Assembly (NCBI RefSeq): GCF_000968055.1
Contig: NC_022538.1
Location: 434,001-498,000 of the forward strand
DNA length: 64,000 nt
Source: Alteracholeplasma palmae J233
GTDB lineage: Bacteria; Bacillota_I; Bacilli_A; Acholeplasmatales; Acholeplasmataceae
Direction: 5' to 3'
The translations under genes and the position numbers were made by a program. Under the pieces are notes generated by a model. The model did no database searches and had not been told where the DNA came from. It saw nothing but the letters and a program-made list of their open reading frames with translations. Below, piece after piece: positions 1 to 64,000 of this stretch (position 1 is the stretch's first letter; each line of letters opens with the position of its first letter).

Positions 1-557
1 ACAAAATAGTCACTAAAAATAGTTTTGTGATAGCAGTTGATAGTGCAGTAGAAGCTGTCATAAGCCAAAATATACCCATTGATTTAGCAGTGGGTGATTT
101 TGATTCGCTTAAAGATAAGGGTTTATTAGAAGGGCTTAATGTCATCAAACTGAATGAAGAAAAAGATGATACTGATACTGCAGTTGCCCTAAATGAAGCA
201 TATAAAAAAGAAGCTGATTATGTTTATTTAGTAGGGGGTATCAATGGAGATAGAGCAGAACATATGATTGCTAATATATTTTTATTAGAAAAATACCCTA
301 AACTAGAAATTAAAAATGATCATATGAGAATAAAAAAACTTCCCGCAGGAAGCTATGATTTATCTTTTAAAGGTTATATTTCATTATTTGGATTTCCATC
401 AGCAGTCCTTTCACTAGAAGGCTTTAAATACCCTTTAAATCGCTATAAAATGGATTTTGCTGACCCAGTAGGAATAAGCAATGAACTTAATGATTATAAA
501 GGGAAAATAACTATTCTTGAAGGATCAGTAATTGTTATCTTATCAAAAAAAGCATAA
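1..557 (+). CDS. thiN: Thiamine pyrophosphokinase, 3' part (5' end outside window)
   Basis: The frame is open back to the first bases of the window, so the real start lies upstream and the N-terminus is missing. Thiamine pyrophosphokinase transfers pyrophosphate from ATP to thiamine to make the cofactor thiamine diphosphate. The family hallmark, a DLAVGDFDSL stretch, is visible near the start of the remaining part, followed by DTDTAVAL and the VGGINGDRAEH region; these belong to the catalytic and nucleotide-binding N-domain. The C-terminal part fits the beta-barrel thiamine-binding domain. It converges on rpmB. thiN next to rpmB and fakA is a known Bacillus-type neighbourhood, which supports the call. 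Confidence 0.85.
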   Translation, partial: KIVTKNSFVIAVDSAVEAVISQNIPIDLAVGDFDSLKDKGLLEGLNVIKLNEEKDDTDTAVALNEAYKKEADYVYLVGGINGDRAEHMIANIFLLEKYPKLEIKNDHMRIKKLPAGSYDLSFKGYISLFGFPSAVLSLEGFKYPLNRYKMDFADPVGISNELNDYKGKITILEGSVIVILSKKA

Positions 558-583
558 AAAAAAGGCATTAGCCTCTTTTATGC
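552..583. terminator. Bidirectional terminator between thiN and rpmB
   Basis: GCATAAAA pairs with TTTTATGC and GGC with GCC around an ATTA loop, with A/T tracts on both sides. It contains the stop codons of both convergent genes and so can serve both strands. Confidence 0.7.
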
Positions 584-766
584 ACGTTCAAGATTTAATT
601 TCTTTAAAGCTCTTGCAGAGATTTTTACTTTTTTAACTTGACCGTTTTCATCAACTATACGGACTGTTTGTAAATTTGCTTTCCATACACGACGAGATGC
701 GTTTAACGCGTGACTACGTTTGTTACCAAATGTAGTAGTTTTTCCGGTTACGTAACATTTAGCCAT
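578..766 (-). CDS. rpmB: 50S ribosomal protein L28
   Basis: A 62-residue basic protein starting [20 protein letters not shown] and continuing with the [10 protein letters not shown] segment typical of L28, a structural protein of the large ribosomal subunit. The start is the ATG at 766 because an AAAGGAGT ribosome binding site lies at 773-780. A longer in-frame start upstream would put that site inside the coding sequence. The usual CxxC pair is reduced to a single Cys near the N-terminus, as in zinc-independent L28 forms. It is transcribed away from fakA and converges on thiN. Confidence 0.95.
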
Positions 767-1095
767 AATATCACTCCTTTTAGACCATATATAATTTAAC
801 ATATTTTATTTAAAAAAGCAAACAAATAATATGATAAAGTGCACAAAAATAAAAAATACAAAATATTTGATAAAGCATAAAAAATATAAAAAAAAGATAA
901 AAAAACAAAATATGGTATAATATATGCGTAATGTATAGGTAATTTGAGTTTAAAAGTAACTCTATATATTGAAAAATAGATACAAAGATGCTATACTTAT
1001 AAAAGTAAAATTGACTTATCGGCTTTATACCAAAAACTAATTAACAAATAAATTTATGTTACATCGCTAATATAAATTTGGGAGGAAAATTATCA
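767..1095. other. A+T-rich divergent intergenic region, rpmB/fakA
   Basis: No gene was found here. It holds the fakA promoter and about 165 nt of fakA leader. The only structure I can see in the leader is a weak hairpin (GAGTT 946-950 with AACTC 958-962). I could not match it to a known riboswitch or T-box. The rpmB promoter should lie around 800-900 on the minus strand, but no single candidate stands out in the A/T-rich sequence. Confidence 0.5.
913..921 (+). promoter_or_regulatory. Extended -10 promoter of fakA
   Basis: TGGTATAAT (TGn plus a consensus TATAAT at 916-921). No good -35 box is seen, which is usual for extended -10 promoters. Transcription would start near 928, leaving a long leader before the ATG at 1096. 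Confidence 0.55.
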
Positions 1096-2751
1096 ATGTC
1101 TAATAAAAAAGTTAGTGGTAACTTATTCAAAAAAATGGTTACTAACGGGGCAATTCACTTAAAAAACAACCATAAAGAAGTAGATCATTTAAACGTATTT
1201 CCAGTACCAGATGGTGATACAGGAACAAATATGCAAATGACAATGATGGCAGGTGTTAAAGAAGTAAATACACTTGAATCAGAATCTATTGTAGATGTAT
1301 CAAAAATTTTATCTAGAGGATTATTAATGGGAGCTAGAGGTAACTCTGGTGTTATTCTTTCACAATTCTTTAGAGGTGTGTACTCAGAGTTGAGTAAGAT
1401 TGATAATGGGGCAGTAGATCCTAAACAATTTATTCAATCACTTGTTGGTGGATATCAAATGGCATATCGTGCTGTTATGGATCCAGTTGAAGGAACAATT
1501 TTAACAGTTGTTCGTGAATCAGCAGAAAGAGTTTTAAAGGAACAATCAAACTTAAACTCTATTGAAGAAGTTTTAAAAGTATATTTAGCACAAGCTAAAG
1601 AAACTTTAATTAAAACACCTGAATTATTACCAGTCTTAAAAGAAGCTGGAGTAGTTGATAGCGGTGGTGCCGGTTTTATTAAGATTATAGAAGGTATGTT
1701 AATGGCTCTTGAAGGAAATATTCTTTCAGAAGAAGAATTAGCTGCAGTGTCTAATCTACCAAAAAACGAATTTGAAGGTGCTCATAACCTTGGTGATATC
1801 GATATTAAATATGGATACTGTACAGAATTTATTGTTCAATTATTTAATAAAGATGAATTTGAAATAGAACAAATTAGAACTCCTCTTGGACAAATGGGTG
1901 ATTCTATGGTTGTAGTTGCTGATGATGACTTATTAAAAGTACATGTTCATACTAATCAACCAGGAGTTGCGTTAACATTAGCTCAAAAATATGGAGAATT
2001 AAAAACTATAAAAGTTGAAAACATGAGAACTCAACATAGTAACATTATGGGTGGATCACATGATCACAATCATGAACAAGATAAACCTAAGTCTAAGTAT
2101 GCCTTAATTGCAGTAGCATCTGGAGAAGGTATTCAAACTGCTTTAAAAGAATTAGGTGTAGACCATATTATTGATGGTGGACAAACAATGAATCCATCAA
2201 CTGAAGCATTTGTGAATGCTGTAAAACAATTAAATGCTGAAAATGTAATTATTTTACCAAATAACTCAAATGTCATTTTATCTGCTGAACAAGCACTAGA
2301 TTTATGCCCTGAATGCAATATTAGAGTTTTAAGAACAAAGAGTGTTGCACAAGGATATGCATCATTAATGGCTTTTGATCCAACAGTAGAATTAGATGAT
2401 AATATTGAAGCAATGGCTGAAGTAGTATCAGAAATGAGATCTGGTGAAGTTACTTACGCTGTTCGTGATACAGAAATGAATGGAGTATCTATTAAAGAAG
2501 GAGATTATATTGGTATTTCTAAGAGTAAAATCATAGTTGCTGATAAAAATCGCTTTGAAACTACTTCAACTTTATTAAAAGATATGATTTCTGAAAATAG
2601 CGAAATTGTTACTGTATTCTATGGTAATGATGTTAATGAAGAAGAATTAGAAAAAGTAGTTGACTTTATTAGTTCAACATACCCAGATTTAGATGTTGAA
2701 ACTGTTGAAGGTAAACAAGATATATATTCATATATCATCGCAGTTGAATAA
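1096..2751 (+). CDS. fakA: Fatty acid kinase catalytic subunit FakA (DAK/YloV family)
   Basis: FakA uses ATP to phosphorylate exogenous fatty acids bound to a FakB partner, feeding them into phospholipid synthesis. The N-terminal DhaL-like ATPase domain (about residues 1-200) shows FPVPDGDTGTNM, GARGNSGVILSQ and DSGGAGF, the Mg-ATP-binding loops. The middle domain has an HVHTNQPG segment like the zinc-binding region, and the C-terminal part (from about 330) matches the FakB-binding region. At 551 residues it is the usual length. The ATG at 1096 is chosen because GGAGG at 1081-1085 precedes it; the upstream TTG lies before the Shine-Dalgarno. No Asp23/YloU gene precedes it and no FakB (DegV) gene is in the window. 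A hairpin terminator follows. Confidence 0.9.
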   Translation: MSNKKVSGNLFKKMVTNGAIHLKNNHKEVDHLNVFPVPDGDTGTNMQMTMMAGVKEVNTLESESIVDVSKILSRGLLMGARGNSGVILSQFFRGVYSELSKIDNGAVDPKQFIQSLVGGYQMAYRAVMDPVEGTILTVVRESAERVLKEQSNLNSIEEVLKVYLAQAKETLIKTPELLPVLKEAGVVDSGGAGFIKIIEGMLMALEGNILSEEELAAVSNLPKNEFEGAHNLGDIDIKYGYCTEFIVQLFNKDEFEIEQIRTPLGQMGDSMVVVADDDLLKVHVHTNQPGVALTLAQKYGELKTIKVENMRTQHSNIMGGSHDHNHEQDKPKSKYALIAVASGEGIQTALKELGVDHIIDGGQTMNPSTEAFVNAVKQLNAENVIILPNNSNVILSAEQALDLCPECNIRVLRTKSVAQGYASLMAFDPTVELDDNIEAMAEVVSEMRSGEVTYAVRDTEMNGVSIKEGDYIGISKSKIIVADKNRFETTSTLLKDMISENSEIVTVFYGNDVNEEELEKVVDFISSTYPDLDVETVEGKQDIYSYIIAVE

Positions 2752-2772
2752 AAAATATAATTAAATCAATTT

Positions 2773-2798
2773 AAAAGGTGATTGATTCACCTTTTTTT
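2773..2798 (+). terminator. Terminator after fakA, directly before tRNA-Leu
   Basis: A 9-bp stem AAAAGGTGA/TCACCTTTT with a TTGAT loop, followed by more Ts. The T-run ends one base before the first nucleotide of the tRNA. Confidence 0.75.
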
Positions 2799-2799
2799 A

Positions 2800-2885
2800 G
2801 CGGTCGTGGTGGAATGGTAGACACGCTACTTTGAGGGGGTAGTGGGAGTAATCCCGTGTGAGTTCAAATCTCATCGTCCGCACCA
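2800..2885 (+). tRNA. tRNA-Leu (anticodon GAG)
   Basis: A class II tRNA of 86 nt including an encoded CCA. The acceptor GCGGTCG pairs with CGTCCGC, with one T-T mismatch at position 5:68. The anticodon stem CTACT/GGTAG encloses TTGAGGG, giving anticodon GAG (reads CUC/CUU). A variable arm (GGGAGTAATCCC) and a T-arm with GTTCAAATC are present. No promoter fits between the preceding terminator and the gene. Confidence 0.93.
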
Positions 2886-2906
2886 TTAATTAAATATAAA
2901 ATAATT

Positions 2907-2940
2907 AAAAAGTTTGTATTCAATCAAACTTTTTTGTTTT
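2907..2940 (+). terminator. Terminator after tRNA-Leu
   Basis: AAAAAGTTTG pairs with CAAACTTTTT around an 8-nt loop, followed by a T-rich tail. Confidence 0.7.
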
Positions 2941-3021
2941 TAATAAACCTAAAGTATTTTATAAAAACAAGTGTAAGCATTAAAGGTTAAGTGAACCTTA
3001 AATATAAGAATACAAGACTAA

Positions 3022-3042
3022 ATAACTTGTAAAACAAGTTAT
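3022..3042 (+). promoter_or_regulatory. Perfect palindrome overlapping the exporter promoter (candidate operator)
   Basis: ATAACTTGT, three A residues, then ACAAGTTAT: 9-bp perfect arms that cover the -35 box. The size and position suit a dimeric repressor site. A weaker inverted repeat (AAGGTT/AACCTT, 2983-2999) lies just upstream. Confidence 0.5.
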
Positions 3043-3055
3043 ATTACTTTATAAT
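3027..3055 (+). promoter_or_regulatory. Promoter of the ABC exporter operon
   Basis: TTGTAA (3027-3032), a 17-bp spacer, then TATAAT (3050-3055). The start codon is about 40 nt further on, behind AAAAGGAG. Confidence 0.7.
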
Positions 3056-3099
3056 AAATTATTGTGAAGAATTAATTTAGATTTAAAAGGAGAAAATTT

Positions 3100-4890
3100 A
3101 TGCTAAGAGTACTTAAAGAAGTTAAACTTAGAGATTGGATAACTATCCTAGTCAGTATAGGATTCATTACTCTTCAAGTTTGGTTAGAATTAACAATTCC
3201 TGACTATATGAATAATATTATTAAAGAAATTAATAAAGGTCAAGGAAACGGAAGTATTGGATCAATTTGGCAAAACGGAGGGTTAATGTTGGCATTAACA
3301 CTTGCGAGCTTACTTGCCTCAGTTGTTACTGGATATATTGCTGCTAGAGTCGCAGCTAATGTTTCTATGAATATTAGAGGTGCAGTCTTTAATAAAGTAG
3401 AGTCATTTTCTATGGACGAGATATCTAAATTTTCAACACCGAGCTTAATTACTAGAACAACAAACGATGTTACCCAAGTTCAAATGTTGTTTACAATGGG
3501 ACTTCAAGTATTCTTTAAAGCACCTATTACTGCTATTTGGGCAATTAGTAAGATATATGGAAAAAATTATGCTAGTCTTACAATTTTAGTAGGATCAATT
3601 ATTGCATTCTTAATAGTATTCGTATTAGTAATTGTGTTAGCAGTATTGCCTAAATTTAAGAAAGTTCAAGCATTAACTGATAACTTAAACAATGTTACAA
3701 GAGAAAACTTGACAGGATTAAGAGTAGTTAGGGCATATAATGCTGAGGATTATGAAGAAGAAAAATTTAATCAAGCAAATGATAAACTAATGAAAAATTA
3801 CCTATTCACAAATACTTTTTTATCGTTTATTAATCCTGTTTTAATTGTTGCAATCAATTTCTTATCACTAGGTATTTATTACTTAGGTGCTCATATCATT
3901 AATGGTATGCCAGGCGAAACCATTGGAGATTTTGTTGGTAGAGGAAATACACTAGCAGATATTATGGTCTTTATGTCTTATGCAATGCAAGTAGTTATGT
4001 CATTCTTAATGCTTGTTATGATTTTATTTATTTTACCTAGAGCAATCGTTTCTTCTAAGCGTATTAAAGAAATATTAGATACTGATAATAAAATAAAAGA
4101 TGGTGGTTTAACTGCTTTAGATGGAAAAGATTTAGGAACAGTAGAGTTTAGAAATGTAAGTTTTAAATATCCGGATGCGGAAGAATATGTCTTAGAAAAC
4201 ATTAACTTTAAAGCTAATCGTGGTGATACGATTGCCTTTATTGGTTCTACAGGATCAGGAAAATCAACTTTAATTAACTTAATCCCTAGATTTTATGATA
4301 TTACCGAAGGTGAAGTATTAGTTAATGGTAATGATGTTAGAGACTATAAAGTTAATGAACTTAGAAACATGTTAGGCTATGTACCACAAAAAGGTGTTTT
4401 ATTTAGTGGAAGTGTAAAAGAAAATATTAACTTTGGAGAAAATGGATTTATTGGTAATGTAGATGAACAACTAGATAAAGCACTTGAAATAGCACAAGCT
4501 AAATCATTTGTTGATAAGATGGATGATAAAGTTGATTCACACATCGCACAAGGCGGTAAGAACGTCTCTGGTGGACAAAAACAAAGACTATCTATTGCAA
4601 GAGCGGTATACAAAAATCCTCTTATTTACATATTTGATGACTCTTTTTCAGCTTTGGACTATAAAACAGATAAAATTTTAAGAAAAGAATTAAGTTTGAA
4701 AACTGATCATGCAACATCTTTAATAGTTGCACAACGTATTGGTACAATTAAAAATGCTAACCAAATCATTGTTTTAGAAGAAGGAAAAGTAGTAGGACAA
4801 GGAACTCATAATGAATTAATGAAAACTTGTGAAGTATATCAAGAAATCGCCTATTCACAATTATCAAAGGAGGAATTAAGCAATGACTAA
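3100..4890 (+). CDS. Heterodimeric ABC exporter, degenerate-site subunit
   Basis: A 596-residue half-transporter: an N-terminal six-helix type-I exporter membrane domain (about 15-330) and a C-terminal ATPase domain. Walker A is GSTGSGKST and the signature is NVSGGQKQR. The Walker B end is FDDSFSALD, with Asp where the catalytic Glu should be, and the switch His is Gln (IVAQRIGTI). This Glu-to-Asp and His loss is typical of the non-hydrolysing subunit in heterodimers such as TM287/288 or LmrCD. It overlaps the next gene by 8 nt, which encodes the catalytic partner. The substrate (drug, lipid or peptide) cannot be told from sequence. The promoter overlaps a palindrome, so substrate-induced control is plausible. 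Confidence 0.9.
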   Translation: MLRVLKEVKLRDWITILVSIGFITLQVWLELTIPDYMNNIIKEINKGQGNGSIGSIWQNGGLMLALTLASLLASVVTGYIAARVAANVSMNIRGAVFNKVESFSMDEISKFSTPSLITRTTNDVTQVQMLFTMGLQVFFKAPITAIWAISKIYGKNYASLTILVGSIIAFLIVFVLVIVLAVLPKFKKVQALTDNLNNVTRENLTGLRVVRAYNAEDYEEEKFNQANDKLMKNYLFTNTFLSFINPVLIVAINFLSLGIYYLGAHIINGMPGETIGDFVGRGNTLADIMVFMSYAMQVVMSFLMLVMILFILPRAIVSSKRIKEILDTDNKIKDGGLTALDGKDLGTVEFRNVSFKYPDAEEYVLENINFKANRGDTIAFIGSTGSGKSTLINLIPRFYDITEGEVLVNGNDVRDYKVNELRNMLGYVPQKGVLFSGSVKENINFGENGFIGNVDEQLDKALEIAQAKSFVDKMDDKVDSHIAQGGKNVSGGQKQRLSIARAVYKNPLIYIFDDSFSALDYKTDKILRKELSLKTDHATSLIVAQRIGTIKNANQIIVLEEGKVVGQGTHNELMKTCEVYQEIAYSQLSKEELSND

Positions 4891-6664
4891 GAACAAAGAA
4901 ACTAAGCTTAAAAAACCTTCAAATAAGGGATTTTCTAAATTTATAAAAATTCTTAAACCTTACACTTTACCGATTGTGATTGCACTATTACTAGCAGTAT
5001 TTAGTACGATTGTTGTAGTGTTAAGTCCTGAATTTATTAAAAAAATAACAGAAATCTTATCAACATCAATTATGACAGGCACAAAAACAGTTGATATTGA
5101 AGAAATTACAAGAATTGCAATTATGCTAGGTATAGCTTATTTAATTGGAGCACTATTTTCATATACACAAGGAATGATCATGAATTTAGTCACACAAAAA
5201 GTAGCATTTAAACTTAGAACTGAAATATCAGGAAAAATTAATAAACTTCCTTTTAGTTACTTTGATAATGTCAATTATGGAGATGTATTAAGTAGAGTAA
5301 CAAATGATGTTGACTTAATTGCACAAACATTAAATCAAAATATCGTTCCTATGATTTCTGCAATCTTACAAATTATTTTAGTAGTAGTATTCATGTTTAT
5401 TAATAGCTGGTTACTAACGTTAGCCGCAATATTTTCAACATTAATTGGATTTTTCTTAATGGGGATTATTATGGCACGCTCACAAAAGTATTTTAAAGAA
5501 CAACAAAAAAATATGGGTGAACTAAATGGACATATAGAAGAAATCTATAGTGGTCACCAAGTAGTTCAAGCTTTTAACGGACAACAAACTGCTAAAAATA
5601 AATTTAATAAATTAAATACAGACTTGAAATCAAGTGCATTCAAATCACAATTTATATCAGGGCTTATGATGCCCATCATGTCATTTGTAGGTAATTTCGG
5701 GTATGTTGTTGTAACAGTGCTTGGAGCTTGGCTTGTTTTTAGAGGAGACCTTAGTTTAGGCGTTATTTCGGCATTTATGATCTATATTAGATTATTTACT
5801 AACCCACTAGGTCAAATTGCTCAAGCAGCAACTAACCTCCAACAAACATCAGCAGCATCCGCTAGAGTTTTTGATTTTATGGATGAAAAAGAATTAGAAC
5901 CTGAAAGAGAAAACACTCAAATTGTTTCTAATGTTAAAGGAAACGTTGAATTTAAAAATGTTAAATTTGGATATGATAAAGAAAAAACAATTATTAATAA
6001 TTTCTCTGCTAAAATTAAATCAGGACAAAAAGTTGCTATCGTAGGACCTACAGGTGCAGGTAAAACAACGCTTGTTAACTTGTTGATGAGATTCTATGAA
6101 ATAGATTCTGGAGAAATTACAATTGATGGTATCTCAATAAAAGATATGACAAGAAAAACAGTACATAGTTTATTTGCGATGGTTTTACAAGACACATGGA
6201 TTTTTGATGGAACTATTAGAGATAATATTGTCTTTAATCATAAAAATGTTAGTTATGAAGATTTGAAAGCTGTTAGTAAAGCAGCAAGTATTCACCATTA
6301 TATTAAAACACTGCCAAAAGGTTATGACACAATAATGGATGAAACAACTTCTCTATCATCAGGGCAAAGACAACTTATTACAATTGCTCGTGCAATGCTT
6401 CTTGATGCACCGATGCTTATTTTAGATGAGGCAACATCTAATGTAGATACTAGAACTGAAATTGCTATCCAAAGAGCAATGGATAAACTAATGGAAAAAA
6501 GAACAAGTTTTGTCATTGCACATAGATTATCAACAATTAAGAATGCTGATTTAATTCTTGTAATGAACCAAGGTGATATAGTTGAAAGTGGAACACACGA
6601 ACAACTGATTGAACAAAAAGGATTTTACGAAGAACTTTACAATAGTCAATTTGAAGAAAATTAA
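4883..6664 (+). CDS. Heterodimeric ABC exporter, catalytic subunit
   Basis: A 593-residue half-transporter with a six-helix membrane domain (about 30-340) and an ATPase domain. Walker A is GPTGAGKTT, Walker B is LILDEATSNVD with the catalytic Glu, and the His switch is IAHRLSTI, so this subunit can hydrolyse ATP. Its signature reads LSSGQ instead of LSGGQ. The intact LSGGQ-type signature sits in the partner at 3100-4890, so the pair forms one consensus and one degenerate site. Start codons overlap (ATG within the end of the upstream gene), giving translational coupling. A strong terminator follows. Confidence 0.92.
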   Translation: MTKNKETKLKKPSNKGFSKFIKILKPYTLPIVIALLLAVFSTIVVVLSPEFIKKITEILSTSIMTGTKTVDIEEITRIAIMLGIAYLIGALFSYTQGMIMNLVTQKVAFKLRTEISGKINKLPFSYFDNVNYGDVLSRVTNDVDLIAQTLNQNIVPMISAILQIILVVVFMFINSWLLTLAAIFSTLIGFFLMGIIMARSQKYFKEQQKNMGELNGHIEEIYSGHQVVQAFNGQQTAKNKFNKLNTDLKSSAFKSQFISGLMMPIMSFVGNFGYVVVTVLGAWLVFRGDLSLGVISAFMIYIRLFTNPLGQIAQAATNLQQTSAASARVFDFMDEKELEPERENTQIVSNVKGNVEFKNVKFGYDKEKTIINNFSAKIKSGQKVAIVGPTGAGKTTLVNLLMRFYEIDSGEITIDGISIKDMTRKTVHSLFAMVLQDTWIFDGTIRDNIVFNHKNVSYEDLKAVSKAASIHHYIKTLPKGYDTIMDETTSLSSGQRQLITIARAMLLDAPMLILDEATSNVDTRTEIAIQRAMDKLMEKRTSFVIAHRLSTIKNADLILVMNQGDIVESGTHEQLIEQKGFYEELYNSQFEEN

Positions 6665-6673
6665 TAAAATGAG

Positions 6674-6703
6674 TAGGATTATGATAAATAATCCTATTTT
6701 TTT
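6674..6703 (+). terminator. Terminator after ABC exporter operon
   Basis: TAGGATTAT/ATAATCCTA 9-bp stem, GATAA loop, then seven Ts. Confidence 0.85.
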
Positions 6704-6743
6704 ATGTTTTAAATCAAACTTTCCATGAAAATAAGCTATTGCA

Positions 6744-6752
6744 TGTTATAAT
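6744..6752 (+). promoter_or_regulatory. Extended -10 promoter
   Basis: TGTTATAAT (TGn plus TATAAT at 6747-6752), upstream of the DUF402 gene. Confidence 0.55.
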
Positions 6753-6777
6753 TAATCTAAACATAGAGGTGAGGAAC

Positions 6778-7326
6778 ATGTCATTAAAAAGAGGAATGAA
6801 GGTTCAAATTCATAGTTATAAACATGATCGCTCATTACATAGAGTTTGGGAAACTGCGACTGTTTTATCATTTGATGAAGATACAATGATAACAGCTAAT
6901 AAAAACACAAAAGTAATTGAGCATAACGGTAGAAGATGGTATACAAAAGAACCAGCTATTTGTTTTTTCTATGAAGAATATTGGTTTAATGTCATTGCTA
7001 TGCTAAAAAAAGATGGTATCTATTATTACTGTAATTTATCTAGTCCGTATGTTTATGATAATGAGGCAATAAAATACATTGACTATGATCTAGATGTTAA
7101 AGTCTTTCCTGATGGAAAAATGATTGTTTTAGATGAAGCAGAGTATGAACAGCATAGTAGTAGAATGTGTTATCCAGAAGATATAAAAGAGATTATTGAT
7201 CAACAAATGATTGTCTTACAAGAAAAGATTAAAAACAAACAAGAACCATTTAATGAAGAATATATTAAAATATATGCAAAACAATATCAAGATATACTCA
7301 AAAAAAATAAGGTGAAAAATAAATGA
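6778..7326 (+). CDS. DUF402 protein, nucleoside tri-/diphosphate phosphatase family (YgaC-like)
   Basis: A 182-residue soluble protein of the DUF402 family. Characterised relatives (Ntdp of staphylococci and streptococci) hydrolyse nucleoside tri- and diphosphates. The family pattern is visible: an N-terminal beta-barrel (KVQIHSYKHDRSLHRVWE), a WFNVIAMLKKDGIYYYCNL strand pair, YIDYDLDVKVFPDG and LDEAEYEQH, which carry the acidic metal-binding residues. The ATG at 6778 is used because GAGGTGAGG lies just upstream at 6767-6775. The next gene starts 4 nt before this stop, so the two are coupled. Enzymatic function is inferred from the family. Confidence 0.8.
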   Translation: MSLKRGMKVQIHSYKHDRSLHRVWETATVLSFDEDTMITANKNTKVIEHNGRRWYTKEPAICFFYEEYWFNVIAMLKKDGIYYYCNLSSPYVYDNEAIKYIDYDLDVKVFPDGKMIVLDEAEYEQHSSRMCYPEDIKEIIDQQMIVLQEKIKNKQEPFNEEYIKIYAKQYQDILKKNKVKNK

Positions 7327-8294
7327 ATAGAAAAATCCAACTAGCTATTCAAATGATTATAGCTGGGATTATTACGACTTTAGTTGCCTACTTTTTATCT
7401 TTAAATTACTGGCAAACATCAGGGGTTATCTCCATATTGTCAATTAATATGACAAGACAAGATTCATTAAAAGTAGCTTTTAAAAGAACAGTTGATGTAA
7501 CAATTGCACTCCTTTTATCTACACTTCTTTTCTATCTTATAGGTTATAATTTATATGTTTATTTAGGATTTTTAGTTATTTTTATTTTTGGATCATGGCT
7601 TTTAAATTTATCTGAAGGTATTGTAGTTAGCATTGTTTTAGTTATACATATCCTTAGTAGGGGTGAGTTTGATGGTTCTCTTTTATTAAATGAATTTAGT
7701 ATTTTTATATTAGCGTTAATCATCGCACTAGCAGTTAATATTTTATATCCAAATGTTAATGAGAAAAAATTAGAAAAAAATGTAGTTTTAATTGATCAAT
7801 ATATTCAAGAACATACATTTATGCTTTCTTTATTATTAAACGATTTAACGGGATATAAGGATTATAAAAAGCACTATTTTAATATTTTAAATTTGATAGA
7901 GCCTATTTTAAAAGAGGCTGATTTATTAAAAAAAGATCAAGTACTGAATAAAGATTTTAAGTATGCAGACTATCTTTATATGAGAAAAGCTCAATTAACA
8001 TCATTAAATAGAATGTATGACTTAACTTTAAAAATAAAATCAGAAGAAACGATAACAAAAGAAATATCAGAGTTTATTCAACAATTATGCTTTGACATAG
8101 GAAAAGATAATAAAGCGTCATTTCAATTAAGTAAACTAGCAGAATATAGAAAAGAATTAGAAAAAACAGCTTTACCTAAAACACGTAATGAATTTGAAAC
8201 TAGAGCCGTTCTTTATCAAATACTCAATGAACTAGAAAACTTCTTATTTGAAAAACAACAATATCATGAAAAATATGAAAAAAAAGGACAATAA
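7323..8294 (+). CDS. Aromatic acid exporter family membrane protein (DUF939/YqjA-like)
   Basis: A 323-residue protein with four or five transmembrane helices in the first 145 residues, including the LNYWQTSGVISILSINMTRQDS region typical of the ArAE_1/FUSC family in Bacillota. A cytoplasmic helical domain (about 150-320) follows. Members are thought to export aromatic or other small organic acids; the substrate here is unknown. The ATG overlaps the stop of the DUF402 gene (ATGA-type junction), so the two genes form a unit. The 3' end overlaps a hairpin that terminates the opposing tRNA-Gly transcript. Confidence 0.7.
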   Translation: MNRKIQLAIQMIIAGIITTLVAYFLSLNYWQTSGVISILSINMTRQDSLKVAFKRTVDVTIALLLSTLLFYLIGYNLYVYLGFLVIFIFGSWLLNLSEGIVVSIVLVIHILSRGEFDGSLLLNEFSIFILALIIALAVNILYPNVNEKKLEKNVVLIDQYIQEHTFMLSLLLNDLTGYKDYKKHYFNILNLIEPILKEADLLKKDQVLNKDFKYADYLYMRKAQLTSLNRMYDLTLKIKSEETITKEISEFIQQLCFDIGKDNKASFQLSKLAEYRKELEKTALPKTRNEFETRAVLYQILNELENFLFEKQQYHEKYEKKGQ

Positions 8295-8306
8295 CAATTG
8301 TCCTTT
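8283..8306 (-). terminator. Terminator of tRNA-Gly, overlapping the end of the upstream gene
   Basis: AAAGGACAAT/ATTGTCCTTT 10-bp stem with a 4-nt loop. The A-run sits on the low-coordinate side, which is a U-run in the minus-strand RNA. It may also stop the plus-strand transcript weakly. Confidence 0.7.
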
Positions 8307-8332
8307 ACCAGTTAATAACATAAGTTTTAAAA

Positions 8333-8407
8333 TGGAGCGGGCGAGCGGGATCGAACCGCCGTCTAAGCCTTGGCAAGGCCTTGTAATAACCATTATACGA
8401 CGCCCGC
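8333..8407 (-). tRNA. tRNA-Gly (anticodon GCC)
   Basis: 75 nt with encoded CCA. The acceptor GCGGGCG/CGCCCGC is perfect; the anticodon stem AGGCC/GGCTT encloses TTGCCAA, giving GCC. The T-arm has GGTTCGATCCC. Confidence 0.96.
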
Positions 8408-8424
8408 GGTTCTCATGCTTATTT

Positions 8425-8453
8425 ATAATAACAAAAAAAAATGACTATGTCAA
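8425..8453 (-). promoter_or_regulatory. Promoter of tRNA-Gly
   Basis: On the minus strand: TTGACA (8453-8448), a 17-bp spacer, then TATTAT (8430-8425). It is about 18 nt upstream of the mature tRNA 5' end. Confidence 0.7.
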
Positions 8454-8507
8454 TAGAATATGTGTTAAAATTGTATAAAAGTTAATTAGAATTTTTAAGA
8501 GGTCAAA

Positions 8508-9650
8508 ATGAAAAAATACCAACTACCAATTTTTATTATAATAATGTTTGTTATAGGCGTTATAGTAGGCTTTTTATCTTACCACGGATATTTATTAAAG
8601 TTTTTTACAGCACTTAGTAATTTTCAATGGTACTATATAATTCTTTGTTTTTTACTAGGTGTTTTTATAAATATCGGAGCCCATGAGTTAGGACATTTAA
8701 TTGTATTAAAGAAAAATGGAATTTCAATCAGAGCTATATTTGTATTATTTTTAACAGTTACTAAATTAAAAAGATGGAAAATAGGTATTTACCCTAAATT
8801 ATCAATATTATTAGGCGGGATGGTTATTCCTAATATTCCTTTAATCAAAACAGAAGAAGATTACAATCATTTGATAACAAGATTTGCAAAAGGAATTAAA
8901 GCTGGTCCTATTGCAAGTAAATTCTTTTGTCTATTTAGTATAATTTTATTTATTTTTTCAATGATTTTGAATAGTAGTACGTTTATAGCAATATCTTTTT
9001 ACCTAATGATTTTAACAATTATAATAACATATTTAGTGCTAATGGCATCTAAAGTGTCATATGAAGGGCTATATGGGGATTTTGTTGCCTATGATAAACT
9101 CACTAAGGATAGTAGATTTGCCCTTGTATATATCTTGCAAAGTGCAGAAACAAGCGACTATGAAAAAGAGAATAAGCAATTTTTATGGCATAAGGTAGTT
9201 GAACAATTAAATAGCACAACTGAAATTTATACTCAAGCAGGTCAAGAACTCATAAACTTTTATTTGGATGAAGTAGTTTTCTATAAAAAAGAAAGTATAG
9301 AAACAGTTGATGAAAGAATCAAAAGGGTTTACCAATATCTAGATATTCAAAAAGAAGAACATTTTATTCTTGCTCACATGCTTATGTATTTTTATTATAT
9401 AAAAAATTATAATGAATCCTTTTTTGAAGTTGAAAAAATAATTAATAAATTTAATAGTGACAAGATAGAAAGAAAAGTATTAATATTTTGGGAAGAAAGA
9501 ACAAAATATTTATTTAATGTGACAAGAGATGAAGCGTATAAGAAACGTGTTTATGATGCATATAAAATGAATTGGATATTAAAACCATTAAAAATAGAGT
9601 CATTAATAGAAATACCTTTAATAAAAGAGGTGAAACCAGATGAAAACTAG
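8508..9650 (+). CDS. Membrane zinc metalloprotease-like protein (HELGH, M50-like)
   Basis: A 380-residue membrane protein. Helix one is at about 8-28 and helix two at 42-60, ending in GAHELGHL: an HExxH zinc motif (His59, Glu60, His63) at the membrane surface, as in site-2-protease (M50) enzymes. A further hydrophobic pair follows (about 140-185), and the C-terminal 190 residues are soluble, helical and unrecognised. The second zinc ligand motif of M50 (NPDG) is not obvious, so proteolytic activity is an inference from HExxH and topology. It overlaps tag by 11 nt. Confidence 0.6.
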   Translation: MKKYQLPIFIIIMFVIGVIVGFLSYHGYLLKFFTALSNFQWYYIILCFLLGVFINIGAHELGHLIVLKKNGISIRAIFVLFLTVTKLKRWKIGIYPKLSILLGGMVIPNIPLIKTEEDYNHLITRFAKGIKAGPIASKFFCLFSIILFIFSMILNSSTFIAISFYLMILTIIITYLVLMASKVSYEGLYGDFVAYDKLTKDSRFALVYILQSAETSDYEKENKQFLWHKVVEQLNSTTEIYTQAGQELINFYLDEVVFYKKESIETVDERIKRVYQYLDIQKEEHFILAHMLMYFYYIKNYNESFFEVEKIINKFNSDKIERKVLIFWEERTKYLFNVTRDEAYKKRVYDAYKMNWILKPLKIESLIEIPLIKEVKPDEN

Positions 9651-10197
9651 ATGTGATTGGGCTAATAGTAACGAACTTGAAAAATTATATCATGATAATG
9701 AATGGGGAAAACCTACCTATGATGACCATAAACTGTTTGAATTTATTATATTAGAGGGCCAACAAGCGGGATTAAGTTGGGATATAATTTTAAAAAGAAG
9801 AGAAAAATTAAGAGAAGCATATTTAGATTTTAATCCACATTTGCTAAAAGACATCACAGATGCAGAATTAGAAAAGTATCTAAAAGATGATAGAGTGATT
9901 AAGAATAAATTAAAAATTCATGCAGTTAGAGAAAATGCTAAAGCTTTTTTAAAGATTGTTGATGAATTTGGATCATTTTCTAATTATATTTGGGCATACT
10001 TTAATCACCAACCCATTGTTAATCACTGGAAAAATATTAAAGAAGTCCCAGCAACCACCCCTTTATCAGATCTAATTAGTAAAGATTTGAAAAAAAGAGG
10101 ATTTAAATTTATAGGATCAACTATCATCTATTCTTTTATGCAGGCATGTGGTATGGTAAATGATCATGTTGAAACTTGTTATTTACATCAAAAATAA
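9640..10197 (+). CDS. tag: DNA-3-methyladenine glycosylase I
   Basis: Base-excision repair enzyme that removes 3-methyladenine from alkylated DNA. The 185-residue protein starts MKTRCDWANS and has YHDNEWGKP, LEGQQAGLSW and a C-terminal NDHVETCYLH. The four zinc ligands of the Tag 'zinc snap' are present (Cys5, His18, His176, Cys180), and the catalytic Glu of EGQQAGLSW is intact. The length is normal. It is translationally coupled to the upstream membrane protease-like gene (11-nt overlap), though no functional link is known. Confidence 0.95.
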   Translation: MKTRCDWANSNELEKLYHDNEWGKPTYDDHKLFEFIILEGQQAGLSWDIILKRREKLREAYLDFNPHLLKDITDAELEKYLKDDRVIKNKLKIHAVRENAKAFLKIVDEFGSFSNYIWAYFNHQPIVNHWKNIKEVPATTPLSDLISKDLKKRGFKFIGSTIIYSFMQACGMVNDHVETCYLHQK

Positions 10198-10199
10198 AA

Positions 10200-10258
10200 A
10201 AAGATACACACAGGCATAATTAGACAAAAATCTAAAGCTGGTTATGTGCATCTTTATT
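10200..10258. terminator. Long hairpin between tag and tRNA-Thr, likely bidirectional terminator
   Basis: AAAGATACACA (10200-10210) pairs with TGTGCATCTTT (10245-10255) with one mismatch; ATAA/TTAT and TTAGA/TCTAA pair further in around a CAAAAA loop. It follows tag and lies downstream of the minus-strand tRNA-Thr. Confidence 0.55.
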
Positions 10259-10290
10259 ATTTTAAAAGCAGTAGTATTTTAAATAATTAA

Positions 10291-10365
10291 TGGTGCCCCC
10301 AACGAGAATCGAACTTGTATTTCAAGCTTACCATGCTTGCGTTTTGCCATTAAACTATAGGGGCA
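10291..10365 (-). tRNA. tRNA-Thr (anticodon GGT)
   Basis: 75 nt with encoded CCA. The acceptor TGCCCCT/GGGGGCA, the perfect anticodon stem CAAGC/GCTTG around ATGGTAA (anticodon GGT) and the T-arm GTTCGATTC are all present. Confidence 0.92.
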
Positions 10366-10373
10366 GCAACGCT

Positions 10374-10402
10374 ATTATACCTAAGAAGCTCAGTGTTTTC
10401 AA
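10374..10402 (-). promoter_or_regulatory. Promoter of tRNA-Thr
   Basis: On the minus strand: TTGAAA (10402-10397), a 17-bp spacer, then TATAAT (10379-10374), nine bases upstream of the tRNA. It is divergent from the csp promoter. Confidence 0.75.
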
Positions 10403-10422
10403 TAGATAAAGTAAATAAAAGA

Positions 10423-10451
10423 TTGTAATTAGCATTTAAATAGCGTATAAT
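10423..10451 (+). promoter_or_regulatory. Promoter of the cold-shock gene
   Basis: TTGTAA (10423-10428), a 17-bp spacer, then TATAAT (10446-10451). The short leader has a GGTT/AACC hairpin and an AAAAAAGGAG Shine-Dalgarno. Confidence 0.75.
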
Positions 10452-10497
10452 AAAGGCAGTAGGTTAATAACCGAGTTTTAAAAAAGGAGTATCTCGA

Positions 10498-10695
10498 ATG
10501 ACAGGAACAGTAAAATGGTTTGATGCAAGTAAAGGTTATGGTTTCATTACTTCATCAGAAGGAAAAGATGTATTTGTTCACTTCAGCGCAATTCAAACTG
10601 AAGGATTCAAAACATTAGCAGAAGGCGACCAAGTAGAATTTGATGTTAAAGACGGCGATCGTGGTGTACAAGCTACGAATGTAACTAAACTATAA
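10498..10695 (+). CDS. csp: Cold-shock protein (CspA/CspB family)
   Basis: A 65-residue single cold-shock domain, an RNA/ssDNA chaperone. It begins [18 protein letters not shown] and contains RNP1 (KGYGFIT) and RNP2 (DVFVHF), with the usual aromatic nucleic-acid-binding residues. It stands alone between its own promoter and a strong terminator. The leader is only about 40 nt, much shorter than the long cold-responsive leader of E. coli cspA, so that thermosensor is not present here. Confidence 0.96.
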
Positions 10696-10711
10696 TTTGA
10701 ATTTTCGCGGG

Positions 10712-10735
10712 AAAGAGGCTTAGCCTCTTTTTTTT
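10712..10735 (+). terminator. Terminator after csp
   Basis: AAAGAGGC/GCCTCTTT with a TTA loop, then five more Ts. Confidence 0.9.
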
Positions 10736-10754
10736 GTGAATTTATACTTTATTG

Positions 10755-10783
10755 TTGACAAAAGAATTAAACTATCGTACAAT
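10755..10783 (+). promoter_or_regulatory. Promoter of the lysine riboswitch and importer operon
   Basis: Consensus TTGACA (10755-10760), a 17-bp spacer, then TACAAT (10778-10783). The predicted start near 10790 is right at the riboswitch 5' end. Confidence 0.8.
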
Positions 10784-10792
10784 AGGTCCATA

Positions 10793-11015
10793 CAAAAAAA
10801 TAGCATGAGGCAGCGATGCAAATGATTAGTATCTGGAGAAGGCATTCTAAGAAGGATATGAAAGGTAACCATCGCCGAGTATAGATTATGGCAATAATCT
10901 TATACGGGGTTATAGGAAACACTTATAACACTCCTACTTATAGTAGAGGCGCTTGCAAATCGATAATTATAACCCATTATTATTTGATTTAAGTGTCCTC
11001 TCGGATGCTTTTTTT
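10793..11015 (+). promoter_or_regulatory. Lysine riboswitch (L-box) with attenuator
   Basis: L-box core elements are in order: AGGCAGCGA, AGTA, GGAGA, GAAGG, GAAAGG and CATCGCCGAG. Helices that can be drawn: P2 GCGATG (10813-10818) with CATCGC (10870-10875); P3 GTATAGATTAT with ATAATCTTATAC; P4 GTTATA/TATAAC; P5 CTACT/AGTAG. Downstream, AGAGGCGCTT (10945-10954) can pair with AAGTGTCCTCT (10991-11001), and ATGCT plus U7 (11005-11015) can pair with A7 plus AGCAT near the 5' end (10794-10806). These pairings compete with the short P1. It controls the following amino-acid ABC importer, so lysine is the probable cargo. Whether lysine switches transcription off, as in known lysine riboswitches, cannot be decided by eye. 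Confidence 0.85.
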
Positions 11016-11043
11016 ATTATAAAAATAGAAAGAGGAAGAGAAG

Positions 11044-11877
11044 ATGAAAAAAGTTTTATCATTATTTGCAGTACTAATAGCAGCAGTTATATTGGTTGCT
11101 TGTAACAAGGCGCAAGGATTTGATTTTGAAAAAGGATATATAGTAGTAGGTATGGAAGCAGATTACCCACCATTTAACTGGGAAGAAGGAACAAGCAATG
11201 ATTATAATCACCCAATCTATGGCACAGATAGATTTGTGGCTGGTTATGATGTTAATGTTGCTAAAAAAATTGCAAACGATTTAGGATTAGAATTAAGAAT
11301 TAAAAGCGTTCCTTGGGGTTCTTTAGTTCCTGCGCTAACAACAGGGGAAATTGACTTAATAGTTGCTGGTATGAGTCCAACGGAAGATAGAAAAATTTCA
11401 GTTAACTTTACAAACCCATACTATATTTCAAACCACGTTGTAGTAGTAAAAAGTAGTGGGTCATATGCTGATATTACTCAAATAGGTCAATTGAATAATG
11501 CTAAAGGTGTTGGGCAAATTGGAACAATTTATGCAGATTTAGTAGATTTCACTGCACAAAAATATGGAGCAGTAGCATTACCTGTTAGAGATACTGTACC
11601 ATTTATCGTAAATGATATTATTGGCGGATCAGCAGATTTTACTATTGTTGAAAAGCCTGTTGCTCTTGGAATGATTAAAGCTAATGCAGAACTAAAAATT
11701 GTTTTAGATGTTCAAGAAAATATTTTTGAAGTAAGTAATGAAGACAGAGAATTATCTATTGGAGTTAGAAAAGGCGATGATGATCTTCTAAATAGAGTCA
11801 ATGCAATTCTAGAAAAAATTGATGCTAACCAAAGAACTACTTGGATGGAACAAGCAGTAAATAATTCAGCGGAGTAA
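11044..11877 (+). CDS. Lysine-type amino-acid ABC transporter, substrate-binding lipoprotein
   Basis: A 277-residue family-3 solute-binding protein. It has a lipoprotein signal peptide (MKK, a hydrophobic stretch, LVACN lipobox with Cys20). The mature part begins with YIVVGMEADYPPFNW and contains GYDVNVAKKIANDLG, PALTTGEIDLIVAGM and SPTEDRKISVNFTNPY, the usual ligand-cleft segments for polar amino acids. It sits on the outer face of the membrane and delivers substrate to the permease encoded next. The upstream L-box predicts lysine as ligand; arginine or ornithine cannot be excluded from the protein alone. Confidence 0.9.
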   Translation: MKKVLSLFAVLIAAVILVACNKAQGFDFEKGYIVVGMEADYPPFNWEEGTSNDYNHPIYGTDRFVAGYDVNVAKKIANDLGLELRIKSVPWGSLVPALTTGEIDLIVAGMSPTEDRKISVNFTNPYYISNHVVVVKSSGSYADITQIGQLNNAKGVGQIGTIYADLVDFTAQKYGAVALPVRDTVPFIVNDIIGGSADFTIVEKPVALGMIKANAELKIVLDVQENIFEVSNEDRELSIGVRKGDDDLLNRVNAILEKIDANQRTTWMEQAVNNSAE

Positions 11878-11887
11878 ATAAAGTATA

Positions 11888-12907
11888 ATGAAAAGAATTT
11901 ATAATGAGATAAAAAAAATATTTGCATTTATAGGACAAGTGATTTCACTTGTCTTTATTGCTATATATGATATATTTATATTTATTTTAGATAATACCAT
12001 AGGATTTTTCTTCACAAAAGAGTTTAGAAAATATAAAAATAAATATAAAAAAGAATATCCTTTATGGCTTTTAGTTAGAAAAATTATTAGTATAATTATT
12101 CTATTGATTTTTATATTTGGCTTCAAATTTATATATGAACATACTTTTGAACCAATATTAGGTAGTCTATTTGTTTCTATAGGAAAAGTTTTAGGTGAAG
12201 ATATATATGGTAAAGTTTTAGTAGAATTTGGTGCTAGGTTTGCACAAGGAATCGGAACTACTCTATATCTATCTTTAATAGGAACAACTATTGGTTTCTT
12301 TTTAGCAATTATTCTTAGTACATTAGTGACTACAAAAGTTAATAAATATGATTCTAAAATGACTATTTTTTTCAAAAAATTTGGAACTGCTTTGACTAAG
12401 ACTTATGTTACAATTGTTAGAGGTACTCCAATGATGGTTCAGGCTATGTTACTTTATTGGGGAGTTAGAGGATTTTTAAATTGGGATTTCTTAATCGCAG
12501 GGCTTGCTACTGTTTCAATTAATACAACAGCATATCTAACAGAAGTATTAAGAGGTGGTATTGAATCTATTGATAAAGGACAAACAGAAGGTGCTCTTTC
12601 GCTAGGACTTTCTAAAGTGCAAACAATGATCTCAGTTATTTATCCGCAAGCTATTAAAAACTCTATGGCAGCAATCGGTAATGAGTTTGTAATTAATATT
12701 AAAGATACCTCAGTTTTAAGTGTCATAATGGTAGTTGATATTTTTAGAGTATCTCAACTTGCACAAGCTAAATACCTTTCAGCATTCCCCCCATTTATTA
12801 TAGCAGCAGTTATTTACTTAGTATTGACATCTTCTGTGAGTGCAATCTTAAGAAGACTTGAAAAAAGACTAGATATTCCTACAAAGAATTTACCTAGTTC
12901 AAATTAA
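11888..12907 (+). CDS. Amino-acid ABC transporter permease (lysine-type)
   Basis: A 339-residue HisMQ-type permease. The core (about 110-330) has five or six helices, with TYVTIVRGTPMMVQ, the EVLRGGIESIDKGQTEGALSLG coupling (EAA) loop and the KDTSVLSVI motif. An extra N-terminal region of about 110 residues contains two hydrophobic segments and a basic linker, longer than a minimal HisM. It starts 10 nt after the binding-protein gene and 9 nt before the ATPase gene. It forms the membrane channel of the importer. Confidence 0.9.
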   Translation: MKRIYNEIKKIFAFIGQVISLVFIAIYDIFIFILDNTIGFFFTKEFRKYKNKYKKEYPLWLLVRKIISIIILLIFIFGFKFIYEHTFEPILGSLFVSIGKVLGEDIYGKVLVEFGARFAQGIGTTLYLSLIGTTIGFFLAIILSTLVTTKVNKYDSKMTIFFKKFGTALTKTYVTIVRGTPMMVQAMLLYWGVRGFLNWDFLIAGLATVSINTTAYLTEVLRGGIESIDKGQTEGALSLGLSKVQTMISVIYPQAIKNSMAAIGNEFVINIKDTSVLSVIMVVDIFRVSQLAQAKYLSAFPPFIIAAVIYLVLTSSVSAILRRLEKRLDIPTKNLPSSN

Positions 12908-12916
12908 GAGGGAAGT

Positions 12917-13657
12917 ATGATGAAAAAAATTATAAGAGTAGAAAATTTAAAAAAACAATTTGGAAATAATGTTGTATTAAAAGATATTAATTTTTCTGTT
13001 AATGAAGGAGAAATAATTACTATTATAGGTTCATCAGGATCAGGAAAATCAACATTACTTCGTTGCCTAAATTTATTGGAATATCCAGATGATGGAAAAG
13101 TTCTTTATAACGATATAAGCATCTTAGAATCAAAACATAATACAGATAAATTAAGAGCGGAAGTTGGTATGGTCTTTCAAAATTTTAATTTGTTTAATAA
13201 TAAAAATGTTATTAATAATTGTATATTAGCCCCAATGAGAGTACTTAAACTAGGCAAAGAAGAAGCTATAAAAACTGCACAAGCTAATTTAGAAAAGGTA
13301 GGAATGCTTGATTATGCCCTACAAGATGTTAAGACACTATCTGGAGGGCAAAAACAAAGAGTAGCAATTGCTCGTGCGCTTTGTATGAATCCTAGAGTTA
13401 TTTTATTTGATGAACCAACAAGTGCACTTGATCCTGAAATGGTAGGAGAAGTACTAACTGTTATGAAACAACTTGCTAAAGAAGGAATGACAATGGTCAT
13501 TGTGACTCATGAAATGTCATTTGCTAAAGAAATATCTGATAGAGTAGTATTTATGGATGAAGGAATTATTTTAGAACAAGGAAGTCCACAAGAAATTTTT
13601 AACAATCCAAAAAATACAAGAACACAAGAATTTTTAAAGAGATTCACACAAATATAA
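12917..13657 (+). CDS. Amino-acid ABC transporter ATPase (lysine-type)
   Basis: A 246-residue cytoplasmic ATPase of the GlnQ/HisP type. Walker A is [14 protein letters not shown]-loop VFQNFNLF, signature [15 protein letters not shown], Walker [15 protein letters not shown], and H-switch VTHEMSFA; all are intact. It ends with ERG-type QEFLKRF, typical of this family. AGAGGGAAG precedes a double ATG start (12917 and 12920). It powers lysine import with the two preceding genes; a terminator closes the operon. Confidence 0.95.
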
Positions 13658-13665
13658 ATATAAAG

Positions 13666-13694
13666 CAAGCAGAATTTAACTTCTGCTTGTTTTT
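13666..13694 (+). terminator. Terminator of the lysine importer operon
   Basis: CAAGCAGAA/TTCTGCTTG 9-bp perfect stem, TTTAAC loop, T5 tail. Confidence 0.9.
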
Positions 13695-13732
13695 ATTCTC
13701 TCTACAAAGACACTATATTATCTATTTAAATA

Positions 13733-13741
13733 TGATATAAT
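13733..13741 (+). promoter_or_regulatory. Extended -10 promoter of the Fic-cvfB-proS unit
   Basis: TGATATAAT (TGn plus TATAAT at 13736-13741), 24 nt before the start codon. Confidence 0.55.
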
Positions 13742-13764
13742 GTTAGTGTAAGTGAGGCGATAAG

Positions 13765-14508
13765 ATGGAAAAAGGTTTATTAGAGTCAGAAAGACTGCAC
13801 TATAATGAATTAAGAGGAATGAGCGAAGACAGTAAGTGCGAACAAATAGAACACTCATTTTTAATACAGTTTATATTTGATATGATGAGCTTAGATGGAA
13901 AATGCAAATTAACTAAAGAAGAAATAGCACATCTTATCGATAAAAAAATTATTGTCTCAACCCTTAGTGAAAGAGAACAAAAAGAAGTATTAAATTTAGT
14001 TTCTGCTTACGAATTTATTAAAAAATTAACTATACAAAGACGTAGAATGAGTGAAGAACTTTTAAAAGATATTCATGAGATTTTGTTTGATGGCATTTTA
14101 CAAGGTGGTAGATATAGAAATGTTAATTTACAATTATCTAATTCTAGACACCAACCACCAGATTACGTTAAAGTTTATGATAGAATGAAAAAGTATTTCT
14201 TTGATTTAGAACGATTTAGAGGAACTACTGTAGAAAAAGCAGCATTTGCTCACGCTGGTTTATCAAAAATCCATCCTTTTATTGAAGGAAATCAAAGACT
14301 TGCCAGATTAATTATGAATTATTATTTATTATTTGATGGATATATTGCGTTAACAATAGAAGAAACAGAAAAAAATGAATATATGAAATCCATTGATACA
14401 TTTAAAGAAGAAAAAGACTTAGAAAGCCTAATTAGCTTTTTAATTAAAAAATTATTAGAAAGATATAATGATTTAATTGATGTATTAGAATCAACATATG
14501 AGGTGTGA
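13765..14508 (+). CDS. Fic-domain protein (putative AMP/NMP transferase)
   Basis: A 247-residue protein with a Fic fold. The catalytic loop is HPFIEGNQRLAR (about residues 172-183), matching HxFx(D/E)GN(G/K)R except that Gln replaces the second Gly. A RYRN segment and a flap-like stretch precede it. Fic enzymes transfer AMP or another nucleotide group to target proteins. I see no clear inhibitory (S/T)xxxE(G/N) helix and no adjacent antitoxin gene. It overlaps the ribosome binding site of cvfB, and only 1 nt separates its stop from the cvfB start, so the two are co-expressed. The target is unknown. Confidence 0.8.
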   Translation: MEKGLLESERLHYNELRGMSEDSKCEQIEHSFLIQFIFDMMSLDGKCKLTKEEIAHLIDKKIIVSTLSEREQKEVLNLVSAYEFIKKLTIQRRRMSEELLKDIHEILFDGILQGGRYRNVNLQLSNSRHQPPDYVKVYDRMKKYFFDLERFRGTTVEKAAFAHAGLSKIHPFIEGNQRLARLIMNYYLLFDGYIALTIEETEKNEYMKSIDTFKEEKDLESLISFLIKKLLERYNDLIDVLESTYEV

Positions 14509-14509
14509 A

Positions 14510-15355
14510 ATGTCCTTAAAAGTAGGAGAAATAAACGATTTAATAGTAGTTAGAAAAAGTGATATTGCATTTGTTCTAAAAAGTGAAGAGGGAGAAGAAG
14601 TCTTTTTACATTTTAATGAATCAAATAATGAAATATTAGAACCAGAAACAAAAATTTCTGCTTTTTTATATTTAGATCACAAAGGTAGAGTAGCAGCTAC
14701 TCTTAAAAAACCAATCACTACTATTTTAGAACCAGCATTTTTAGAAGTAGTAGATGTAAATCCAAATTTAGGAGTTTTCTTAGATTTAGGAATTTCAAAA
14801 GATATCTTATTTTCAAAAGATGATTTGCCATATGAAACAACTCAGTGGCCACAAGTACATGATAAATTATATGTAGACTTAAGAGTCAAAGGAAAAATGG
14901 TTGCTAAGCCAGTTTTATTTGAAGTCATAAGAGATGCTCCAATGGGCAACTTAGAAATAAATCAAGAAGTATCGGGTTATGTTCATTTATTAGGTAGAGT
15001 AGGTATTTTTATTGTTACGGAAGATAAGAAAACTATTTTAGTAAGAAATAGCCAAATTAGAAAAAAATATAGATTAGGTGAATTTGTTACTGTTAAAATT
15101 TCATACAAATCACCCATTGGGTATGAAGGAACTTTTATTGCTAATAAAGAAGTTGTTAGATATGAAGATGCTGAAATGATTCTAGATTATTTAAATAACA
15201 ATGATGGCACAATGCCATATACAGCACAAACTGATGCTGAAACTGTTCTAGAAATTTTTGGTTTAAGCAGAAAAGCATTTAAACGTGCTTTAGGGCATCT
15301 ATATAAAGAAAGAAAAATAGAATTTAAAGAAGATACTACAGTTTTAACTAAATAA
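14510..15355 (+). CDS. cvfB: S1-domain RNA-binding protein CvfB/YitL
   Basis: A 281-residue protein matching CvfB/YitL: successive S1-like OB folds (VGEINDLIVVRKSDIAFVL; AFLEVVDVNPNLGVFLDLG; EVSGYVHLLGRVGIFI) and a C-terminal winged helix (about 215-280; MPYTAQTDAETVLEIFGLSRKAF). It is thought to bind RNA and affects virulence gene expression in staphylococci; the general role is unclear. The ATG at 14510 is chosen because GAGGTG (14500-14505) precedes it. Confidence 0.85.
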   Translation: MSLKVGEINDLIVVRKSDIAFVLKSEEGEEVFLHFNESNNEILEPETKISAFLYLDHKGRVAATLKKPITTILEPAFLEVVDVNPNLGVFLDLGISKDILFSKDDLPYETTQWPQVHDKLYVDLRVKGKMVAKPVLFEVIRDAPMGNLEINQEVSGYVHLLGRVGIFIVTEDKKTILVRNSQIRKKYRLGEFVTVKISYKSPIGYEGTFIANKEVVRYEDAEMILDYLNNNDGTMPYTAQTDAETVLEIFGLSRKAFKRALGHLYKERKIEFKEDTTVLTK

Positions 15356-15375
15356 GAAATAGCAGGTAATTTAAA

Positions 15376-16818
15376 ATGAGTAATAATAAAGAAAATAAAA
15401 AATTAGTAGAATCCATTACATCAAGAGATGTTGACTTTGCACAATGGTATACAGACCTTTGTTTAAAAGCAGAATTAATGGATTATTCAGATGCAAAAGG
15501 ATTTATTATATATAGACCTTACGGATATGCCTTATGGGAAGGCATTCAAGATTATTTAAATAAAAAGTTCAAAGAAACACAACATCAAAATGTTTACTTA
15601 CCATTATTAATTCCAGAATCATTATTCCAAAAGGAAAAAGATCATATTGAAGGGTTTGCTCCTGAAACAGCAATGGTAACAACAACAGGACTTGAAGATT
15701 TAGCAGAAAGATTGATTATTAGACCAACATCAGAGATTTTATTTGCACAACATTATGCTAAAATCATCTCTTCACATAGAGACCTTCCTAAAAAATATAA
15801 TCAATGGTGCAGTGTTGTTAGATGGGAAAAGACAACTAGACCGTTTTTAAGAGGAAAAGAATTCTTATGGCAAGAAGGACATACAGTTCATTCTAGTGAA
15901 AAAGAAGCACGAGAAGAAACTTTAAATATGCTAGAAATATATGAAAAATTAGGAACTGATTTTTTAGCAATACCTTTTGTTACAGGAAGAAAAACAGAAA
16001 AAGAAAAATTTGCAGGGGCAGAAGAAACTTATTCAGTTGAAGCACTTATGCATGATGGGAAAGCTTTACAATCTGGAACTTCACATTACTTTGGTAATGG
16101 ATTTGCAGAAGCTTTTAATATTAAATTTCAAGACAAAGATAATCAATTAAAGTATGCTTTTCAAACATCATGGGGTGTTTCTACTAGATTAATAGGTGCG
16201 ATTATTATGGTTCATGGTGATGATGAAGGATTAGTATTACCTCCAAGAGTTGCTCCTAACCAAGTAGTTATTGTTCCTATTCAAGGACAAAAAGTTGAAG
16301 TACAAGAAGCGTCTAAAAAACTATATGATGAATTAACAAAAAATGGAATTAGAGTTTTATTAGACGATACAGATAGAACACCGGGATGGAAATTTAGTGA
16401 ACACGAAATGAAAGGTGTTCCTGTTAGAATTGAAGTTGGACCAAGAGATCTAGCAAACAATGAAGTTACTGTATTTACAAGATATAATAGAGAAAAGAAA
16501 CAAATGAATTTAGATTTAGTAAATAACTCTATGAAAGACTTACTAGATGAAATTCATAATAGAATGCTAGAAAAAGCACAAGATCATTTAAAAAACAACA
16601 GACATATTGCTAAAACATATGATGAGTTTAAATCATTATTAGACAAAGGCGGATATGTTTTAATGAGTGTTGCTGGTGAAGAAGCAGAGATTAGAATTAA
16701 AGAAGAAACAGGGGCTACAGCTCGTGTATTACCATTTGATCAAACATTAATAACTGAAACTTGCCCTGTAACTAATAAAAAAGCAACGCAAACAATTTTA
16801 TTTGCAAGAGCATACTAG
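15376..16818 (+). CDS. proS: Prolyl-tRNA synthetase, short archaeal/eukaryal type
   Basis: A 480-residue class II synthetase that charges tRNA-Pro. It belongs to the archaeal/eukaryal-like group (no bacterial editing insertion; a C-terminal extension after the anticodon-binding domain) also found in mycoplasmas and spirochaetes. Visible class II motifs: RPYGYALWEGIQ (motif 1 region), VRWEKTTRPFLRGKEFLWQEGHT (motif 2) and GDDEGLVLPPRVAP before the anticodon domain. It ends with the aromatic tail FARAY typical of this type. It follows cvfB by 20 nt. Confidence 0.96.
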   Translation: MSNNKENKKLVESITSRDVDFAQWYTDLCLKAELMDYSDAKGFIIYRPYGYALWEGIQDYLNKKFKETQHQNVYLPLLIPESLFQKEKDHIEGFAPETAMVTTTGLEDLAERLIIRPTSEILFAQHYAKIISSHRDLPKKYNQWCSVVRWEKTTRPFLRGKEFLWQEGHTVHSSEKEAREETLNMLEIYEKLGTDFLAIPFVTGRKTEKEKFAGAEETYSVEALMHDGKALQSGTSHYFGNGFAEAFNIKFQDKDNQLKYAFQTSWGVSTRLIGAIIMVHGDDEGLVLPPRVAPNQVVIVPIQGQKVEVQEASKKLYDELTKNGIRVLLDDTDRTPGWKFSEHEMKGVPVRIEVGPRDLANNEVTVFTRYNREKKQMNLDLVNNSMKDLLDEIHNRMLEKAQDHLKNNRHIAKTYDEFKSLLDKGGYVLMSVAGEEAEIRIKEETGATARVLPFDQTLITETCPVTNKKATQTILFARAY

Positions 16819-16823
16819 ATGAC

Positions 16824-16862
16824 AAGTAGACACCATATATAACTTATGATGTCTGCTTTTAT
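16824..16862 (+). terminator. Terminator after proS
   Basis: AAGTAGACA/TGTCTGCTT stem (one G-T pair) extended by imperfect CATA/TATG pairing, then a T-rich tail. Confidence 0.7.
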
Positions 16863-16904
16863 TTATTAGTAAAAATTTATAAATGATATAACGTTTTCAT
16901 AGAT

Positions 16905-16933
16905 TTGACAGTTAAATATCAGAAGAGTATAAT
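16905..16933 (+). promoter_or_regulatory. Promoter of the V-type ATPase operon
   Basis: Consensus TTGACA (16905-16910), a 17-bp spacer, then TATAAT (16928-16933). It is the only strong promoter I see for the ten genes to 26.4 kb; AATGGAGGTG follows as ribosome binding site. Confidence 0.85.
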
Positions 16934-16959
16934 ATGATAGTATTAAATGGAGGTGTACC

Positions 16960-17268
16960 ATGGAAAGTTTAATTAAAGAAGTAATTGAATTAGATAAAAA
17001 AGCAAGAAAAGAAATTGATAACTTAAAGAATCAAAAAGAAATGCTTGCTAATAGTATCAAAAAAGAAAAAGCTAAAATGGTTGAAGCCAACAATCAAAAA
17101 GTAATTCAAGAGTTAGAAGAAAAAGAAAAGAATTTACAATCAGAGTTCCAATTAGAAGAAAAGAAGCTAAAAGAATCATTTGAAACAACGACTAAGAATT
17201 TGGATCAACGTTTTGATGAAAACAAAGAACAATGGATTAATGAAATGTTTAAGTTAGCGATAGAGTAA
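16960..17268 (+). CDS. V-type ATPase subunit H/G (peripheral-stalk coiled coil)
   Basis: A 102-residue, highly charged, almost entirely coiled-coil protein (Lys/Glu-rich, heptad-like). Its size and first position in the operon fit the small stalk subunit (named G, H or F in different systems) that pairs with subunit E to link the membrane subunit I to the A/B head. There is no sequence motif beyond the coiled coil, so the call rests largely on length and context. It is separated from the next gene by 12 nt, with AGAGGTGATG as ribosome binding site. Confidence 0.75.
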   Translation: MESLIKEVIELDKKARKEIDNLKNQKEMLANSIKKEKAKMVEANNQKVIQELEEKEKNLQSEFQLEEKKLKESFETTTKNLDQRFDENKEQWINEMFKLAIE

Positions 17269-17280
17269 AGAGGTGATGAT

Positions 17281-18309
17281 ATGCTACTTGAAAATGCATT
17301 AGTCACTAAAGCTCGAGCAATCTACGGGAAACTGCTGAATGAAGATGATTTCACTCAACTAGTTAAAAAAAAATCAGTAGAAGAGGTTGCGTCGTATTTG
17401 CGTTCGCATCCTTTTTATTTGGAAGCTTTTAGTGGCGTCTCAGATCAAAATTTAAATAGAAAAAGATTAGAAGAAACAATCAAAAAATATCATTTTAGTC
17501 AAGTATTAAAACTGATTAGATATTCAGCTGCTAAATATAAAAGTTTTTATCAAATCGATGTCATTCATAAAGAACACGATATTATTTTATCAATGATCAA
17601 ATCCTTTATATCAGATGAATCTTATGATGTCATAAATGACTTACCTATTTTCTTTGATCAATATTCAAAATTAGACTTATTACAAATTTCTAAGTCAAAG
17701 AATCTAAGTGATTTAGTAGACTCTTTAAAAGAAACTAGTTACTATAAGTTATTGTTGCCATACAAAGAAATGGAAAATACTGAAATTAAATATAATCAAT
17801 TTGAGTCAGTTCTAGAACAAAAATATTTCGAGTTTGTTAATCATGAAGTTGAAAAAAACTTCAAAGGAAGCTTAAAAAAACAACTTAAAAATATTATGAA
17901 AACTAAAACAGACTTATCTACAGTAATTAAGATTTATCGTTTGAAAAAATATTATGAGTTTAATGATGATGAAATTAAAGCAGTCATTGTTAATAAATAT
18001 AATACAATCAATGAAAATAAATTAAACGCAATGCTTTCTTTTGAAAACCCTGATGATTTACTTAAAATATATAGTAAAGGCAAATATGATGGCAATCTAT
18101 CAAGTGCCAATCAATATATTGAAAACTATATGGATACAGTTAGTTATCAATTAGCAAAAAAAACTTTACTATATAGTAAAGAAGCACCTTTGGTTTATCT
18201 AGCATATCTTACGATTAGTAATACACAAATTGATAATTTAATTCATATTATAGAAGGCATTAGATATAATGTACCTGAAAATGAAATTAAAGAAATCATC
18301 ATTGTGTAG
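17281..18309 (+). CDS. ntpC: V-type ATPase subunit C (rotor d-like)
   Basis: A 342-residue all-helical protein without membrane segments, matching the V/A-ATPase subunit C/d family. That subunit sits as a funnel on top of the proteolipid ring and connects it to the central stalk D/F. The start ENALVTKARAIYGKLL and the repeated three-helix pattern (VEEVASYLRSHPFY; LRLKKYYEFNDDEIK) fit the family. It lies second in the operon, upstream of the I genes, whereas in E. hirae and Thermus it follows K and E. Confidence 0.85.
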   Translation: MLLENALVTKARAIYGKLLNEDDFTQLVKKKSVEEVASYLRSHPFYLEAFSGVSDQNLNRKRLEETIKKYHFSQVLKLIRYSAAKYKSFYQIDVIHKEHDIILSMIKSFISDESYDVINDLPIFFDQYSKLDLLQISKSKNLSDLVDSLKETSYYKLLLPYKEMENTEIKYNQFESVLEQKYFEFVNHEVEKNFKGSLKKQLKNIMKTKTDLSTVIKIYRLKKYYEFNDDEIKAVIVNKYNTINENKLNAMLSFENPDDLLKIYSKGKYDGNLSSANQYIENYMDTVSYQLAKKTLLYSKEAPLVYLAYLTISNTQIDNLIHIIEGIRYNVPENEIKEIIIV

Positions 18310-18319
18310 GTGAAAAAAT

Positions 18320-19291
18320 ATGTTTAGAAAAAACAAGTTATTAAATGTAACAATTTCTACTGAAAAAGAAAACTTAAGAGAATTGATTCAAATGATTCAA
18401 AGTGTTCCTAATTTTAAATTGATTGAATCAAAAGATATTATTGTTACTTCAAAAAACGCACAAGGCTTAAGAAAAAATGTCCAATTAACTAAAGAATACG
18501 AAAACCTTTTAAATTTTCTTCAATTACATGAAATCAAAACAAAAGAGAAAACAACTGGAAAATTTGATAAAGATTTAGAGAAAAATTTTGAAATCATTTC
18601 TAACTTTAAAAATAAATATGAAGCTTTTGATCAAGCAATAGAAAATATAAAAAGTGAAATGAATCGAATAGAAAAAAGAATTTCAATTCTAAAGAAATTA
18701 AAAACTTTAGATATATCATTAGAACAGATATTTGAATGTGAATTTCTTGTTGCAAGAATAGGAAAAATCACAAGTGAAAATAGAAAGAAAATTAAGTACT
18801 ATAGGAATCTCCCGTTTATTTTTGAAGTTTTAAGTGAAGAAAATAACGTATGTTGGTGCTTATATGCAACAAGTAATTACTATGAAAGACAAGTAGATAA
18901 TATTTTTTCAAGCTTACTATTTGAGCGCATTTATTTACCAGGCAAGATTCAAGAACTTCCTAAAAAGGCAATTACAATTTTAGAAAAAGAACTAGTGAAA
19001 AATGAAAAAGAAATTCTAAAAATTCGAAAAGAACAAAAAGTTTTTGTTAAACAAGAATTAGAAATTCTTTCTGAAACTAAAAACTTTTTAGAACAGGAAG
19101 AATCTTATAATAAAATATTTCCGTATATTATTGATTATGACAAAAGGGTTTCGGTTTCCGGATATATTGATGAAACTAAAGTCAATCAAATATATGATTT
19201 AGTAACTAATGATAAAATGAATATTTTAGCACTTCCAGCATTAAAAAAAGAAGTCAAAATATTGAAAAAAAAGTATAAGAATATAAAGTGA
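18320..19291 (+). CDS. Soluble paralog of V-ATPase subunit I N-terminal arm
   Basis: A 323-residue protein clearly homologous to the first 320 residues of the full subunit I encoded next: both share IKYYRN(L/K)PF, a WC(L/M)Y segment, DN(I/M)F...FERI.(L/I)P and an (S/F)SISGFI-type strand, in the same order and spacing. It stops before the membrane domain and has no transmembrane helix. It starts at ATG with AGGTGAAAA upstream, ends with a normal TGA, and is packed tightly between subunits C and I, so it is not a random truncation. In the enzyme, the I arm binds E/G peripheral stalks. An extra membrane-less arm could hold another stalk or regulate assembly; this is inference. Confidence 0.8.
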   Translation: MFRKNKLLNVTISTEKENLRELIQMIQSVPNFKLIESKDIIVTSKNAQGLRKNVQLTKEYENLLNFLQLHEIKTKEKTTGKFDKDLEKNFEIISNFKNKYEAFDQAIENIKSEMNRIEKRISILKKLKTLDISLEQIFECEFLVARIGKITSENRKKIKYYRNLPFIFEVLSEENNVCWCLYATSNYYERQVDNIFSSLLFERIYLPGKIQELPKKAITILEKELVKNEKEILKIRKEQKVFVKQELEILSETKNFLEQEESYNKIFPYIIDYDKRVSVSGYIDETKVNQIYDLVTNDKMNILALPALKKEVKILKKKYKNIK

Positions 19292-19306
19292 AGGGAAGTG
19301 TTTACC

Positions 19307-21220
19307 TTGGGAATTGCAAAAATGAAACTTGTTACAATCAGTTCAGAATTGACTAACTTAGAACAAGTTTTAAAAAGATTTATTGAATTTCCTGAGTTTC
19401 ATCCAATTTCATCTGAACAGTTTGTAGATAGAGTAAGAGGGCTAAAAACATTTAGTTCTTCAAATCCATTTAAATCATTACTAGATGAAATTATCGAAAT
19501 TGAGTCAGAATTTAATTTCAAATTACCAGTAGTTAAACAAGAAAATCTAGAATATAATATTGATCAAATGCATGATAATGTTGTTATAATTCATGAAAAA
19601 TTAAAACAAGAAATTTTAAGCATTAGAAAATTAGAAAGTGATATCAACCTTCATCAATTAGCAATTGATCAAATACACAATATAGATAACTTAAAAGTTT
19701 CATTGGATGACATATTCTCATGTAAATTTCTTTACGTAAGATTTGGTAGAATTCCAATGGATAGTCAAGAAAAAATTAAATATTATAGAAATAAACCTTT
19801 TGTATTTAAAGAGTTTAGCCAAATAGATGGCCACATCTGGTGTATGTATATGATGACCGAAGAATATAAACAAGAAATTGATAATATGTTCGCGACACTA
19901 TTTTTCGAAAGAATTAGAATACCTGAATTTGTTCATGGAACACCTGATAAAGCAGAAAAACAACTTCAAGAAAACTTAGCTAAGATGACTGAACAATTAA
20001 AGGTTTTAAAAGATCAACTTGATTATATGAAAAATTCATGTATGACTGAGTTATCAACAACTAAAGCAGAACTAGAATTCTTAGGAAAACTTTATGAAGC
20101 TAGAAAGTATGTTGTTGGGCTTGGTGAAAGATTTTCTATTTCCGGATTTATAGTTAAAAAAGACGCAGATAAATTTAAACAACACTTTGAAGGCATTAGC
20201 GACCTAGAAATTGAAGTTAGACCAGCAAATAGTGATAAGCGCATCACACCACCTACTAAATTATCTAATAACTGGTTTAGTAAGCCATTTGAAATGTTTG
20301 TTGAAATGTATGGAACTCCATCATATAAAGATATTGATCCTACCTTGTTTGTCTCTATAACATATACTTTATTATTTGGAATCATGTTTGGTGATGTGGG
20401 ACAAGGATTATTGATGTCCTTAATTGGTTTCTTACTATCTAAATATAAGAAACTTCCATTAGGTAAAATTATATCTAGAATTGGTATATCATCAGCAGTC
20501 TTTGGATTAGCTTATGGTTCATTTTTTGGAGATGAAAAACTATTACCTGGACTCTATGAGAAATATTTAGGTATACATCCTATTGAAGTAATGAATAGTA
20601 GTGTTACGATGAATCTACTGATTGCAACCGTTCTATTAGGAGCTGTATTGATTTTATCAGCAATTATTATGAATATATATGTTAAGTTTAAAAACAAAGA
20701 TTATATAGAGGGCACTATTTCTAATAATGGTATTATGGGGCTATTATTTTATGGTTTCATTTTAATAGGTATCGTTTTAAATATGCAAGCTAAAATCAAT
20801 TTATTTAACATATATACAATTCTTCTTTTAATAGGTATTCCTTTATTAGTGATATTCTTTAAAGAACCACTGGAAAGAAAGTTAAATAAAGAAAAGGCTT
20901 TTCCAAATGGTTTTGGAGGATTCTTTATTGAAGGATTCTTTGAATTATTTGAAGTTATGTTGTCATATGTTACAAATACAATGTCATTTTTAAGAGTTGG
21001 TGGATTTATTCTATCCCATGCTGGAATGATGCTTGTAGTACATACCTTAATGGAAATGACAGGCCAAGCAGGAATTGTTGTCTCTATTTTTGGTAATATA
21101 TTTGTTATGGGGCTTGAAGGACTAATAGTCGGAATTCAAGTATTAAGATTAGAATTTTATGAAATGTTTTCAAGATATTATGAAGGCGATGGAATTCCAT
21201 TTACGCCAATCAAATTTTAG
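19307..21220 (+). CDS. ntpI: V-type ATPase subunit I (membrane stator, a-type)
   Basis: A 637-residue stator subunit. The N-terminal half (1-320) is the cytoplasmic arm with two coiled-coil segments; the C-terminal half has seven or eight helices. Conserved signatures are PSYKDIDPT, GIMFGDVGQGL, MSFLRVGGFILSHAGM and VLRLEFYEMFSRYYEG; the last contains one of the Arg residues that exchange ions with the ring. The TTG at 19307 is preferred: it gives MGIAKMKLVTIS, aligned with family N-termini, and lies 8 nt after AGGGAAG. An upstream GTG at 19298 would overlap that site. It follows its soluble paralog. Confidence 0.95.
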   Translation: MGIAKMKLVTISSELTNLEQVLKRFIEFPEFHPISSEQFVDRVRGLKTFSSSNPFKSLLDEIIEIESEFNFKLPVVKQENLEYNIDQMHDNVVIIHEKLKQEILSIRKLESDINLHQLAIDQIHNIDNLKVSLDDIFSCKFLYVRFGRIPMDSQEKIKYYRNKPFVFKEFSQIDGHIWCMYMMTEEYKQEIDNMFATLFFERIRIPEFVHGTPDKAEKQLQENLAKMTEQLKVLKDQLDYMKNSCMTELSTTKAELEFLGKLYEARKYVVGLGERFSISGFIVKKDADKFKQHFEGISDLEIEVRPANSDKRITPPTKLSNNWFSKPFEMFVEMYGTPSYKDIDPTLFVSITYTLLFGIMFGDVGQGLLMSLIGFLLSKYKKLPLGKIISRIGISSAVFGLAYGSFFGDEKLLPGLYEKYLGIHPIEVMNSSVTMNLLIATVLLGAVLILSAIIMNIYVKFKNKDYIEGTISNNGIMGLLFYGFILIGIVLNMQAKINLFNIYTILLLIGIPLLVIFFKEPLERKLNKEKAFPNGFGGFFIEGFFELFEVMLSYVTNTMSFLRVGGFILSHAGMMLVVHTLMEMTGQAGIVVSIFGNIFVMGLEGLIVGIQVLRLEFYEMFSRYYEGDGIPFTPIKF

Positions 21221-21226
21221 GAGGAA

Positions 21227-21670
21227 ATGAAAATGTTAAAAGTTATGAGTGTTATTGTTCCAATATTAGTATTATTATTAATTGTATTACCTTTAGTAAA
21301 GGTATTTAAAGGTAAGGTGAGTGCTTTATCAGCTAAAAGAAGAATTATCTTACACGTTGTAATGTTCTTTACACTACTAGTAGGTGTAACAGTTGCAGCA
21401 CCAATCGCGTTTGCAGCTGGTGAAGAAGCAGCACAAGCAGCTTCAGACAGTGGAATGGCAAAGGGTTTAGGCTATTTAGCAGCAGCTATCGCAACAGGTC
21501 TATCAGCACTTGGAGCAGGGATTGCAGTTGCAGCCGCAGCTCCAGCAGCTATTGGTGCTATTTCAGAAAATCCAAAAAACTTTGGTAAATCATTGATCTT
21601 CGTTGCTCTTGGTGAAGGGGTAGCTATCTACGGTTTGTTAATCTCAATATTAATCTTAAACACACTATAA
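21227..21670 (+). CDS. ntpK: V-type ATPase subunit K (proteolipid ring)
   Basis: A 147-residue membrane protein with an N-terminal helix pair (about 6-28 and 40-63) followed by one proteolipid hairpin (about 78-111 and 121-145). The ion-binding carboxylate is Glu130 in ALGEGVAIYGLLI. The first hairpin carries no carboxylate, so each subunit brings one ion site, as in forms common in Clostridia. The residues next to Glu130 (Gly, Val) lack the Ser/Thr and Gln ligands of well-studied Na+ F-type rings, but V-type Na+ sites differ, so the coupling ion stays open. GGAGGAAATG precedes the start. Confidence 0.93.
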   Translation: MKMLKVMSVIVPILVLLLIVLPLVKVFKGKVSALSAKRRIILHVVMFFTLLVGVTVAAPIAFAAGEEAAQAASDSGMAKGLGYLAAAIATGLSALGAGIAVAAAAPAAIGAISENPKNFGKSLIFVALGEGVAIYGLLISILILNTL

Positions 21671-21688
21671 GAAAGAAGGTCTTTTCCA

Positions 21689-21997
21689 ATGAGATTTTAC
21701 TTATTAAGTGATAATGTGGATACTCTAGTAGGGATGAGACTTGTAGGCATTGAAGGAGTAGTCATTCATACTAAAGATGAAGTTTTAAAAAATTTAAACG
21801 AATTAACAAAGAATGACGAAATTGCTATTCTTTTAATCACAACAAAATTAATCAAACTATGCCCAGAAGTTATTTCAGAACTTAAACTTAGACAAACTAA
21901 GCCTCTAATTGTTGAAATACCTGATAGACATGGTGAAAGCAATATTGGTGAATCAATTAACCGATATGTAAGTGAAGCCATTGGCTTTAAGATATGA
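21689..21997 (+). CDS. V-type ATPase subunit F
   Basis: A 102-residue small soluble subunit of the central rotor stalk (called G in E. hirae naming). The family pattern is visible: an N-terminal FYLLSDNVDTLVGMRLVGIEG strand-helix, DEIAILLITTKLI, and RQTKPLIVEIPDRHGESNI near the end. It binds subunit D and modulates ATPase activity. It lies between K and E. Confidence 0.92.
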   Translation: MRFYLLSDNVDTLVGMRLVGIEGVVIHTKDEVLKNLNELTKNDEIAILLITTKLIKLCPEVISELKLRQTKPLIVEIPDRHGESNIGESINRYVSEAIGFKI

Positions 21998-22008
21998 GGT
22001 GAATTATT

Positions 22009-22584
22009 ATGGATTATTCAAACCAAGAAAATTTATATAAGTATTTTGATCAAACAATTAAGAATGAATCTTCTTTAATTATTCAAAAACTTAAAAAAGA
22101 ATTAAAAGAGATGAAAAATACTGCTTTAACAACAGTGAAGAATGAATTAGATGAAAGTAAAAAAATTACTATTGATGCTAAAGCAAAATTATTAACTTCA
22201 AAACATCAAAAAAGTCTAAGCGAGTTAAAGAAAAAGTATCATCTTGAATTAATGAGTAAAAGAGAACAATTACTAGAAGAACTAGTAGTATCACTTAAAA
22301 ACAAATTAAGTGACTATATGAAAACAGAAGCATATAAAAACAAAGTATTAGAAACGTTAAAAAATATTAAAGAAGAAATTAACTACATTGAAATTTCTCC
22401 TAAAGATCCTGTGAAAACAATTTTAAAAGATTATGAAATTAGAGAAAACAGTTCAATTACGGGTGGGATTTTAGTTGTATTAAAAACAAATAACTTAGAA
22501 GTTAACCAAACTTTTGATGTAAAAATCAAAGAAGCTAAAGAATGGTTCTACCAAAACTCTTTATTATTTGTAGTAGAAAAGTAG
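22009..22584 (+). CDS. ntpE: V-type ATPase subunit E (peripheral stalk)
   Basis: A 191-residue subunit with a long N-terminal coiled coil (about 15-95, Lys/Glu-rich) and a C-terminal globular domain, with the SITGGILVV segment typical of subunit E. It pairs with the small coiled-coil subunit (16960-17268) and anchors the catalytic head to the arm of subunit I. The start ATG follows TGAGGTGAATT. Confidence 0.88.
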   Translation: MDYSNQENLYKYFDQTIKNESSLIIQKLKKELKEMKNTALTTVKNELDESKKITIDAKAKLLTSKHQKSLSELKKKYHLELMSKREQLLEELVVSLKNKLSDYMKTEAYKNKVLETLKNIKEEINYIEISPKDPVKTILKDYEIRENSSITGGILVVLKTNNLEVNQTFDVKIKEAKEWFYQNSLLFVVEK

Positions 22585-22594
22585 AGGTGAAAGC

Positions 22595-24343
22595 ATGGCA
22601 AACACCGTATATTCAATAAACGGACCAGTTGTTAAAATTAAAGATACAAAAGATTTTTCTATGTTAGAAATGGTCTATGTAGGAAAAGAAAAATTGATGG
22701 GTGAAGTTATTTCTATTTCAAAAAATTTAACAACTATTCAAGTATATGAAAGTACTGCAGGGTTAAAAGTAAATGATGAAGTAGTTGGTACTAAAATGCC
22801 TGTTTCAGTTAGTTTAGCACCTGGAATCTTAACTCATATCTTTGATGGGATAGAAAGACCTTTAGAAACAATTGCACTGACACATGGTGCCTATATGTCA
22901 AAAGGTAGTGATGTAGAACAACTTAATAGTGAAAAACAATGGGATATTACTTTTAAAGTTAAAAAAGGTGATGAAGTCTTTGGAGGAATGATTTATGCTA
23001 CAACTCCAGAAACTAGTTTAATTGAACATCGCTTTTTAATTCCAAGTCATATAAAAGGAACTGTTATAGAAGTTCTAGAAAATGGTAACCATACTATTAA
23101 TGAAGTAGCTTTAAAAGTAGAATTAGAAGATAAAACAATCAAAGAAGTAACCTTCTTACAAAAATGGCCAATTAAAACACCAAGACCTATTTTAGAAAGA
23201 TTACCAATTTCTGTTCCACTTATTACTGGACAAAGAGTTATTGATACACTATTTCCTATTGCTAAAGGCGGTACAGCTGCTCTTCCTGGCGGATTTGGTA
23301 CAGGTAAAACAATGATGCAACACCAATTAGCTAAATGGTGTGATGCAGATATTATCGTTTATATTGGTTGTGGGGAACGCGGTAATGAAATGACTCAAGT
23401 TCTAGAAGAATTTAGAGAATTAATTGACCCTAAAACTCACAAATCATTAATGGAAAGAACAGTATTAATCGCTAATACTTCTAACATGCCGGTTGCTGCT
23501 CGTGAAGCAAGTATCTACACAGGATTAACAATTGCTGAATACTATAGAGATATGGGATACCATGTAGCTGTTATGGCTGACTCAACCTCACGTTGGGCAG
23601 AAGCACTAAGAGAAATCAGTGGTAGATTAGAAGAAATGCCTGCTGAAGAAGGATTCCCAGCATACTTACCAAGTCGTATCTCTCAATTTTATGAAAGAGC
23701 TGGACTTGTAACAACCCTTAATCAAAAAGAAGGATCAGTTTCTATTATTGGAGCTGTTTCTCCTCAAGGATCTGACTTTTCAGAACCAGTAACTCAAAAT
23801 ACCAAACGCTTTGTAAGATGTTTCTGGGCACTTGATAAACAATTAGCATATGAAAGACACTATGCAGCAGTCAACTGGAATTTAAGTTATTCTGAATATA
23901 TGCTTGATTTAGCACCATGGTATAATGAGTTTGTTTCTCCTCAATTTTTAGAAGATAGAAAACAAATGATGGCAATTTTAGCAGAAGAAAATAAACTATT
24001 AGAAATTGTTAAATTAATTGGTTCAGATGTTTTACCAGATGATCAAAAATTAATTATTGAAATTGGTAAAGTGATTAGATTAGGTTATCTTCAACAAAAT
24101 GCTTTTCATAAAGAAGATACTTATGTACCATTAGAAAAACAATTAAAAATGATGAATGTGATATTGTATTTATATAAAGAAGCTAAGAAATTCATTCAAA
24201 GTGATAAAGCTTTAAGTTTACTTTTGAAAACAGGAATTTTTGAACAACTTGTTAAAATAAAATATGATGTTGAAAATAATAAATTAGAAAAATTAGATGA
24301 ATACTATAATTTAATAGATAAAAGTATTCAAACTATTCGATAG
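22595..24343 (+). CDS. ntpA: V-type ATPase catalytic subunit A
   Basis: A 582-residue catalytic subunit. Walker A is GGFGTGKTMMQH (about 232-243), followed by GCGERGNEMTQVL with the catalytic Glu and the MADSTSRWAEALRE motif. The 'non-homologous' bulge domain that distinguishes A from F-type beta is present between the barrel and the P-loop (about 115-185). All catalytic residues are intact. Three copies alternate with subunit B in the head. In a fermentative cell it would most likely hydrolyse ATP to energise the membrane, but synthesis cannot be excluded. Confidence 0.97.
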   Translation: MANTVYSINGPVVKIKDTKDFSMLEMVYVGKEKLMGEVISISKNLTTIQVYESTAGLKVNDEVVGTKMPVSVSLAPGILTHIFDGIERPLETIALTHGAYMSKGSDVEQLNSEKQWDITFKVKKGDEVFGGMIYATTPETSLIEHRFLIPSHIKGTVIEVLENGNHTINEVALKVELEDKTIKEVTFLQKWPIKTPRPILERLPISVPLITGQRVIDTLFPIAKGGTAALPGGFGTGKTMMQHQLAKWCDADIIVYIGCGERGNEMTQVLEEFRELIDPKTHKSLMERTVLIANTSNMPVAAREASIYTGLTIAEYYRDMGYHVAVMADSTSRWAEALREISGRLEEMPAEEGFPAYLPSRISQFYERAGLVTTLNQKEGSVSIIGAVSPQGSDFSEPVTQNTKRFVRCFWALDKQLAYERHYAAVNWNLSYSEYMLDLAPWYNEFVSPQFLEDRKQMMAILAEENKLLEIVKLIGSDVLPDDQKLIIEIGKVIRLGYLQQNAFHKEDTYVPLEKQLKMMNVILYLYKEAKKFIQSDKALSLLLKTGIFEQLVKIKYDVENNKLEKLDEYYNLIDKSIQTIR

Positions 24344-24352
24344 GAGGAAACC

Positions 24353-25801
24353 ATGAAATATCAATATATTGGATTAGATGAAATTAATGGACCACTTATC
24401 TTCTTAGAAAATGTAAAAGATGCTTCATTTGAAGAAGTTGTTACAATTGAACTTAAAAATGGAGAAACTAAAAAAGGTAGAGTTATTCAAATAGACGGCA
24501 ATAAAGTAGCTATCCAAGTATTTGAAGGAACTACAGGAATGTCATTGACTGAAACCAAAACAACTTTTACTGGTGAACCAATGAAAATATCTTTATCAAA
24601 AGAAATTTTAGGTAGAGTATTTAATGGTTCGGGTGAACCATTAGATGGTTTAGGTAATGTATTCTCTGAAAAAAGATTCGATATTAATGGTAGTGCATTA
24701 AACCCAGTTTCAAGAGTTTATCCACGTAACTATATCCATACTGGAATTAGTAGTATTGACACTCTAACTACTTTAATTAGAGGACAAAAATTACCCATAT
24801 TTTCAGGTTCAGGACTAAGCCATAATGAACTTGCGGTTCAAATTGTTAAACAAGCTAAACTATCAGATGATTCAAATGAAGAATTTTGTATTGTGTTTGC
24901 CGCAATGGGAGTTAAGCATGACGTGGCTAACTATTTTAGACAAGCTTTTGAAGAAGCTAACGTTATGTCTAAGGTTGTTATGTATGTTAACGTTGCAAAT
25001 GATCCTATTATTGAAAGAATTTTAACCCCAAGAGCTGCATTAACAGCTGCAGAATATTTAGCATATGAAAAAGATATGCATGTTTTAGTTATATTAACAG
25101 ATATGACTGCTTACTGTGAAGCTTTAAGAGAATTTTCAAGTTCTAAAGGTGAAATTCCAGGACGTAAAGGTTATCCAGGATATTTGTATTCTGACCTTTC
25201 TTCATTATATGAAAGAGCTGGTATTATTAAACAGGCTAAAGGTTCAGTAACACAAATTCCAATATTAACTATGCCAAATGATGATATCACTCACCCAGTA
25301 CCAGATTTAACTGGATATATCACAGAAGGGCAAATTGTATTAAGCAAAGAATTACACCAAATGGGAATTTACCCACCGGTCAATATATTACCTTCATTAT
25401 CACGTTTAATGAAAGATGGTATTGGTGCGAAATATACTAGAGCAGACCATCAAGACTTAGCTAATCAATTGTTTGCTTCATACGCTAGAGTATTAGAAGC
25501 TAAATCATTAGCATCTGTTATTGGTGAAGATGAGTTAAACGATATTGATAGAGCTTATTTATTATATGGTAAATATTTTGATGAATATTTCTTATCTCAA
25601 GGAAATGAAAACAGAACAATGGAAGAAACCCTTAACTTAGGATGGGATTTATTATCTGTTCTACCAGTAAGTGAACTTAATAGATTAGATCAAAAAGTAA
25701 TTAATCAATTTTATAATCCTGAAAGTGCCCAAAAACGTTTTAAAATAACTCATAACGATATTGCAAGTTCAATTATTAATAAAGGAAATAATAATGAATA
25801 G
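24353..25801 (+). CDS. ntpB: V-type ATPase subunit B
   Basis: A 482-residue non-catalytic nucleotide-binding subunit. The P-loop position reads PIFSGSGLSHNELA, the degenerate form expected in B, followed by LTDMTAYCEALREFS, GRKGYPGYLYSDLSS and PVNILPSLSRLM. The length is slightly above the common 460. It ends 8 nt inside the start of subunit D (coupled translation). Confidence 0.97.
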   Translation: MKYQYIGLDEINGPLIFLENVKDASFEEVVTIELKNGETKKGRVIQIDGNKVAIQVFEGTTGMSLTETKTTFTGEPMKISLSKEILGRVFNGSGEPLDGLGNVFSEKRFDINGSALNPVSRVYPRNYIHTGISSIDTLTTLIRGQKLPIFSGSGLSHNELAVQIVKQAKLSDDSNEEFCIVFAAMGVKHDVANYFRQAFEEANVMSKVVMYVNVANDPIIERILTPRAALTAAEYLAYEKDMHVLVILTDMTAYCEALREFSSSKGEIPGRKGYPGYLYSDLSSLYERAGIIKQAKGSVTQIPILTMPNDDITHPVPDLTGYITEGQIVLSKELHQMGIYPPVNILPSLSRLMKDGIGAKYTRADHQDLANQLFASYARVLEAKSLASVIGEDELNDIDRAYLLYGKYFDEYFLSQGNENRTMEETLNLGWDLLSVLPVSELNRLDQKVINQFYNPESAQKRFKITHNDIASSIINKGNNNE

Positions 25802-26399
25802 TCAAATTATTCCTACTAAAGGTAATTTGCTTAATATAAAGAAAAGTTATCAGTTAGCGAAACTTGGGCAAGATTTAATGGAACGTAAAAAAAATATTTT
25901 AATGCGTGAAATGATGAGTTTATTAGATGATGTTGCAAAAATAAGAGATGAAATTTCTGAAACATATAAAAGAGCATATAGACTTTTACAAGATGCAAAT
26001 ATCACACTAGGAATTGTTGGAGATATTGCTAAAGCTGTCCCAATTGATAATGGATTAGAAGTAAGCTATATGAGTGTTATGGGTGTTGATATACCTAAAA
26101 TTCATCATGAAAAACCACAAATTAAATTAAGTTATGGACTCAGTGCTACAAATAGTAAATTTGATCAGGCTTTTAAAGCATTTCAAGATGTAAAAGTTTT
26201 AACAATTAAACTAGCAGAAATAGATAATAGTGCATATAGATTAGCAAATGGGATTAGAAAATCTCAAAAAAGAGCCAATGCATTAAAAAATATTGTCATG
26301 CCAGATTTAGAATATAAAGTTAAATTTATCGGAAATGTTTTAGAAGAAAGAGAAAGAGAAGAATTTTCTCGAATGAAAGTTATTAAAAATAGAAAATAG
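25794..26399 (+). CDS. ntpD: V-type ATPase subunit D (central stalk)
   Basis: A 201-residue rotor shaft. It starts MNSQIIPTKGNLLNIKKSYQLAKLGQDLMERKK, the family N-terminal helix, and ends with a long C-terminal helix (GIRKSQKRANALKNIVMPDLEYKVKFI). The ATG at 25794 overlaps the end of subunit B (stop at 25799-25801), and AAAGGA at 25781-25786 serves as ribosome binding site. A longer frame upstream of this ATG lies inside B and is not used. It is the last gene of the operon. Confidence 0.95.
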   Translation: MNSQIIPTKGNLLNIKKSYQLAKLGQDLMERKKNILMREMMSLLDDVAKIRDEISETYKRAYRLLQDANITLGIVGDIAKAVPIDNGLEVSYMSVMGVDIPKIHHEKPQIKLSYGLSATNSKFDQAFKAFQDVKVLTIKLAEIDNSAYRLANGIRKSQKRANALKNIVMPDLEYKVKFIGNVLEEREREEFSRMKVIKNRK

Positions 26400-26422
26400 A
26401 GGATATTTTTATCCTCTTTTTT
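26399..26422 (+). terminator. Terminator of the V-ATPase operon
   Basis: GAGGAT/ATCCTC with an ATTTTT loop and a T6 tail, starting at the stop codon of subunit D. Confidence 0.85.
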
Positions 26423-26511
26423 AATGTAATTTTTTAAATTTGCAACTGTATCAACTGAGTCTATTTTAAACTTCTTAATAAGACATAATAGGTGAAATAA
26501 AAATTAATGCA

Positions 26512-26520
26512 TGGTAAAAT
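26512..26520 (+). promoter_or_regulatory. Possible extended -10 promoter of the symporter leader
   Basis: TGGTAAAAT (TGn plus TAAAAT). It is a weak match, placed about 30 nt before the small leader reading frame. Confidence 0.35.
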
Positions 26521-26549
26521 AAATAGGCAAAATGAAAAGAGGACTTATC

Positions 26550-26579
26550 ATGTTTAATATAAAATTGTTTCGATGTTGA
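26550..26579 (+). CDS. Possible 9-codon leader peptide upstream of the symporter
   Basis: ATG to TGA, reading MFNIKLFRC, behind an AGAGGA ribosome binding site at 26537-26542 with suitable spacing. It ends 55 nt before the cystine-type symporter start and its last sense codon is Cys. No attenuator hairpin follows, so regulation by translation of this peptide is only a possibility; it could be chance. Confidence 0.25.
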   Translation: MFNIKLFRC

Positions 26580-26634
26580 CTCTACTTTATTTGAATATTT
26601 AATCATATAAAAAAAGAAAAAGAGGGAAAATAAA

Positions 26635-27990
26635 ATGTTTAAAAATTATGAAATAGATAGTTGGCAAAAAGGTGTGCTCTATCTAGTTGCAATCCTAGTA
26701 GTAGGATTATTAATGTTTATGAGTAAGAAAAAAGTTAAGTTTAGTTATAAAGTCTTAACAGGTATGTTGTTAGGTTTAATAGTAGGACTAATATTTGGTC
26801 AAACTAAAACACAGTTCAATGGTGCTGAAACAACAATTACAGCAACAATTAGACCAATTGGACAATTATATTTAAGATTAATTCAAATGGTTGTTATGCC
26901 TTTAGTTTTAACAGCAGTAATAAAAAGCTTTACTTCATTAGAAGATACTAATAAGTTGAAACGTATAGGCGGTAAAACTTTATTTTGGTTATTAGGAACA
27001 ACAGCGGCTGCTACTTTAATTGGATATGGATTTGCATCAATATTCAATTTAGGAAAAGGATTTGCTGTAGATCCAGATGCAACTGGTAAAACAATTACAA
27101 CAATTGAAAATGTCATATTAGGATTCTTCCCTAACAATATTGTTACAGCAATGAGTGGCAATGTAGCAATTCCAGTTGTAGTATTTGGAATCTTTGTTTC
27201 AGTAGCAATTATTGTTGAAAGCAAGAGAAAACCTGAAAGAATGAAACCATTCTTAGAATTCAATGAATCATTCAATAGAATTATGGTAAGAGTTACTAAA
27301 TTTGTTATTCAATTAACTCCTTATGCAGTATTTGCCTTTATGTCATATGCAGTAGGTAGAAATAATATAGATGCATTAAAAAATCTAGCATTATATATTG
27401 GATTAATTTACGGAGCTATGGCATTCCACTTTGTCTTCGTTCAAATGGGGATTTTAGCAGCTCACAAAATTTCTCCTATTCAATTTATTAAGAAATTCTC
27501 ACAAGCCATGGTAGTTGCATTTACTACACAAAGTAGTTATGGTACATTACCTGTAACACAAAGAACACTAAAAGAAAAAATTGGAGCATCAGAACCAATT
27601 GTAGACTTTGTAGCACCAATTGGAGCTAACGTTGGTATGAATGCTTGTGGGGGGATTTTTCCTGCTATGGTAGCTGTTATTACAGCTAATGCTTATGGTA
27701 TTGAGTTTGGTTTTGTACAAGTCTTAGTTTTAGTATTAACAACAACAATTGCCTCAATTGGGATTGCAGGTGTTCCTGGAATCGCAACAATTGCAGCAAC
27801 CGTTACTTTATCAGCCCTAGGATTACCATTAGAAGGTATTGCCTTAGTTGTTTCAGTAGATGCGTTAGTTGATATGGGTAGAACAATGATTAACGTTGTA
27901 GGAACTGGTGTTGCTGCTACAGTAGTAGCTAAATCAGAAAAAGAATTAGATATGGAAGTATTTAATGCTCCATTAGAGAAAAATAATTAA
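26635..27990 (+). CDS. Dicarboxylate/amino-acid:cation symporter, L-cystine (TcyP/YdjN)-like
   Basis: A 451-residue DAACS-family transporter with about eight helices and two re-entrant loops. Family motifs: LYLRLIQMVVMPLVLTAV near helix 3, TTQSSYGTLPVT (hairpin 1), and IGANVGMNACGGIFPAM in the region where glutamate carriers read MDGTA. The MNACGGIFPAM form resembles TcyP/YdjN cystine importers (NGCAGIYPAM) more than GltP, so cystine uptake is the best guess. The substrate is not proven. AGAGGG precedes the ATG. A strong terminator follows. Confidence 0.75.
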   Translation: MFKNYEIDSWQKGVLYLVAILVVGLLMFMSKKKVKFSYKVLTGMLLGLIVGLIFGQTKTQFNGAETTITATIRPIGQLYLRLIQMVVMPLVLTAVIKSFTSLEDTNKLKRIGGKTLFWLLGTTAAATLIGYGFASIFNLGKGFAVDPDATGKTITTIENVILGFFPNNIVTAMSGNVAIPVVVFGIFVSVAIIVESKRKPERMKPFLEFNESFNRIMVRVTKFVIQLTPYAVFAFMSYAVGRNNIDALKNLALYIGLIYGAMAFHFVFVQMGILAAHKISPIQFIKKFSQAMVVAFTTQSSYGTLPVTQRTLKEKIGASEPIVDFVAPIGANVGMNACGGIFPAMVAVITANAYGIEFGFVQVLVLVLTTTIASIGIAGVPGIATIAATVTLSALGLPLEGIALVVSVDALVDMGRTMINVVGTGVAATVVAKSEKELDMEVFNAPLEKNN

Positions 27991-27996
27991 TTGATG

Positions 27997-28031
27997 AAGT
28001 GATTACTTAAAAAGAGTAATCACTTTTTTTA
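27997..28031 (+). terminator. Terminator of the symporter gene
   Basis: AAGTGATTACT/AGTAATCACTT 11-bp perfect stem, 7-nt loop, then Ts. Confidence 0.92.
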
Positions 28032-28032
28032 T

Positions 28033-28057
28033 AAAAAAAAGTTATCAAAAGATAACT
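28033..28057 (-). terminator. Original terminator of the yidD-like gene, now cut off by the IS
   Basis: On the minus strand: GTTATC TTTT GATAAC followed by eight Ts. Before the IS insertion this hairpin would have started two bases after the yidD stop codon. Confidence 0.75.
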
Positions 28058-28061
28058 ATTT

Positions 28062-28087
28062 TGTAATGAACCCAATAAGTTGGACTT
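28062..28087 (+). repeat. IS left terminal inverted repeat
   Basis: TGTAATGAACCCAATAAGTT and six more bases; matches the right end with a few mismatches and one indel. Confidence 0.85.
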
Positions 28088-28110
28088 AATAAAATAATCT
28101 AATAATGTAC

Positions 28111-29002
28111 TTAAACTAATGATAAGGATTGTTGTCTATATTGATATGGACTCAATCCTTTTAATTTTGTTGTAATTCTTTCTAAATTGTAATACCTTAT
28201 ATATTCTTCTATAGCCACTGTTAATTCATCTAATGTTTTAAATTCATATTCATGCCCATAAAACATCTCATTTTTTAGAATTCCAAAGAAATTTTCTACA
28301 ATTGAATTATCTAAGCAGTTTCCTTTTCTAGACATACTTTGAATAATGCCTTTTTCAGATAATGATTTTCGATATTGAATCATTTGATATTGCCAGCCTT
28401 GATCTGAATGGAATATTAATCCATTTAAATTAGAATGCTTTTCAAATGCTTTATCTAACATATCTTCTATTTGAGTATAATTAGGAACTTTAGATATGTT
28501 ATATGATATAACTTCTCTATTATTAAAATCAATGATTGGCGATAAATATAGTTTTCCTGATGCTATATGAAATTCTGATACATCTGTTCCCCAAACATGA
28601 TTTAACCCCTGTGTAGTAAAGTCTCTTTCATAATAGGTGGTATGTTTTTCTGTATCAATTTTTTTCACTAATAAATGATTTTTAGCTGTCTTACTAAGTT
28701 CACCTTTATATGACTTATATTTAGCTTTTGGTTTTTAGCAAATAAACCAAGTTCTTTCATAATACGCTTAACTTTTTTATGATTTACTAGAATATTTTCA
28801 TTTTTTAAAGATAATGTGATTCTTCTATAGCCATATCTTGATTTATGATAATTGAAAATTTCTGTTATTTTATTTTCTAAATCGACATCTTTTTTTGGAA
28901 AATTATAGTTCTTTACGTTATAAAAGTAAGTTGACTTACTGATACAAAAAAACTCTAGCATCATCTTTAGTTCATACTTAGACCTTGATTCGTGTATGAT
29001 TT
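28111..29002 (-). pseudogene. IS transposase OrfB (DDE), frameshifted
   Basis: The catalytic half of an IS150-type transposase. In the -1 frame after orfA it runs KIIHESRSKYELKMMLEFF, then the HTH_21 region (HKSRYGYRRITLSL). Near 28726-28736 a T4GGT5 tract has lost (or gained) one base: the frame stops after 28668, and the rest continues in another frame with GTDVSEF, HSDQGW and NSIVENF, i.e. the DD(35)E triad with 35 residues between the second Asp and the Glu. The two pieces overlap by one base at 28668. Removing the indel would restore a full-length product. Either this is a dead copy or the A/T homopolymer is mis-sequenced. Confidence 0.85.
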
Positions 29003-29497
29003 TTATTTTTTGTTTTCTCGTTGAACCAAGGCTTTTAATTTTTTTAAGAGATCATTTTCCATTTCAAGACGTTTATTTTTAGCTTCTAATTCCCTAATGA
29101 TTTCATCTTTAGTTTGTTCTTTAATCTCTAAATTAGATTTTGGCTTATCCTTCATTGGTCTACCTCTTTGTTTTGTGATAAGTCCATTATATCCTAATTG
29201 ATCGTATCTTTTACACCATGAGTAAATCAAACCTACATTAGCTCCTATTTTTGTGGCTATAGATGATTTAGATTTACCTTCTAATATTCTTAGAACTATT
29301 TTATATTTAAATTCTTGTGAATACTCTCTATTCTTACCTTTTTCTTTAAAGTAATAAGAACCATGCATTCTATGAATTCTTAATATTGTATCAATAGTCG
29401 CACGATTAACGTTATAGTTTAATGCAATTTGCTTTATAGTAATACCTTTTTCAACCATCTGAATAATATTCAATTTATCTTCTAAGTTTAATTTCAT
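29003..29497 (-). CDS. IS transposase OrfA (helix-turn-helix)
   Basis: A 164-residue IS150-type OrfA with two helix-turn-helix units (EKGITIKQIALNYNVNRATI and KSKSSIATKIGANVGLIYSW) that bind the inverted repeats, and a C-terminal coiled coil (ELEAKNKRLEMENDLLKKLKAL) for multimerisation. It ends in a run of six As (29006-29011) just before TAA. Slipping back one base there enters the OrfB frame, the normal IS3 way to make the OrfAB transposase. Confidence 0.9.
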   Translation of the reverse strand: MKLNLEDKLNIIQMVEKGITIKQIALNYNVNRATIDTILRIHRMHGSYYFKEKGKNREYSQEFKYKIVLRILEGKSKSSIATKIGANVGLIYSWCKRYDQLGYNGLITKQRGRPMKDKPKSNLEIKEQTKDEIIRELEAKNKRLEMENDLLKKLKALVQRENKK

Positions 29498-29530
29498 AAT
29501 AAAAAACCCAATAGCCTTTCCAATTTTATT

Positions 29531-29556
29531 GGGTCCAACTATTGGGGTTCGTTACA
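29531..29556 (-). repeat. IS right terminal inverted repeat
   Basis: Read inward from 29556: TGTAACGAACCCCAATAGTT and six more bases. Its first bases now encode the last five residues and the stop codon of the yidD-like gene. Confidence 0.85.
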
Positions 29557-30078
29557 TTTAGTATAAGAAGTATTTATTTTTTTAAAAGCCTTATTTAATT
29601 TATAACGCCCATCACTAAAAGATTCATAATTAAGGATATCAGTTGCATTTTTAATTGCATCTGATTTATTTAAAATATAACCATTGTTATTTAGAGTATA
29701 AGTGACTTTAGTTTTATCAAGGCAGATAATTTCTAATGGTTCAGGAACTAAATCAAATTTATATGTAAGGTCAATAAATGACTTAAAGTCATAAGCAACT
29801 ATAGTTTCAGATAGATCACTTTTTGCTATGCATGCAAAAATAAAGTTATCATTTGGTTTCAAGACTTTTTCTGGAACGGGGTCATACTTAGGTTTAAATA
29901 AGGGATTACAAGATAATATTCTTTTAGCAGTCAAAAAACTAGCTTTAAAAAAGTTAAAGCGTTTATAGGCTATTAATCCGTATTGGGAACATGTTGGTGT
30001 ATGGCGACATTTTGGATTAGTTTGACTTGAAATTTTTTCTTGATAAGCTTTTATCATTTTGATTGCTATTTTATTCAT
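29539..30078 (-). CDS. yidD: YidD-like membrane insertion factor with long C-terminal extension; 3' end altered by IS
   Basis: The first 75 residues match YidD (DUF37), a small membrane-associated protein that helps YidC insert membrane proteins: IKAYQEKIS, CRHTPTCSQYG and KRILSCNPLF...YDPVP are all present. Typical YidD ends there; this one has about 100 further residues of unknown function. The last five residues (CNEPQ) and the TAG come from the IS right end. Without the IS, the codon after the final Lys would be TAG, so the element replaced the original stop and the protein gained only five residues. The transcript lost its terminator, which now sits beyond the IS at 28033-28057. Confidence 0.85.
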   Translation of the reverse strand: MNKIAIKMIKAYQEKISSQTNPKCRHTPTCSQYGLIAYKRFNFFKASFLTAKRILSCNPLFKPKYDPVPEKVLKPNDNFIFACIAKSDLSETIVAYDFKSFIDLTYKFDLVPEPLEIICLDKTKVTYTLNNNGYILNKSDAIKNATDILNYESFSDGRYKLNKAFKKINTSYTKCNEPQ

Positions 30079-30093
30079 ATAATCACCACTAAC

Positions 30094-30102
30094 ATTATAG
30101 CA
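30094..30102 (-). promoter_or_regulatory. Extended -10 promoter of yidD
   Basis: On the minus strand: TGCTATAAT, 16 nt upstream of the start codon. Confidence 0.5.
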
Positions 30103-30117
30103 TTCTTAAGAAAACAA

Positions 30118-30126
30118 TGTTATAAT
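30118..30126 (+). promoter_or_regulatory. Extended -10 promoter of the comF-like/hpf unit
   Basis: TGTTATAAT, divergent from the yidD promoter. A GATTAC/GTAATC hairpin (30144-30160) lies in the leader. Confidence 0.55.
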
Positions 30127-30196
30127 ATAGGTGTAATGAAAACGATTACAAATAGTAATCATTTAAAAATCAACTAGTATATCATTAGGTGATAAA

Positions 30197-30580
30197 ATGA
30201 ATTGTTGTATTTGTAATAAAAGAATCATTCAAGAAATAACAATAAATAATTTTTTTAAAAAAGTACATCATGAAGTATGTCTAAGATGTAAAACAAAGTT
30301 TTATCATAAAAACACACATTTTGGATCTATACCGATCAAAAATTATTTATTACACTTACATATCATAGGTAAAAATATTGATGAAAATGATATTGGAAAA
30401 CATCCGTATTTGAAAGACGCTATTCAAATTTATAGCAAAGAGCCCCAAAATTATGATATGATAATATTAATTATAGACATGGTAGATGAAGAATTAGTTA
30501 AATTGATTGCTAATCTAAATTTATCAGATATAATACTTATAACAATGATACACAAAGGAGAGATGAATTATGAAATATGA
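30197..30580 (+). CDS. ComF-like zinc-finger stub upstream of hpf
   Basis: A 127-residue protein. Its N-terminus (CCICNKRI ... CLRCKTKF) is a double CxxC zinc finger as in ComF/ComFC, the competence phosphoribosyltransferase-like protein. The C-terminal part has no PRPP-binding motif and is half the usual length, so the transferase domain is missing or diverged. comF directly before hpf is a common Bacillota arrangement, which supports the relationship. It ends 11 nt inside hpf, so it may matter mainly for coupled translation. Function uncertain. Confidence 0.55.
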   Translation: MNCCICNKRIIQEITINNFFKKVHHEVCLRCKTKFYHKNTHFGSIPIKNYLLHLHIIGKNIDENDIGKHPYLKDAIQIYSKEPQNYDMIILIIDMVDEELVKLIANLNLSDIILITMIHKGEMNYEI

Positions 30581-31115
30581 AGTAACAGGGAAAAACGGAT
30601 TTGTACCAACACCAGCAATTAAGGATTATGCAGAGAAGAGATTACAAAAAGTTGTTGACTTCTTTGGAAACGATGTTATCACAGTAGCACGCGTTACTTG
30701 TAAAGTTTATAAAGATCATCATAAAATTGAGGTAACTATACCAGCTCCTAATATTATCTTAAGAGCAGAGGTTTCAGATAAGGATATGTATACTGCAATT
30801 GACAGAAGTGTTGATGCATTGTTAGCACAAATAAGAAAACATAAAACTAAATTACAAAACCATTTTGAAAAAGAAGGAATTAAGCAGGCATTTAATCAAG
30901 AATTAGATGTTGAATCGCTTGAAAAAGAAATTCTAGCAACACAACTTGTTAAAAACAAACAAGTAGAACTAGTGCCGATGACATCAGAAGAAGCAATTCT
31001 TGCGATGGAAGTTTCAGGACATAGTTTCTATGTTTATCAAGATAAAGATACGCATAAAGTCAATGTAGTTTACGCTAGAGAAGATGGCGATTACGCAGTA
31101 ATTGAAACAAAATAA
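30570..31115 (+). CDS. hpf: Long-form ribosome hibernation promoting factor
   Basis: A 181-residue protein with an N-terminal S30AE domain (about 1-100; EVTGKNGFVPTPAIKDYAEKRL, KVYKDHHKIEVTIP, DMYTAIDRSVDALLAQIRKHKTKL) and a C-terminal dimerisation domain (MTSEEAILAMEVSGHSFYVYQD...VVYAREDGDYAVIE). Long HPF joins two 70S ribosomes into inactive 100S dimers in stationary phase. AAAGGAGAG precedes the ATG, which overlaps the upstream gene. In Bacillus hpf lies next to secA-prfB; here that pair is 19 kb away. Confidence 0.96.
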   Translation: MKYEVTGKNGFVPTPAIKDYAEKRLQKVVDFFGNDVITVARVTCKVYKDHHKIEVTIPAPNIILRAEVSDKDMYTAIDRSVDALLAQIRKHKTKLQNHFEKEGIKQAFNQELDVESLEKEILATQLVKNKQVELVPMTSEEAILAMEVSGHSFYVYQDKDTHKVNVVYAREDGDYAVIETK

Positions 31116-31125
31116 GAAAATTTCG

Positions 31126-31156
31126 AAGGTATATCTTAAAAAGGTATACCTTTTTT
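31126..31156 (+). terminator. Terminator after hpf
   Basis: AAGGTATA/TATACCTT with an 11-nt loop and a T tail. Confidence 0.85.
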
Positions 31157-31236
31157 AATAATTTAAAAGTAAAATCAAAATTTTGGGTATTATATAATTA
31201 AGAGGTATTTATATAATAATCAAAAAGGAGAATGGT

Positions 31237-31986
31237 ATGAAAAAAATATTTATCGGATTAGCGATATTTCTAACAACGTTTTTATTGGTTGGGTGTGGGA
31301 CTAGAAAAGATGTAAAAGAGGCCAAGGATTTGATATTGGGGCTAACAGAAGAGTCTGTTGAGAATAAGTATTATGATGAACAGGAAAGATGCATGGTACA
31401 TGTGTACTTATCTAAAGATTCTAATCTTAATTATTATATTCATGAATATGAAACATATTATATAGGGTTATTAGACAAATCAAGAGTTGATTTTTTGAAT
31501 CAAAGTGAGATAAACGGAATGTATAATAGAGAATATTATGTAAGCAAGGAAACTAAAATGGTCTATTCTAGTTTAGAAGATTTTATTTCTGGGAAAAATA
31601 GCCAAGGAAAAGTAGATACAACAAGTAATATTCCGCGTTCTATTATAAAAAAAATAAATGAGGACTTATCGTTAGTAGACGATGTTGAAGGATTTAGTAG
31701 CCTACTACCAATGATTAAAGATTTTTTTACGCGTGCTAATACAAAAGACATCACAGTCGGTAATAGACTGATTGAATTAAAAATTAAATATGATGATTTG
31801 ATACACAATTCAATATATTTAGATCATCTAAAAACAATATTTCCAAAAGATAAAAATGAAATAGTGAAAAAATTAGAAGAACTAAAAAAAGTTAAAAGTG
31901 TTACACTTTCTATTATTAAAACAGATAATGGAATTGCACCTAAAATGCATATAGATTATAAATATTATAATTTTTATAGAGTATAA
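31237..31986 (+). CDS. Lipoprotein of unknown function
   Basis: A 249-residue protein with a clear lipoprotein signal (MKKIFIG, hydrophobic core, LVGCG lipobox with Cys20), so it should be anchored on the outer membrane face. The mature part is charged, with no motif I recognise. The middle has a short Ser/Asn/Gly-rich stretch (about 110-130) and the C-terminal third is Lys-rich and probably alpha/beta. It is followed after 66 nt by a secreted C39-like peptidase gene on the same strand with no clear terminator between, so they may work as a pair. AAAAGGAG precedes the ATG. Confidence 0.7.
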   Translation: MKKIFIGLAIFLTTFLLVGCGTRKDVKEAKDLILGLTEESVENKYYDEQERCMVHVYLSKDSNLNYYIHEYETYYIGLLDKSRVDFLNQSEINGMYNREYYVSKETKMVYSSLEDFISGKNSQGKVDTTSNIPRSIIKKINEDLSLVDDVEGFSSLLPMIKDFFTRANTKDITVGNRLIELKIKYDDLIHNSIYLDHLKTIFPKDKNEIVKKLEELKKVKSVTLSIIKTDNGIAPKMHIDYKYYNFYRV

Positions 31987-31997
31987 AAAAAGTAAAA

Positions 31998-32047
31998 CCT
32001 TCATTTACGGCAATTATTAAAGTGAAGGAGGTGATCCCTAAAAGGGA
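31998..32047 (+). promoter_or_regulatory. Structured translation leader of the C39-like peptidase gene
   Basis: AAGGAGGTGATCC (32025-32037) is a near-complete match to the 16S anti-Shine-Dalgarno, but GGAGG lies 21 nt from the ATG at 32053. A TCCCT/AGGGA hairpin with an AAA loop (32035-32047) fills the gap; if folded, the effective spacing is 8 nt. Upstream, CCTTCATTT (31998-32006) can pair with AAA-g-TGAAGG (32019-32028) and hide the front half of the site. The two hairpins could therefore switch translation on or off. Confidence 0.5.
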
Positions 32048-32052
32048 CACTT

Positions 32053-33072
32053 ATGAAAAGTTTAATTACATTGATGTTAATGGTCACGGTTTTTACTTCC
32101 ACTGTTTCACAAAAAAAAGAAGAATTAATTAATTTCGTTCAAAATAACTTAGAAGAAATTAAGAATTCATATTTAGAAGAGTATGGTATTTATTGGAATT
32201 TATTATCATTAGAAAAAACAATCGGTTTATATGATTCTGGTGATAAAAATATTGGTTTTTACTTTATTTTTAATGAAGGTTATTTATCAATAGGTGAAGA
32301 TAATATTTTATATGGACTTAGTCATAAAAATCATACTTTATTGAAAACTGATGAAAAAGTATATAGGATAAATGGTGGTTATTACATTAAAAAAAATAAT
32401 CAATTTTCACCTAATTGTGTTAACAGTATCAAAAAAGATGAAGTTCAAGGGGAATCATATTTTGCATCAAATATTTTTAAACCGCTTTTTGATGCAAAAA
32501 ACGATCTCAAAAACTTTAAAATAACAAAAAGTATTTCAAATAGGCTTGCAGATAGCAATAACAAAAAGGGCAAGTATACCATTTTTACTGATGATCAGGA
32601 TTTATCTGACTGTGGACCTCAAGCAGCAAATAACTTAATTCAAACATATCAATTATCAGGAATAAAAATAGCTCATAGCGATAAACCAAGAGAAACACTA
32701 AAAGATATTAGAAATAATATGAATTGGGGTATTGATGGGAGAAATTATCTAGGAGTAAATTTTGAAGGTGTTTGGGCAAGAGAATTTACTGCTGGAATTG
32801 ATAAGTATCTTGGTAGTGAGTATAAGATTAAAACTATAACTGATTCAAGTTTAGAGGCACCTATGGTTGGTTTATACTATAGTTTAAACATTGTTAATAC
32901 ATCGCATTTTGCATTAATTGTAGGAAAGGCAGAATCAAAAGGTTTTATGTTCTTCAAAAAGAGACTTGATATCGTTTCTTCATGGAGATCTACACATGAG
33001 TTTGGCTCAAATGGAAATGTGACAGGGGCTAAAATTGTAACGTATAACCATTATGTAGTAGAAGAAGGGTAG
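32053..33072 (+). CDS. Secreted C39-like (papain-fold) cysteine peptidase
   Basis: A 339-residue protein with a short N-terminal signal-like hydrophobic stretch (about 4-18). The C-terminal half looks like a C39/papain-fold domain: DCGPQAANNLI (Cys187 nucleophile with the preceding Asp/Gln region), NTSHFALIVG (His285) and RLDIVSSW (Asp306) give a Cys-His-Asp triad in the right order. The N-terminal half is unrecognised and could be a propeptide or a binding domain. Members of C39_2-like families cleave peptides outside the cell; the substrate is unknown. The start is the only ATG in this frame downstream of the unusual leader. Confidence 0.6.
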   Translation: MKSLITLMLMVTVFTSTVSQKKEELINFVQNNLEEIKNSYLEEYGIYWNLLSLEKTIGLYDSGDKNIGFYFIFNEGYLSIGEDNILYGLSHKNHTLLKTDEKVYRINGGYYIKKNNQFSPNCVNSIKKDEVQGESYFASNIFKPLFDAKNDLKNFKITKSISNRLADSNNKKGKYTIFTDDQDLSDCGPQAANNLIQTYQLSGIKIAHSDKPRETLKDIRNNMNWGIDGRNYLGVNFEGVWAREFTAGIDKYLGSEYKIKTITDSSLEAPMVGLYYSLNIVNTSHFALIVGKAESKGFMFFKKRLDIVSSWRSTHEFGSNGNVTGAKIVTYNHYVVEEG

Positions 33073-33185
33073 ACAATCAACATATGCGATACACGTAAAA
33101 CAACCTATAAAATGGTATGAGTTTTATAAGCCTGAATATGTATTATTAAAATAAGAATATCTTAACTTAGTTAAATAGAAAAAAA

Positions 33186-33236
33186 ACCTAATAACTACTA
33201 AAACCTCTGTAAGGGATAGCGTTATTAGGTGTTTTA
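33186..33236 (-). terminator. Terminator of rnjA
   Basis: ACCTAATAAC (33186-33195) pairs with GTTATTAGGT (33221-33230), a 10-bp perfect stem with a structured 25-nt loop; the minus strand continues into a U-run. It may also stop the plus-strand C39 gene. Confidence 0.75.
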
Positions 33237-33237
33237 A

Positions 33238-34926
33238 TTATTTAGCAATGTCCATTAATATTGGAATAATCATAGGTCTTCTTAAAGTTAACTCATAAAT
33301 TTTAGGAGCTAAGAAATCTATAATATTTTGTTTTAGTTGAGTTTCATTGAACTCTTTTTTCTTTAATTGAATATCTAAATGTTTCTTTACATCACTAGAT
33401 AAAGTTTGAATTAATTGTTCGTTACCCTTCATGTAGATAAATCCACGTGAAATAACAGTAGGAGCATTTAAAATCTTTTTCTTTTTAGAATCAAGACTTA
33501 AGATAACTGAGAATAAACCTTCCTCACTTAAAGCACGTCTTTCTTTTAAAACTGAACTACCTATATCACCGATTCCAGAACCATCAATATAAACATCACC
33601 AGCAGTAACTCTACCAGCATTTCTTAAACTATCTTTAGTAACCGCAGCGACATCACCATTATCCATAATAAGTATGTTATTAGGCTTAACACCGCACTCA
33701 ATTGCAAGACGACTATGTTGTTTAAGCATTCTGTGTTCACCGTGCATTGGAATAAAGAATTTTGGTTTAATAAAACTTAACATGAGTTTTAAATCATTTT
33801 GGCTACCATGACCAGAAGTATGAGTATCTGCTAAAGGTCCGTGAGTAATTACGTTCACATCAGATCTAAATAATAAGTTAATTGTTTTATTAACGCCTTC
33901 TTGATTACCAGGAATTGGTGAAGAAGAGAAGATAACAGTATCACCTTTGATTGCCTTAATTTGTCTATGAGACCCATTTGCAATTCTACTTAAAGCCGCT
34001 AAGGGTTCACCTTGAGATCCTGTACATAATAAAGTAATTTCACTTGCTTTATATTTATTAATTTCATTAGCATCAATAATAGTACCTTTAGGTGCTTTAA
34101 TATAACCGCTTTGTTGACCTGCTTCTAAAGCTCTTTCCATGCTTCTACCAAAAACAGCAACCTTTCTATTTGTTAAGATAGCAGCTTCTATAATTTGTTG
34201 AATTCTATATAAGTTAGAGGCAAATGTTGCAATAATGATTCTTCCTTCAATACGAGTGAAAAGTTCATTAATAGAACGTCCAACTTTACTTTCGGATTGG
34301 ATTAAAACATCTTGTTCAGCATTAGTAGAATCAGATAGAAGGCATAAAACACCTTCAGAACCAATCTTAGCTAGTTTTTCATATTCAGCTGGTTTACCAA
34401 CTGGAGTAAAATCAATCTTAAAGTCTCCAGTGTGGAATAATGTCCCTTGTTTCGTTTTAAATACAATACCAAACATATCCGGAATTGAGTGATTTAAACG
34501 AATAAATGAGATTTCAGTTCCATTAAATTGGTAATTGTAATAACTCTTATAACTTTCAATTTTTGGTGGTTTAATATCTTTATGTTCTAATAATTTATAT
34601 TCAATTAAATCAATTGCTATACCAGAAGCATAAATTTTTGGAATTTTTACTTTTTTTAATAAGTAAGGTATCCCACCTATATGGTCTTCGTGACCATGTG
34701 TAATGAAAAGACCAACAATACGTTCTTCATTTTCTATTAAATATTGATAGTCAGGAATAACATAGTCTATTCCTAATAAGTGGTCATCTGGGAATAAAAT
34801 TCCAGCATCCACGATAAATATTTGATCATCTATTTCATATACATAAGTGTTTTTACCAACTTCGCCTAAACCGCCTAAAGCGAAGATGCCTATTTCACCT
34901 TGTTTTAATAATACATTTTTTGCCAA
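33238..34926 (-). CDS. rnjA: Ribonuclease J
   Basis: A 562-residue metallo-beta-lactamase/beta-CASP ribonuclease with 5'-exonuclease and endonuclease activity in mRNA decay and rRNA maturation. The THGHEDHIGG zinc motif (about residues 76-85), LNHSIPDMFG, HTGDFK, the beta-CASP region and the HGEHRML motif are all present, with a C-terminal domain from about 450. The start is placed at the TTG at 34926 (MAKNVLLKQGE): AAGGAG lies 8 nt upstream of it, whereas the GTG at 34935 would overlap that site. It is transcribed alone. Confidence 0.95.
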   Translation of the reverse strand: MAKNVLLKQGEIGIFALGGLGEVGKNTYVYEIDDQIFIVDAGILFPDDHLLGIDYVIPDYQYLIENEERIVGLFITHGHEDHIGGIPYLLKKVKIPKIYASGIAIDLIEYKLLEHKDIKPPKIESYKSYYNYQFNGTEISFIRLNHSIPDMFGIVFKTKQGTLFHTGDFKIDFTPVGKPAEYEKLAKIGSEGVLCLLSDSTNAEQDVLIQSESKVGRSINELFTRIEGRIIIATFASNLYRIQQIIEAAILTNRKVAVFGRSMERALEAGQQSGYIKAPKGTIIDANEINKYKASEITLLCTGSQGEPLAALSRIANGSHRQIKAIKGDTVIFSSSPIPGNQEGVNKTINLLFRSDVNVITHGPLADTHTSGHGSQNDLKLMLSFIKPKFFIPMHGEHRMLKQHSRLAIECGVKPNNILIMDNGDVAAVTKDSLRNAGRVTAGDVYIDGSGIGDIGSSVLKERRALSEEGLFSVILSLDSKKKKILNAPTVISRGFIYMKGNEQLIQTLSSDVKKHLDIQLKKKEFNETQLKQNIIDFLAPKIYELTLRRPMIIPILMDIAK

Positions 34927-35005
34927 TATACTCACTCCTTATGAATCGCAATAAACTATTACTATTTTACTACAAAAAAACAAAAAATGATAGTAAGATA
35001 ATTTA

Positions 35006-35014
35006 TGTTATAAT
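35006..35014 (+). promoter_or_regulatory. Extended -10 promoter of the HAD gene
   Basis: TGTTATAAT (35006-35014) with GAGGTG as ribosome binding site 10 nt before the ATG at 35031. Confidence 0.55.
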
Positions 35015-35030
35015 AATTTTGAGGTGTATT

Positions 35031-35806
35031 ATGAAAAGAATAATATTTTTTGATGTGGATAATACCATATTAAGTAGTAAACAAAAGCAAATTTTACCGC
35101 AAACTAGAAAACTTCTTTTAGAACTTGCAAATGATAAAGATGTTATATTAGGTTTTGCCACTGGTAGAGGACCAAGTAAAGTGGATATATTAGGTGATAT
35201 GGCCCCTTACTTTAAATATAGAATTTTAGTTAATGGTGCAGTAACAATGGATCAAGATAAAATTGTTTTTGAAGAATTCATTGATGCTAAAGATGTAGAA
35301 AGAATTGTAAAAAAACATTAAATGACAATATTAGTATAGGAATGGTTGGGTTTCATGAAGAAGCTGTAACCTTTGTCGATGAGTCAGTTATTTATGCACT
35401 AAAAGGATTCCAAACAACAAAGCCAGTTATTAATCCTGAGTTTTATTTAAATAATCACGTTTATCAAATTTGGCTTTTTAAAGAAGATAAAAATGAAATT
35501 AATGAGATCTTAAAGGACTTCCCAATGTTTAAGCCTTATTTTTGGCATTATGGTGGAGTGGATTTAGTATCCCCAACAGTCAATAAGGCAACCGCTATTA
35601 GAAAAATTAAGGAAAAGTATCCTGATTACCAATTGATTTGTGTTGGAGATGGGCATAACGATATAGAAATGTTAAAGTTAGCTGATATTGGGATTGCTAT
35701 GGGTAATACCGGATACCCTGAATTAAAAGAAGTTGCTGATTTTGTAACGCCACATATAGAAGAAGATAAACTATATGATTTTTTTAAAGAAAATAAATTA
35801 ATTTAA
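35031..35806 (+). pseudogene. Cof-type HAD phosphatase gene broken by a frameshift in an A-run
   Basis: The first part (35031-35321) encodes IIFFDVDNTIL (the nucleophile motif) and FATGRG (motif II); the rest (to 35806), in another frame, has the cap domain and CVGDGHNDIEMLKLADIGIAMGN (motifs III and IV). Joined, they make a normal 258-residue Cof/YbjI-type sugar-phosphate or nucleotide phosphatase. The break is at A7 (35309-35315): one more A would restore the frame (KKTLNDNISIGMVGF). It may be a true pseudogene, a sequencing error, or repaired by transcript slippage on the A-run. Confidence 0.85.
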
Positions 35807-35811
35807 AAAAT

Positions 35812-35833
35812 AAAAGTCCTGAAAAGGACTTTT
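35812..35833. terminator. Bidirectional terminator, HAD gene/GH105 gene
   Basis: AAAAGTCC/GGACTTTT 8-bp stem with A and T tails on the two sides, between convergent genes. Confidence 0.85.
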
Positions 35834-35836
35834 AAA

Positions 35837-36973
35837 CTATTTAGATATTTTTAAATATTCAACATAAGCCATTACTAAAGGACCGACACCTTTAGCATCA
35901 TTCTTAACAATAGGTTCTGAAATATAATATTCAAATGTACCATCTCTTTTAGTATTTGATTCAGGACCAAGACCTACTGATAAACAAATATTTTCTAAAT
36001 TCAAATCGCCATTAACTTCAGTTAGTTGTTTCTTGCAAGTCCCTTCAAAAATAGTTACTCCAATTGCTTCATAGGACTCATCCAAAATATGATTATTTGA
36101 AGCGTGTAAAATAGCGTATGCAATTAATAGTGTTCCGCTGGTTTCTAAATAATTTTCTGGTCTATCAGCCAAATCTATGACATGATAAAACATTTTAGAC
36201 TCATAATCTTGGTATAAAAGAAGACCGTCAATGGCTTCTTTTAGTAAAGATGCTAAATACTCTTTGGATTTTATATCTTCTATATAAACAGAAACATCTG
36301 ATAAAGCAGCCACATACCACCCCATCGCACGTAGCCAAAAATGTTTAGAAAGACCAGTTTTTTTATCTGCCCAAAAAAGGGTTTTAGATTCATCATAGCC
36401 TTGATAATATAGTTTTTTATTTTCATCAAACATAATTTTACGTACATTCTTGAATTGGTTGATAATATCTAAATAATTATTTTTTTGATTAAATTGCGTT
36501 TCATAAAGCGTATAGAAAGGTTGAAACATATATAGTCCATCTAACCATACTTGATCATGATACACTAATTTATGCCAAAAGTTACCTTCTTTAGTTCTAG
36601 GTTGACTTTTTAATTGTGAATAGGTGTGGTGGATAGCTTTTAAATATTTTTCTTTCTTAGTTAATTTGTATAAGTCAAATAAGACTCTACTATGTGCCAA
36701 ATCATCAGCACTATATTTTTGTGGATCAAAGCCTCTAATAGTACCATCTTCAAATATATAGTAATCAACAAAATAGTCAACAAAATCTAGATATTTGGTA
36801 TTGCTTGTTTGTTCATATAAAGAAAGAAGTGAGGTTGTCATACAACCATCAATGTGATTCCAGTTGTTTGGCTTACCTTTTTTTATAAGTTCAATATTCC
36901 AGTAAGGTTTATCGAAAGTAGAATTTAAAATCATTTTATCAATAAAGTGATCAATAGTTTTTTTTATATTCAT
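35837..36973 (-). CDS. Glycoside hydrolase family 105 (unsaturated glycuronyl/rhamnogalacturonyl hydrolase-like)
   Basis: A 378-residue cytoplasmic (alpha/alpha)6-barrel protein. Family features: HDQVWLDGLYMFQPF (catalytic Asp region), FWLRAMGWYVAAL, ETSGTLLIAYAI and ISEPIVKNDAKGVGPLVMAY. GH105 enzymes hydrate and release the unsaturated sugar from pectin- or rhamnogalacturonan-lyase products. No lyase, transporter or sugar regulator is next to it, so it may act on host- or plant-derived oligosaccharides made elsewhere. There is no signal peptide. It is transcribed alone on the minus strand. Confidence 0.85.
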   Translation of the reverse strand: MNIKKTIDHFIDKMILNSTFDKPYWNIELIKKGKPNNWNHIDGCMTTSLLSLYEQTSNTKYLDFVDYFVDYYIFEDGTIRGFDPQKYSADDLAHSRVLFDLYKLTKKEKYLKAIHHTYSQLKSQPRTKEGNFWHKLVYHDQVWLDGLYMFQPFYTLYETQFNQKNNYLDIINQFKNVRKIMFDENKKLYYQGYDESKTLFWADKKTGLSKHFWLRAMGWYVAALSDVSVYIEDIKSKEYLASLLKEAIDGLLLYQDYESKMFYHVIDLADRPENYLETSGTLLIAYAILHASNNHILDESYEAIGVTIFEGTCKKQLTEVNGDLNLENICLSVGLGPESNTKRDGTFEYYISEPIVKNDAKGVGPLVMAYVEYLKISK

Positions 36974-37019
36974 TTGTTATCTCCGTTAAGCTTAATTATT
37001 TAAATTTTGTCAAAAATAA

Positions 37020-37039
37020 AAACAGTTTAAAAACTGTTT
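37020..37039 (-). terminator. Terminator of the fur-coaD unit
   Basis: AAACAGTTT/AAACTGTTT, 9-bp arms two bases apart, T-rich on the minus strand. Confidence 0.7.
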
Positions 37040-37040
37040 A

Positions 37041-37529
37041 TTACTTATCTTTTTTATGAAATTTAGTTTCTACTAAATCAATTATCTCGTGAGGAACATA
37101 AAGTGAGATATCAGCATGGTGATAAACTAACTCTTTGATTCCAGAAGATGATACAAAGTGATTTTTTGAAGAAGGGAAAAGAATAATAGTTTCAATTTCT
37201 TTATTTAAATTTCTGTTAAATTGATATAAGGCATATTCATTTTCATAATCTTGAATATTTCTAAGACCTCTAACTAAAATACCAATATTGTTATTTTCTG
37301 CGTATCTTATAACTAAATCAGTAGTAGAACTGACAACAATATTTGGAATATCTTTTAAAACAAGTTTAAGCATATCAATGCGTTCTTGGGTTGTAAAAGT
37401 TTTTTTCTTTGTTAAATTATCAGCAACCACTACATGCAGTTCATCAACTAGGCTAGCAGCCCTTTTTATAATATCTACATGTCCAATTGTAATAGGATCA
37501 AAAGATCCAGGATAAACAGCTTTTATCAT
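37041..37529 (-). CDS. coaD: Phosphopantetheine adenylyltransferase
   Basis: Fourth step of coenzyme A synthesis: ATP plus 4'-phosphopantetheine gives dephospho-CoA. The 162-residue protein starts AVYPGSFDPITIGHVDIIKRA with the T/HxGH nucleotidyltransferase motif, and has VRGLRNIQDYENEY and the FVSSSGIKEL region. The length is standard. It begins one nucleotide after the Fur-family gene, so both are on one transcript. The usual partner rsmD is not present. Confidence 0.96.
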   Translation of the reverse strand: MIKAVYPGSFDPITIGHVDIIKRAASLVDELHVVVADNLTKKKTFTTQERIDMLKLVLKDIPNIVVSSTTDLVIRYAENNNIGILVRGLRNIQDYENEYALYQFNRNLNKEIETIILFPSSKNHFVSSSGIKELVYHHADISLYVPHEIIDLVETKFHKKDK

Positions 37530-37530
37530 T

Positions 37531-37908
37531 TTATAGTCCTAACTTTACTTGACATTCATCACAGTAACCATATAAGGTCATATCATGATGTGTAATTTTA
37601 AAATGGTGTTCTTCAGAAACGGATGTTTCGATATGAGTTAATCCACAGTCAACAGGAATCATTTTATGACATTCTAGGCAAATCATATAATGATGGTGCT
37701 TAGAATCTGTTAAATAGTAATAGTTAGTATTATCAATTGTACTTCTAGAAATGATATCTTCTAAATTAAAAAGTTCTAAGTTTCTATAAACTGTTGATAG
37801 GTTCATTTCATTTTTTGGCAATAAATCATAAATCATTTCAGCATTTAAAGGTTTATTACTATTTTTAAAAATATCAAGAATCAGTTTTCTTTGTTTTGTC
37901 ATTCTCAT
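37531..37908 (-). CDS. Fur-family metalloregulator
   Basis: A 125-residue DNA-binding repressor: a winged-helix N-domain (TKQRKLILDIF, NLSTVYRNLELF) and a C-terminal dimer domain with metal ligands (SKHHHYMICLECHK, HHFKITHHDMTLYGYCDECQ). Two CxxC pairs form the structural zinc site. Whether it senses Fe, Zn, Mn or peroxide (Fur, Zur, Mur, PerR) cannot be told. The ATG at 37908 is preferred since AAAAAGGTGG sits just upstream; an earlier GTG/ATG would overlap it. It is co-transcribed with coaD. Confidence 0.9.
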   Translation of the reverse strand: MRMTKQRKLILDIFKNSNKPLNAEMIYDLLPKNEMNLSTVYRNLELFNLEDIISRSTIDNTNYYYLTDSKHHHYMICLECHKMIPVDCGLTHIETSVSEEHHFKITHHDMTLYGYCDECQVKLGL

Positions 37909-37943
37909 AAACGTACCACCTTTTTGTAGTATAACCATGAGAA

Positions 37944-37952
37944 TATTATAAC
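37944..37952 (-). promoter_or_regulatory. Extended -10 promoter of the Fur-family gene
   Basis: On the minus strand: TGTTATAAT. An AGCAA/TTGCT inverted repeat lies just upstream (around 37960-37974) and could be an autoregulatory site. Confidence 0.5.
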
Positions 37953-38085
37953 ATAAAACAGCAAAATATTGCTAGTTAGATATACAGCAATCTAAAAAAT
38001 AAACAGATAAAAATAAGCTTGTCATTATATCAAATTAAAAATGTTAGTTTTCAATAGTAATTATTGGTAGGAATTCTTTAAAAAG

Positions 38086-38113
38086 TTGTAAAATTTATAG
38101 AAAGTGATATAAT
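38086..38113 (+). promoter_or_regulatory. Promoter of the rimP-nusA-infB operon
   Basis: TTGTAA (38086-38091), a 16-bp spacer, then TATAAT (38108-38113), with TG at the extended -10 position. Confidence 0.75.
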
Positions 38114-38125
38114 TTATACGTAATG

Positions 38126-38156
38126 ATGAGTGGGCTGATAAAATCCACTCATTTTA
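38126..38156 (+). promoter_or_regulatory. rimP leader hairpin (attenuator-like)
   Basis: ATGAGTGG (38126-38133) pairs with CCACTCAT (38145-38152) around an 11-nt loop, followed by TTTTAATT, just upstream of rimP. It resembles the rimP-leader hairpins described in other Bacillota and could be an intrinsic terminator used for autoregulation by NusA/RimP. Confidence 0.6.
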
Positions 38157-38172
38157 ATTGAGGTGCTTAAAA

Positions 38173-38610
38173 TTGAATTTTGATAAAATAACAAATATAA
38201 TTACAGAAATATTAAAAGAACTTAATATGAAATTATACAGTATCAAGTTTAAAAATGAATTTGGAGCTCAAATTCTTGAAATACTTATTGATGAAGAAAA
38301 TTTATCGCATGATATTATTGAACCTATCAATAATAAAATTATTGAAGCAGTGAGTGATGAACTTCCAGATAGCGTATTTTTAGAAGTTTCTAGTGTTGGG
38401 CTTGAAAGACCACTTAACAACATTGAAGAAGTTAAGGCTCATAAAGGTGGATTTCTTCATATTGTTTCAGATTTTTATAAAGGTGATGCAGTCTTAGAAG
38501 ATGTTAAAGAAGATGTCTTAGTAATTGCAGCTAACCAAAAAGGTAGAAAAGTTATCAAAGAAATACCATATTCCAAAATATCTAAAATTAGAAAAGCCAT
38601 TAAATTTTAA
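38173..38610 (+). CDS. rimP: Ribosome maturation factor RimP
   Basis: A 145-residue protein for 30S subunit maturation. It shows LNMKLYSIKFKNEFGAQILEILIDEE, LEVSSVGLERPL (the family core) and a C-terminal SH3-like barrel ending in ISKIRKAIKF. The start is TTG at 38173 (MNFDKITNI), 7 nt after GAGGTG; the longer frame from 38158 would include the ribosome binding site. First gene of the nusA-infB operon. Confidence 0.92.
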   Translation: MNFDKITNIITEILKELNMKLYSIKFKNEFGAQILEILIDEENLSHDIIEPINNKIIEAVSDELPDSVFLEVSSVGLERPLNNIEEVKAHKGGFLHIVSDFYKGDAVLEDVKEDVLVIAANQKGRKVIKEIPYSKISKIRKAIKF

Positions 38611-38624
38611 GGAGAACTATAAAA

Positions 38625-39716
38625 ATGATTAGTAAAGATTTTTTTAATACAATCGAAGCGGTTGCTGATGAACGTGGATTAAATAAAGACCAAGTATTAG
38701 AAGCTTTTGAAAAAGGGCTTATTGCTGGTTGTAAAAAAGCGCATGGCGTAAGAAGCTGTAGAGTAGAAATAAAAGAAGATAAAAGTGAAATATTACTTTA
38801 TAAACAATATTATGTTTTAGATGAAGATACATTAGAAGAAGATATGACATCTAACCCATTAAATAAAGAATATACATTTATCACTGTAGAAGATGCAAAA
38901 GAAATGAAAACACGCGTTAAACCAGGACAACTTATTGAAATTAAAGTTGACCCTAAAGATTTCAATTTATACGCAATTAAAGATTTTAAAAATAGATTTA
39001 ATGAAGAATTGACAAACAAACAAAAAGAAACAATTTACAATCATTTTAAAGCAGTTGAACATGAGATGGTTACAGCTAGAGTTACTGATGTTGATGATAA
39101 CTACTATAAATTGGAATTAGAAAAGGAAATGACTACTTTATTACCTAAAAAAGAAGCATTACCAAATGATGTATTCCACGTAAATGACAGAATCAAAGTT
39201 TATATAACTGAAGTTCAAAGCACAACTAAATGGCCAAAAGTATTTGTAAGTAGAGTACAAAATGGACTTATTACAAGATTATTAGAAGAATTAGTTCCAG
39301 AAATAAAAGAAGGAATTATCTCAATTATGGGTATTTCAAGAGATGCTGGAGATCGTAGTAAAATTGGTGTCCGTTCAGAAGATCCAAAAGTTGATCCAAT
39401 TGGAGCATGCGTTGGTGAAGGCGGACAAAGAATTAGAGAAATCGTTAAAGCTATTAGTGGAGAAAAAATTGATTTATTCCGCTGGAGTGATAATGAACAA
39501 GAACTAATTGCTAATGCATTACAACCTGCTAAAGTTGTTGCAGTTACAAAAGTAAATCCAAAAGAAAAGAGTGCACTTGCAATTGTCCCAGATGATCAAT
39601 TATCACTTGCAATTGGTAAATTAGGACAAAATGTTAAACTAGCTGTTCAAGCATCTGGTTGGAGCATTGACATTAAATCAGAAACACAAGCTCAACAAGA
39701 AGGAATTATTTATTAA
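38625..39716 (+). CDS. nusA: Transcription termination/antitermination factor NusA
   Basis: A 363-residue RNA-polymerase-associated factor: N-terminal domain (1-130), S1 domain (EMVTARVTDVDDNYYKLELEK), then two KH domains with the conserved DPKVDPIGACVGEGGQRIREIV and LAIGKLGQNVKLAVQASGWSIDI. It lacks the C-terminal acidic repeats, as is normal outside Proteobacteria. Confidence 0.97.
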   Translation: MISKDFFNTIEAVADERGLNKDQVLEAFEKGLIAGCKKAHGVRSCRVEIKEDKSEILLYKQYYVLDEDTLEEDMTSNPLNKEYTFITVEDAKEMKTRVKPGQLIEIKVDPKDFNLYAIKDFKNRFNEELTNKQKETIYNHFKAVEHEMVTARVTDVDDNYYKLELEKEMTTLLPKKEALPNDVFHVNDRIKVYITEVQSTTKWPKVFVSRVQNGLITRLLEELVPEIKEGIISIMGISRDAGDRSKIGVRSEDPKVDPIGACVGEGGQRIREIVKAISGEKIDLFRWSDNEQELIANALQPAKVVAVTKVNPKEKSALAIVPDDQLSLAIGKLGQNVKLAVQASGWSIDIKSETQAQQEGIIY

Positions 39717-39739
39717 AATAAAAATTAAGAGGTGATTTA

Positions 39740-40003
39740 ATGAAAATTAAAAAACAGCCTTTAAGAACATGTGTTGTAACAAAAGAAGTTAAAGATAAAA
39801 AAGAACTTATTAGAGTTGCAGCAACCAAAGAAGGAAAAGTATCCGTTGATAAAACTGGAAAAGCTCAAGGTAGAGGTGCTTATTTAACACTTTCTAAGAA
39901 AGTGATTGAATTAGCTAAAAAATCAAAAGCTCTAGATAAAAAATTAGAAGTAACAGTTCCTGATGAAATATATGAAGAACTATTAGGCTTAGCAAATGAA
40001 TAA
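39740..40003 (+). CDS. ylxR: YlxR family RNA-binding protein (DUF448)
   Basis: An 87-residue basic protein with the family core RTCVVTKEVKDKKELIRV and QGRGAYLTLS. YlxR is a nucleoid/RNA-associated regulator in some Bacillota. Its place between nusA and ylxQ is conserved. It overlaps ylxQ by 8 nt. Confidence 0.93.
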   Translation: MKIKKQPLRTCVVTKEVKDKKELIRVAATKEGKVSVDKTGKAQGRGAYLTLSKKVIELAKKSKALDKKLEVTVPDEIYEELLGLANE

Positions 40004-40274
40004 AACATTAGGCTTAGCATACATTGCTAAAAAGGTAGTTGTAGGGACTGACTTTGTTGTTGAATCTCTTAGAAAAAAGAAATTGTTTCTAGTAGTTATC
40101 GCAACAGATGCTTCAGATAATACAAAGAAGAAAATTTATGATAAATCAAAAACTTATGAAACACAAGTAATAGAAAGACTAAATAGTGAGGAGCTTTCCA
40201 AGGCTATTGGAATGCATAATGTTAAAGTTATCGGCATCTTAGATAAAGGATTTAGTGATCTATTAGTCAAATAG
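39996..40274 (+). CDS. ylxQ: L7Ae-family kink-turn RNA-binding protein (YlxQ)
   Basis: A 92-residue L7Ae-like protein (GLAYIAKKVVVGTDFVVESLRKKK; LFLVVIATDASDNTKKKI; AIGMHNVKVIGILDKGFSDLL) that likely binds kink-turn RNA. Standard position between ylxR and infB. Confidence 0.92.
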   Translation: MNKTLGLAYIAKKVVVGTDFVVESLRKKKLFLVVIATDASDNTKKKIYDKSKTYETQVIERLNSEELSKAIGMHNVKVIGILDKGFSDLLVK

Positions 40275-40289
40275 AAGGAGTGAATAACT

Positions 40290-42110
40290 ATGGCCAAAAA
40301 AGCGGCAAAAAAGGAAGTTAGAAAGTCTAATATTCCAGTAAAAAAAGAAGTTAAAACAGGAGATGACAAGGTGTATATAATTAAAGCAGAGAATACTGTT
40401 TTAGATATTGCACAAGGATTTGGAATATCAAATGCTGTTTTAATTAAAAAATTAATGCAATACGGCATGATGGCTAGTGTAAATCAAACCTTAGATAGAG
40501 AAACTATTGAATTATTGGCACTTGATTTTAATGTTAAAGTAGAAGACGAAGTCATTACTGATGCTACTCGTTATGATGAAATCGAAATCGTTGATGATCC
40601 AAAAGATTTAGTAAAAAGACCACCAATTATTACCATCATGGGACACGTTGACCATGGTAAAACTACACTATTAGATGCTATTAGAAAAGCTAGAGTAGTT
40701 GAAGGAGAAGCAGGTGGAATTACACAACATATAGGTGCTTACCAAGTTAACTGGAATGGCGATAAAATTACATTTATCGATACTCCAGGACATGCTGCTT
40801 TCACTGAAATGAGAGCACGTGGAGCTAAAGTAACAGATATATGTATCTTAGTTGTTGCGGCTGATGATGGTGTAATGCCTCAAACAGTTGAAGCTTTAGA
40901 ACACGCTAAAGCAGCTAAAGTTCCAATAATAGTTGCAGTTAATAAAGTTGATAAACCAACAGCTAACCCAGAAAATGTAATGAACGAATTATCTAATTAT
41001 GATTTACTACCAGAAGCATGGGGAGGAAAAACTCCATATGTTATGGTATCTGCATTAAAACGTCAAGGATTAGATGAATTATTAGATGTTATTCTTTTAT
41101 TAAGTGAAATTGAAGAATATAAAGCTAACCCAAACAGATTAGCTAAAGGTACTATTATTGAAGCAAGTTTAGATAAATCACGTGGACCAGTAGCAACTTT
41201 TATTGTTGAAACAGGAACTTTAAAAGTCGGAGATATTGTTGTTGCCGGCAATACATACGGTAAAGTTAGAACAATGACAGATGACTTAAAACGTCGTTAT
41301 GAAGAAGCGGGACCTGCTTCACCGGTTGAAGTAACAGGATTAAATACTGTTCCTCAAGCTGGAGATATCTTTATGGCATTTAGTGATGAAAAAACAGCTA
41401 GACAAATAGCTGCAACAAGAGAAGCAAGAGATAGAGAAAACGAACGCAAATTTACTAAAGCTAAGAGCTTAGATAGTATGTTTAGCAATTTAGAAGATAC
41501 TGAAAAAGTATTAAACATCGTTTTAAAAGGTGATGTTCAAGGATCTATTGAAGCCTTAAAAGGAATGTTAGCTAAAATAGATATCGATGGATTCCATGCA
41601 AACTTAGTTAGAGCTGGTGTTGGTGCAATATCTGAAAGCGATGTTACATTAGCTAAAGCTTCTGATGCTATTTTAATTGGATTCAATGTTAGACCAAATG
41701 CTGCTGTTAGAAGTTTAGCAGAAAACGAAGGCGTTGAATTAAGATTATATAATGTAGTTTATCGTATTATAGAAGACATTGAAAAAGCCTTAAAAGGAAT
41801 GTTAGAACCAACATTTGAAGAAGTTGTAACAGGACAAATCGAAGTAAGAGAAACATTTAAAGTAAGTAAAATTGGAACGATTGCAGGATGTTATGTAACA
41901 GATGGCTATGTAGCAAAAGATGCTTTAGTCAGAGTAGTTAGAGATGGAATTGTTGTTTATGAAGGTAAATTAGCTTCATTAAAGAGATTTAAAGATGATG
42001 TTAAAGAGGTTAGAAAAGGTTTTGAATGCGGACTTTCAGTAGAAGACTTTAATGATATTAAAGTTGGTGATATAATAGAAGCATCTAAATTAGAAGAAGT
42101 GGAGGCTTAA
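40290..42110 (+). CDS. infB: Translation initiation factor IF-2
   Basis: A 606-residue GTPase that places initiator tRNA on the 30S subunit. After a short N-terminal domain (about 110 residues with IF2_N) comes [14 protein letters not shown] (G1), DTPGHAAF (G3) and NKVDK (G4), then domains II-IV with the fMet-tRNA-binding C2 domain near the end. The short N-terminus is typical of reduced A+T-rich genomes. Its partner Fmt is encoded at 44873-45787. Confidence 0.97.
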
Positions 42111-42113
42111 AAT

Positions 42114-42455
42114 ATGGGAATTACAACTGATAGACTAAGTAGTTTGATTCAAAGAGAAGTTGCTGTAATCATTAATAACGTTATTAAAAATCCAACAGTA
42201 GGGTACATTAATATTACAGAGGTTAAAGTAACTAAAGATTTATCATACGCAACTATCTTTTATACAGTATTAAGTGATGAAAAAGAAACCATTGAATTAG
42301 CAGCTTCAGTGATTGAAGAAAAGAAAATAGCAATCCGTATGGAATTAGCTAAAAAAATCAGAAATATCAGAAAAATACCTGACTTAATTTTCAAGTATGA
42401 CGAAGCATTGGCATACGGAAATAAGATTGATAGTATCCTAAAATCAATTAAATAA
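42114..42455 (+). CDS. rbfA: Ribosome-binding factor A
   Basis: A 113-residue KH-type protein for 16S rRNA 5'-end maturation and cold adaptation. It shows RLSSLIQREVAVIINNVIKNP, ITEVKVTKDLSYATIF and a RKIPDLIFKYDEALAYGNKID end, all family-conserved. Last gene of the operon, 3 nt after infB. Confidence 0.95.
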   Translation: MGITTDRLSSLIQREVAVIINNVIKNPTVGYINITEVKVTKDLSYATIFYTVLSDEKETIELAASVIEEKKIAIRMELAKKIRNIRKIPDLIFKYDEALAYGNKIDSILKSIK

Positions 42456-42464
42456 TTTAACAGG

Positions 42465-42493
42465 AGAGCCGTTTTCATGAATGGCTCTTTTTT
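42465..42493 (+). terminator. Terminator of the nusA-infB operon
   Basis: AGAGCC/GGCTCT stem extended by imperfect pairing, then T6. Confidence 0.85.
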
Positions 42494-42525
42494 CTGCCTC
42501 AAGAAGGCTATAATCATACTGATTA

Positions 42526-42534
42526 TGCTATAAT
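42526..42534 (+). promoter_or_regulatory. Extended -10 promoter of priA
   Basis: TGCTATAAT (42526-42534), 18 nt before the priA ATG; a second TATAAT lies at 42509-42514. Confidence 0.5.
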
Positions 42535-42552
42535 AAAATAGGTGAAGATAAA

Positions 42553-44856
42553 ATGATAGCACAAATAGTAATTGATTTAAAAGCATCAGAATTAAATAAA
42601 TATTATGATTATATCATTCCTGAAGCTATGCAGCTTGATCTAAAAAAAGGAATGAGAGTGATTGTGCCATTTGGTAATATGAAAAGACTTGGCTACATCA
42701 TTAATTTAATTCCTGAAAGCACTCAAGCAACAAGAAAAATTGAAAAAATACTAGATATCACCCCTTCTATTGATGAAGAACTTTTTTTGATTGCTGATTA
42801 TTTATTAAAAACTCCTTTTAGTTTAATGAGTGCAGTTTATCAAACTATTTTACCAAAAGAACTATTACTAAACTATCAGAAGAAGATAACTATTTTAGAC
42901 TCAAGTAAAATAGATGATGAAATAATTAAAAAATTTAATAAGAAAAATGAGTGGATACTTACAAATAAAGATGAAGAAACATTTTATAATTCTTTAAAAA
43001 AGTTAAAAGAAAACAATGCTATAGATATTACTACTATAATTAAACAAAAAGAAGTAGAAAAATACGAAACTAACTATAAAATAAACTATCAAACACATGA
43101 AAAATTGACAGTAAAGCAACAACTTATTTTAGAACTTAATAAACAAGAAATTACTAGAAAAGAAGCACTAGAAATACTATCTCCAAGTATTATTAAAAGT
43201 CTTATTTCAAAAAATGTGCTTATTCCAGAATTGATTACATCAAATAGAGCAGTCACTCATATCTTTGACTTAGAAGATAAAAAAATTATTCTAAACAGTG
43301 ATCAACAAAAAGAATATGAAAAAGTTAATTTAAATAAATATGAAACATATCTTTTATATGGTGTCACAGGATCTGGTAAAACAGAAATTTATTTAAAATT
43401 AATAGAAGACACTTTAAATAATCATAAAAAGGCATTAATCTTAGTCCCAGAAATTATGCTAATTGGACCATTTGCACAGAGGTTAAAATCAAAATTTGAT
43501 GAGAGCATTGTTTCTATCTTACATAGCAATCTTAATTCAGGTCAAAAATATGATGAATATCAAAAAATTAAAAATAACAAAGCTAAAATTATATTAGGAA
43601 CTAGAAGTGCTATTTTTTCTCCAATAAGTGATCTTGGAATCATCATTATTGATGAAGAGCAAGATGACTCATATATACAAGATGACACAGTTTCTTATGA
43701 TACAAGACAAATTGCACAAACAAGAGCCAAATACCATCAAATACCGCTTTTATTAGGAAGTGCAAGCCCTTCTGTAGAAACCTTTTATAAAGCAACAAAC
43801 AAAGAATATAAACTTTTAAAACTAACTAAAAGAGCTCTTGTAAATCATTTGCCAAACGTCAAACTCATTGATATGAGAGAAGAACTTAAAAAAGGTAACT
43901 TAACCCCATTTTCTACAGAACTAAAGTCGCAAATAGAAGAAAAACTTTCTAAAAATGAACAAATTATATTATTCATGAACAGAAAAGGATATTCTCCTTT
44001 TGTTATGTGTAGACACTGTGGAAATGTTCCTAAATGCCCGGATTGTCAGATAAGTCTAACTTATTATAAAAATAAAAATATTTTAAAATGCCAACATTGT
44101 GGCTATGAAGAACCCTTTTCAAAAGAGTGCACTGTTTGTAAAAAAAACACAGTTAAAGAAGTTGGTGTTGGCATTGAGTATATCGAACAAGAACTACATA
44201 AACACTTTAATGCTAAAGTACTTAGATTAGATGCAGATACAACTAGTAAAAAAAATAGTCATGAACATATTTGGGATGATTTTAAAAATCATAAGGCAGA
44301 CATACTATTAGGCACACAAATGGTTGCTAAAGGACTTGACTTTTCTAATGTTACTTTAGTTGGGATTATCATGGCAGATGGATTATTAAAAGTTCCTAGT
44401 ATCAAAGCAGTAGAAAAAACATTCCAACTTATCTTACAAGCATCAGGAAGATCAGGCAGAAGTAAAAAAGGTGATGTGGTTATTCAATCTTATGATATTA
44501 ATCACTATGCTATAAAAACTGCAAGCACTCTTAATAATGAGGAGTTTTTCAAACAGGTCTTATTTGAAAGAAAAATTCAAAAAATGCCACCTTTTAAAAA
44601 AGTGAGTCAGTTATTAATAGAACATCCATCATATTTAAAAACATATCAAATAGCCGATAGGATAAAAATATTACTCTCAAAAACAATGATTGTGTTAGGA
44701 CCAACGCCATCACTTATTCAAAAAAGAGATAATAAATATAGAGTTTTGTTAACTTTAAAATATGATACAATAGATAAGAAAATAGAAGAAGAAATTAACA
44801 ATTTTAAAGATGTAGAAACTAAAATTTATTTTAGTCAATTTGCTACGTTAATTTAA
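42553..44856 (+). CDS. priA: Primosomal protein N' (replication restart helicase)
   Basis: A 767-residue DNA helicase that reloads the replisome at stalled forks. An N-terminal DNA-binding domain (1-100) precedes Walker A GVTGSGKTEIY (about 270), Walker B IIIIDEEQDDSY (about 366), the GSASPS motif and a zinc region with four CxxC pairs (about 485-545). Helicase motifs V and VI follow (LGTQMVAKGLDF, QASGRSGR). The Walker B tetrad is DEEQ where PriA normally has DEEH. First gene of a priA-fmt unit. Confidence 0.96.
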   Translation: MIAQIVIDLKASELNKYYDYIIPEAMQLDLKKGMRVIVPFGNMKRLGYIINLIPESTQATRKIEKILDITPSIDEELFLIADYLLKTPFSLMSAVYQTILPKELLLNYQKKITILDSSKIDDEIIKKFNKKNEWILTNKDEETFYNSLKKLKENNAIDITTIIKQKEVEKYETNYKINYQTHEKLTVKQQLILELNKQEITRKEALEILSPSIIKSLISKNVLIPELITSNRAVTHIFDLEDKKIILNSDQQKEYEKVNLNKYETYLLYGVTGSGKTEIYLKLIEDTLNNHKKALILVPEIMLIGPFAQRLKSKFDESIVSILHSNLNSGQKYDEYQKIKNNKAKIILGTRSAIFSPISDLGIIIIDEEQDDSYIQDDTVSYDTRQIAQTRAKYHQIPLLLGSASPSVETFYKATNKEYKLLKLTKRALVNHLPNVKLIDMREELKKGNLTPFSTELKSQIEEKLSKNEQIILFMNRKGYSPFVMCRHCGNVPKCPDCQISLTYYKNKNILKCQHCGYEEPFSKECTVCKKNTVKEVGVGIEYIEQELHKHFNAKVLRLDADTTSKKNSHEHIWDDFKNHKADILLGTQMVAKGLDFSNVTLVGIIMADGLLKVPSIKAVEKTFQLILQASGRSGRSKKGDVVIQSYDINHYAIKTASTLNNEEFFKQVLFERKIQKMPPFKKVSQLLIEHPSYLKTYQIADRIKILLSKTMIVLGPTPSLIQKRDNKYRVLLTLKYDTIDKKIEEEINNFKDVETKIYFSQFATLI

Positions 44857-44872
44857 GAAAGAAGGAAATTAT

Positions 44873-45787
44873 ATGATAGTATTTATGGGAACGCCAGAGT
44901 TTTCAGTGCCAATTTTAAAAATGTTACTGGATAAAAAATATCCAGTTGGGCTAGTAGTAACTCAACCAGATAAAAAAGTTGGTAGAAAACAAGTTGTAAC
45001 ACCATCACCAGTAAAACAACTAGCAGAATCATATGGTGTCAAAGTTTATCAACCAGAAAAATTATCAAAAGAATATCAATACATTTTAGATCTAAAACCA
45101 GAATTAATTATAACAGCAGCTTATGGTCAAATTCTTCCTAAAGCTTTATTAGAAGAAGTGCCAGCAATTAATATCCATGGATCTTTACTCCCTAAATATA
45201 GAGGAGGAGCACCTATTCAATATGCACTCTTTGAAGCAGAAGAAAAAACGGGTGTTACCTTAATGGAAATGGTTTATAAAATGGATGCTGGTGATATGAT
45301 AGAAAAAAAAGAAGTTCTTATTTCAGAATCTGATAACTACCAAACATTATCACAAAAATTAAGCACTATTGGAAAAGAATTACTTGAAGAAAATATTGAT
45401 AAAATATTAAAGAAACAATATAAAAAAGAAAAGCAAGATGAAGCACTTGTAACATTTGCGTATACGATAAAAAAAGAAGAAGAAAAAATAGATTGGAATA
45501 AAGAAACTAAGTTTGTTTTAGGCCATATAAAAGGCTTATCTCCTCAAACAGGAGCTTATACTGAAATAAAAAATGAGAAGTTAAAAATATATAATGCACA
45601 AAAAAGTGATATAATATTAGATGAAATGCCAGGGACAATTTTAATTCAAGATAAAAAAATATTAGTAGCGACTAAAAACGGTACAGTAGAAATCTTAGAA
45701 ATCCAACAACAAGGCAGAAAAATATTAACAACAAAAGTATTTTTAAACGGACAATCACTTATAAAAACAGGTGATAAATTCCAATAG
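44873..45787 (+). CDS. fmt: Methionyl-tRNA formyltransferase
   Basis: A 304-residue enzyme that formylates initiator Met-tRNA using 10-formyl-tetrahydrofolate. It shows IVFMGTPEFSVPIL at the start, NIHGSLLPKYRGGAPIQ (catalytic Asn/His, near residue 105) and LMEMVYKMDAGDM with the catalytic Asp, followed by the C-terminal tRNA-binding barrel. It follows priA by 16 nt, a classic arrangement. Confidence 0.96.
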   Translation: MIVFMGTPEFSVPILKMLLDKKYPVGLVVTQPDKKVGRKQVVTPSPVKQLAESYGVKVYQPEKLSKEYQYILDLKPELIITAAYGQILPKALLEEVPAINIHGSLLPKYRGGAPIQYALFEAEEKTGVTLMEMVYKMDAGDMIEKKEVLISESDNYQTLSQKLSTIGKELLEENIDKILKKQYKKEKQDEALVTFAYTIKKEEEKIDWNKETKFVLGHIKGLSPQTGAYTEIKNEKLKIYNAQKSDIILDEMPGTILIQDKKILVATKNGTVEILEIQQQGRKILTTKVFLNGQSLIKTGDKFQ

Positions 45788-45798
45788 GAGGAAGAATC

Positions 45799-46374
45799 AT
45801 GAATAATACTAAGAAAAAATTATTATATACACAAGAAGAAATGCTAAGAATTAACAAAGAAACACTAGCAAGACGTGGAGTTAAAGTAAGTGAAATAGCT
45901 GAAATAGCTTATCGCCAACAGTCTAAATATACAGAAGGCGTATCATTAGAATTATGTGTCCAATCAGTTGAAAGAATATTATCTTTTAGAGATATCTTCC
46001 ACCATGTTCAGTTAGCTTCTGAAATTGATAGACTAGCAGAAGAAAAATTATTCAAAGGTCCTATTCAAGATATCTTATATGAAGATTTAGGATTATTTGG
46101 AATTGATGAGTTAATGGGTATTGATGTCGCTGGTAACTATGGTACAATTGGAGTAACTAACTTTGGTGAAATAGATGTTAATAAACAAGGCATAGTTTCA
46201 TTTTTAAATGAAGAAGGTAAAAAAGAAGGCAAATGTCATACATTCTTAGATGATATTGTCGGTAGTATCGCAGCAGCAGCTTCTACAAGAGTTGCTCAAA
46301 TCATGAGTGAAGAAACTGCTCATGAAAGTGATGCATATGAAAAAACAACTATTTACGATTATATAGAAAAATAA
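45799..46374 (+). CDS. PgpA-family protein (YutG-like phosphatidylglycerophosphatase A)
   Basis: A 191-residue protein matching the YutG/PgpA family: RRGVKVSEIAEIAYRQQSKY, LYEDLGLFGIDELMGIDVAGNYGTIGVTNFG and CHTFLDDIVGSIAAAASTRVAQ. PgpA dephosphorylates phosphatidylglycerophosphate to phosphatidylglycerol. Bacillota members of this shortened soluble subfamily have no proven activity, so the enzymatic role is inferred. It lies 11 nt after fmt with GGAGGAAG as ribosome binding site. Confidence 0.75.
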   Translation: MNNTKKKLLYTQEEMLRINKETLARRGVKVSEIAEIAYRQQSKYTEGVSLELCVQSVERILSFRDIFHHVQLASEIDRLAEEKLFKGPIQDILYEDLGLFGIDELMGIDVAGNYGTIGVTNFGEIDVNKQGIVSFLNEEGKKEGKCHTFLDDIVGSIAAAASTRVAQIMSEETAHESDAYEKTTIYDYIEK

Positions 46375-46392
46375 TGATTAAGAGGGGTTCGT

Positions 46393-47697
46393 ATGAAACA
46401 TGATAAAATCCCAAAAAGTAAAAAAGTAAAAACGCTTGGCAGAAATCTTTTTGCCAAGTTTTTTGGTTTTGATCAAGGAATAGATATTGCTCAAGATGTA
46501 GCTGTTTTACATAGAAGAAATATTGTTATTAAAAACATTATTTTCATGTCTAATATCCTTTATTCACTTATCTTTTTTGCGGTTTCTTTAAATAGTCAAA
46601 ATCAAAGTGACTGGTTAGTAACTGTTTTATTCTTTCCACTTACCTATGCAATCAATAAATTATTAAAAACACTTATTGCCCAAGATAAAAATGATAAAAC
46701 AAAACAACAAGTAGCAATGTATGTTGCATCATTTTATATGTTTTTATCCTCAATTCTTGTTTATATTAAAGTATACCCGCAAGATAGTCATTTAGAAACA
46801 CCTGCATATACACTTATTTATTATGCATTAGTAGTTATTTCTTTATACCAAGATAAAAAATTATTGAGTAGTTCGTTTTTGAGTATGTTAACAATTTTAA
46901 CAATGATTCACTTTGTTCTTACGTATAATATTATCGAGATGAAATTATCTATTCAACAGTTTTTTGAAGCATTTATTACAAGGCCAGAATTTAGTGATAT
47001 TGTCTTAAGAACAGTTTTGTTTATTGTATTTTATCTAGTTGTTTATGTCATTGTTTCTATCGGTCAACAACTACAAGAAGAAAGAAAAAAAGAACTTGTT
47101 AAAAGAAGACAAGTTCAAGATGACTTTTCTCATATTGTTTCTAATTTATTTTCAGTTGTCTTTTCATCATCATATACTCTACTAGATGCTAAGCATGCAA
47201 ATCAGGTTTTAGCTATAGCTAATAAACTGGCAGAATACTACAACTTACCAGAAGAGGAAAAACAAGATTTAAATTTATATGCATTAGTACACTTACAGTA
47301 TGATGAAATCAGACAAGTAATGAATCAAGAAGAAACATTAGATGAAATTAACTATCAAAAAATTAAAGAAAAAACTGAACTTGGCGCTAAAATAGCAAGA
47401 AGGCTACAATTAGCACAAAAAACTGAAGATATTGTCAGAGCTCATCTAGAAGGATCGGCTAATGAAACATTTAAGCAAAATATGCTTAAAATACAACCAG
47501 ATATTCATGCTCAAATTATTTTATTATCAGATATCTATGTAACATTAAGAAATGTTAAGCCATATAAAAGACCATACTCACATGCTGCTAGTATGGAAAT
47601 ATTCACTAAAGAGTTAGTTGAATATTTTGATTATAAACTGCAAGAAAGATTTTTAAAGTATGATACAGAAATAAAAGAATTATATAATAGCTTTTAA
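46393..47697 (+). CDS. Membrane protein with degenerate HD-GYP-like domain
   Basis: A 434-residue protein. Six or so helices lie between about 45 and 225, followed by a soluble domain (about 235-430). That domain follows the HD-GYP layout (FSVVFSSSYTLLDAKHANQVLAIANKLAEYY; then AHLEGS at the HH site; then ILLSDIYVTLRNVKPYKRPYS matching the DxFDALxxxRPYK region). The metal-binding HD and HHxxxDGxGYP residues are mostly missing. It therefore probably does not cleave cyclic dinucleotides but may bind one or act as a scaffold. It is in one run with pgpA. I do not recognise a named homolog. Confidence 0.55.
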   Translation: MKHDKIPKSKKVKTLGRNLFAKFFGFDQGIDIAQDVAVLHRRNIVIKNIIFMSNILYSLIFFAVSLNSQNQSDWLVTVLFFPLTYAINKLLKTLIAQDKNDKTKQQVAMYVASFYMFLSSILVYIKVYPQDSHLETPAYTLIYYALVVISLYQDKKLLSSSFLSMLTILTMIHFVLTYNIIEMKLSIQQFFEAFITRPEFSDIVLRTVLFIVFYLVVYVIVSIGQQLQEERKKELVKRRQVQDDFSHIVSNLFSVVFSSSYTLLDAKHANQVLAIANKLAEYYNLPEEEKQDLNLYALVHLQYDEIRQVMNQEETLDEINYQKIKEKTELGAKIARRLQLAQKTEDIVRAHLEGSANETFKQNMLKIQPDIHAQIILLSDIYVTLRNVKPYKRPYSHAASMEIFTKELVEYFDYKLQERFLKYDTEIKELYNSF

Positions 47698-47700
47698 TAC

Positions 47701-47729
47701 TTTACAAAACATATAAAATGTAGTATGAT
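47701..47729 (+). promoter_or_regulatory. Promoter of metK
   Basis: TTTACA (47701-47706), a 17-bp spacer, then TATGAT (47724-47729). Confidence 0.65.
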
Positions 47730-47755
47730 AAGTTGCGATTAAAAATAACTATATA

Positions 47756-47848
47756 CTTATTAAGAGCTATCGAGGCGTCAGTGGCCTGTGAAGTAGCAGC
47801 AACCTATTTAATTAGGTGCTTACCACTAGGGGGAAACCCATCAATAAG
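47756..47848 (+). promoter_or_regulatory. SAM-I riboswitch (S-box)
   Basis: P1 is CTTATT (47756-47761) with AATAAG (47843-47848). The core carries AAGAGC, CGAGG, GTGGCCTGTGAAG, GCAGCAACC and GGTGCT...CCAC, the conserved S-box elements in order, with P3/P4 hairpins between. It precedes metK, so SAM would repress its own synthetase. A terminator hairpin follows after 7 nt. Confidence 0.92.
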
Positions 47849-47855
47849 GAAACAT

Positions 47856-47885
47856 TGGCTTTCCTCTGGGAAGCCACTTTTTTTT
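47856..47885 (+). terminator. Riboswitch-controlled terminator before metK
   Basis: TGGCTTTCC/GGGAAGCCA 9-bp stem (one G-T pair), TCT loop, then a T-run. Confidence 0.9.
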
Positions 47886-47904
47886 GAAGAAAGAAGGAGA
47901 AATT

Positions 47905-49050
47905 ATGTACCAATTATTTACAAGTGAGTCAGTTACTAAAGGGCATGCAGATAAAGTTTGTGATCAAATATCAGATGCTATTTTAGATGCTATACTAAGT
48001 CAGGATAAAGATTCAAGAGTTGCTGTTGAAACAGCAGTAACTACTAATACAGTAGTTGTTTTTGGAGAAATAACTACTAAAGCTTCTATTAATGTAGAAG
48101 AAATTGTTAGAAAAACAATCAAATCTATTGGATATGATAAAAAAGAATACTTATTTTCATATGATACAGTAGAAATTATCAACCGATTACATGAACAATC
48201 ACCAGATATTGCCATGGGTGTTGATAAAGAAGACCAAGGTGCTGGAGACCAAGGATTAATGTTTGGTTTTGCTAAAAATGATAACGAACAATTAATGCCC
48301 TTACCAATTGCCTTATCACATGAATTAGCATTACGATTAACAAAAGTTAGAGAAGAAAATATTGTTAAAGGCTTAAGACCAGATGGTAAAACTCAAGTAA
48401 CAATTGCTTATGATGAAAACAATAAACCATTATTTATTGATTCAGTAGTTTTATCAACTCAACATGATGAAGATATTACTCAAGAACAATTACATAAAGA
48501 AATTAAGAAAAATGTCTTTGATGTTGTTTTACCTAAAGAATTAATTACATCTGATACAAAATACTTTATTAATCCAACAGGAAGATTCGTTATTGGTGGG
48601 CCAAATGGAGATTCAGGATTAACAGGTAGAAAAATTATCGTTGACACATACGGTGGATATTCACGCCATGGTGGTGGGGCATTTAGTGGTAAAGACCCTT
48701 CGAAAGTAGATAGAAGTGCTGCATATATGGCAAGATATTTAGCTAAAAACATTGTAGCATCAAAAATAGCAGAAACTTGTGAAATTCAATTAGCTTATGC
48801 TATTGGTGTTGCAAAACCTGTTGGAGTTTATGTAGATACTTTTAATACTGGAAAAGTATCTGATGAAAAAATATTAGAAGTTATCTTAGAAAACTTTGAC
48901 TTAAGACCTAAAAAAATCATAGACTATTTAGAACTTAAAAATCCTATATATCAAAAGACAGCATCTTACGGTCATTTTGGTAGAACAGATGTTTTACTTC
49001 CTTGGGAAAAAACAGATAAAGTAAGTATATTTAAGAATCTTGCTAAGTAG
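47905..49050 (+). CDS. metK: S-adenosylmethionine synthetase
   Basis: Makes SAM from methionine and ATP. The 381-residue enzyme has [25 protein letters not shown] (ATP/Met site), [31 protein letters not shown] and [16 protein letters not shown], with the metal- and phosphate-binding residues intact. The ATG at 47905 is preferred because GAAGGAGAAATT lies directly before it; the earlier in-frame ATG sits in the terminator region. Under S-box control. Confidence 0.97.
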
Positions 49051-49069
49051 AAAGATTAGGAGAAAATAG

Positions 49070-49579
49070 ATGGTTTTACCAATATATTTGAATATGCTTA
49101 TTGTGAGTAGTATTATTTTTTCAGTAATCATTATAGCCATACTTATTTGTATAATATTTTATGTGATAGCGTTAAAATCAATTCAAAAATCAGAAAAAAG
49201 AGTCCTTGAAGTAAAAACTAAGATTGATTTAGTTTTACTTAAAAAGTATGATATATATCAAAAAATGAATGATATTATTAACAAAACTGATTTGGAAATA
49301 GAGAAAAAAGATTTGTCTGCTATGGTTGATAAATCTTTATATGTAGCTTGTTTAAATGATTTAATAGAACAGATGCTAGAACAACAAGTAATTAAAGAGA
49401 CTCACAATTACTCTAGTATTAAAGAAAAAAGTATTGAAATTCAAGAAGAATTAATTTGTGTACAAAAAAACTATAATATGCTTGTTTCTATATATAACCA
49501 AAAAATTAGCAAATTCCCGTTTATTATAGTATCTAAAAAAAAGAGACTCGTAAAACAAGAGTATTTTGAATTAAGATAA
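49070..49579 (+). CDS. LemA-like membrane protein
   Basis: A 169-residue protein with one N-terminal transmembrane helix (about 8-33) and a helical extracytoplasmic or cytoplasmic domain. The C-terminus (KNYNMLVSIYNQKISKFPFIIVSKKK) matches the LemA family pattern of a YN-x-YN repeat and FP. The middle is diverged, so the assignment is tentative. LemA function is unknown. It follows metK by 19 nt but is likely unrelated in role. Confidence 0.55.
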   Translation: MVLPIYLNMLIVSSIIFSVIIIAILICIIFYVIALKSIQKSEKRVLEVKTKIDLVLLKKYDIYQKMNDIINKTDLEIEKKDLSAMVDKSLYVACLNDLIEQMLEQQVIKETHNYSSIKEKSIEIQEELICVQKNYNMLVSIYNQKISKFPFIIVSKKKRLVKQEYFELR

Positions 49580-49590
49580 CATTAAAAAAT

Positions 49591-49637
49591 AAACTCTAGT
49601 ACTATATTTGTAAAGAATATAGGATGAGAGTTTTTTT
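49591..49637 (+). terminator. Terminator after the LemA-like gene
   Basis: AAACTCT/AGAGTTT and CTATATT/AATATAG pair in one long hairpin, then T5. Confidence 0.85.
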
Positions 49638-49680
49638 GTTTTAGTTATCACCTTATTTTTAAAGTAAAAACTGCTAAATG

Positions 49681-49689
49681 TGGTAAAAT
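49681..49689 (+). promoter_or_regulatory. Possible extended -10 promoter of the Nudix-secA unit
   Basis: TGGTAAAAT; a 75-nt leader follows without clear structure. Confidence 0.35.
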
Positions 49690-49765
49690 ATTTATAGGTA
49701 TCGTAAATAAAATGGTTAAAGTCTACAGTTTTTTAACTCATTTTTAATTTTTAAGGAGTTCTGTT

Positions 49766-50218
49766 ATGGGCTATGTCAAGACAATTCGCAAGAAAATAGG
49801 CAATGATCCGCTTTTTATGCCATGTGTTGCGGCAATTATTTATAAAGATAAAAAAATCTTATTACAAAAAAGAACAGATTTTAAACTTTGGGGACTTCAC
49901 GGAGGATCCATGGAATTAGGTGAAACATTCTTAGATACTCTAACAAGAGAAGTAAAAGAAGAAACTAATCTAACACCTATTGATATATCTGTTTTTAATG
50001 TATATGCAGGAAAAGATTTTGTCTTACATTATCCTAATAACGATGTTTCATATCTTGTTATCCAAAGTTTTATTATCACGGAAGTAAAAGGCGATATGAA
50101 AGCACAAAAAAGCGAACTATCAGAATTAAAATGGTTTAAACTTAATGAAATACCTTGGGACAAACTTGTTCCACAAGACAAAAAAATCATAGAAGATTTT
50201 CTTCAAACTAAAAACTAA
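49766..50218 (+). CDS. Nudix hydrolase
   Basis: A 150-residue Nudix domain with the complete box GGSMELGETFLDTLTREVKEET (about residues 47-68; GX5EX7REUXEEXGU), whose Glu residues bind Mg2+ for pyrophosphate cleavage. The substrate could be a dNTP, ADP-ribose or another nucleotide; specificity is not visible. AAGGAG precedes the ATG. It lies 17 nt before secA. Confidence 0.9.
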   Translation: MGYVKTIRKKIGNDPLFMPCVAAIIYKDKKILLQKRTDFKLWGLHGGSMELGETFLDTLTREVKEETNLTPIDISVFNVYAGKDFVLHYPNNDVSYLVIQSFIITEVKGDMKAQKSELSELKWFKLNEIPWDKLVPQDKKIIEDFLQTKN

Positions 50219-50235
50219 TTAAGGAAGTGGCATGA

Positions 50236-52698
50236 GTGTTTAAAAATTTATTCAGTTCAACAAAAAAAGAATTAAAAATTGCTAGAAAATTAGCAGACAA
50301 AGTTTTTTCACTTGAAAGTCAAATGGCTGTATTAAGTGATGAAGAAATTAGAAATAAAACACAAGAATACAAACAAAGATTTAATGCAGGCGAAACACTT
50401 GATGATCTTTTACCAGAAGCATATGCATTAGTAAGAGAAGCTTCAAAAAGAGTTTCACATAAAACACCATATTATGTACAAGTATTAGGTGCTATCGCAA
50501 TACATCATGGAAATATAGCAGAAATGAAAACAGGTGAAGGTAAAACTTTAACATCAGTTATGCCAGCATACTTAAATGCTTTAAACGGCCTAGGCGTTCA
50601 TATTGTAACTGTAAATGAGTATCTAGCAAAACGTGAAGCTGAAGGCGAAATTGGAGATATTTTTAGATTTTTAGGGCTAACAGTAGGTTTAAACTTAAGA
50701 GAATTATCAAGTGAAGATAAAAAAGATGCATATAGTGCAGATGTCTTATATTCAACAAATAGTGAATTAGGATTTGATTATTTACGTGATCACATGGTTT
50801 TATATGCAGGTGAAATGGTTGCTCAAAGAGGGTATAATTTTGCCATTGTCGATGAAGTTGACTCTATTTTAATTGATGAAGCAAGAACACCGTTAATTAT
50901 TTCTGGTGGTGCTAAAAACACGCAAAACTTATATGAACAAGCAGATAGATTTGCAAAATCACTTAAAGAAGATGAATATGAAATTGATATTGAAACTAAG
51001 ACAATTGAACTATCAGAAGCTGGTATAAATAGAGCTGAATCTGTATTCCAGATTAGTAATTTATATGATTTGAGAAATGTCTCATTACTACATCATATCA
51101 ATAATGCATTAAGAGCTAATTATATTATGGCACGCGACAAAGAATACGTTGTTGATGGTGGAGAAGTTTTAATTGTTGATCAATTTACAGGACGTATTTT
51201 AAGAGGACGTCAATTTAGTGAAGGATTACACCAAGCACTAGAAGCAAAAGAAAATGTAGATGTGAAAAAAGAAACAGTTACTGTTGCGACTATCACTTAT
51301 CAAAACTTCTTTAGAATGTATAAAAAATTATCTGGGATGACTGGTACTGCTAAAACAGAAGAAGATGAATTTAGAGATATCTATAATATGGAAGTTATTG
51401 AAATTCCTACGAATCTACCAGTTATTAGAAAAGATGAAACAGATTATTTATATGCAACAATAGAAGAAAAATTTGATGCATTAATTAAAGAAGTAAAAGA
51501 AAGACATGAAAAAGGGCAACCTATGTTAATTGGAACGGTTGCGGTTGAAACATCAGAAATAATTTCTATGTTACTAAGAAAAAATAGAATTCCCCATGAA
51601 ATATTGAATGCTAAGAACCACGAAAGAGAAGCTGAAATCATTGCTAAAGCAGGTCTTAAAAACGCAGTTACAATCGCTACAAATATGGCTGGACGTGGGA
51701 CTGATATTAAGCTTGGTGAAGGTGTTGTAGAATTAGGTGGATTAGCAGTTTTAGGAACAGAAAGACATGAATCTAGACGTATTGATAATCAGTTAAGAGG
51801 GCGTGCTGGTAGACAAGGAGATCCTGGATATTCAAGATTCTTTGTATCAGGTGAAGATGAATTACTTGTTAGATTTACTGGAGAAAGATTTAAATCAATT
51901 GTGAAACAAATGAGTAAAATTAACGGTCCAGGTGAACCAATATCTTCTAAGATGCTTTCTAAGTTTGTTACAAATGCTCAAAAAAGAATAGAAGGTAATA
52001 ACTACGACACACGTAAAAACGTATTAAAATATGATGATGTGTTAAGAGTTCAAAGAGAAATTATTTACGGACAAAGAAAAGACGTCTTGACTTTAGAATC
52101 TATTGAAGATAAAGTAATTAAAATGATTGAGGCAACAATAGAAAATGAAGTGTCACCTTTTATAACTGAAGTTGGACGTAACAAATACGAAATTGATGAT
52201 GAAGGATTGGTAAATCATCTTGAATCAACTCTTTTCTATAAAGATACATTTGACTTAAACGAATTAAAAAAACTAGATGAAGATGAATTAATTAGCCTTA
52301 TTACAAGTGAAGCTTTAAAGGAATTAGAAGCTAAAAAAGCAGCAACCCCTATTGAAGTATATAATGAGTTTTTAAAAGTTATTATGCTTAGAATGATTGA
52401 TACATATTGGATGAGACACATTGATGTAATGAGTGAGTTAAGACAAGGTGTAAGATTACAAGCATACGGACAACAAAATCCACTTATTATTTACCAACAA
52501 GAAGGTAAGCGATTATTTGATGAAATGATTGAAAATATCGCAAAAGATGTTACAAAATATGCAATCATGGCCCGCATTCAAGTGAATGTGACAAGAGAAG
52601 CTGTAGTTAAAGGCGCTAAGGCTGCTGATAATGCAGAAGAAAAAGACAAGAAACAAAGAGTAAGAAAAAACAGAGGCAAAACAGCGCCTTGGAGATAA
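50236..52698 (+). CDS. secA: Preprotein translocase ATPase SecA
   Basis: An 820-residue motor that drives proteins through SecYEG. It has [10 protein letters not shown] (Walker A, about residue 97), [16 protein letters not shown] (Walker B), the preprotein cross-linking domain, [10 protein letters not shown] and the [10 protein letters not shown] motif of the second RecA fold. It starts at GTG. The C-terminus ends in a short basic tail ([10 protein letters not shown]) without the CxCxSGKKYKxCHG zinc motif. prfB follows after 11 nt. Confidence 0.97.
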
Positions 52699-52709
52699 GG
52701 AGTTTTTAA

Positions 52710-53801
52710 ATGGAACGTTATGAAATCAATAAAACTCTAGAACAGTTTGAAAAAAGTATCATTGATTTAGAAAAAGCAATTAATGTATCTGAAAAAAATA
52801 TTGAACTAGAAGCCTTGAATAAGAAAATGCAAGAACCTAACTTCTGGAATGATTCAAAAGAAGCTAAAAAAACAACACAAGCTGCTAATAACATTGCAGA
52901 ACAACTTAAAACATATCAAGAAATAAAAAAAGATTATGATAATATTGTTGATTGGTTTGAACTAAGTGAAGAACAAACAGAAGAATGGACTATTCTAGAA
53001 AAAGACATTGTTAAATTATCAAAAGCAATTAAAAATTTTGAAATTGAAGTATTGCTAAGTGATACCTATGATTTTAATAATGCTATTTTAGTATTACATC
53101 CAGGTGCAGGTGGTACTGAATCACAAGATTGGTGCGAAATGCTATTTAGAATGTACCAAAGATACGCACAAAAAAAGAAGTTTAAAGTTGAAATACTAGA
53201 CTATCAAGCTGGTGAAGAAGCTGGAGTTAAAAGCGTTACTATGCTAATTAAAGGACCATTTGCATATGGATACTTAAAAGCAGAACGTGGGGTTCATAGA
53301 TTAGTGAGAATATCACCTTTTGACTCTAATGCAAGAAGACATACTTCATTCGTTTCTTGCGATATTATGCCAGAAATTGATGAAACTGTTGATATAGACA
53401 TAAAAGATGAAGACATTAAAGTAGATGTATATAGAAGTAGTGGTGCTGGTGGTCAGTCAGTTAATACAACGGACTCTGCAGTTAGAATTACTCATATACC
53501 AACAGGTATAGTTGTTACATGCCAAAATGAAAGAAGCCAAATTAAAAATAAAGAAACAGCATTATCAATTTTAAAATCTAAATTAGTTCAAGAAGAAATT
53601 AAACGAAAAGAAGAAGAATTACGAAGTATCAAAGGTGAACAAAAAGATATTGGTTGGGGTTCACAAATACGATCATACGTATTCCACCCTTATCAAATGG
53701 TTAAAGATCATAGAACAAACTTTGAAGTAGCTCAGATTGAACAAGTTATGGATGGAGAGATTGAAGGGTTTATCAATGAATATCTTAAAAAAAGTGAATG
53801 A
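52710..53801 (+). CDS. prfB: Peptide chain release factor 2 (no programmed frameshift)
   Basis: RF2 reads UAA and UGA stops. The 363-residue protein contains the SPF discriminator (RISPFDS, near residue 202) and the GGQ catalytic loop (SGAGGQSVN, near 248). Most bacteria split prfB by an in-frame UGA at about codon 25 and need a +1 frameshift; here the frame is continuous from ATG, with IIDLEKAINV at that place, so this autoregulation is lost. GGAG precedes the start. Presence of RF2 shows UGA is a stop codon here. Confidence 0.97.
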   Translation: MERYEINKTLEQFEKSIIDLEKAINVSEKNIELEALNKKMQEPNFWNDSKEAKKTTQAANNIAEQLKTYQEIKKDYDNIVDWFELSEEQTEEWTILEKDIVKLSKAIKNFEIEVLLSDTYDFNNAILVLHPGAGGTESQDWCEMLFRMYQRYAQKKKFKVEILDYQAGEEAGVKSVTMLIKGPFAYGYLKAERGVHRLVRISPFDSNARRHTSFVSCDIMPEIDETVDIDIKDEDIKVDVYRSSGAGGQSVNTTDSAVRITHIPTGIVVTCQNERSQIKNKETALSILKSKLVQEEIKRKEEELRSIKGEQKDIGWGSQIRSYVFHPYQMVKDHRTNFEVAQIEQVMDGEIEGFINEYLKKSE

Positions 53802-54669
53802 TAGACTAAAAGGTAAACATATAGAATGGACTCAAATAACTCTTGGGGTTATTTCTTTAGCCATAGGATTTTACTTCTTCTTATCACCAGAAGCGCTAGT
53901 TACAGGTGGAGTCTCTGGTATATCCATATTAGTTAGACCACTTAAACTCATGAGTGATGCATTATTTTTATTAATTATGAATGTCATTGCTTTACTTATT
54001 GGATGGGCATTTTTGGGAAAACAGTTCTTTATTAGAACAGCTTATTCTACACTACTTTATCCAGTGATTATCTTTATATTTGAGAAGACAAATATCTCAC
54101 CCAACCTGATTATAAATCAAATAAGCGAAAATAATAGATTATTGATTGCTGCTTTATTTGGTGGTTTCTTTGTTGGTAGCGGTATTGGTCTTGTTATTAG
54201 ACATAATGCCACAACTGGTGGTATGGATGTTTATCAAAAAATTATTAGCCAAAAATTTCATATTCCATTCTCATTTGTTTTATATTTTACAGATGGGATA
54301 GTCATTTTATTAGCTATGACAACAATTTCTTTTGAAGTAGGATTGTATGGACTAATATCTATGATAATAGCTGGAATCGTTATTGATAAGGTAGCCGTAA
54401 TAGGAAAAAATAGTTACACAGTCTTTATCGTGACAAACGATCCTGAAGGACTGAAAAAGGTAATCTTTAGTAATTTAAAAAGAGGCTTAACTAAAGTGAG
54501 TGTGAGAGGTGGATTTACTGATGAAGAAAAATCAATGGTTATATGCACCTTATATAGACAACAATTATATATCTTAAAAAAAATTATTTCAGAAAATGAC
54601 CAAAATGCATTTACATTTATTGTAAAAACAAATGAGGTTATTGGTGAAGGCTTTTGGAAGGGGAATTAA
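53776..54669 (+). CDS. YitT-family membrane protein
   Basis: A 297-residue protein with five or six helices (about 15-195; LSPEALVTGGVSGISIL, VGSGIGLVIRHNATTGGMDVYQKII) and a C-terminal cytoplasmic DUF2179 domain (about 205-295; YTVFIVTNDPEGLKKVIF ... GGFTDEEKSMVICTLYRQQ). The family's function is unknown. The start ATG at 53776 lies inside prfB (26-nt overlap) behind GAAGGG; a longer frame from 53737 has no ribosome binding site. Confidence 0.85.
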   Translation: MNILKKVNDRLKGKHIEWTQITLGVISLAIGFYFFLSPEALVTGGVSGISILVRPLKLMSDALFLLIMNVIALLIGWAFLGKQFFIRTAYSTLLYPVIIFIFEKTNISPNLIINQISENNRLLIAALFGGFFVGSGIGLVIRHNATTGGMDVYQKIISQKFHIPFSFVLYFTDGIVILLAMTTISFEVGLYGLISMIIAGIVIDKVAVIGKNSYTVFIVTNDPEGLKKVIFSNLKRGLTKVSVRGGFTDEEKSMVICTLYRQQLYILKKIISENDQNAFTFIVKTNEVIGEGFWKGN

Positions 54670-54670
54670 A

Positions 54671-56146
54671 ATGAATGATGAAAATATAAAAATGAAAAAT
54701 AGAATTATAGCGGTAGCAGCACTTGTTCTAATTCCTTTATTATTTGGATTAGGATACCTAGTAGGAACTATCTTTACAAAACCTGTACAATCTAATAGTC
54801 AAATTGAACGCCAATTACAACAAATTATTGAAAATGAAGCGATGTATGGAAAAACATATGAACAAGAAACAATTATGCATGCAAAATTACTAGGCATGGT
54901 TTCATTGCTGAATGATAGGTACGCTCAAATTACTTATGATGATGGAGATACGACAAGTTCTATAACAAGAAATCAAGCAGAAAATAGAAAAATTGGTATC
55001 ACATTCCAATTTAATAGTTTAAACCAGTTACTTGTCATTTCAGTTGATCCTAATAGTGATTCACTAGGAAAAATTTTTCCAAATGATTTAATTATAGGAG
55101 TTTTTAGTAATCTTGAAAGACAATACTTTCAAGGAAAAACACAAGAAGAAGTAACTGCTTTATTAAAATCTAAACCAGGTATAGATTCAATCGATCTTAT
55201 CATTCAAAGAGGTAATCAAATATTAACACCAATAACAATTTTATATAAAGAATTAAATACAGATAGTTCTAGTATAGTTTCATCTAAAAAAATTGATGAT
55301 AATACAGTATATTTAAAATTAAAAGAATTTGATGAGACCGCTGGTGAATTATTCAAAAGAGAAATGATTCAAATTAATATAGATAATCCCACTAAATTAA
55401 TTTTAGACTTAAGAGGTAATCCTGGTGGATATTTAAGTACTTTAGACAAAATTGTTCAGGAACTAGTACCTTTAAATAGCTCAAAGAATTTTGGAACTGT
55501 TTTCCAAGCAGTTCATACTAAAAGAAAAGAAGTAAGCAGTAAAATTACTGGTAATGGACGATTAACACCTAAAAATTACACTGACAATATAGTGGTTTTA
55601 GTAGACCAAAATACTGCATCAGCAGCTGAATCTTTAGCAAGTATTCTCAAAATTCAACTAGATGCTCAAATTGTTGGCAAAAAAACTTTTGGCAAAGATA
55701 TTTATCAAGCAACTGTTAGAATAGGAACTTCTAATTATTATGTTAAATATACTGAAGGTAACTGGTTTTATGCTAATGAAGAAGGAAAATTTGTAACAAT
55801 TGGACAAGAAAAAATATTAGACGAAGACACAGTCATCAATGATTTCTATTTAAATGATTTTCCAGTTTTAAATAGACATAAAGATATCAAAGTAACACTG
55901 GATACTTGGATAGATTTAAAAAATGAAAGATTATTTTTAGAATATCTTACAAATAGTAAAATAGAGTCCTTAGAAGAACTCAATAATCAAATTAAGGTGT
56001 TTTCAGATAAAAACAATATTTCATACGTAACTGATACATTTACTGTTAAACAAAGTGAAGCACTATTTAAAGAGTATATTAAAAGAGTATCAGATTTAGA
56101 AAACGATGCATATATTAAATATGCATTGGCACTTGAATTAAGATGA
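54671..56146 (+). CDS. S41-family (CtpA-like) processing protease
   Basis: A 491-residue membrane-anchored serine protease with one N-terminal helix (about 10-32). A PDZ-like domain (about 95-185), then the S41 core: KLILDLRGNPGGYL (about 240-253), DQNTASAAESLASI with the catalytic Ser, and VGKKTFGKD with the catalytic Lys. C-terminal processing proteases trim extracytoplasmic proteins. It overlaps recX by 4 nt (ATGA). The ATG at 54671 is chosen since it is the first with a plausible GGAAGGGG site. Confidence 0.88.
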   Translation: MNDENIKMKNRIIAVAALVLIPLLFGLGYLVGTIFTKPVQSNSQIERQLQQIIENEAMYGKTYEQETIMHAKLLGMVSLLNDRYAQITYDDGDTTSSITRNQAENRKIGITFQFNSLNQLLVISVDPNSDSLGKIFPNDLIIGVFSNLERQYFQGKTQEEVTALLKSKPGIDSIDLIIQRGNQILTPITILYKELNTDSSSIVSSKKIDDNTVYLKLKEFDETAGELFKREMIQINIDNPTKLILDLRGNPGGYLSTLDKIVQELVPLNSSKNFGTVFQAVHTKRKEVSSKITGNGRLTPKNYTDNIVVLVDQNTASAAESLASILKIQLDAQIVGKKTFGKDIYQATVRIGTSNYYVKYTEGNWFYANEEGKFVTIGQEKILDEDTVINDFYLNDFPVLNRHKDIKVTLDTWIDLKNERLFLEYLTNSKIESLEELNNQIKVFSDKNNISYVTDTFTVKQSEALFKEYIKRVSDLENDAYIKYALALELR

Positions 56147-56856
56147 AAATAGAAAAAATATCAAAAAAAGGGAAAAACTATCAAGTAAAGTTAGAAGAAA
56201 ATGAATTGATTCTAACTGAGGATACAATTCTCTTTTTTCGCTTAACTAAAGATAAAGAAGTATCTCATGAATTGATGGAAGAGATTATTAATAAAAATAA
56301 TTATTACTTAATTTATCAAAAAACTTTAAATAAATTAAAAAACCCTAAATCAAGTTATGAACTTATTAAATTTTTAAGACAAAATGAAGTTAGTGAAAAT
56401 AATATAGAAGAAATCATTTCAGAACTAAAAAACAAAAAATTAATCAATGATGAAAAGCTTATTAAAAATATCATAGAATATACAAATAAAAGTAGAAATC
56501 AGATCAAAAATAAACTCACTCAAAAAGGATTTAGTGAATCAGAGTATAACGAGTACCTTATGTTAAAAGATGATACTGATCAGTTAGAAAAAGAGTTTTT
56601 AAAACTAGTCAAAAAAAATCAAAAGCTATCAAGTGAAGTTGCAAGTAAAAAAATAACCCAAAGTTTATTAACTAAGGGTTATTCGTATAATAAAATTTCA
56701 GATGTAATGTCACAACTTGATAATTATATTTTTAGTGATGAAAAGATAAAACAAGATATTACTAAGTTTAGACAAAAGTATCAAGATGATGCTAAAGTAA
56801 TTAAAAAATTACTATCATTAGGTTACACTTATGAAACAATTAAGAAGCATCTTTAA
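56143..56856 (+). CDS. recX: Regulatory protein RecX
   Basis: A 237-residue protein with three-helix repeats typical of RecX (KNPKSSYELIKFLRQNEVSENNIEEIISEL, YTNKSRNQIKNKLTQKGFSESEY, RQKYQDDAKVIKKLLSLGYTYETI), which binds RecA filaments and limits recombination. It is Lys-rich, and recA is not nearby. ATGA overlap with the protease gene. Its TAA and the Cof TAA share TTAA at 56853-56856. Confidence 0.85.
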   Translation: MKIEKISKKGKNYQVKLEENELILTEDTILFFRLTKDKEVSHELMEEIINKNNYYLIYQKTLNKLKNPKSSYELIKFLRQNEVSENNIEEIISELKNKKLINDEKLIKNIIEYTNKSRNQIKNKLTQKGFSESEYNEYLMLKDDTDQLEKEFLKLVKKNQKLSSEVASKKITQSLLTKGYSYNKISDVMSQLDNYIFSDEKIKQDITKFRQKYQDDAKVIKKLLSLGYTYETIKKHL

Positions 56857-57668
56857 ACATCAAGTTTAAAAAATTCTTGTAAATATTTAGCCACACCATC
56901 ATCATGATTTGAAAAACTTGTTTTGTATTTAGTTAAACCTTTTACATCAACATGAGCATTTTCCATGATGATACCATATTCCGCATCAAGAAGCATTTCT
57001 ATATCGTTTATACCATCACCAAACACCATAATTTGTTCTTTTGGAACACCATACATGCTAGCTAAAGTATTAATCGCTGAAGCTTTAGAAATATTTGGAA
57101 CATAAAGTTCATATAAACTGTGCTTATAATCAGACCCCCATAATCTGTATTGAATTAAGTTTTTAAACTCAGATTCAATCATAGCCTCAAATTCTTCTTT
57201 ATGATTAACATCAATAAGATAAACCATACCGGTTGGGGCAATATCTATTTGATCAAATTCTACTTGAGTAGTTGGGACACCATCACTTTGGAAGATTGCC
57301 TTTAAGTATTCTGAGTCTTTATAAGCATATACATGGCTATTATCACTAAAGAAAGCTGATATTAAATAGGGCTTAGTTTTTTGAAATAACTTATGAGAAA
57401 CAGCTAAATCAATTCTTTGAATAATAGATTGAAATTTTGGATCTTTTGGATTTCTAATAGAGCCACCATTATCTGAAATAAGAGGTGTTTTAAGACCTAA
57501 TTCTTCATGGAACATCGAACATGAATGATAAGGTCTTCCAGTTGCTATCACAGGAAAATGACCAATCTCTTCAAGCTTTTTAATTGTTTTTATGGTAGTA
57601 TCTGATAATTTACTAAAGTCATTTAGTAAGGTCCCATCTAGGTCTAGGGCAATTAAGTATTTTTTCAT
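56853..57668 (-). CDS. Cof-type HAD phosphatase
   Basis: A 271-residue HAD IIB phosphatase. Motif I LIALDLDGTLLND (nucleophile Asp), motif II VIATGRP, motif III Lys region (SKASAINTLASMYG) and motif IV FGDGINDIEMLLDAEYGIIMENA are complete, with a C2 cap between. Likely substrate: a sugar phosphate or FMN-type nucleotide. AAGGAGTGAG precedes the ATG at 57668. This is the intact counterpart of the broken HAD gene at 35031-35806. Confidence 0.93.
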   Translation of the reverse strand: MKKYLIALDLDGTLLNDFSKLSDTTIKTIKKLEEIGHFPVIATGRPYHSCSMFHEELGLKTPLISDNGGSIRNPKDPKFQSIIQRIDLAVSHKLFQKTKPYLISAFFSDNSHVYAYKDSEYLKAIFQSDGVPTTQVEFDQIDIAPTGMVYLIDVNHKEEFEAMIESEFKNLIQYRLWGSDYKHSLYELYVPNISKASAINTLASMYGVPKEQIMVFGDGINDIEMLLDAEYGIIMENAHVDVKGLTKYKTSFSNHDDGVAKYLQEFFKLDV

Positions 57669-57782
57669 AGTCTCACTCCTTAATCTATTATCGCATAAAT
57701 ATATATATTTGCCAAGAAAGAAAAAAACAACTTATATGATATACTAATAGTGTATAATAATTAGATAGAAAGGGATGGTTGT

Positions 57783-58568
57783 ATGCTGTTTTTTAAAATA
57801 TTAGGCTTAGAAGTAAATATAGGCATACTTATCACCTTTTTTGTAGGGATTGCTATGGGTATGGTTATTATGGTACTTTTATACCTTCTAGCAGTTTTAA
57901 AAGGTATTAGTAAAGGATTAAAACTAAGAAATACTGATGAGCAAGATATCGATGAAGAAGAAATAAAGTGGTTAATCAAAGACTGCCAAACTGAATTTCA
58001 AAACAAGAAAAACCGTGATTTAGAAGGTTTTGGCGCAATGCTTACTAGATTAGATAAACAACTTGCTAGAGATATCGCTACTAAATTTTATCCTAAATCA
58101 AAATATCCATTTTTAGAACTTTCTATTGATGAAACACTTGTATTAGTCACTTATATTAAAGAAAGAGTTGAACAACTTTTTGAATCTAGAATATTAAGAC
58201 TTTTTAGAGGCATGACCTTAAGAAGAATTATGGAACTTAAAAATACTAAAGAAGTTGTAGAAAATAATGCAATTGTTAAAACAACTAAAAAATATAGTAA
58301 AATATCAAGTATCTTTTTTGCATCTTTAAACGCAGTTAACCCTGTTTATTGGATTAGAAAAGTTTTTTTAGATAAAGTTCTAGAGACTATTTTAGTTAAA
58401 ATTGGATTAGCGGTCATTGGTATTACTGGTGAAGAAACATATAAAATATATAGTAAAAAAGTCTTTAAAGAAGAAAGAAATCTAGATAGCGATTTACAAT
58501 CAATCTATGATGACTTAAACAAAACTGTCACGGAGGCTATGAATGAAGAAAAAAGATCAAAAAAATAA
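57783..58568 (+). CDS. Membrane protein of unknown function upstream of ftsK
   Basis: A 261-residue protein with one strong N-terminal helix (about 12-40; IGILITFFVGIAMGMVIMVLL) and a cytoplasmic part with a second weakly hydrophobic stretch near 195-225 (VLETILVKIGLAVIGITGEE). The conserved-looking segment is NAVNPVYWIRKVFL. I do not recognise a family. It ends 26 nt inside the FtsK-like gene, so the two are translated together; it may supply the membrane anchor that this FtsK lacks (inference). Confidence 0.6.
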   Translation: MLFFKILGLEVNIGILITFFVGIAMGMVIMVLLYLLAVLKGISKGLKLRNTDEQDIDEEEIKWLIKDCQTEFQNKKNRDLEGFGAMLTRLDKQLARDIATKFYPKSKYPFLELSIDETLVLVTYIKERVEQLFESRILRLFRGMTLRRIMELKNTKEVVENNAIVKTTKKYSKISSIFFASLNAVNPVYWIRKVFLDKVLETILVKIGLAVIGITGEETYKIYSKKVFKEERNLDSDLQSIYDDLNKTVTEAMNEEKRSKK

Positions 58569-60615
58569 TAGCATAAACACCAACTTTAAAATACCTCAAA
58601 TACCTAAAATAGAAGGTATCAGAGGTGCTAAAAAATACGAGAAAACAAGATTTGTTTCACCACTTTTTGGCACAAGAGTTAAAGATGAGGTTGTAGCTCC
58701 TTTTGAAGTTAAGGTTGAAGGAGATAAAGTTAAAAAGTATGATGCCTTTAGAACAAAACCTAAAATGAATAATAAAGATAACTATTATGAATTTGATATC
58801 ATAGACCAAAACACTAGAAGTGAAATATTTGGTGGAAAGACATATGATAAGCAAGATGTTTCTAAAAAAGAAGAAATTTTAGAAAAAAATGATCCTTTCA
58901 AAATTAAGCCTATTCAAATTAAAAAGGATGCAGAAGAAGAACAAAAACAACAAGCAAAAGTTGAAGATATTGATTGGCTTAAAAGTAGAAATGTTGCCAC
59001 AAAAATTAAGCCTGACGAAGATGATTTAACTATCAAAGTATACGAAAGAAAAATAGAAAAAGAACCAGAATTTAAAGCATCTTTTGAAAGTTTTGATGAT
59101 CAAACAAGTGAACATCAAAAAGAAGAAAAGGAAATACCTAGAGTTGTAAAACCACAACAAGAAATTAAGACACCTAAAACTTTTGATTCTAACAAAAAAG
59201 CATATATTTTGCCAAGCGTTTCAATGTTTAAAAAAGTTCAAAGAGATCAAAATAGTAAACCGCAATGGTTATTAGATCAAATTGAATTAATAGATCAAAC
59301 CTTAATTAATCATGCAGTTGATGGACATGTTAACGGAAGTACAAAAGGACCTACTGTTACACGTTATGAAATCGCATTAGAACCAGGTGTTAATGTTAAA
59401 AGAGTTTTAGCGATACAAGATAACTTGATGATGAATCTAGCAGCAACCTCTATTCGTATAGAAGCGCCAATTCCAGGTAAACCCTATGTTGGAATTGAAG
59501 TTGCCAATAAAGAAGCTGAAATAGTTGCTTTTGGTAATGTAGTTGACCAAAAAGAATTCTTAGAAGATCATGATCATCCATTAAAAGTAGCTTTAGGAGT
59601 TGATATCGATGGGAAAAATATTTACATTGATATTGCAAAAATGCCTCATGGACTTATTGCTGGGGGAACTGGGTCAGGAAAGAGTGTCTCAGTTAACACA
59701 ATTTTAGTCAGTTTATTACTTAAAAATACTCCAGAAAACTTAAAACTAATTTTAATTGACCCTAAGATGGTAGAACTAACACCATATAATGATTTACCGC
59801 ACTTAATCACACCAGTTATTACAGACCCAAAAATGGCATCATCTGCTCTAAATTGGGCAGTTGAAGAAATGGAAAGAAGATATAAAGTCTTTGCTAGCAG
59901 TAGAAGTCGAGATATCAAAACATATAATGAAAATGTCCAAAGAGGTCTTACAACTGAAGGACATATGCCATATATGGTGATTATCATTGATGAGTTAGCA
60001 GACTTAATGATGGTAGCACCGCATGATGTAGAAGATGCAATTCAACGTTTAACTCAGAAAGCAAGAGCTGCAGGAATTCACTTATTAGTAGCTACTCAAA
60101 GACCAACAACGGATGTTGTAAAAGGAACTATTAAATCTAATATTCCAGCTAGAATTGCCTTTAAAGTGGCATCATTTGTAGACTCTACGACAATCTTAGA
60201 TGGTGCTGGAGCTGAGACACTTCTTGGACGAGGTGACATGCTTTTAAAAGAAGCAGATAGACCAATTAGACTTCAAGGAGCATATATCCCAGATAGTGAA
60301 ATATTTGAAGTAACAGATTTTATTAGAGCACAACAAGAACCATCTTATGTATTTAAACACGAAGACTTGAAAAGACAAGTTGAATTTAAAGAAACAGTAA
60401 CAGACGATTTATTTAATGATGTTGCATTGTTTGTGGTAAGAGAACAAAACGCTTCTATTAATGCTATATGTAAAGAATTTAATATAGGATTTAATAGGGC
60501 ACAAAAATTAGTAAGTTTACTAGAAGACTATCAAATTGTTTCAGTAGGGCAAGGAACAAAGGCAAGAGAAGTTTTAGTAACTGAATATGAATTAGAAGAA
60601 ATACTTAATAAATAG
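58543..60615 (+). CDS. ftsK: FtsK/SpoIIIE-type DNA translocase, soluble (SftA-like)
   Basis: A 690-residue motor that pumps DNA at division. After a Lys/Glu-rich, probably unstructured N-terminus of about 250 residues comes the FtsK core: AGGTGSGKSVS (Walker A, about residue 375), MVIIIDELADLM (Walker B, about 482), QRPTTDVVKGTIKSNIPARIAFKV and the C-terminal gamma winged helix (SLLEDYQIVSVGQG). There is no transmembrane segment, so it resembles SftA rather than membrane-bound SpoIIIE. It overlaps the membrane protein gene upstream by 26 nt. Confidence 0.93.
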   Translation: MKKKDQKNNSINTNFKIPQIPKIEGIRGAKKYEKTRFVSPLFGTRVKDEVVAPFEVKVEGDKVKKYDAFRTKPKMNNKDNYYEFDIIDQNTRSEIFGGKTYDKQDVSKKEEILEKNDPFKIKPIQIKKDAEEEQKQQAKVEDIDWLKSRNVATKIKPDEDDLTIKVYERKIEKEPEFKASFESFDDQTSEHQKEEKEIPRVVKPQQEIKTPKTFDSNKKAYILPSVSMFKKVQRDQNSKPQWLLDQIELIDQTLINHAVDGHVNGSTKGPTVTRYEIALEPGVNVKRVLAIQDNLMMNLAATSIRIEAPIPGKPYVGIEVANKEAEIVAFGNVVDQKEFLEDHDHPLKVALGVDIDGKNIYIDIAKMPHGLIAGGTGSGKSVSVNTILVSLLLKNTPENLKLILIDPKMVELTPYNDLPHLITPVITDPKMASSALNWAVEEMERRYKVFASSRSRDIKTYNENVQRGLTTEGHMPYMVIIIDELADLMMVAPHDVEDAIQRLTQKARAAGIHLLVATQRPTTDVVKGTIKSNIPARIAFKVASFVDSTTILDGAGAETLLGRGDMLLKEADRPIRLQGAYIPDSEIFEVTDFIRAQQEPSYVFKHEDLKRQVEFKETVTDDLFNDVALFVVREQNASINAICKEFNIGFNRAQKLVSLLEDYQIVSVGQGTKAREVLVTEYELEEILNK

Positions 60616-60633
60616 TAAAGGTAGCTGATAAAA

Positions 60634-61497
60634 ATGAAACAAATACAATGGTTCCCAGGACATATGTTTAAGTCCTTGCGCGAGATGAAAGAAAAACTAA
60701 AATTAATGGATATTGTATTTATTTTATTAGATGCGAGAATTCCTTATTCAAGTATGAATCCTAATGTATTAGAAATAGTAGGAATGAAACCTACACTTAT
60801 CTTATTTAATAAAACTGATTTAGCAGATCCAAATAAAAATAAAGCATGGATTAAATATTATCAAGAACAAGGCTTTTATACATTAGATATTGATGCACAA
60901 TCTGGGAAAAACGTAAATAAAATTTATGATAAAGCAAGCGAAATTTTAAAAGAAAAAATAGAAAGAGAAGAAAAAAGAGGACTTAAAAGAAGACCAATAA
61001 GAGCTATGATTATTGGTATTCCTAACGTTGGTAAATCTACTCTTATCAACCAAATGACCAAATCTAAAGCAACTAAAACAGGTAACACACCAGGTGTTAC
61101 TAAGGCGCAACAATGGATTAAGGTTAATGAACAATTTGAACTTTTAGATACCCCAGGTGTACTATGGCCTAAGTTTGATTCTCTAGATGTAGGATTCGCT
61201 TTAGCTATAACAGGTGCAATTAAAGATAAAATATTACCTACTGATGATATCGTTAAATATGCGATTGATTACTTGAAAAAGTATTATCCAAATAGACTAA
61301 AAGAACGTTATGGTATTGATGCTTTAAACTTAGATTACGTAGAAATGCTTGATCAAATAGGTATTAAAAGAGGTGCAATCTTAAAAGCAAATGAAATAGA
61401 TTATGATAGAGTATATACATTAATCTTAACGGATATAAGAAGTAAAAACTTAGGAGGTATAACTTTTGATACCTACAACAAACTTATATCTCTATGA
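60634..61497 (+). CDS. rbgA: Ribosome biogenesis GTPase A
   Basis: A 287-residue circularly permuted GTPase (YlqF) needed for late 50S assembly. Motif order is G4 (FNKTDLAD, about residue 58), G1 (GIPNVGKST, about 128), G3 (DTPGVLWP). It starts MKQIQWFPGHMFKSLREMKEK as usual. It overlaps rnhB by 32 nt. Confidence 0.95.
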   Translation: MKQIQWFPGHMFKSLREMKEKLKLMDIVFILLDARIPYSSMNPNVLEIVGMKPTLILFNKTDLADPNKNKAWIKYYQEQGFYTLDIDAQSGKNVNKIYDKASEILKEKIEREEKRGLKRRPIRAMIIGIPNVGKSTLINQMTKSKATKTGNTPGVTKAQQWIKVNEQFELLDTPGVLWPKFDSLDVGFALAITGAIKDKILPTDDIVKYAIDYLKKYYPNRLKERYGIDALNLDYVEMLDQIGIKRGAILKANEIDYDRVYTLILTDIRSKNLGGITFDTYNKLISL

Positions 61498-62083
61498 GAA
61501 TGAATACCATAATCTAGGCTATATTTATATTGCTGGAACAGATGAAGCAGGAAGAGGGCCACTTGCAGGACCAGTAGTAGCTTCAGCTGTCATTCTTAAA
61601 AAAGATGCTATTTTACCACTTGTTTATGATTCTAAAAAATTAACTGAAAAAATGAGACTAAAAGCATTAGAGCAAATCAAAGAAAATGCACTTGCAATTG
61701 AAACTGTTTTTATTGATCCAGAAAAAATAGACGAGATTAATATTTATCAAGCTTCAAAATTAGCAATGATACAAGCAATTGAAAAACTAGACCCAAAACC
61801 TAATTTTATCTTAACTGATGCTATGCCAATAGGCGATGAATACGAACACTTAAGTATTATAAAAGGGGACCAAAAGTCTATTTCTATTGCAGCTGCATCT
61901 ATTGTTGCAAAAGTAACAAGAGATGAATATATGGAAAAAATGGCAATAAAGTATCCTGAATATGGATTTGAAACACACAAAGGTTATGGCACAAAAAAAC
62001 ATATTGAGGCAATTAAAAAATACGGTATTACACCTATTCATAGAAAAACTTACGAACCAATTAAAACATTGATTAAAAAATAA
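61466..62083 (+). CDS. rnhB: Ribonuclease HII
   Basis: Cleaves RNA in RNA:DNA hybrids, including misincorporated ribonucleotides. A 205-residue protein with GTDEAGRGPLAGPVVASAV (catalytic Asp-Glu), DSKKLTEK, DAMPI and AAASIVAKVTRDEYM (catalytic Asp near the end). The start is TTG at 61466, behind AGGAGGT at 61452-61458, inside rbgA. The rbgA-rnhB pair is conserved in Bacillota. Confidence 0.95.
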   Translation: MIPTTNLYLYENEYHNLGYIYIAGTDEAGRGPLAGPVVASAVILKKDAILPLVYDSKKLTEKMRLKALEQIKENALAIETVFIDPEKIDEINIYQASKLAMIQAIEKLDPKPNFILTDAMPIGDEYEHLSIIKGDQKSISIAAASIVAKVTRDEYMEKMAIKYPEYGFETHKGYGTKKHIEAIKKYGITPIHRKTYEPIKTLIKK

Positions 62084-62114
62084 CCTTAAAAGTGTAAATT
62101 AGGGTTATTTTTTT
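62078..62114 (+). terminator. Terminator after rnhB
   Basis: AAATAACC/GGTTATTT with a 17-nt loop, then T4; overlaps the stop codon. Confidence 0.8.
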
Positions 62115-62160
62115 ACCGAAATATAGTAAAATTAAAAAACACCAACTATAGGAGTAGAAA

Positions 62161-64000
62161 ATGACAAATTACGAATTATATTTAAATAAAGATAAAGAAG
62201 CATTAGAAAAATTAGCTATAGATCATAATAGCAGTGAAGCCTATATATATCTAGGACTCATACATCATGACGGAAATGGAGTACCTTTAGATTTATATAA
62301 AGCCAAAGAATATTTTCAACAAAGTTATATGATAGATGAAAACCCTAAATCAATTTACTATATTGGATGGATGACAGAACTTGGAATAGGGGTTGAACCT
62401 AATTACAATCTTGCTAGTCAATATTATGAAAAAGCCTTTGAAGGATTATTAAAAGAAGCTGATAATGGTGATGCAGTTAGCCAATATATTATGAGTATTT
62501 ATTTTGAAAATGGACTTGCAATGGTCGAAAAAAATTTAGAACTTGCTTATGAATATTGTGAGAAAGCAGCTCATAATAATTTCAGCATTGCACAAGTTGT
62601 TTTAGGTTATTATCATAGAGAAGGTATCTCAACAGAAAAAAATGATGATATTGCTTTTTACTGGTATGAAAAAGCAGCAGAACATAAAACTCCTGTAGCA
62701 TTATATAATCTAGCTATGTGCTATCAATATGGCATGGGAACTGATGAAAACTTAAGCCAATCCTTTGAATTATTAAAAGATGCAGCAGCTAATAATCATA
62801 TTAGTTCACAAGTAGAATTAGCAAGATTTTATTTTTACGGTATTGGCACAACAAAAGATACAAAATTAGGACTTTATTGGTATGAAAAAGCATCAGATGC
62901 TAATAATGTTTATGCATGCAATGCATTAGGCTATTTTTATGAAAATGGAATTGAAGTGGAACAAAACAGTGACTCAGCTTTCTATTGGTATGAAAGAGCT
63001 GCTCAGTATGGTTACCCACCAGCAGTGTTTAGTATAGCGTATTACTATGATTATGGAATTTCTGTTGCTGAAGATAAGGAAAAAGCTTTTAATTTTTATA
63101 AAGAGGCTGCAGAAAAAGAATATGCACCAGCACAATATAATTTAGCAGATTTTTATCGCAATGGAATTTTTGTAGAAAAAAATATGACAGAAGCAATTTA
63201 TTGGTATGAAAAAGCAGCTGAAAAAGAATATACAAGAGCCTATATTGCACTAGGTTACATTTATGAAGAAGGAATTAGTGTTGAATCAGATTTACAAAAA
63301 GCTACTCATTATTACTACGAAGCTGCCACAAGAGAAGATGCTGCAGGTCAAGTCAACTTAGGGTATTGTTATGAAGTTGGAATGGGTGTTGAACAAAATT
63401 ACGAACAAGCAGCTTACTGGTATGAAAAAGCAGCTGAAAAAGGACACCCTAGAGCTTTAAATAACTTAGGTTATTTATATGAAATAGGCTATGGTGTTGG
63501 GCAAAGTAACGTCAAAGCATTTGAATATTATGAACAAAGTGCTCATGCAGGATTTACTTTAGGAAAGTATAACTTAGGGATTGCTTATGAGTATGGATTG
63601 AATGGTGAAAAAAGCATGGAAAATGCTTTTTATTGGTACGAACAAGCGGCCAATGATAACTATATTCCAGCAGTTAATAGCTTAGCGTACTGTTATGAAT
63701 ATGGATATGGAATAGAAAAAAACGAAGAGCTAGCTTTTAAAAATTATGAAAGAGCAGCTAAAGAAGGCTATGTTGCCGCTAAAACTAATTTAGCAGATTG
63801 TTATCGCTATGGTGTATATGTTGAAAAAGACTTAGAACAAGCAGTTTATTGGTATGAACAAGCAGCAAACGATAACTCTGGTAGAGCTTGTTCAATCCTT
63901 GGTTATTTTTATTCAAATGGTATTTATTTTGAACAGGATCATAATAAAGCATTTGAATACTATACAAAAGGTGCAGAACTTGGATACACATACGCTCAAT
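62161..64000 (+). CDS. Sel1-repeat protein, 3' end outside window
   Basis: Open from the ATG at 62161 (TAGGAG just before) to the window edge, at least 613 codons. From about residue 24 it consists of tandem 36-residue Sel1-like units of the form A..LG..Y..G..v..n...A..WYEKAA, e.g. AIYWYEKAAEKEY and AAYWYEKAAEKGH. I count 16 full units and the start of a 17th. There is no signal peptide or membrane helix, so it is probably a cytoplasmic solenoid scaffold for protein contacts. Partners are unknown. The high identity between WYEKAAE segments suggests recent repeat duplication. Confidence 0.88.
   Translation, partial: MTNYELYLNKDKEALEKLAIDHNSSEAYIYLGLIHHDGNGVPLDLYKAKEYFQQSYMIDENPKSIYYIGWMTELGIGVEPNYNLASQYYEKAFEGLLKEADNGDAVSQYIMSIYFENGLAMVEKNLELAYEYCEKAAHNNFSIAQVVLGYYHREGISTEKNDDIAFYWYEKAAEHKTPVALYNLAMCYQYGMGTDENLSQSFELLKDAAANNHISSQVELARFYFYGIGTTKDTKLGLYWYEKASDANNVYACNALGYFYENGIEVEQNSDSAFYWYERAAQYGYPPAVFSIAYYYDYGISVAEDKEKAFNFYKEAAEKEYAPAQYNLADFYRNGIFVEKNMTEAIYWYEKAAEKEYTRAYIALGYIYEEGISVESDLQKATHYYYEAATREDAAGQVNLGYCYEVGMGVEQNYEQAAYWYEKAAEKGHPRALNNLGYLYEIGYGVGQSNVKAFEYYEQSAHAGFTLGKYNLGIAYEYGLNGEKSMENAFYWYEQAANDNYIPAVNSLAYCYEYGYGIEKNEELAFKNYERAAKEGYVAAKTNLADCYRYGVYVEKDLEQAVYWYEQAANDNSGRACSILGYFYSNGIYFEQDHNKAFEYYTKGAELGYTYAQ

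Follow-up and report, generated by a model that had tools for sequence, protein, structure and literature searches.

Why does a bacterial V/A-ATPase operon encode the cytoplasmic arm of its stator subunit I a second time? In known bacterial and archaeal V/A-ATPases, two peripheral stalks are held by a single a/I subunit, whereas eukaryotic enzymes have three stalks, the third held by subunit C, for which, according to a review, A- and F-type enzymes have no homologue (PMC6131620). The window, the whole 64,000-nucleotide stretch of Alteracholeplasma palmae DNA analyzed here, contains an H+-type V/A-ATPase operon in the order G-C-short arm-I-K-F-E-A-B-D, from 16960 to 26399 (Table 1).

The short gene and its operon

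The short-arm gene is co-directional with the operon and occupies the slot between the genes for subunits C and I. By BLASTP, its product and the arm encoded by the next gene are 31% identical and collinear over 298 aa (E 1e-32); it matches the first 300 residues of I, with the blocks in the same order. We found no membrane-like segment in the short arm, whose highest 19-residue hydropathy is 0.85 versus 2.87 in full I. The protein ends at residue 323, so that the C-terminal membrane domain with its conserved arginine is absent. Thus, both the whole-length similarity to the cytoplasmic half of I and the clean end ahead of the membrane domain, as originally predicted, were borne out. The last 24 residues are very basic, with a net charge of +7. 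A Pfam search at E up to 1 gave no PF01496 match in the short arm, and NCBIfam NF004428 matched weakly (E 2e-10; 39.5 bits versus a cut-off of 766). The standard Pfam model misses such genes.

The gene was also predicted to be intact, within the operon, and 6 to 10 nt from its neighbors. The reading frame is open from ATG to TGA; the chance of 323 open codons in a composition-matched random frame is 6e-14. Codon usage in 18320 to 19291 fits the annotated frame only, and a Shine-Dalgarno-like AGGTGA precedes the ATG. These results agree with an intact gene inside the operon. For the spacing, the 10 nt to C stood, but the 6 nt to I holds only if I starts at GTG 19298. The I N termini of relatives (M-x-I-A-K) favor TTG 19307, which makes the gap 15 nt.

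Table 1. Features of the H+-type V/A-ATPase operon in the window
Feature	Position	Strand	Basis
Promoter-like site TTGACA-17-TATAAT, upstream of the operon	16905..16933	+	consensus match 12/12
Subunit G (NtpF/AhaH-like small stalk coiled coil), 102 aa	16960..17268	+	place in operon, coiled coil, G gene kept in related operons
Subunit C (AC39-type), 342 aa	17281..18309	+	Pfam PF01992, E 5e-49
Short arm, membrane-less paralogue of subunit I cytoplasmic arm, 323 aa	18320..19291	+	BLASTP, fold prediction
Distal-lobe coding region of short arm, residues 130-213	18707..18958	+	42% identity to I; AF2 strand/helix pattern 143-198
Full subunit I, 637 aa from TTG (640 aa if GTG 19298)	19307..21220	+	Pfam PF01496, E 3e-30
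Subunit K (c ring), 147 aa, extra N-terminal hydrophobic hairpin	21227..21670	+	PF00137, E 3e-17
Subunit F	21689..21997	+	PF01990, E 2e-22
Subunit E (peripheral stalk), single copy	22009..22584	+	weak PF01991/NF002629, position
Catalytic subunit A	22595..24343	+	homologues in related operons
Subunit B	24353..25801	+	homologues in related operons
Subunit D (rotor)	25791..26399	+	PF01813, E 9e-48
Terminator-like hairpin with T tail, closing the operon	26398..26417	+	

A scan from G to I found no terminator-like sites in that stretch. Despite the full-consensus site ahead of G, promoter-like sites around the operon were no commoner than in shuffled sequence. In subunit K, the hairpin spans ~70 residues and precedes the usual two-helix c-ring domain; K of 140 to 153 aa occurs in nearly all related operons. 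Downstream of the operon lies an IS3-like transposase in several reading frames (28111-29497, minus strand). A second, Na+-type V-ATPase operon of A. palmae (~1.269 Mb) has a 255-aa ORF in its subunit C slot (L241:6743-7510, minus strand), and we found no AC39 Pfam match in that ORF. According to PMC4221730, too, A. palmae lacks this subunit.

To model the short arm, we used AF2 with 13 extra-arm sequences. The model (pLDDT 86) is a complete two-lobed I arm, as the original prediction would require, and runs from strand-helix through a coil (86-125), the distal lobe (143-198), and a second coil (214-264) to the proximal lobe (270-318). Its best solved matches in Foldseek were Thermus subunit I (6r0z_N, E 5e-12) and the Meiothermus I arm (3rrk, 9e-12), and VIA gave Z 16.3 over 306 residues. 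The model also matched yeast subunit C (Vma5p, 1u7l; Foldseek E 3e-9, VIA Z 9.2). However, a control model of the ordinary A. palmae I arm, built at equal alignment depth, matched Vma5p as well (Foldseek E 5e-9). The likeness to subunit C is therefore a property of the I-arm fold in general, and we rejected a special likeness of the short arm. PDB searches with sequence profiles A2 and A3 returned no subunit C chain, but no subunit I chain either. The short-arm model resembles Vma5p as a membrane-less dumbbell of two lobes and a coiled coil, a resemblance that the ordinary I arm has to an equal degree; this is a likeness of fold class, not identity, with no sequence relation detectable by profiles that also missed the I chains.

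Compared with subunit I/a (NtpI, AtpI, Vph1; PF01496), the short arm has the whole cytoplasmic arm fold. In contrast to I/a, it lacks the membrane domain and with it the half channels and the essential arginine, and it is an additional copy rather than the sole one. Eukaryotic subunit a isoforms are likewise paralogues of the same stator subunit, but they are full-length with a motor domain and replace one another in separate complexes. Our literature search found no prior description of such a membrane-less extra I arm. The paper describing the A. oculi genome covers both these ATPases and A. palmae, and excerpts of it contain no mention of the extra arm.

Extra arms in other Bacilli

We looked for an I-like gene of this size in other genomes. 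Among 88 Acholeplasmataceae genomes, 35 had an I of this type, and most had no short arm. Besides A. palmae, three genomes carried one (326 to 335 aa); they belong to a single genus (g3), and each has the gene between G and C. In the operon nearest to that of A. palmae (genome G004), I is ~70% identical and follows C directly, with the short arm absent. This absence, together with that in most of the family, indicates that the short arm is dispensable for the core enzyme. A congener (G001) gave no subunit I match and a marginal subunit A match of 51 residues. In genome G079, the 137-nt gap between G and C held no visible relic of a short arm.

In a class-level sample of 395 genomes, we found extra arms in two more groups, making three further groups in all. 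In Izemoplasmatales (family f24), short arms of 320 to 341 aa lie between C and I in 5 of the 15 genomes having I, and four further named contigs have them too. In Coprobacillaceae/Erysipelotrichia (family f17), which include Kandleria vitulina (L206) and Eggerthia catenaformis (L211), 15/16 genomes encode a second I-like protein. This protein is an extra I paralogue directly ahead of I that has lost the motor part, as in A. palmae. Unlike the A. palmae short arm, it is 435 to 509 aa long and keeps several membrane-like segments after the arm, ending before the last ones of I. The slot between C and I is thus shared by Izemoplasmatales and Coprobacillaceae, in the latter with part of the membrane domain; soluble extra arms occur in A. 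palmae, Izemoplasmatales, and g3. The gene is in the ATPase operon in nearly all carriers except three f17 genomes (G171, G324, and G430), which have it on another contig. Searching a phylum-level sample with a profile of these arms revealed no carriers beyond these groups, although very divergent arms could escape such a search.

The original prediction had named lack of conservation in relatives as an argument against it; instead, genes of the predicted size recur in g3 and Izemoplasmatales, and longer versions recur in f17. Because the same arrangement exists in other families, we rejected a recent local duplication in A. palmae as the sole case. The motif VHGTP, conserved in most other extra arms, is lost in the A. 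palmae copy.

Two minor points concern Izemoplasmatales. In 7/9 short arms (L159, L160, L162, L164, L165, L167, and L168), we observed a basic tail that has a cysteine among its final seven positions. In another genome of the family (L144, G467; ~6.8-9.2 kb), stops and gaps interrupt the C and I genes of the operon, which are either misassembled or pseudogenes.

Origin and constraint

Trees were built on the arm region of I and the extra arms. The f17 extras formed a single clade adjacent to the f17 I subunits (100/100), and the f17 second subunit has one ancient origin in the family. Those of g3 also made up a single clade, next to the I of that genus. The f24 extras fell at two places, each adjoining the I of its own subgroup. 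Forcing all extras together cost 220 log-likelihood units, and we rejected a single origin (AU p 9e-62). Separate duplications therefore ended at the same boundary, or conversion keeps the copies alike: the trees are consistent with repeated duplication of I or, in part, with a single duplication followed by gene conversion between neighbors. The basic tail with cysteine is present in both f24 clusters; this shared C terminus hints that conversion may have followed one duplication within f24.

The A. palmae copy sits on a very long branch (3.0 to 5.6 changes per site). Neither a single origin with the three g3 copies (p 0.086) nor descent from its own I lineage (p 0.151) was rejected. Its grouping with G006/G019 was probably long-branch attraction, as its position moved once these were left out.

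In close f17 pairs, the extra arm gave dN/dS of 0.03/0.32, 0.04/0.47, 0.06/0.80, and 0.13/0.76, or about 0.09, 0.09, 0.08, and 0.17. These values (about 0.08 to 0.17) show purifying selection. For the f24 and g3 arms, dS was saturated or near it, and dN was 0.18 to 0.41. Extra arms mostly evolve faster than I yet are constrained. In A. palmae, the distal lobe has an identity to I of 0.42 versus an I-to-I baseline of 0.40 ± 0.03, so we rejected enhanced conservation there, and in the membrane-side part of the proximal lobe identity is lower than the baseline (0.18 versus 0.32 ± 0.04), a sign of relaxation. Thus, the suggestion that the gene looks selected holds directly for its f17 relatives; for A. 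palmae the indication is indirect and comes from the open frame, the codon usage, and a distal-lobe profile at the I level.

A possible accessory stator arm and its alternatives

We give roughly even chances to the reading that the short arm is an accessory stator arm, anchoring an additional or reinforced E-G peripheral stalk as subunit C does in eukaryotes. In the related eukaryotic a subunit, each arm end touches one E-G stalk (PMC10313074). With its stalk-contacting lobe intact and no motor, the second arm is most readily interpreted as an additional anchor of the stator. According to this model, the subunit I gene was duplicated and would have lost the whole membrane domain while keeping both lobes and the coiled coil. 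The product would join the collar of the same H+-type enzyme and so be present in the assembled complex. Its conserved distal lobe would bind an additional E-G heterodimer at its end or clamp an existing one, and the coiled coil and relaxed proximal lobe would rest against the I arm or another stalk, not entering the membrane. The stator would gain an anchor point and possibly a third E-G stalk; by analogy, the short arm would hold an extra stalk as eukaryotic subunit C does. Since the operon has single E and G genes, a third stalk would have to be built from these subunits at 3:3 stoichiometry. The short arm might bring in a third E-G, strengthen the grip on an existing one, or have a role in assembly or regulation; the sequences are compatible with each.

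An alternative, which we regard as unlikely, is that the soluble protein regulates the enzyme by binding the E-G of detached V1 or by competing with I, controlling assembly, disassembly, or idle ATP hydrolysis. Bacterial enzymes are not known to disassemble reversibly, which counts against this. The f17 proteins, with their several membrane-like segments, are probably no soluble V1 caps, and this argues that their original role was on the membrane-bound enzyme and not on free V1. Consistent with regulation are the soluble forms in three of the groups and the release of subunit C during reversible disassembly in eukaryotes (PMC8138766).

It is less likely still that the extra arm acts only transiently in assembly, stabilizing E-G or C before I enters the membrane. 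The gene does lie ahead of I, and the unlinked f17 copies work from another locus. However, the whole arm architecture is retained, with both lobes, and we saw no relation to known V-ATPase assembly factors.

Even if copies elsewhere are functional, the A. palmae copy could be a decaying duplicate; the long branch, the lost VHGTP motif, and the absence of the gene in the nearest relative with this operon all fit. We nonetheless consider this improbable, as the frame is open with coding codon usage, the ATG has its Shine-Dalgarno-like sequence, and the distal lobe is as conserved as expected for a functional I at equal divergence. That the arm left the ATPase to serve another complex and is merely co-transcribed would suit the three unlinked copies, but the gene lies in the operon in almost every other carrier, and the lobe that contacts the stalks shows I-like conservation, which makes this very improbable. 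Finally, readthrough of the TGA, which shares a frame with the I start, into one two-armed subunit of 966 residues is hardly credible, because the F and Fic genes in the window also end in TGA and this is thus an ordinary stop, because most extra arms elsewhere have TAA or TAG as their stop, and because in g3 subunit C sits between the arm and I.

Returning to the accessory stator arm, we tentatively suggest, at somewhat less than even chances, that several bacterial lineages independently made a third or reinforced stalk from motor-less I-arm copies, in parallel to the origin of subunit C. The recurrence suggests pumps braced by one stator arm beyond the textbook bacterial enzyme. A recurrent, selected, motor-less I arm would be a natural experiment on how stators gain anchors, and K. 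vitulina and A. palmae are organisms suited to measuring E:G:I stoichiometry.

The Fic-family protein noted above (13765-14508; PF02661, E 2.5e-19) is encoded two genes upstream of proS, and its motif reads HPFIEGNQR, with Gln in place of the usual Gly. The gene neighborhood Fic-YitL-proS-V-ATPase is kept in several genera.
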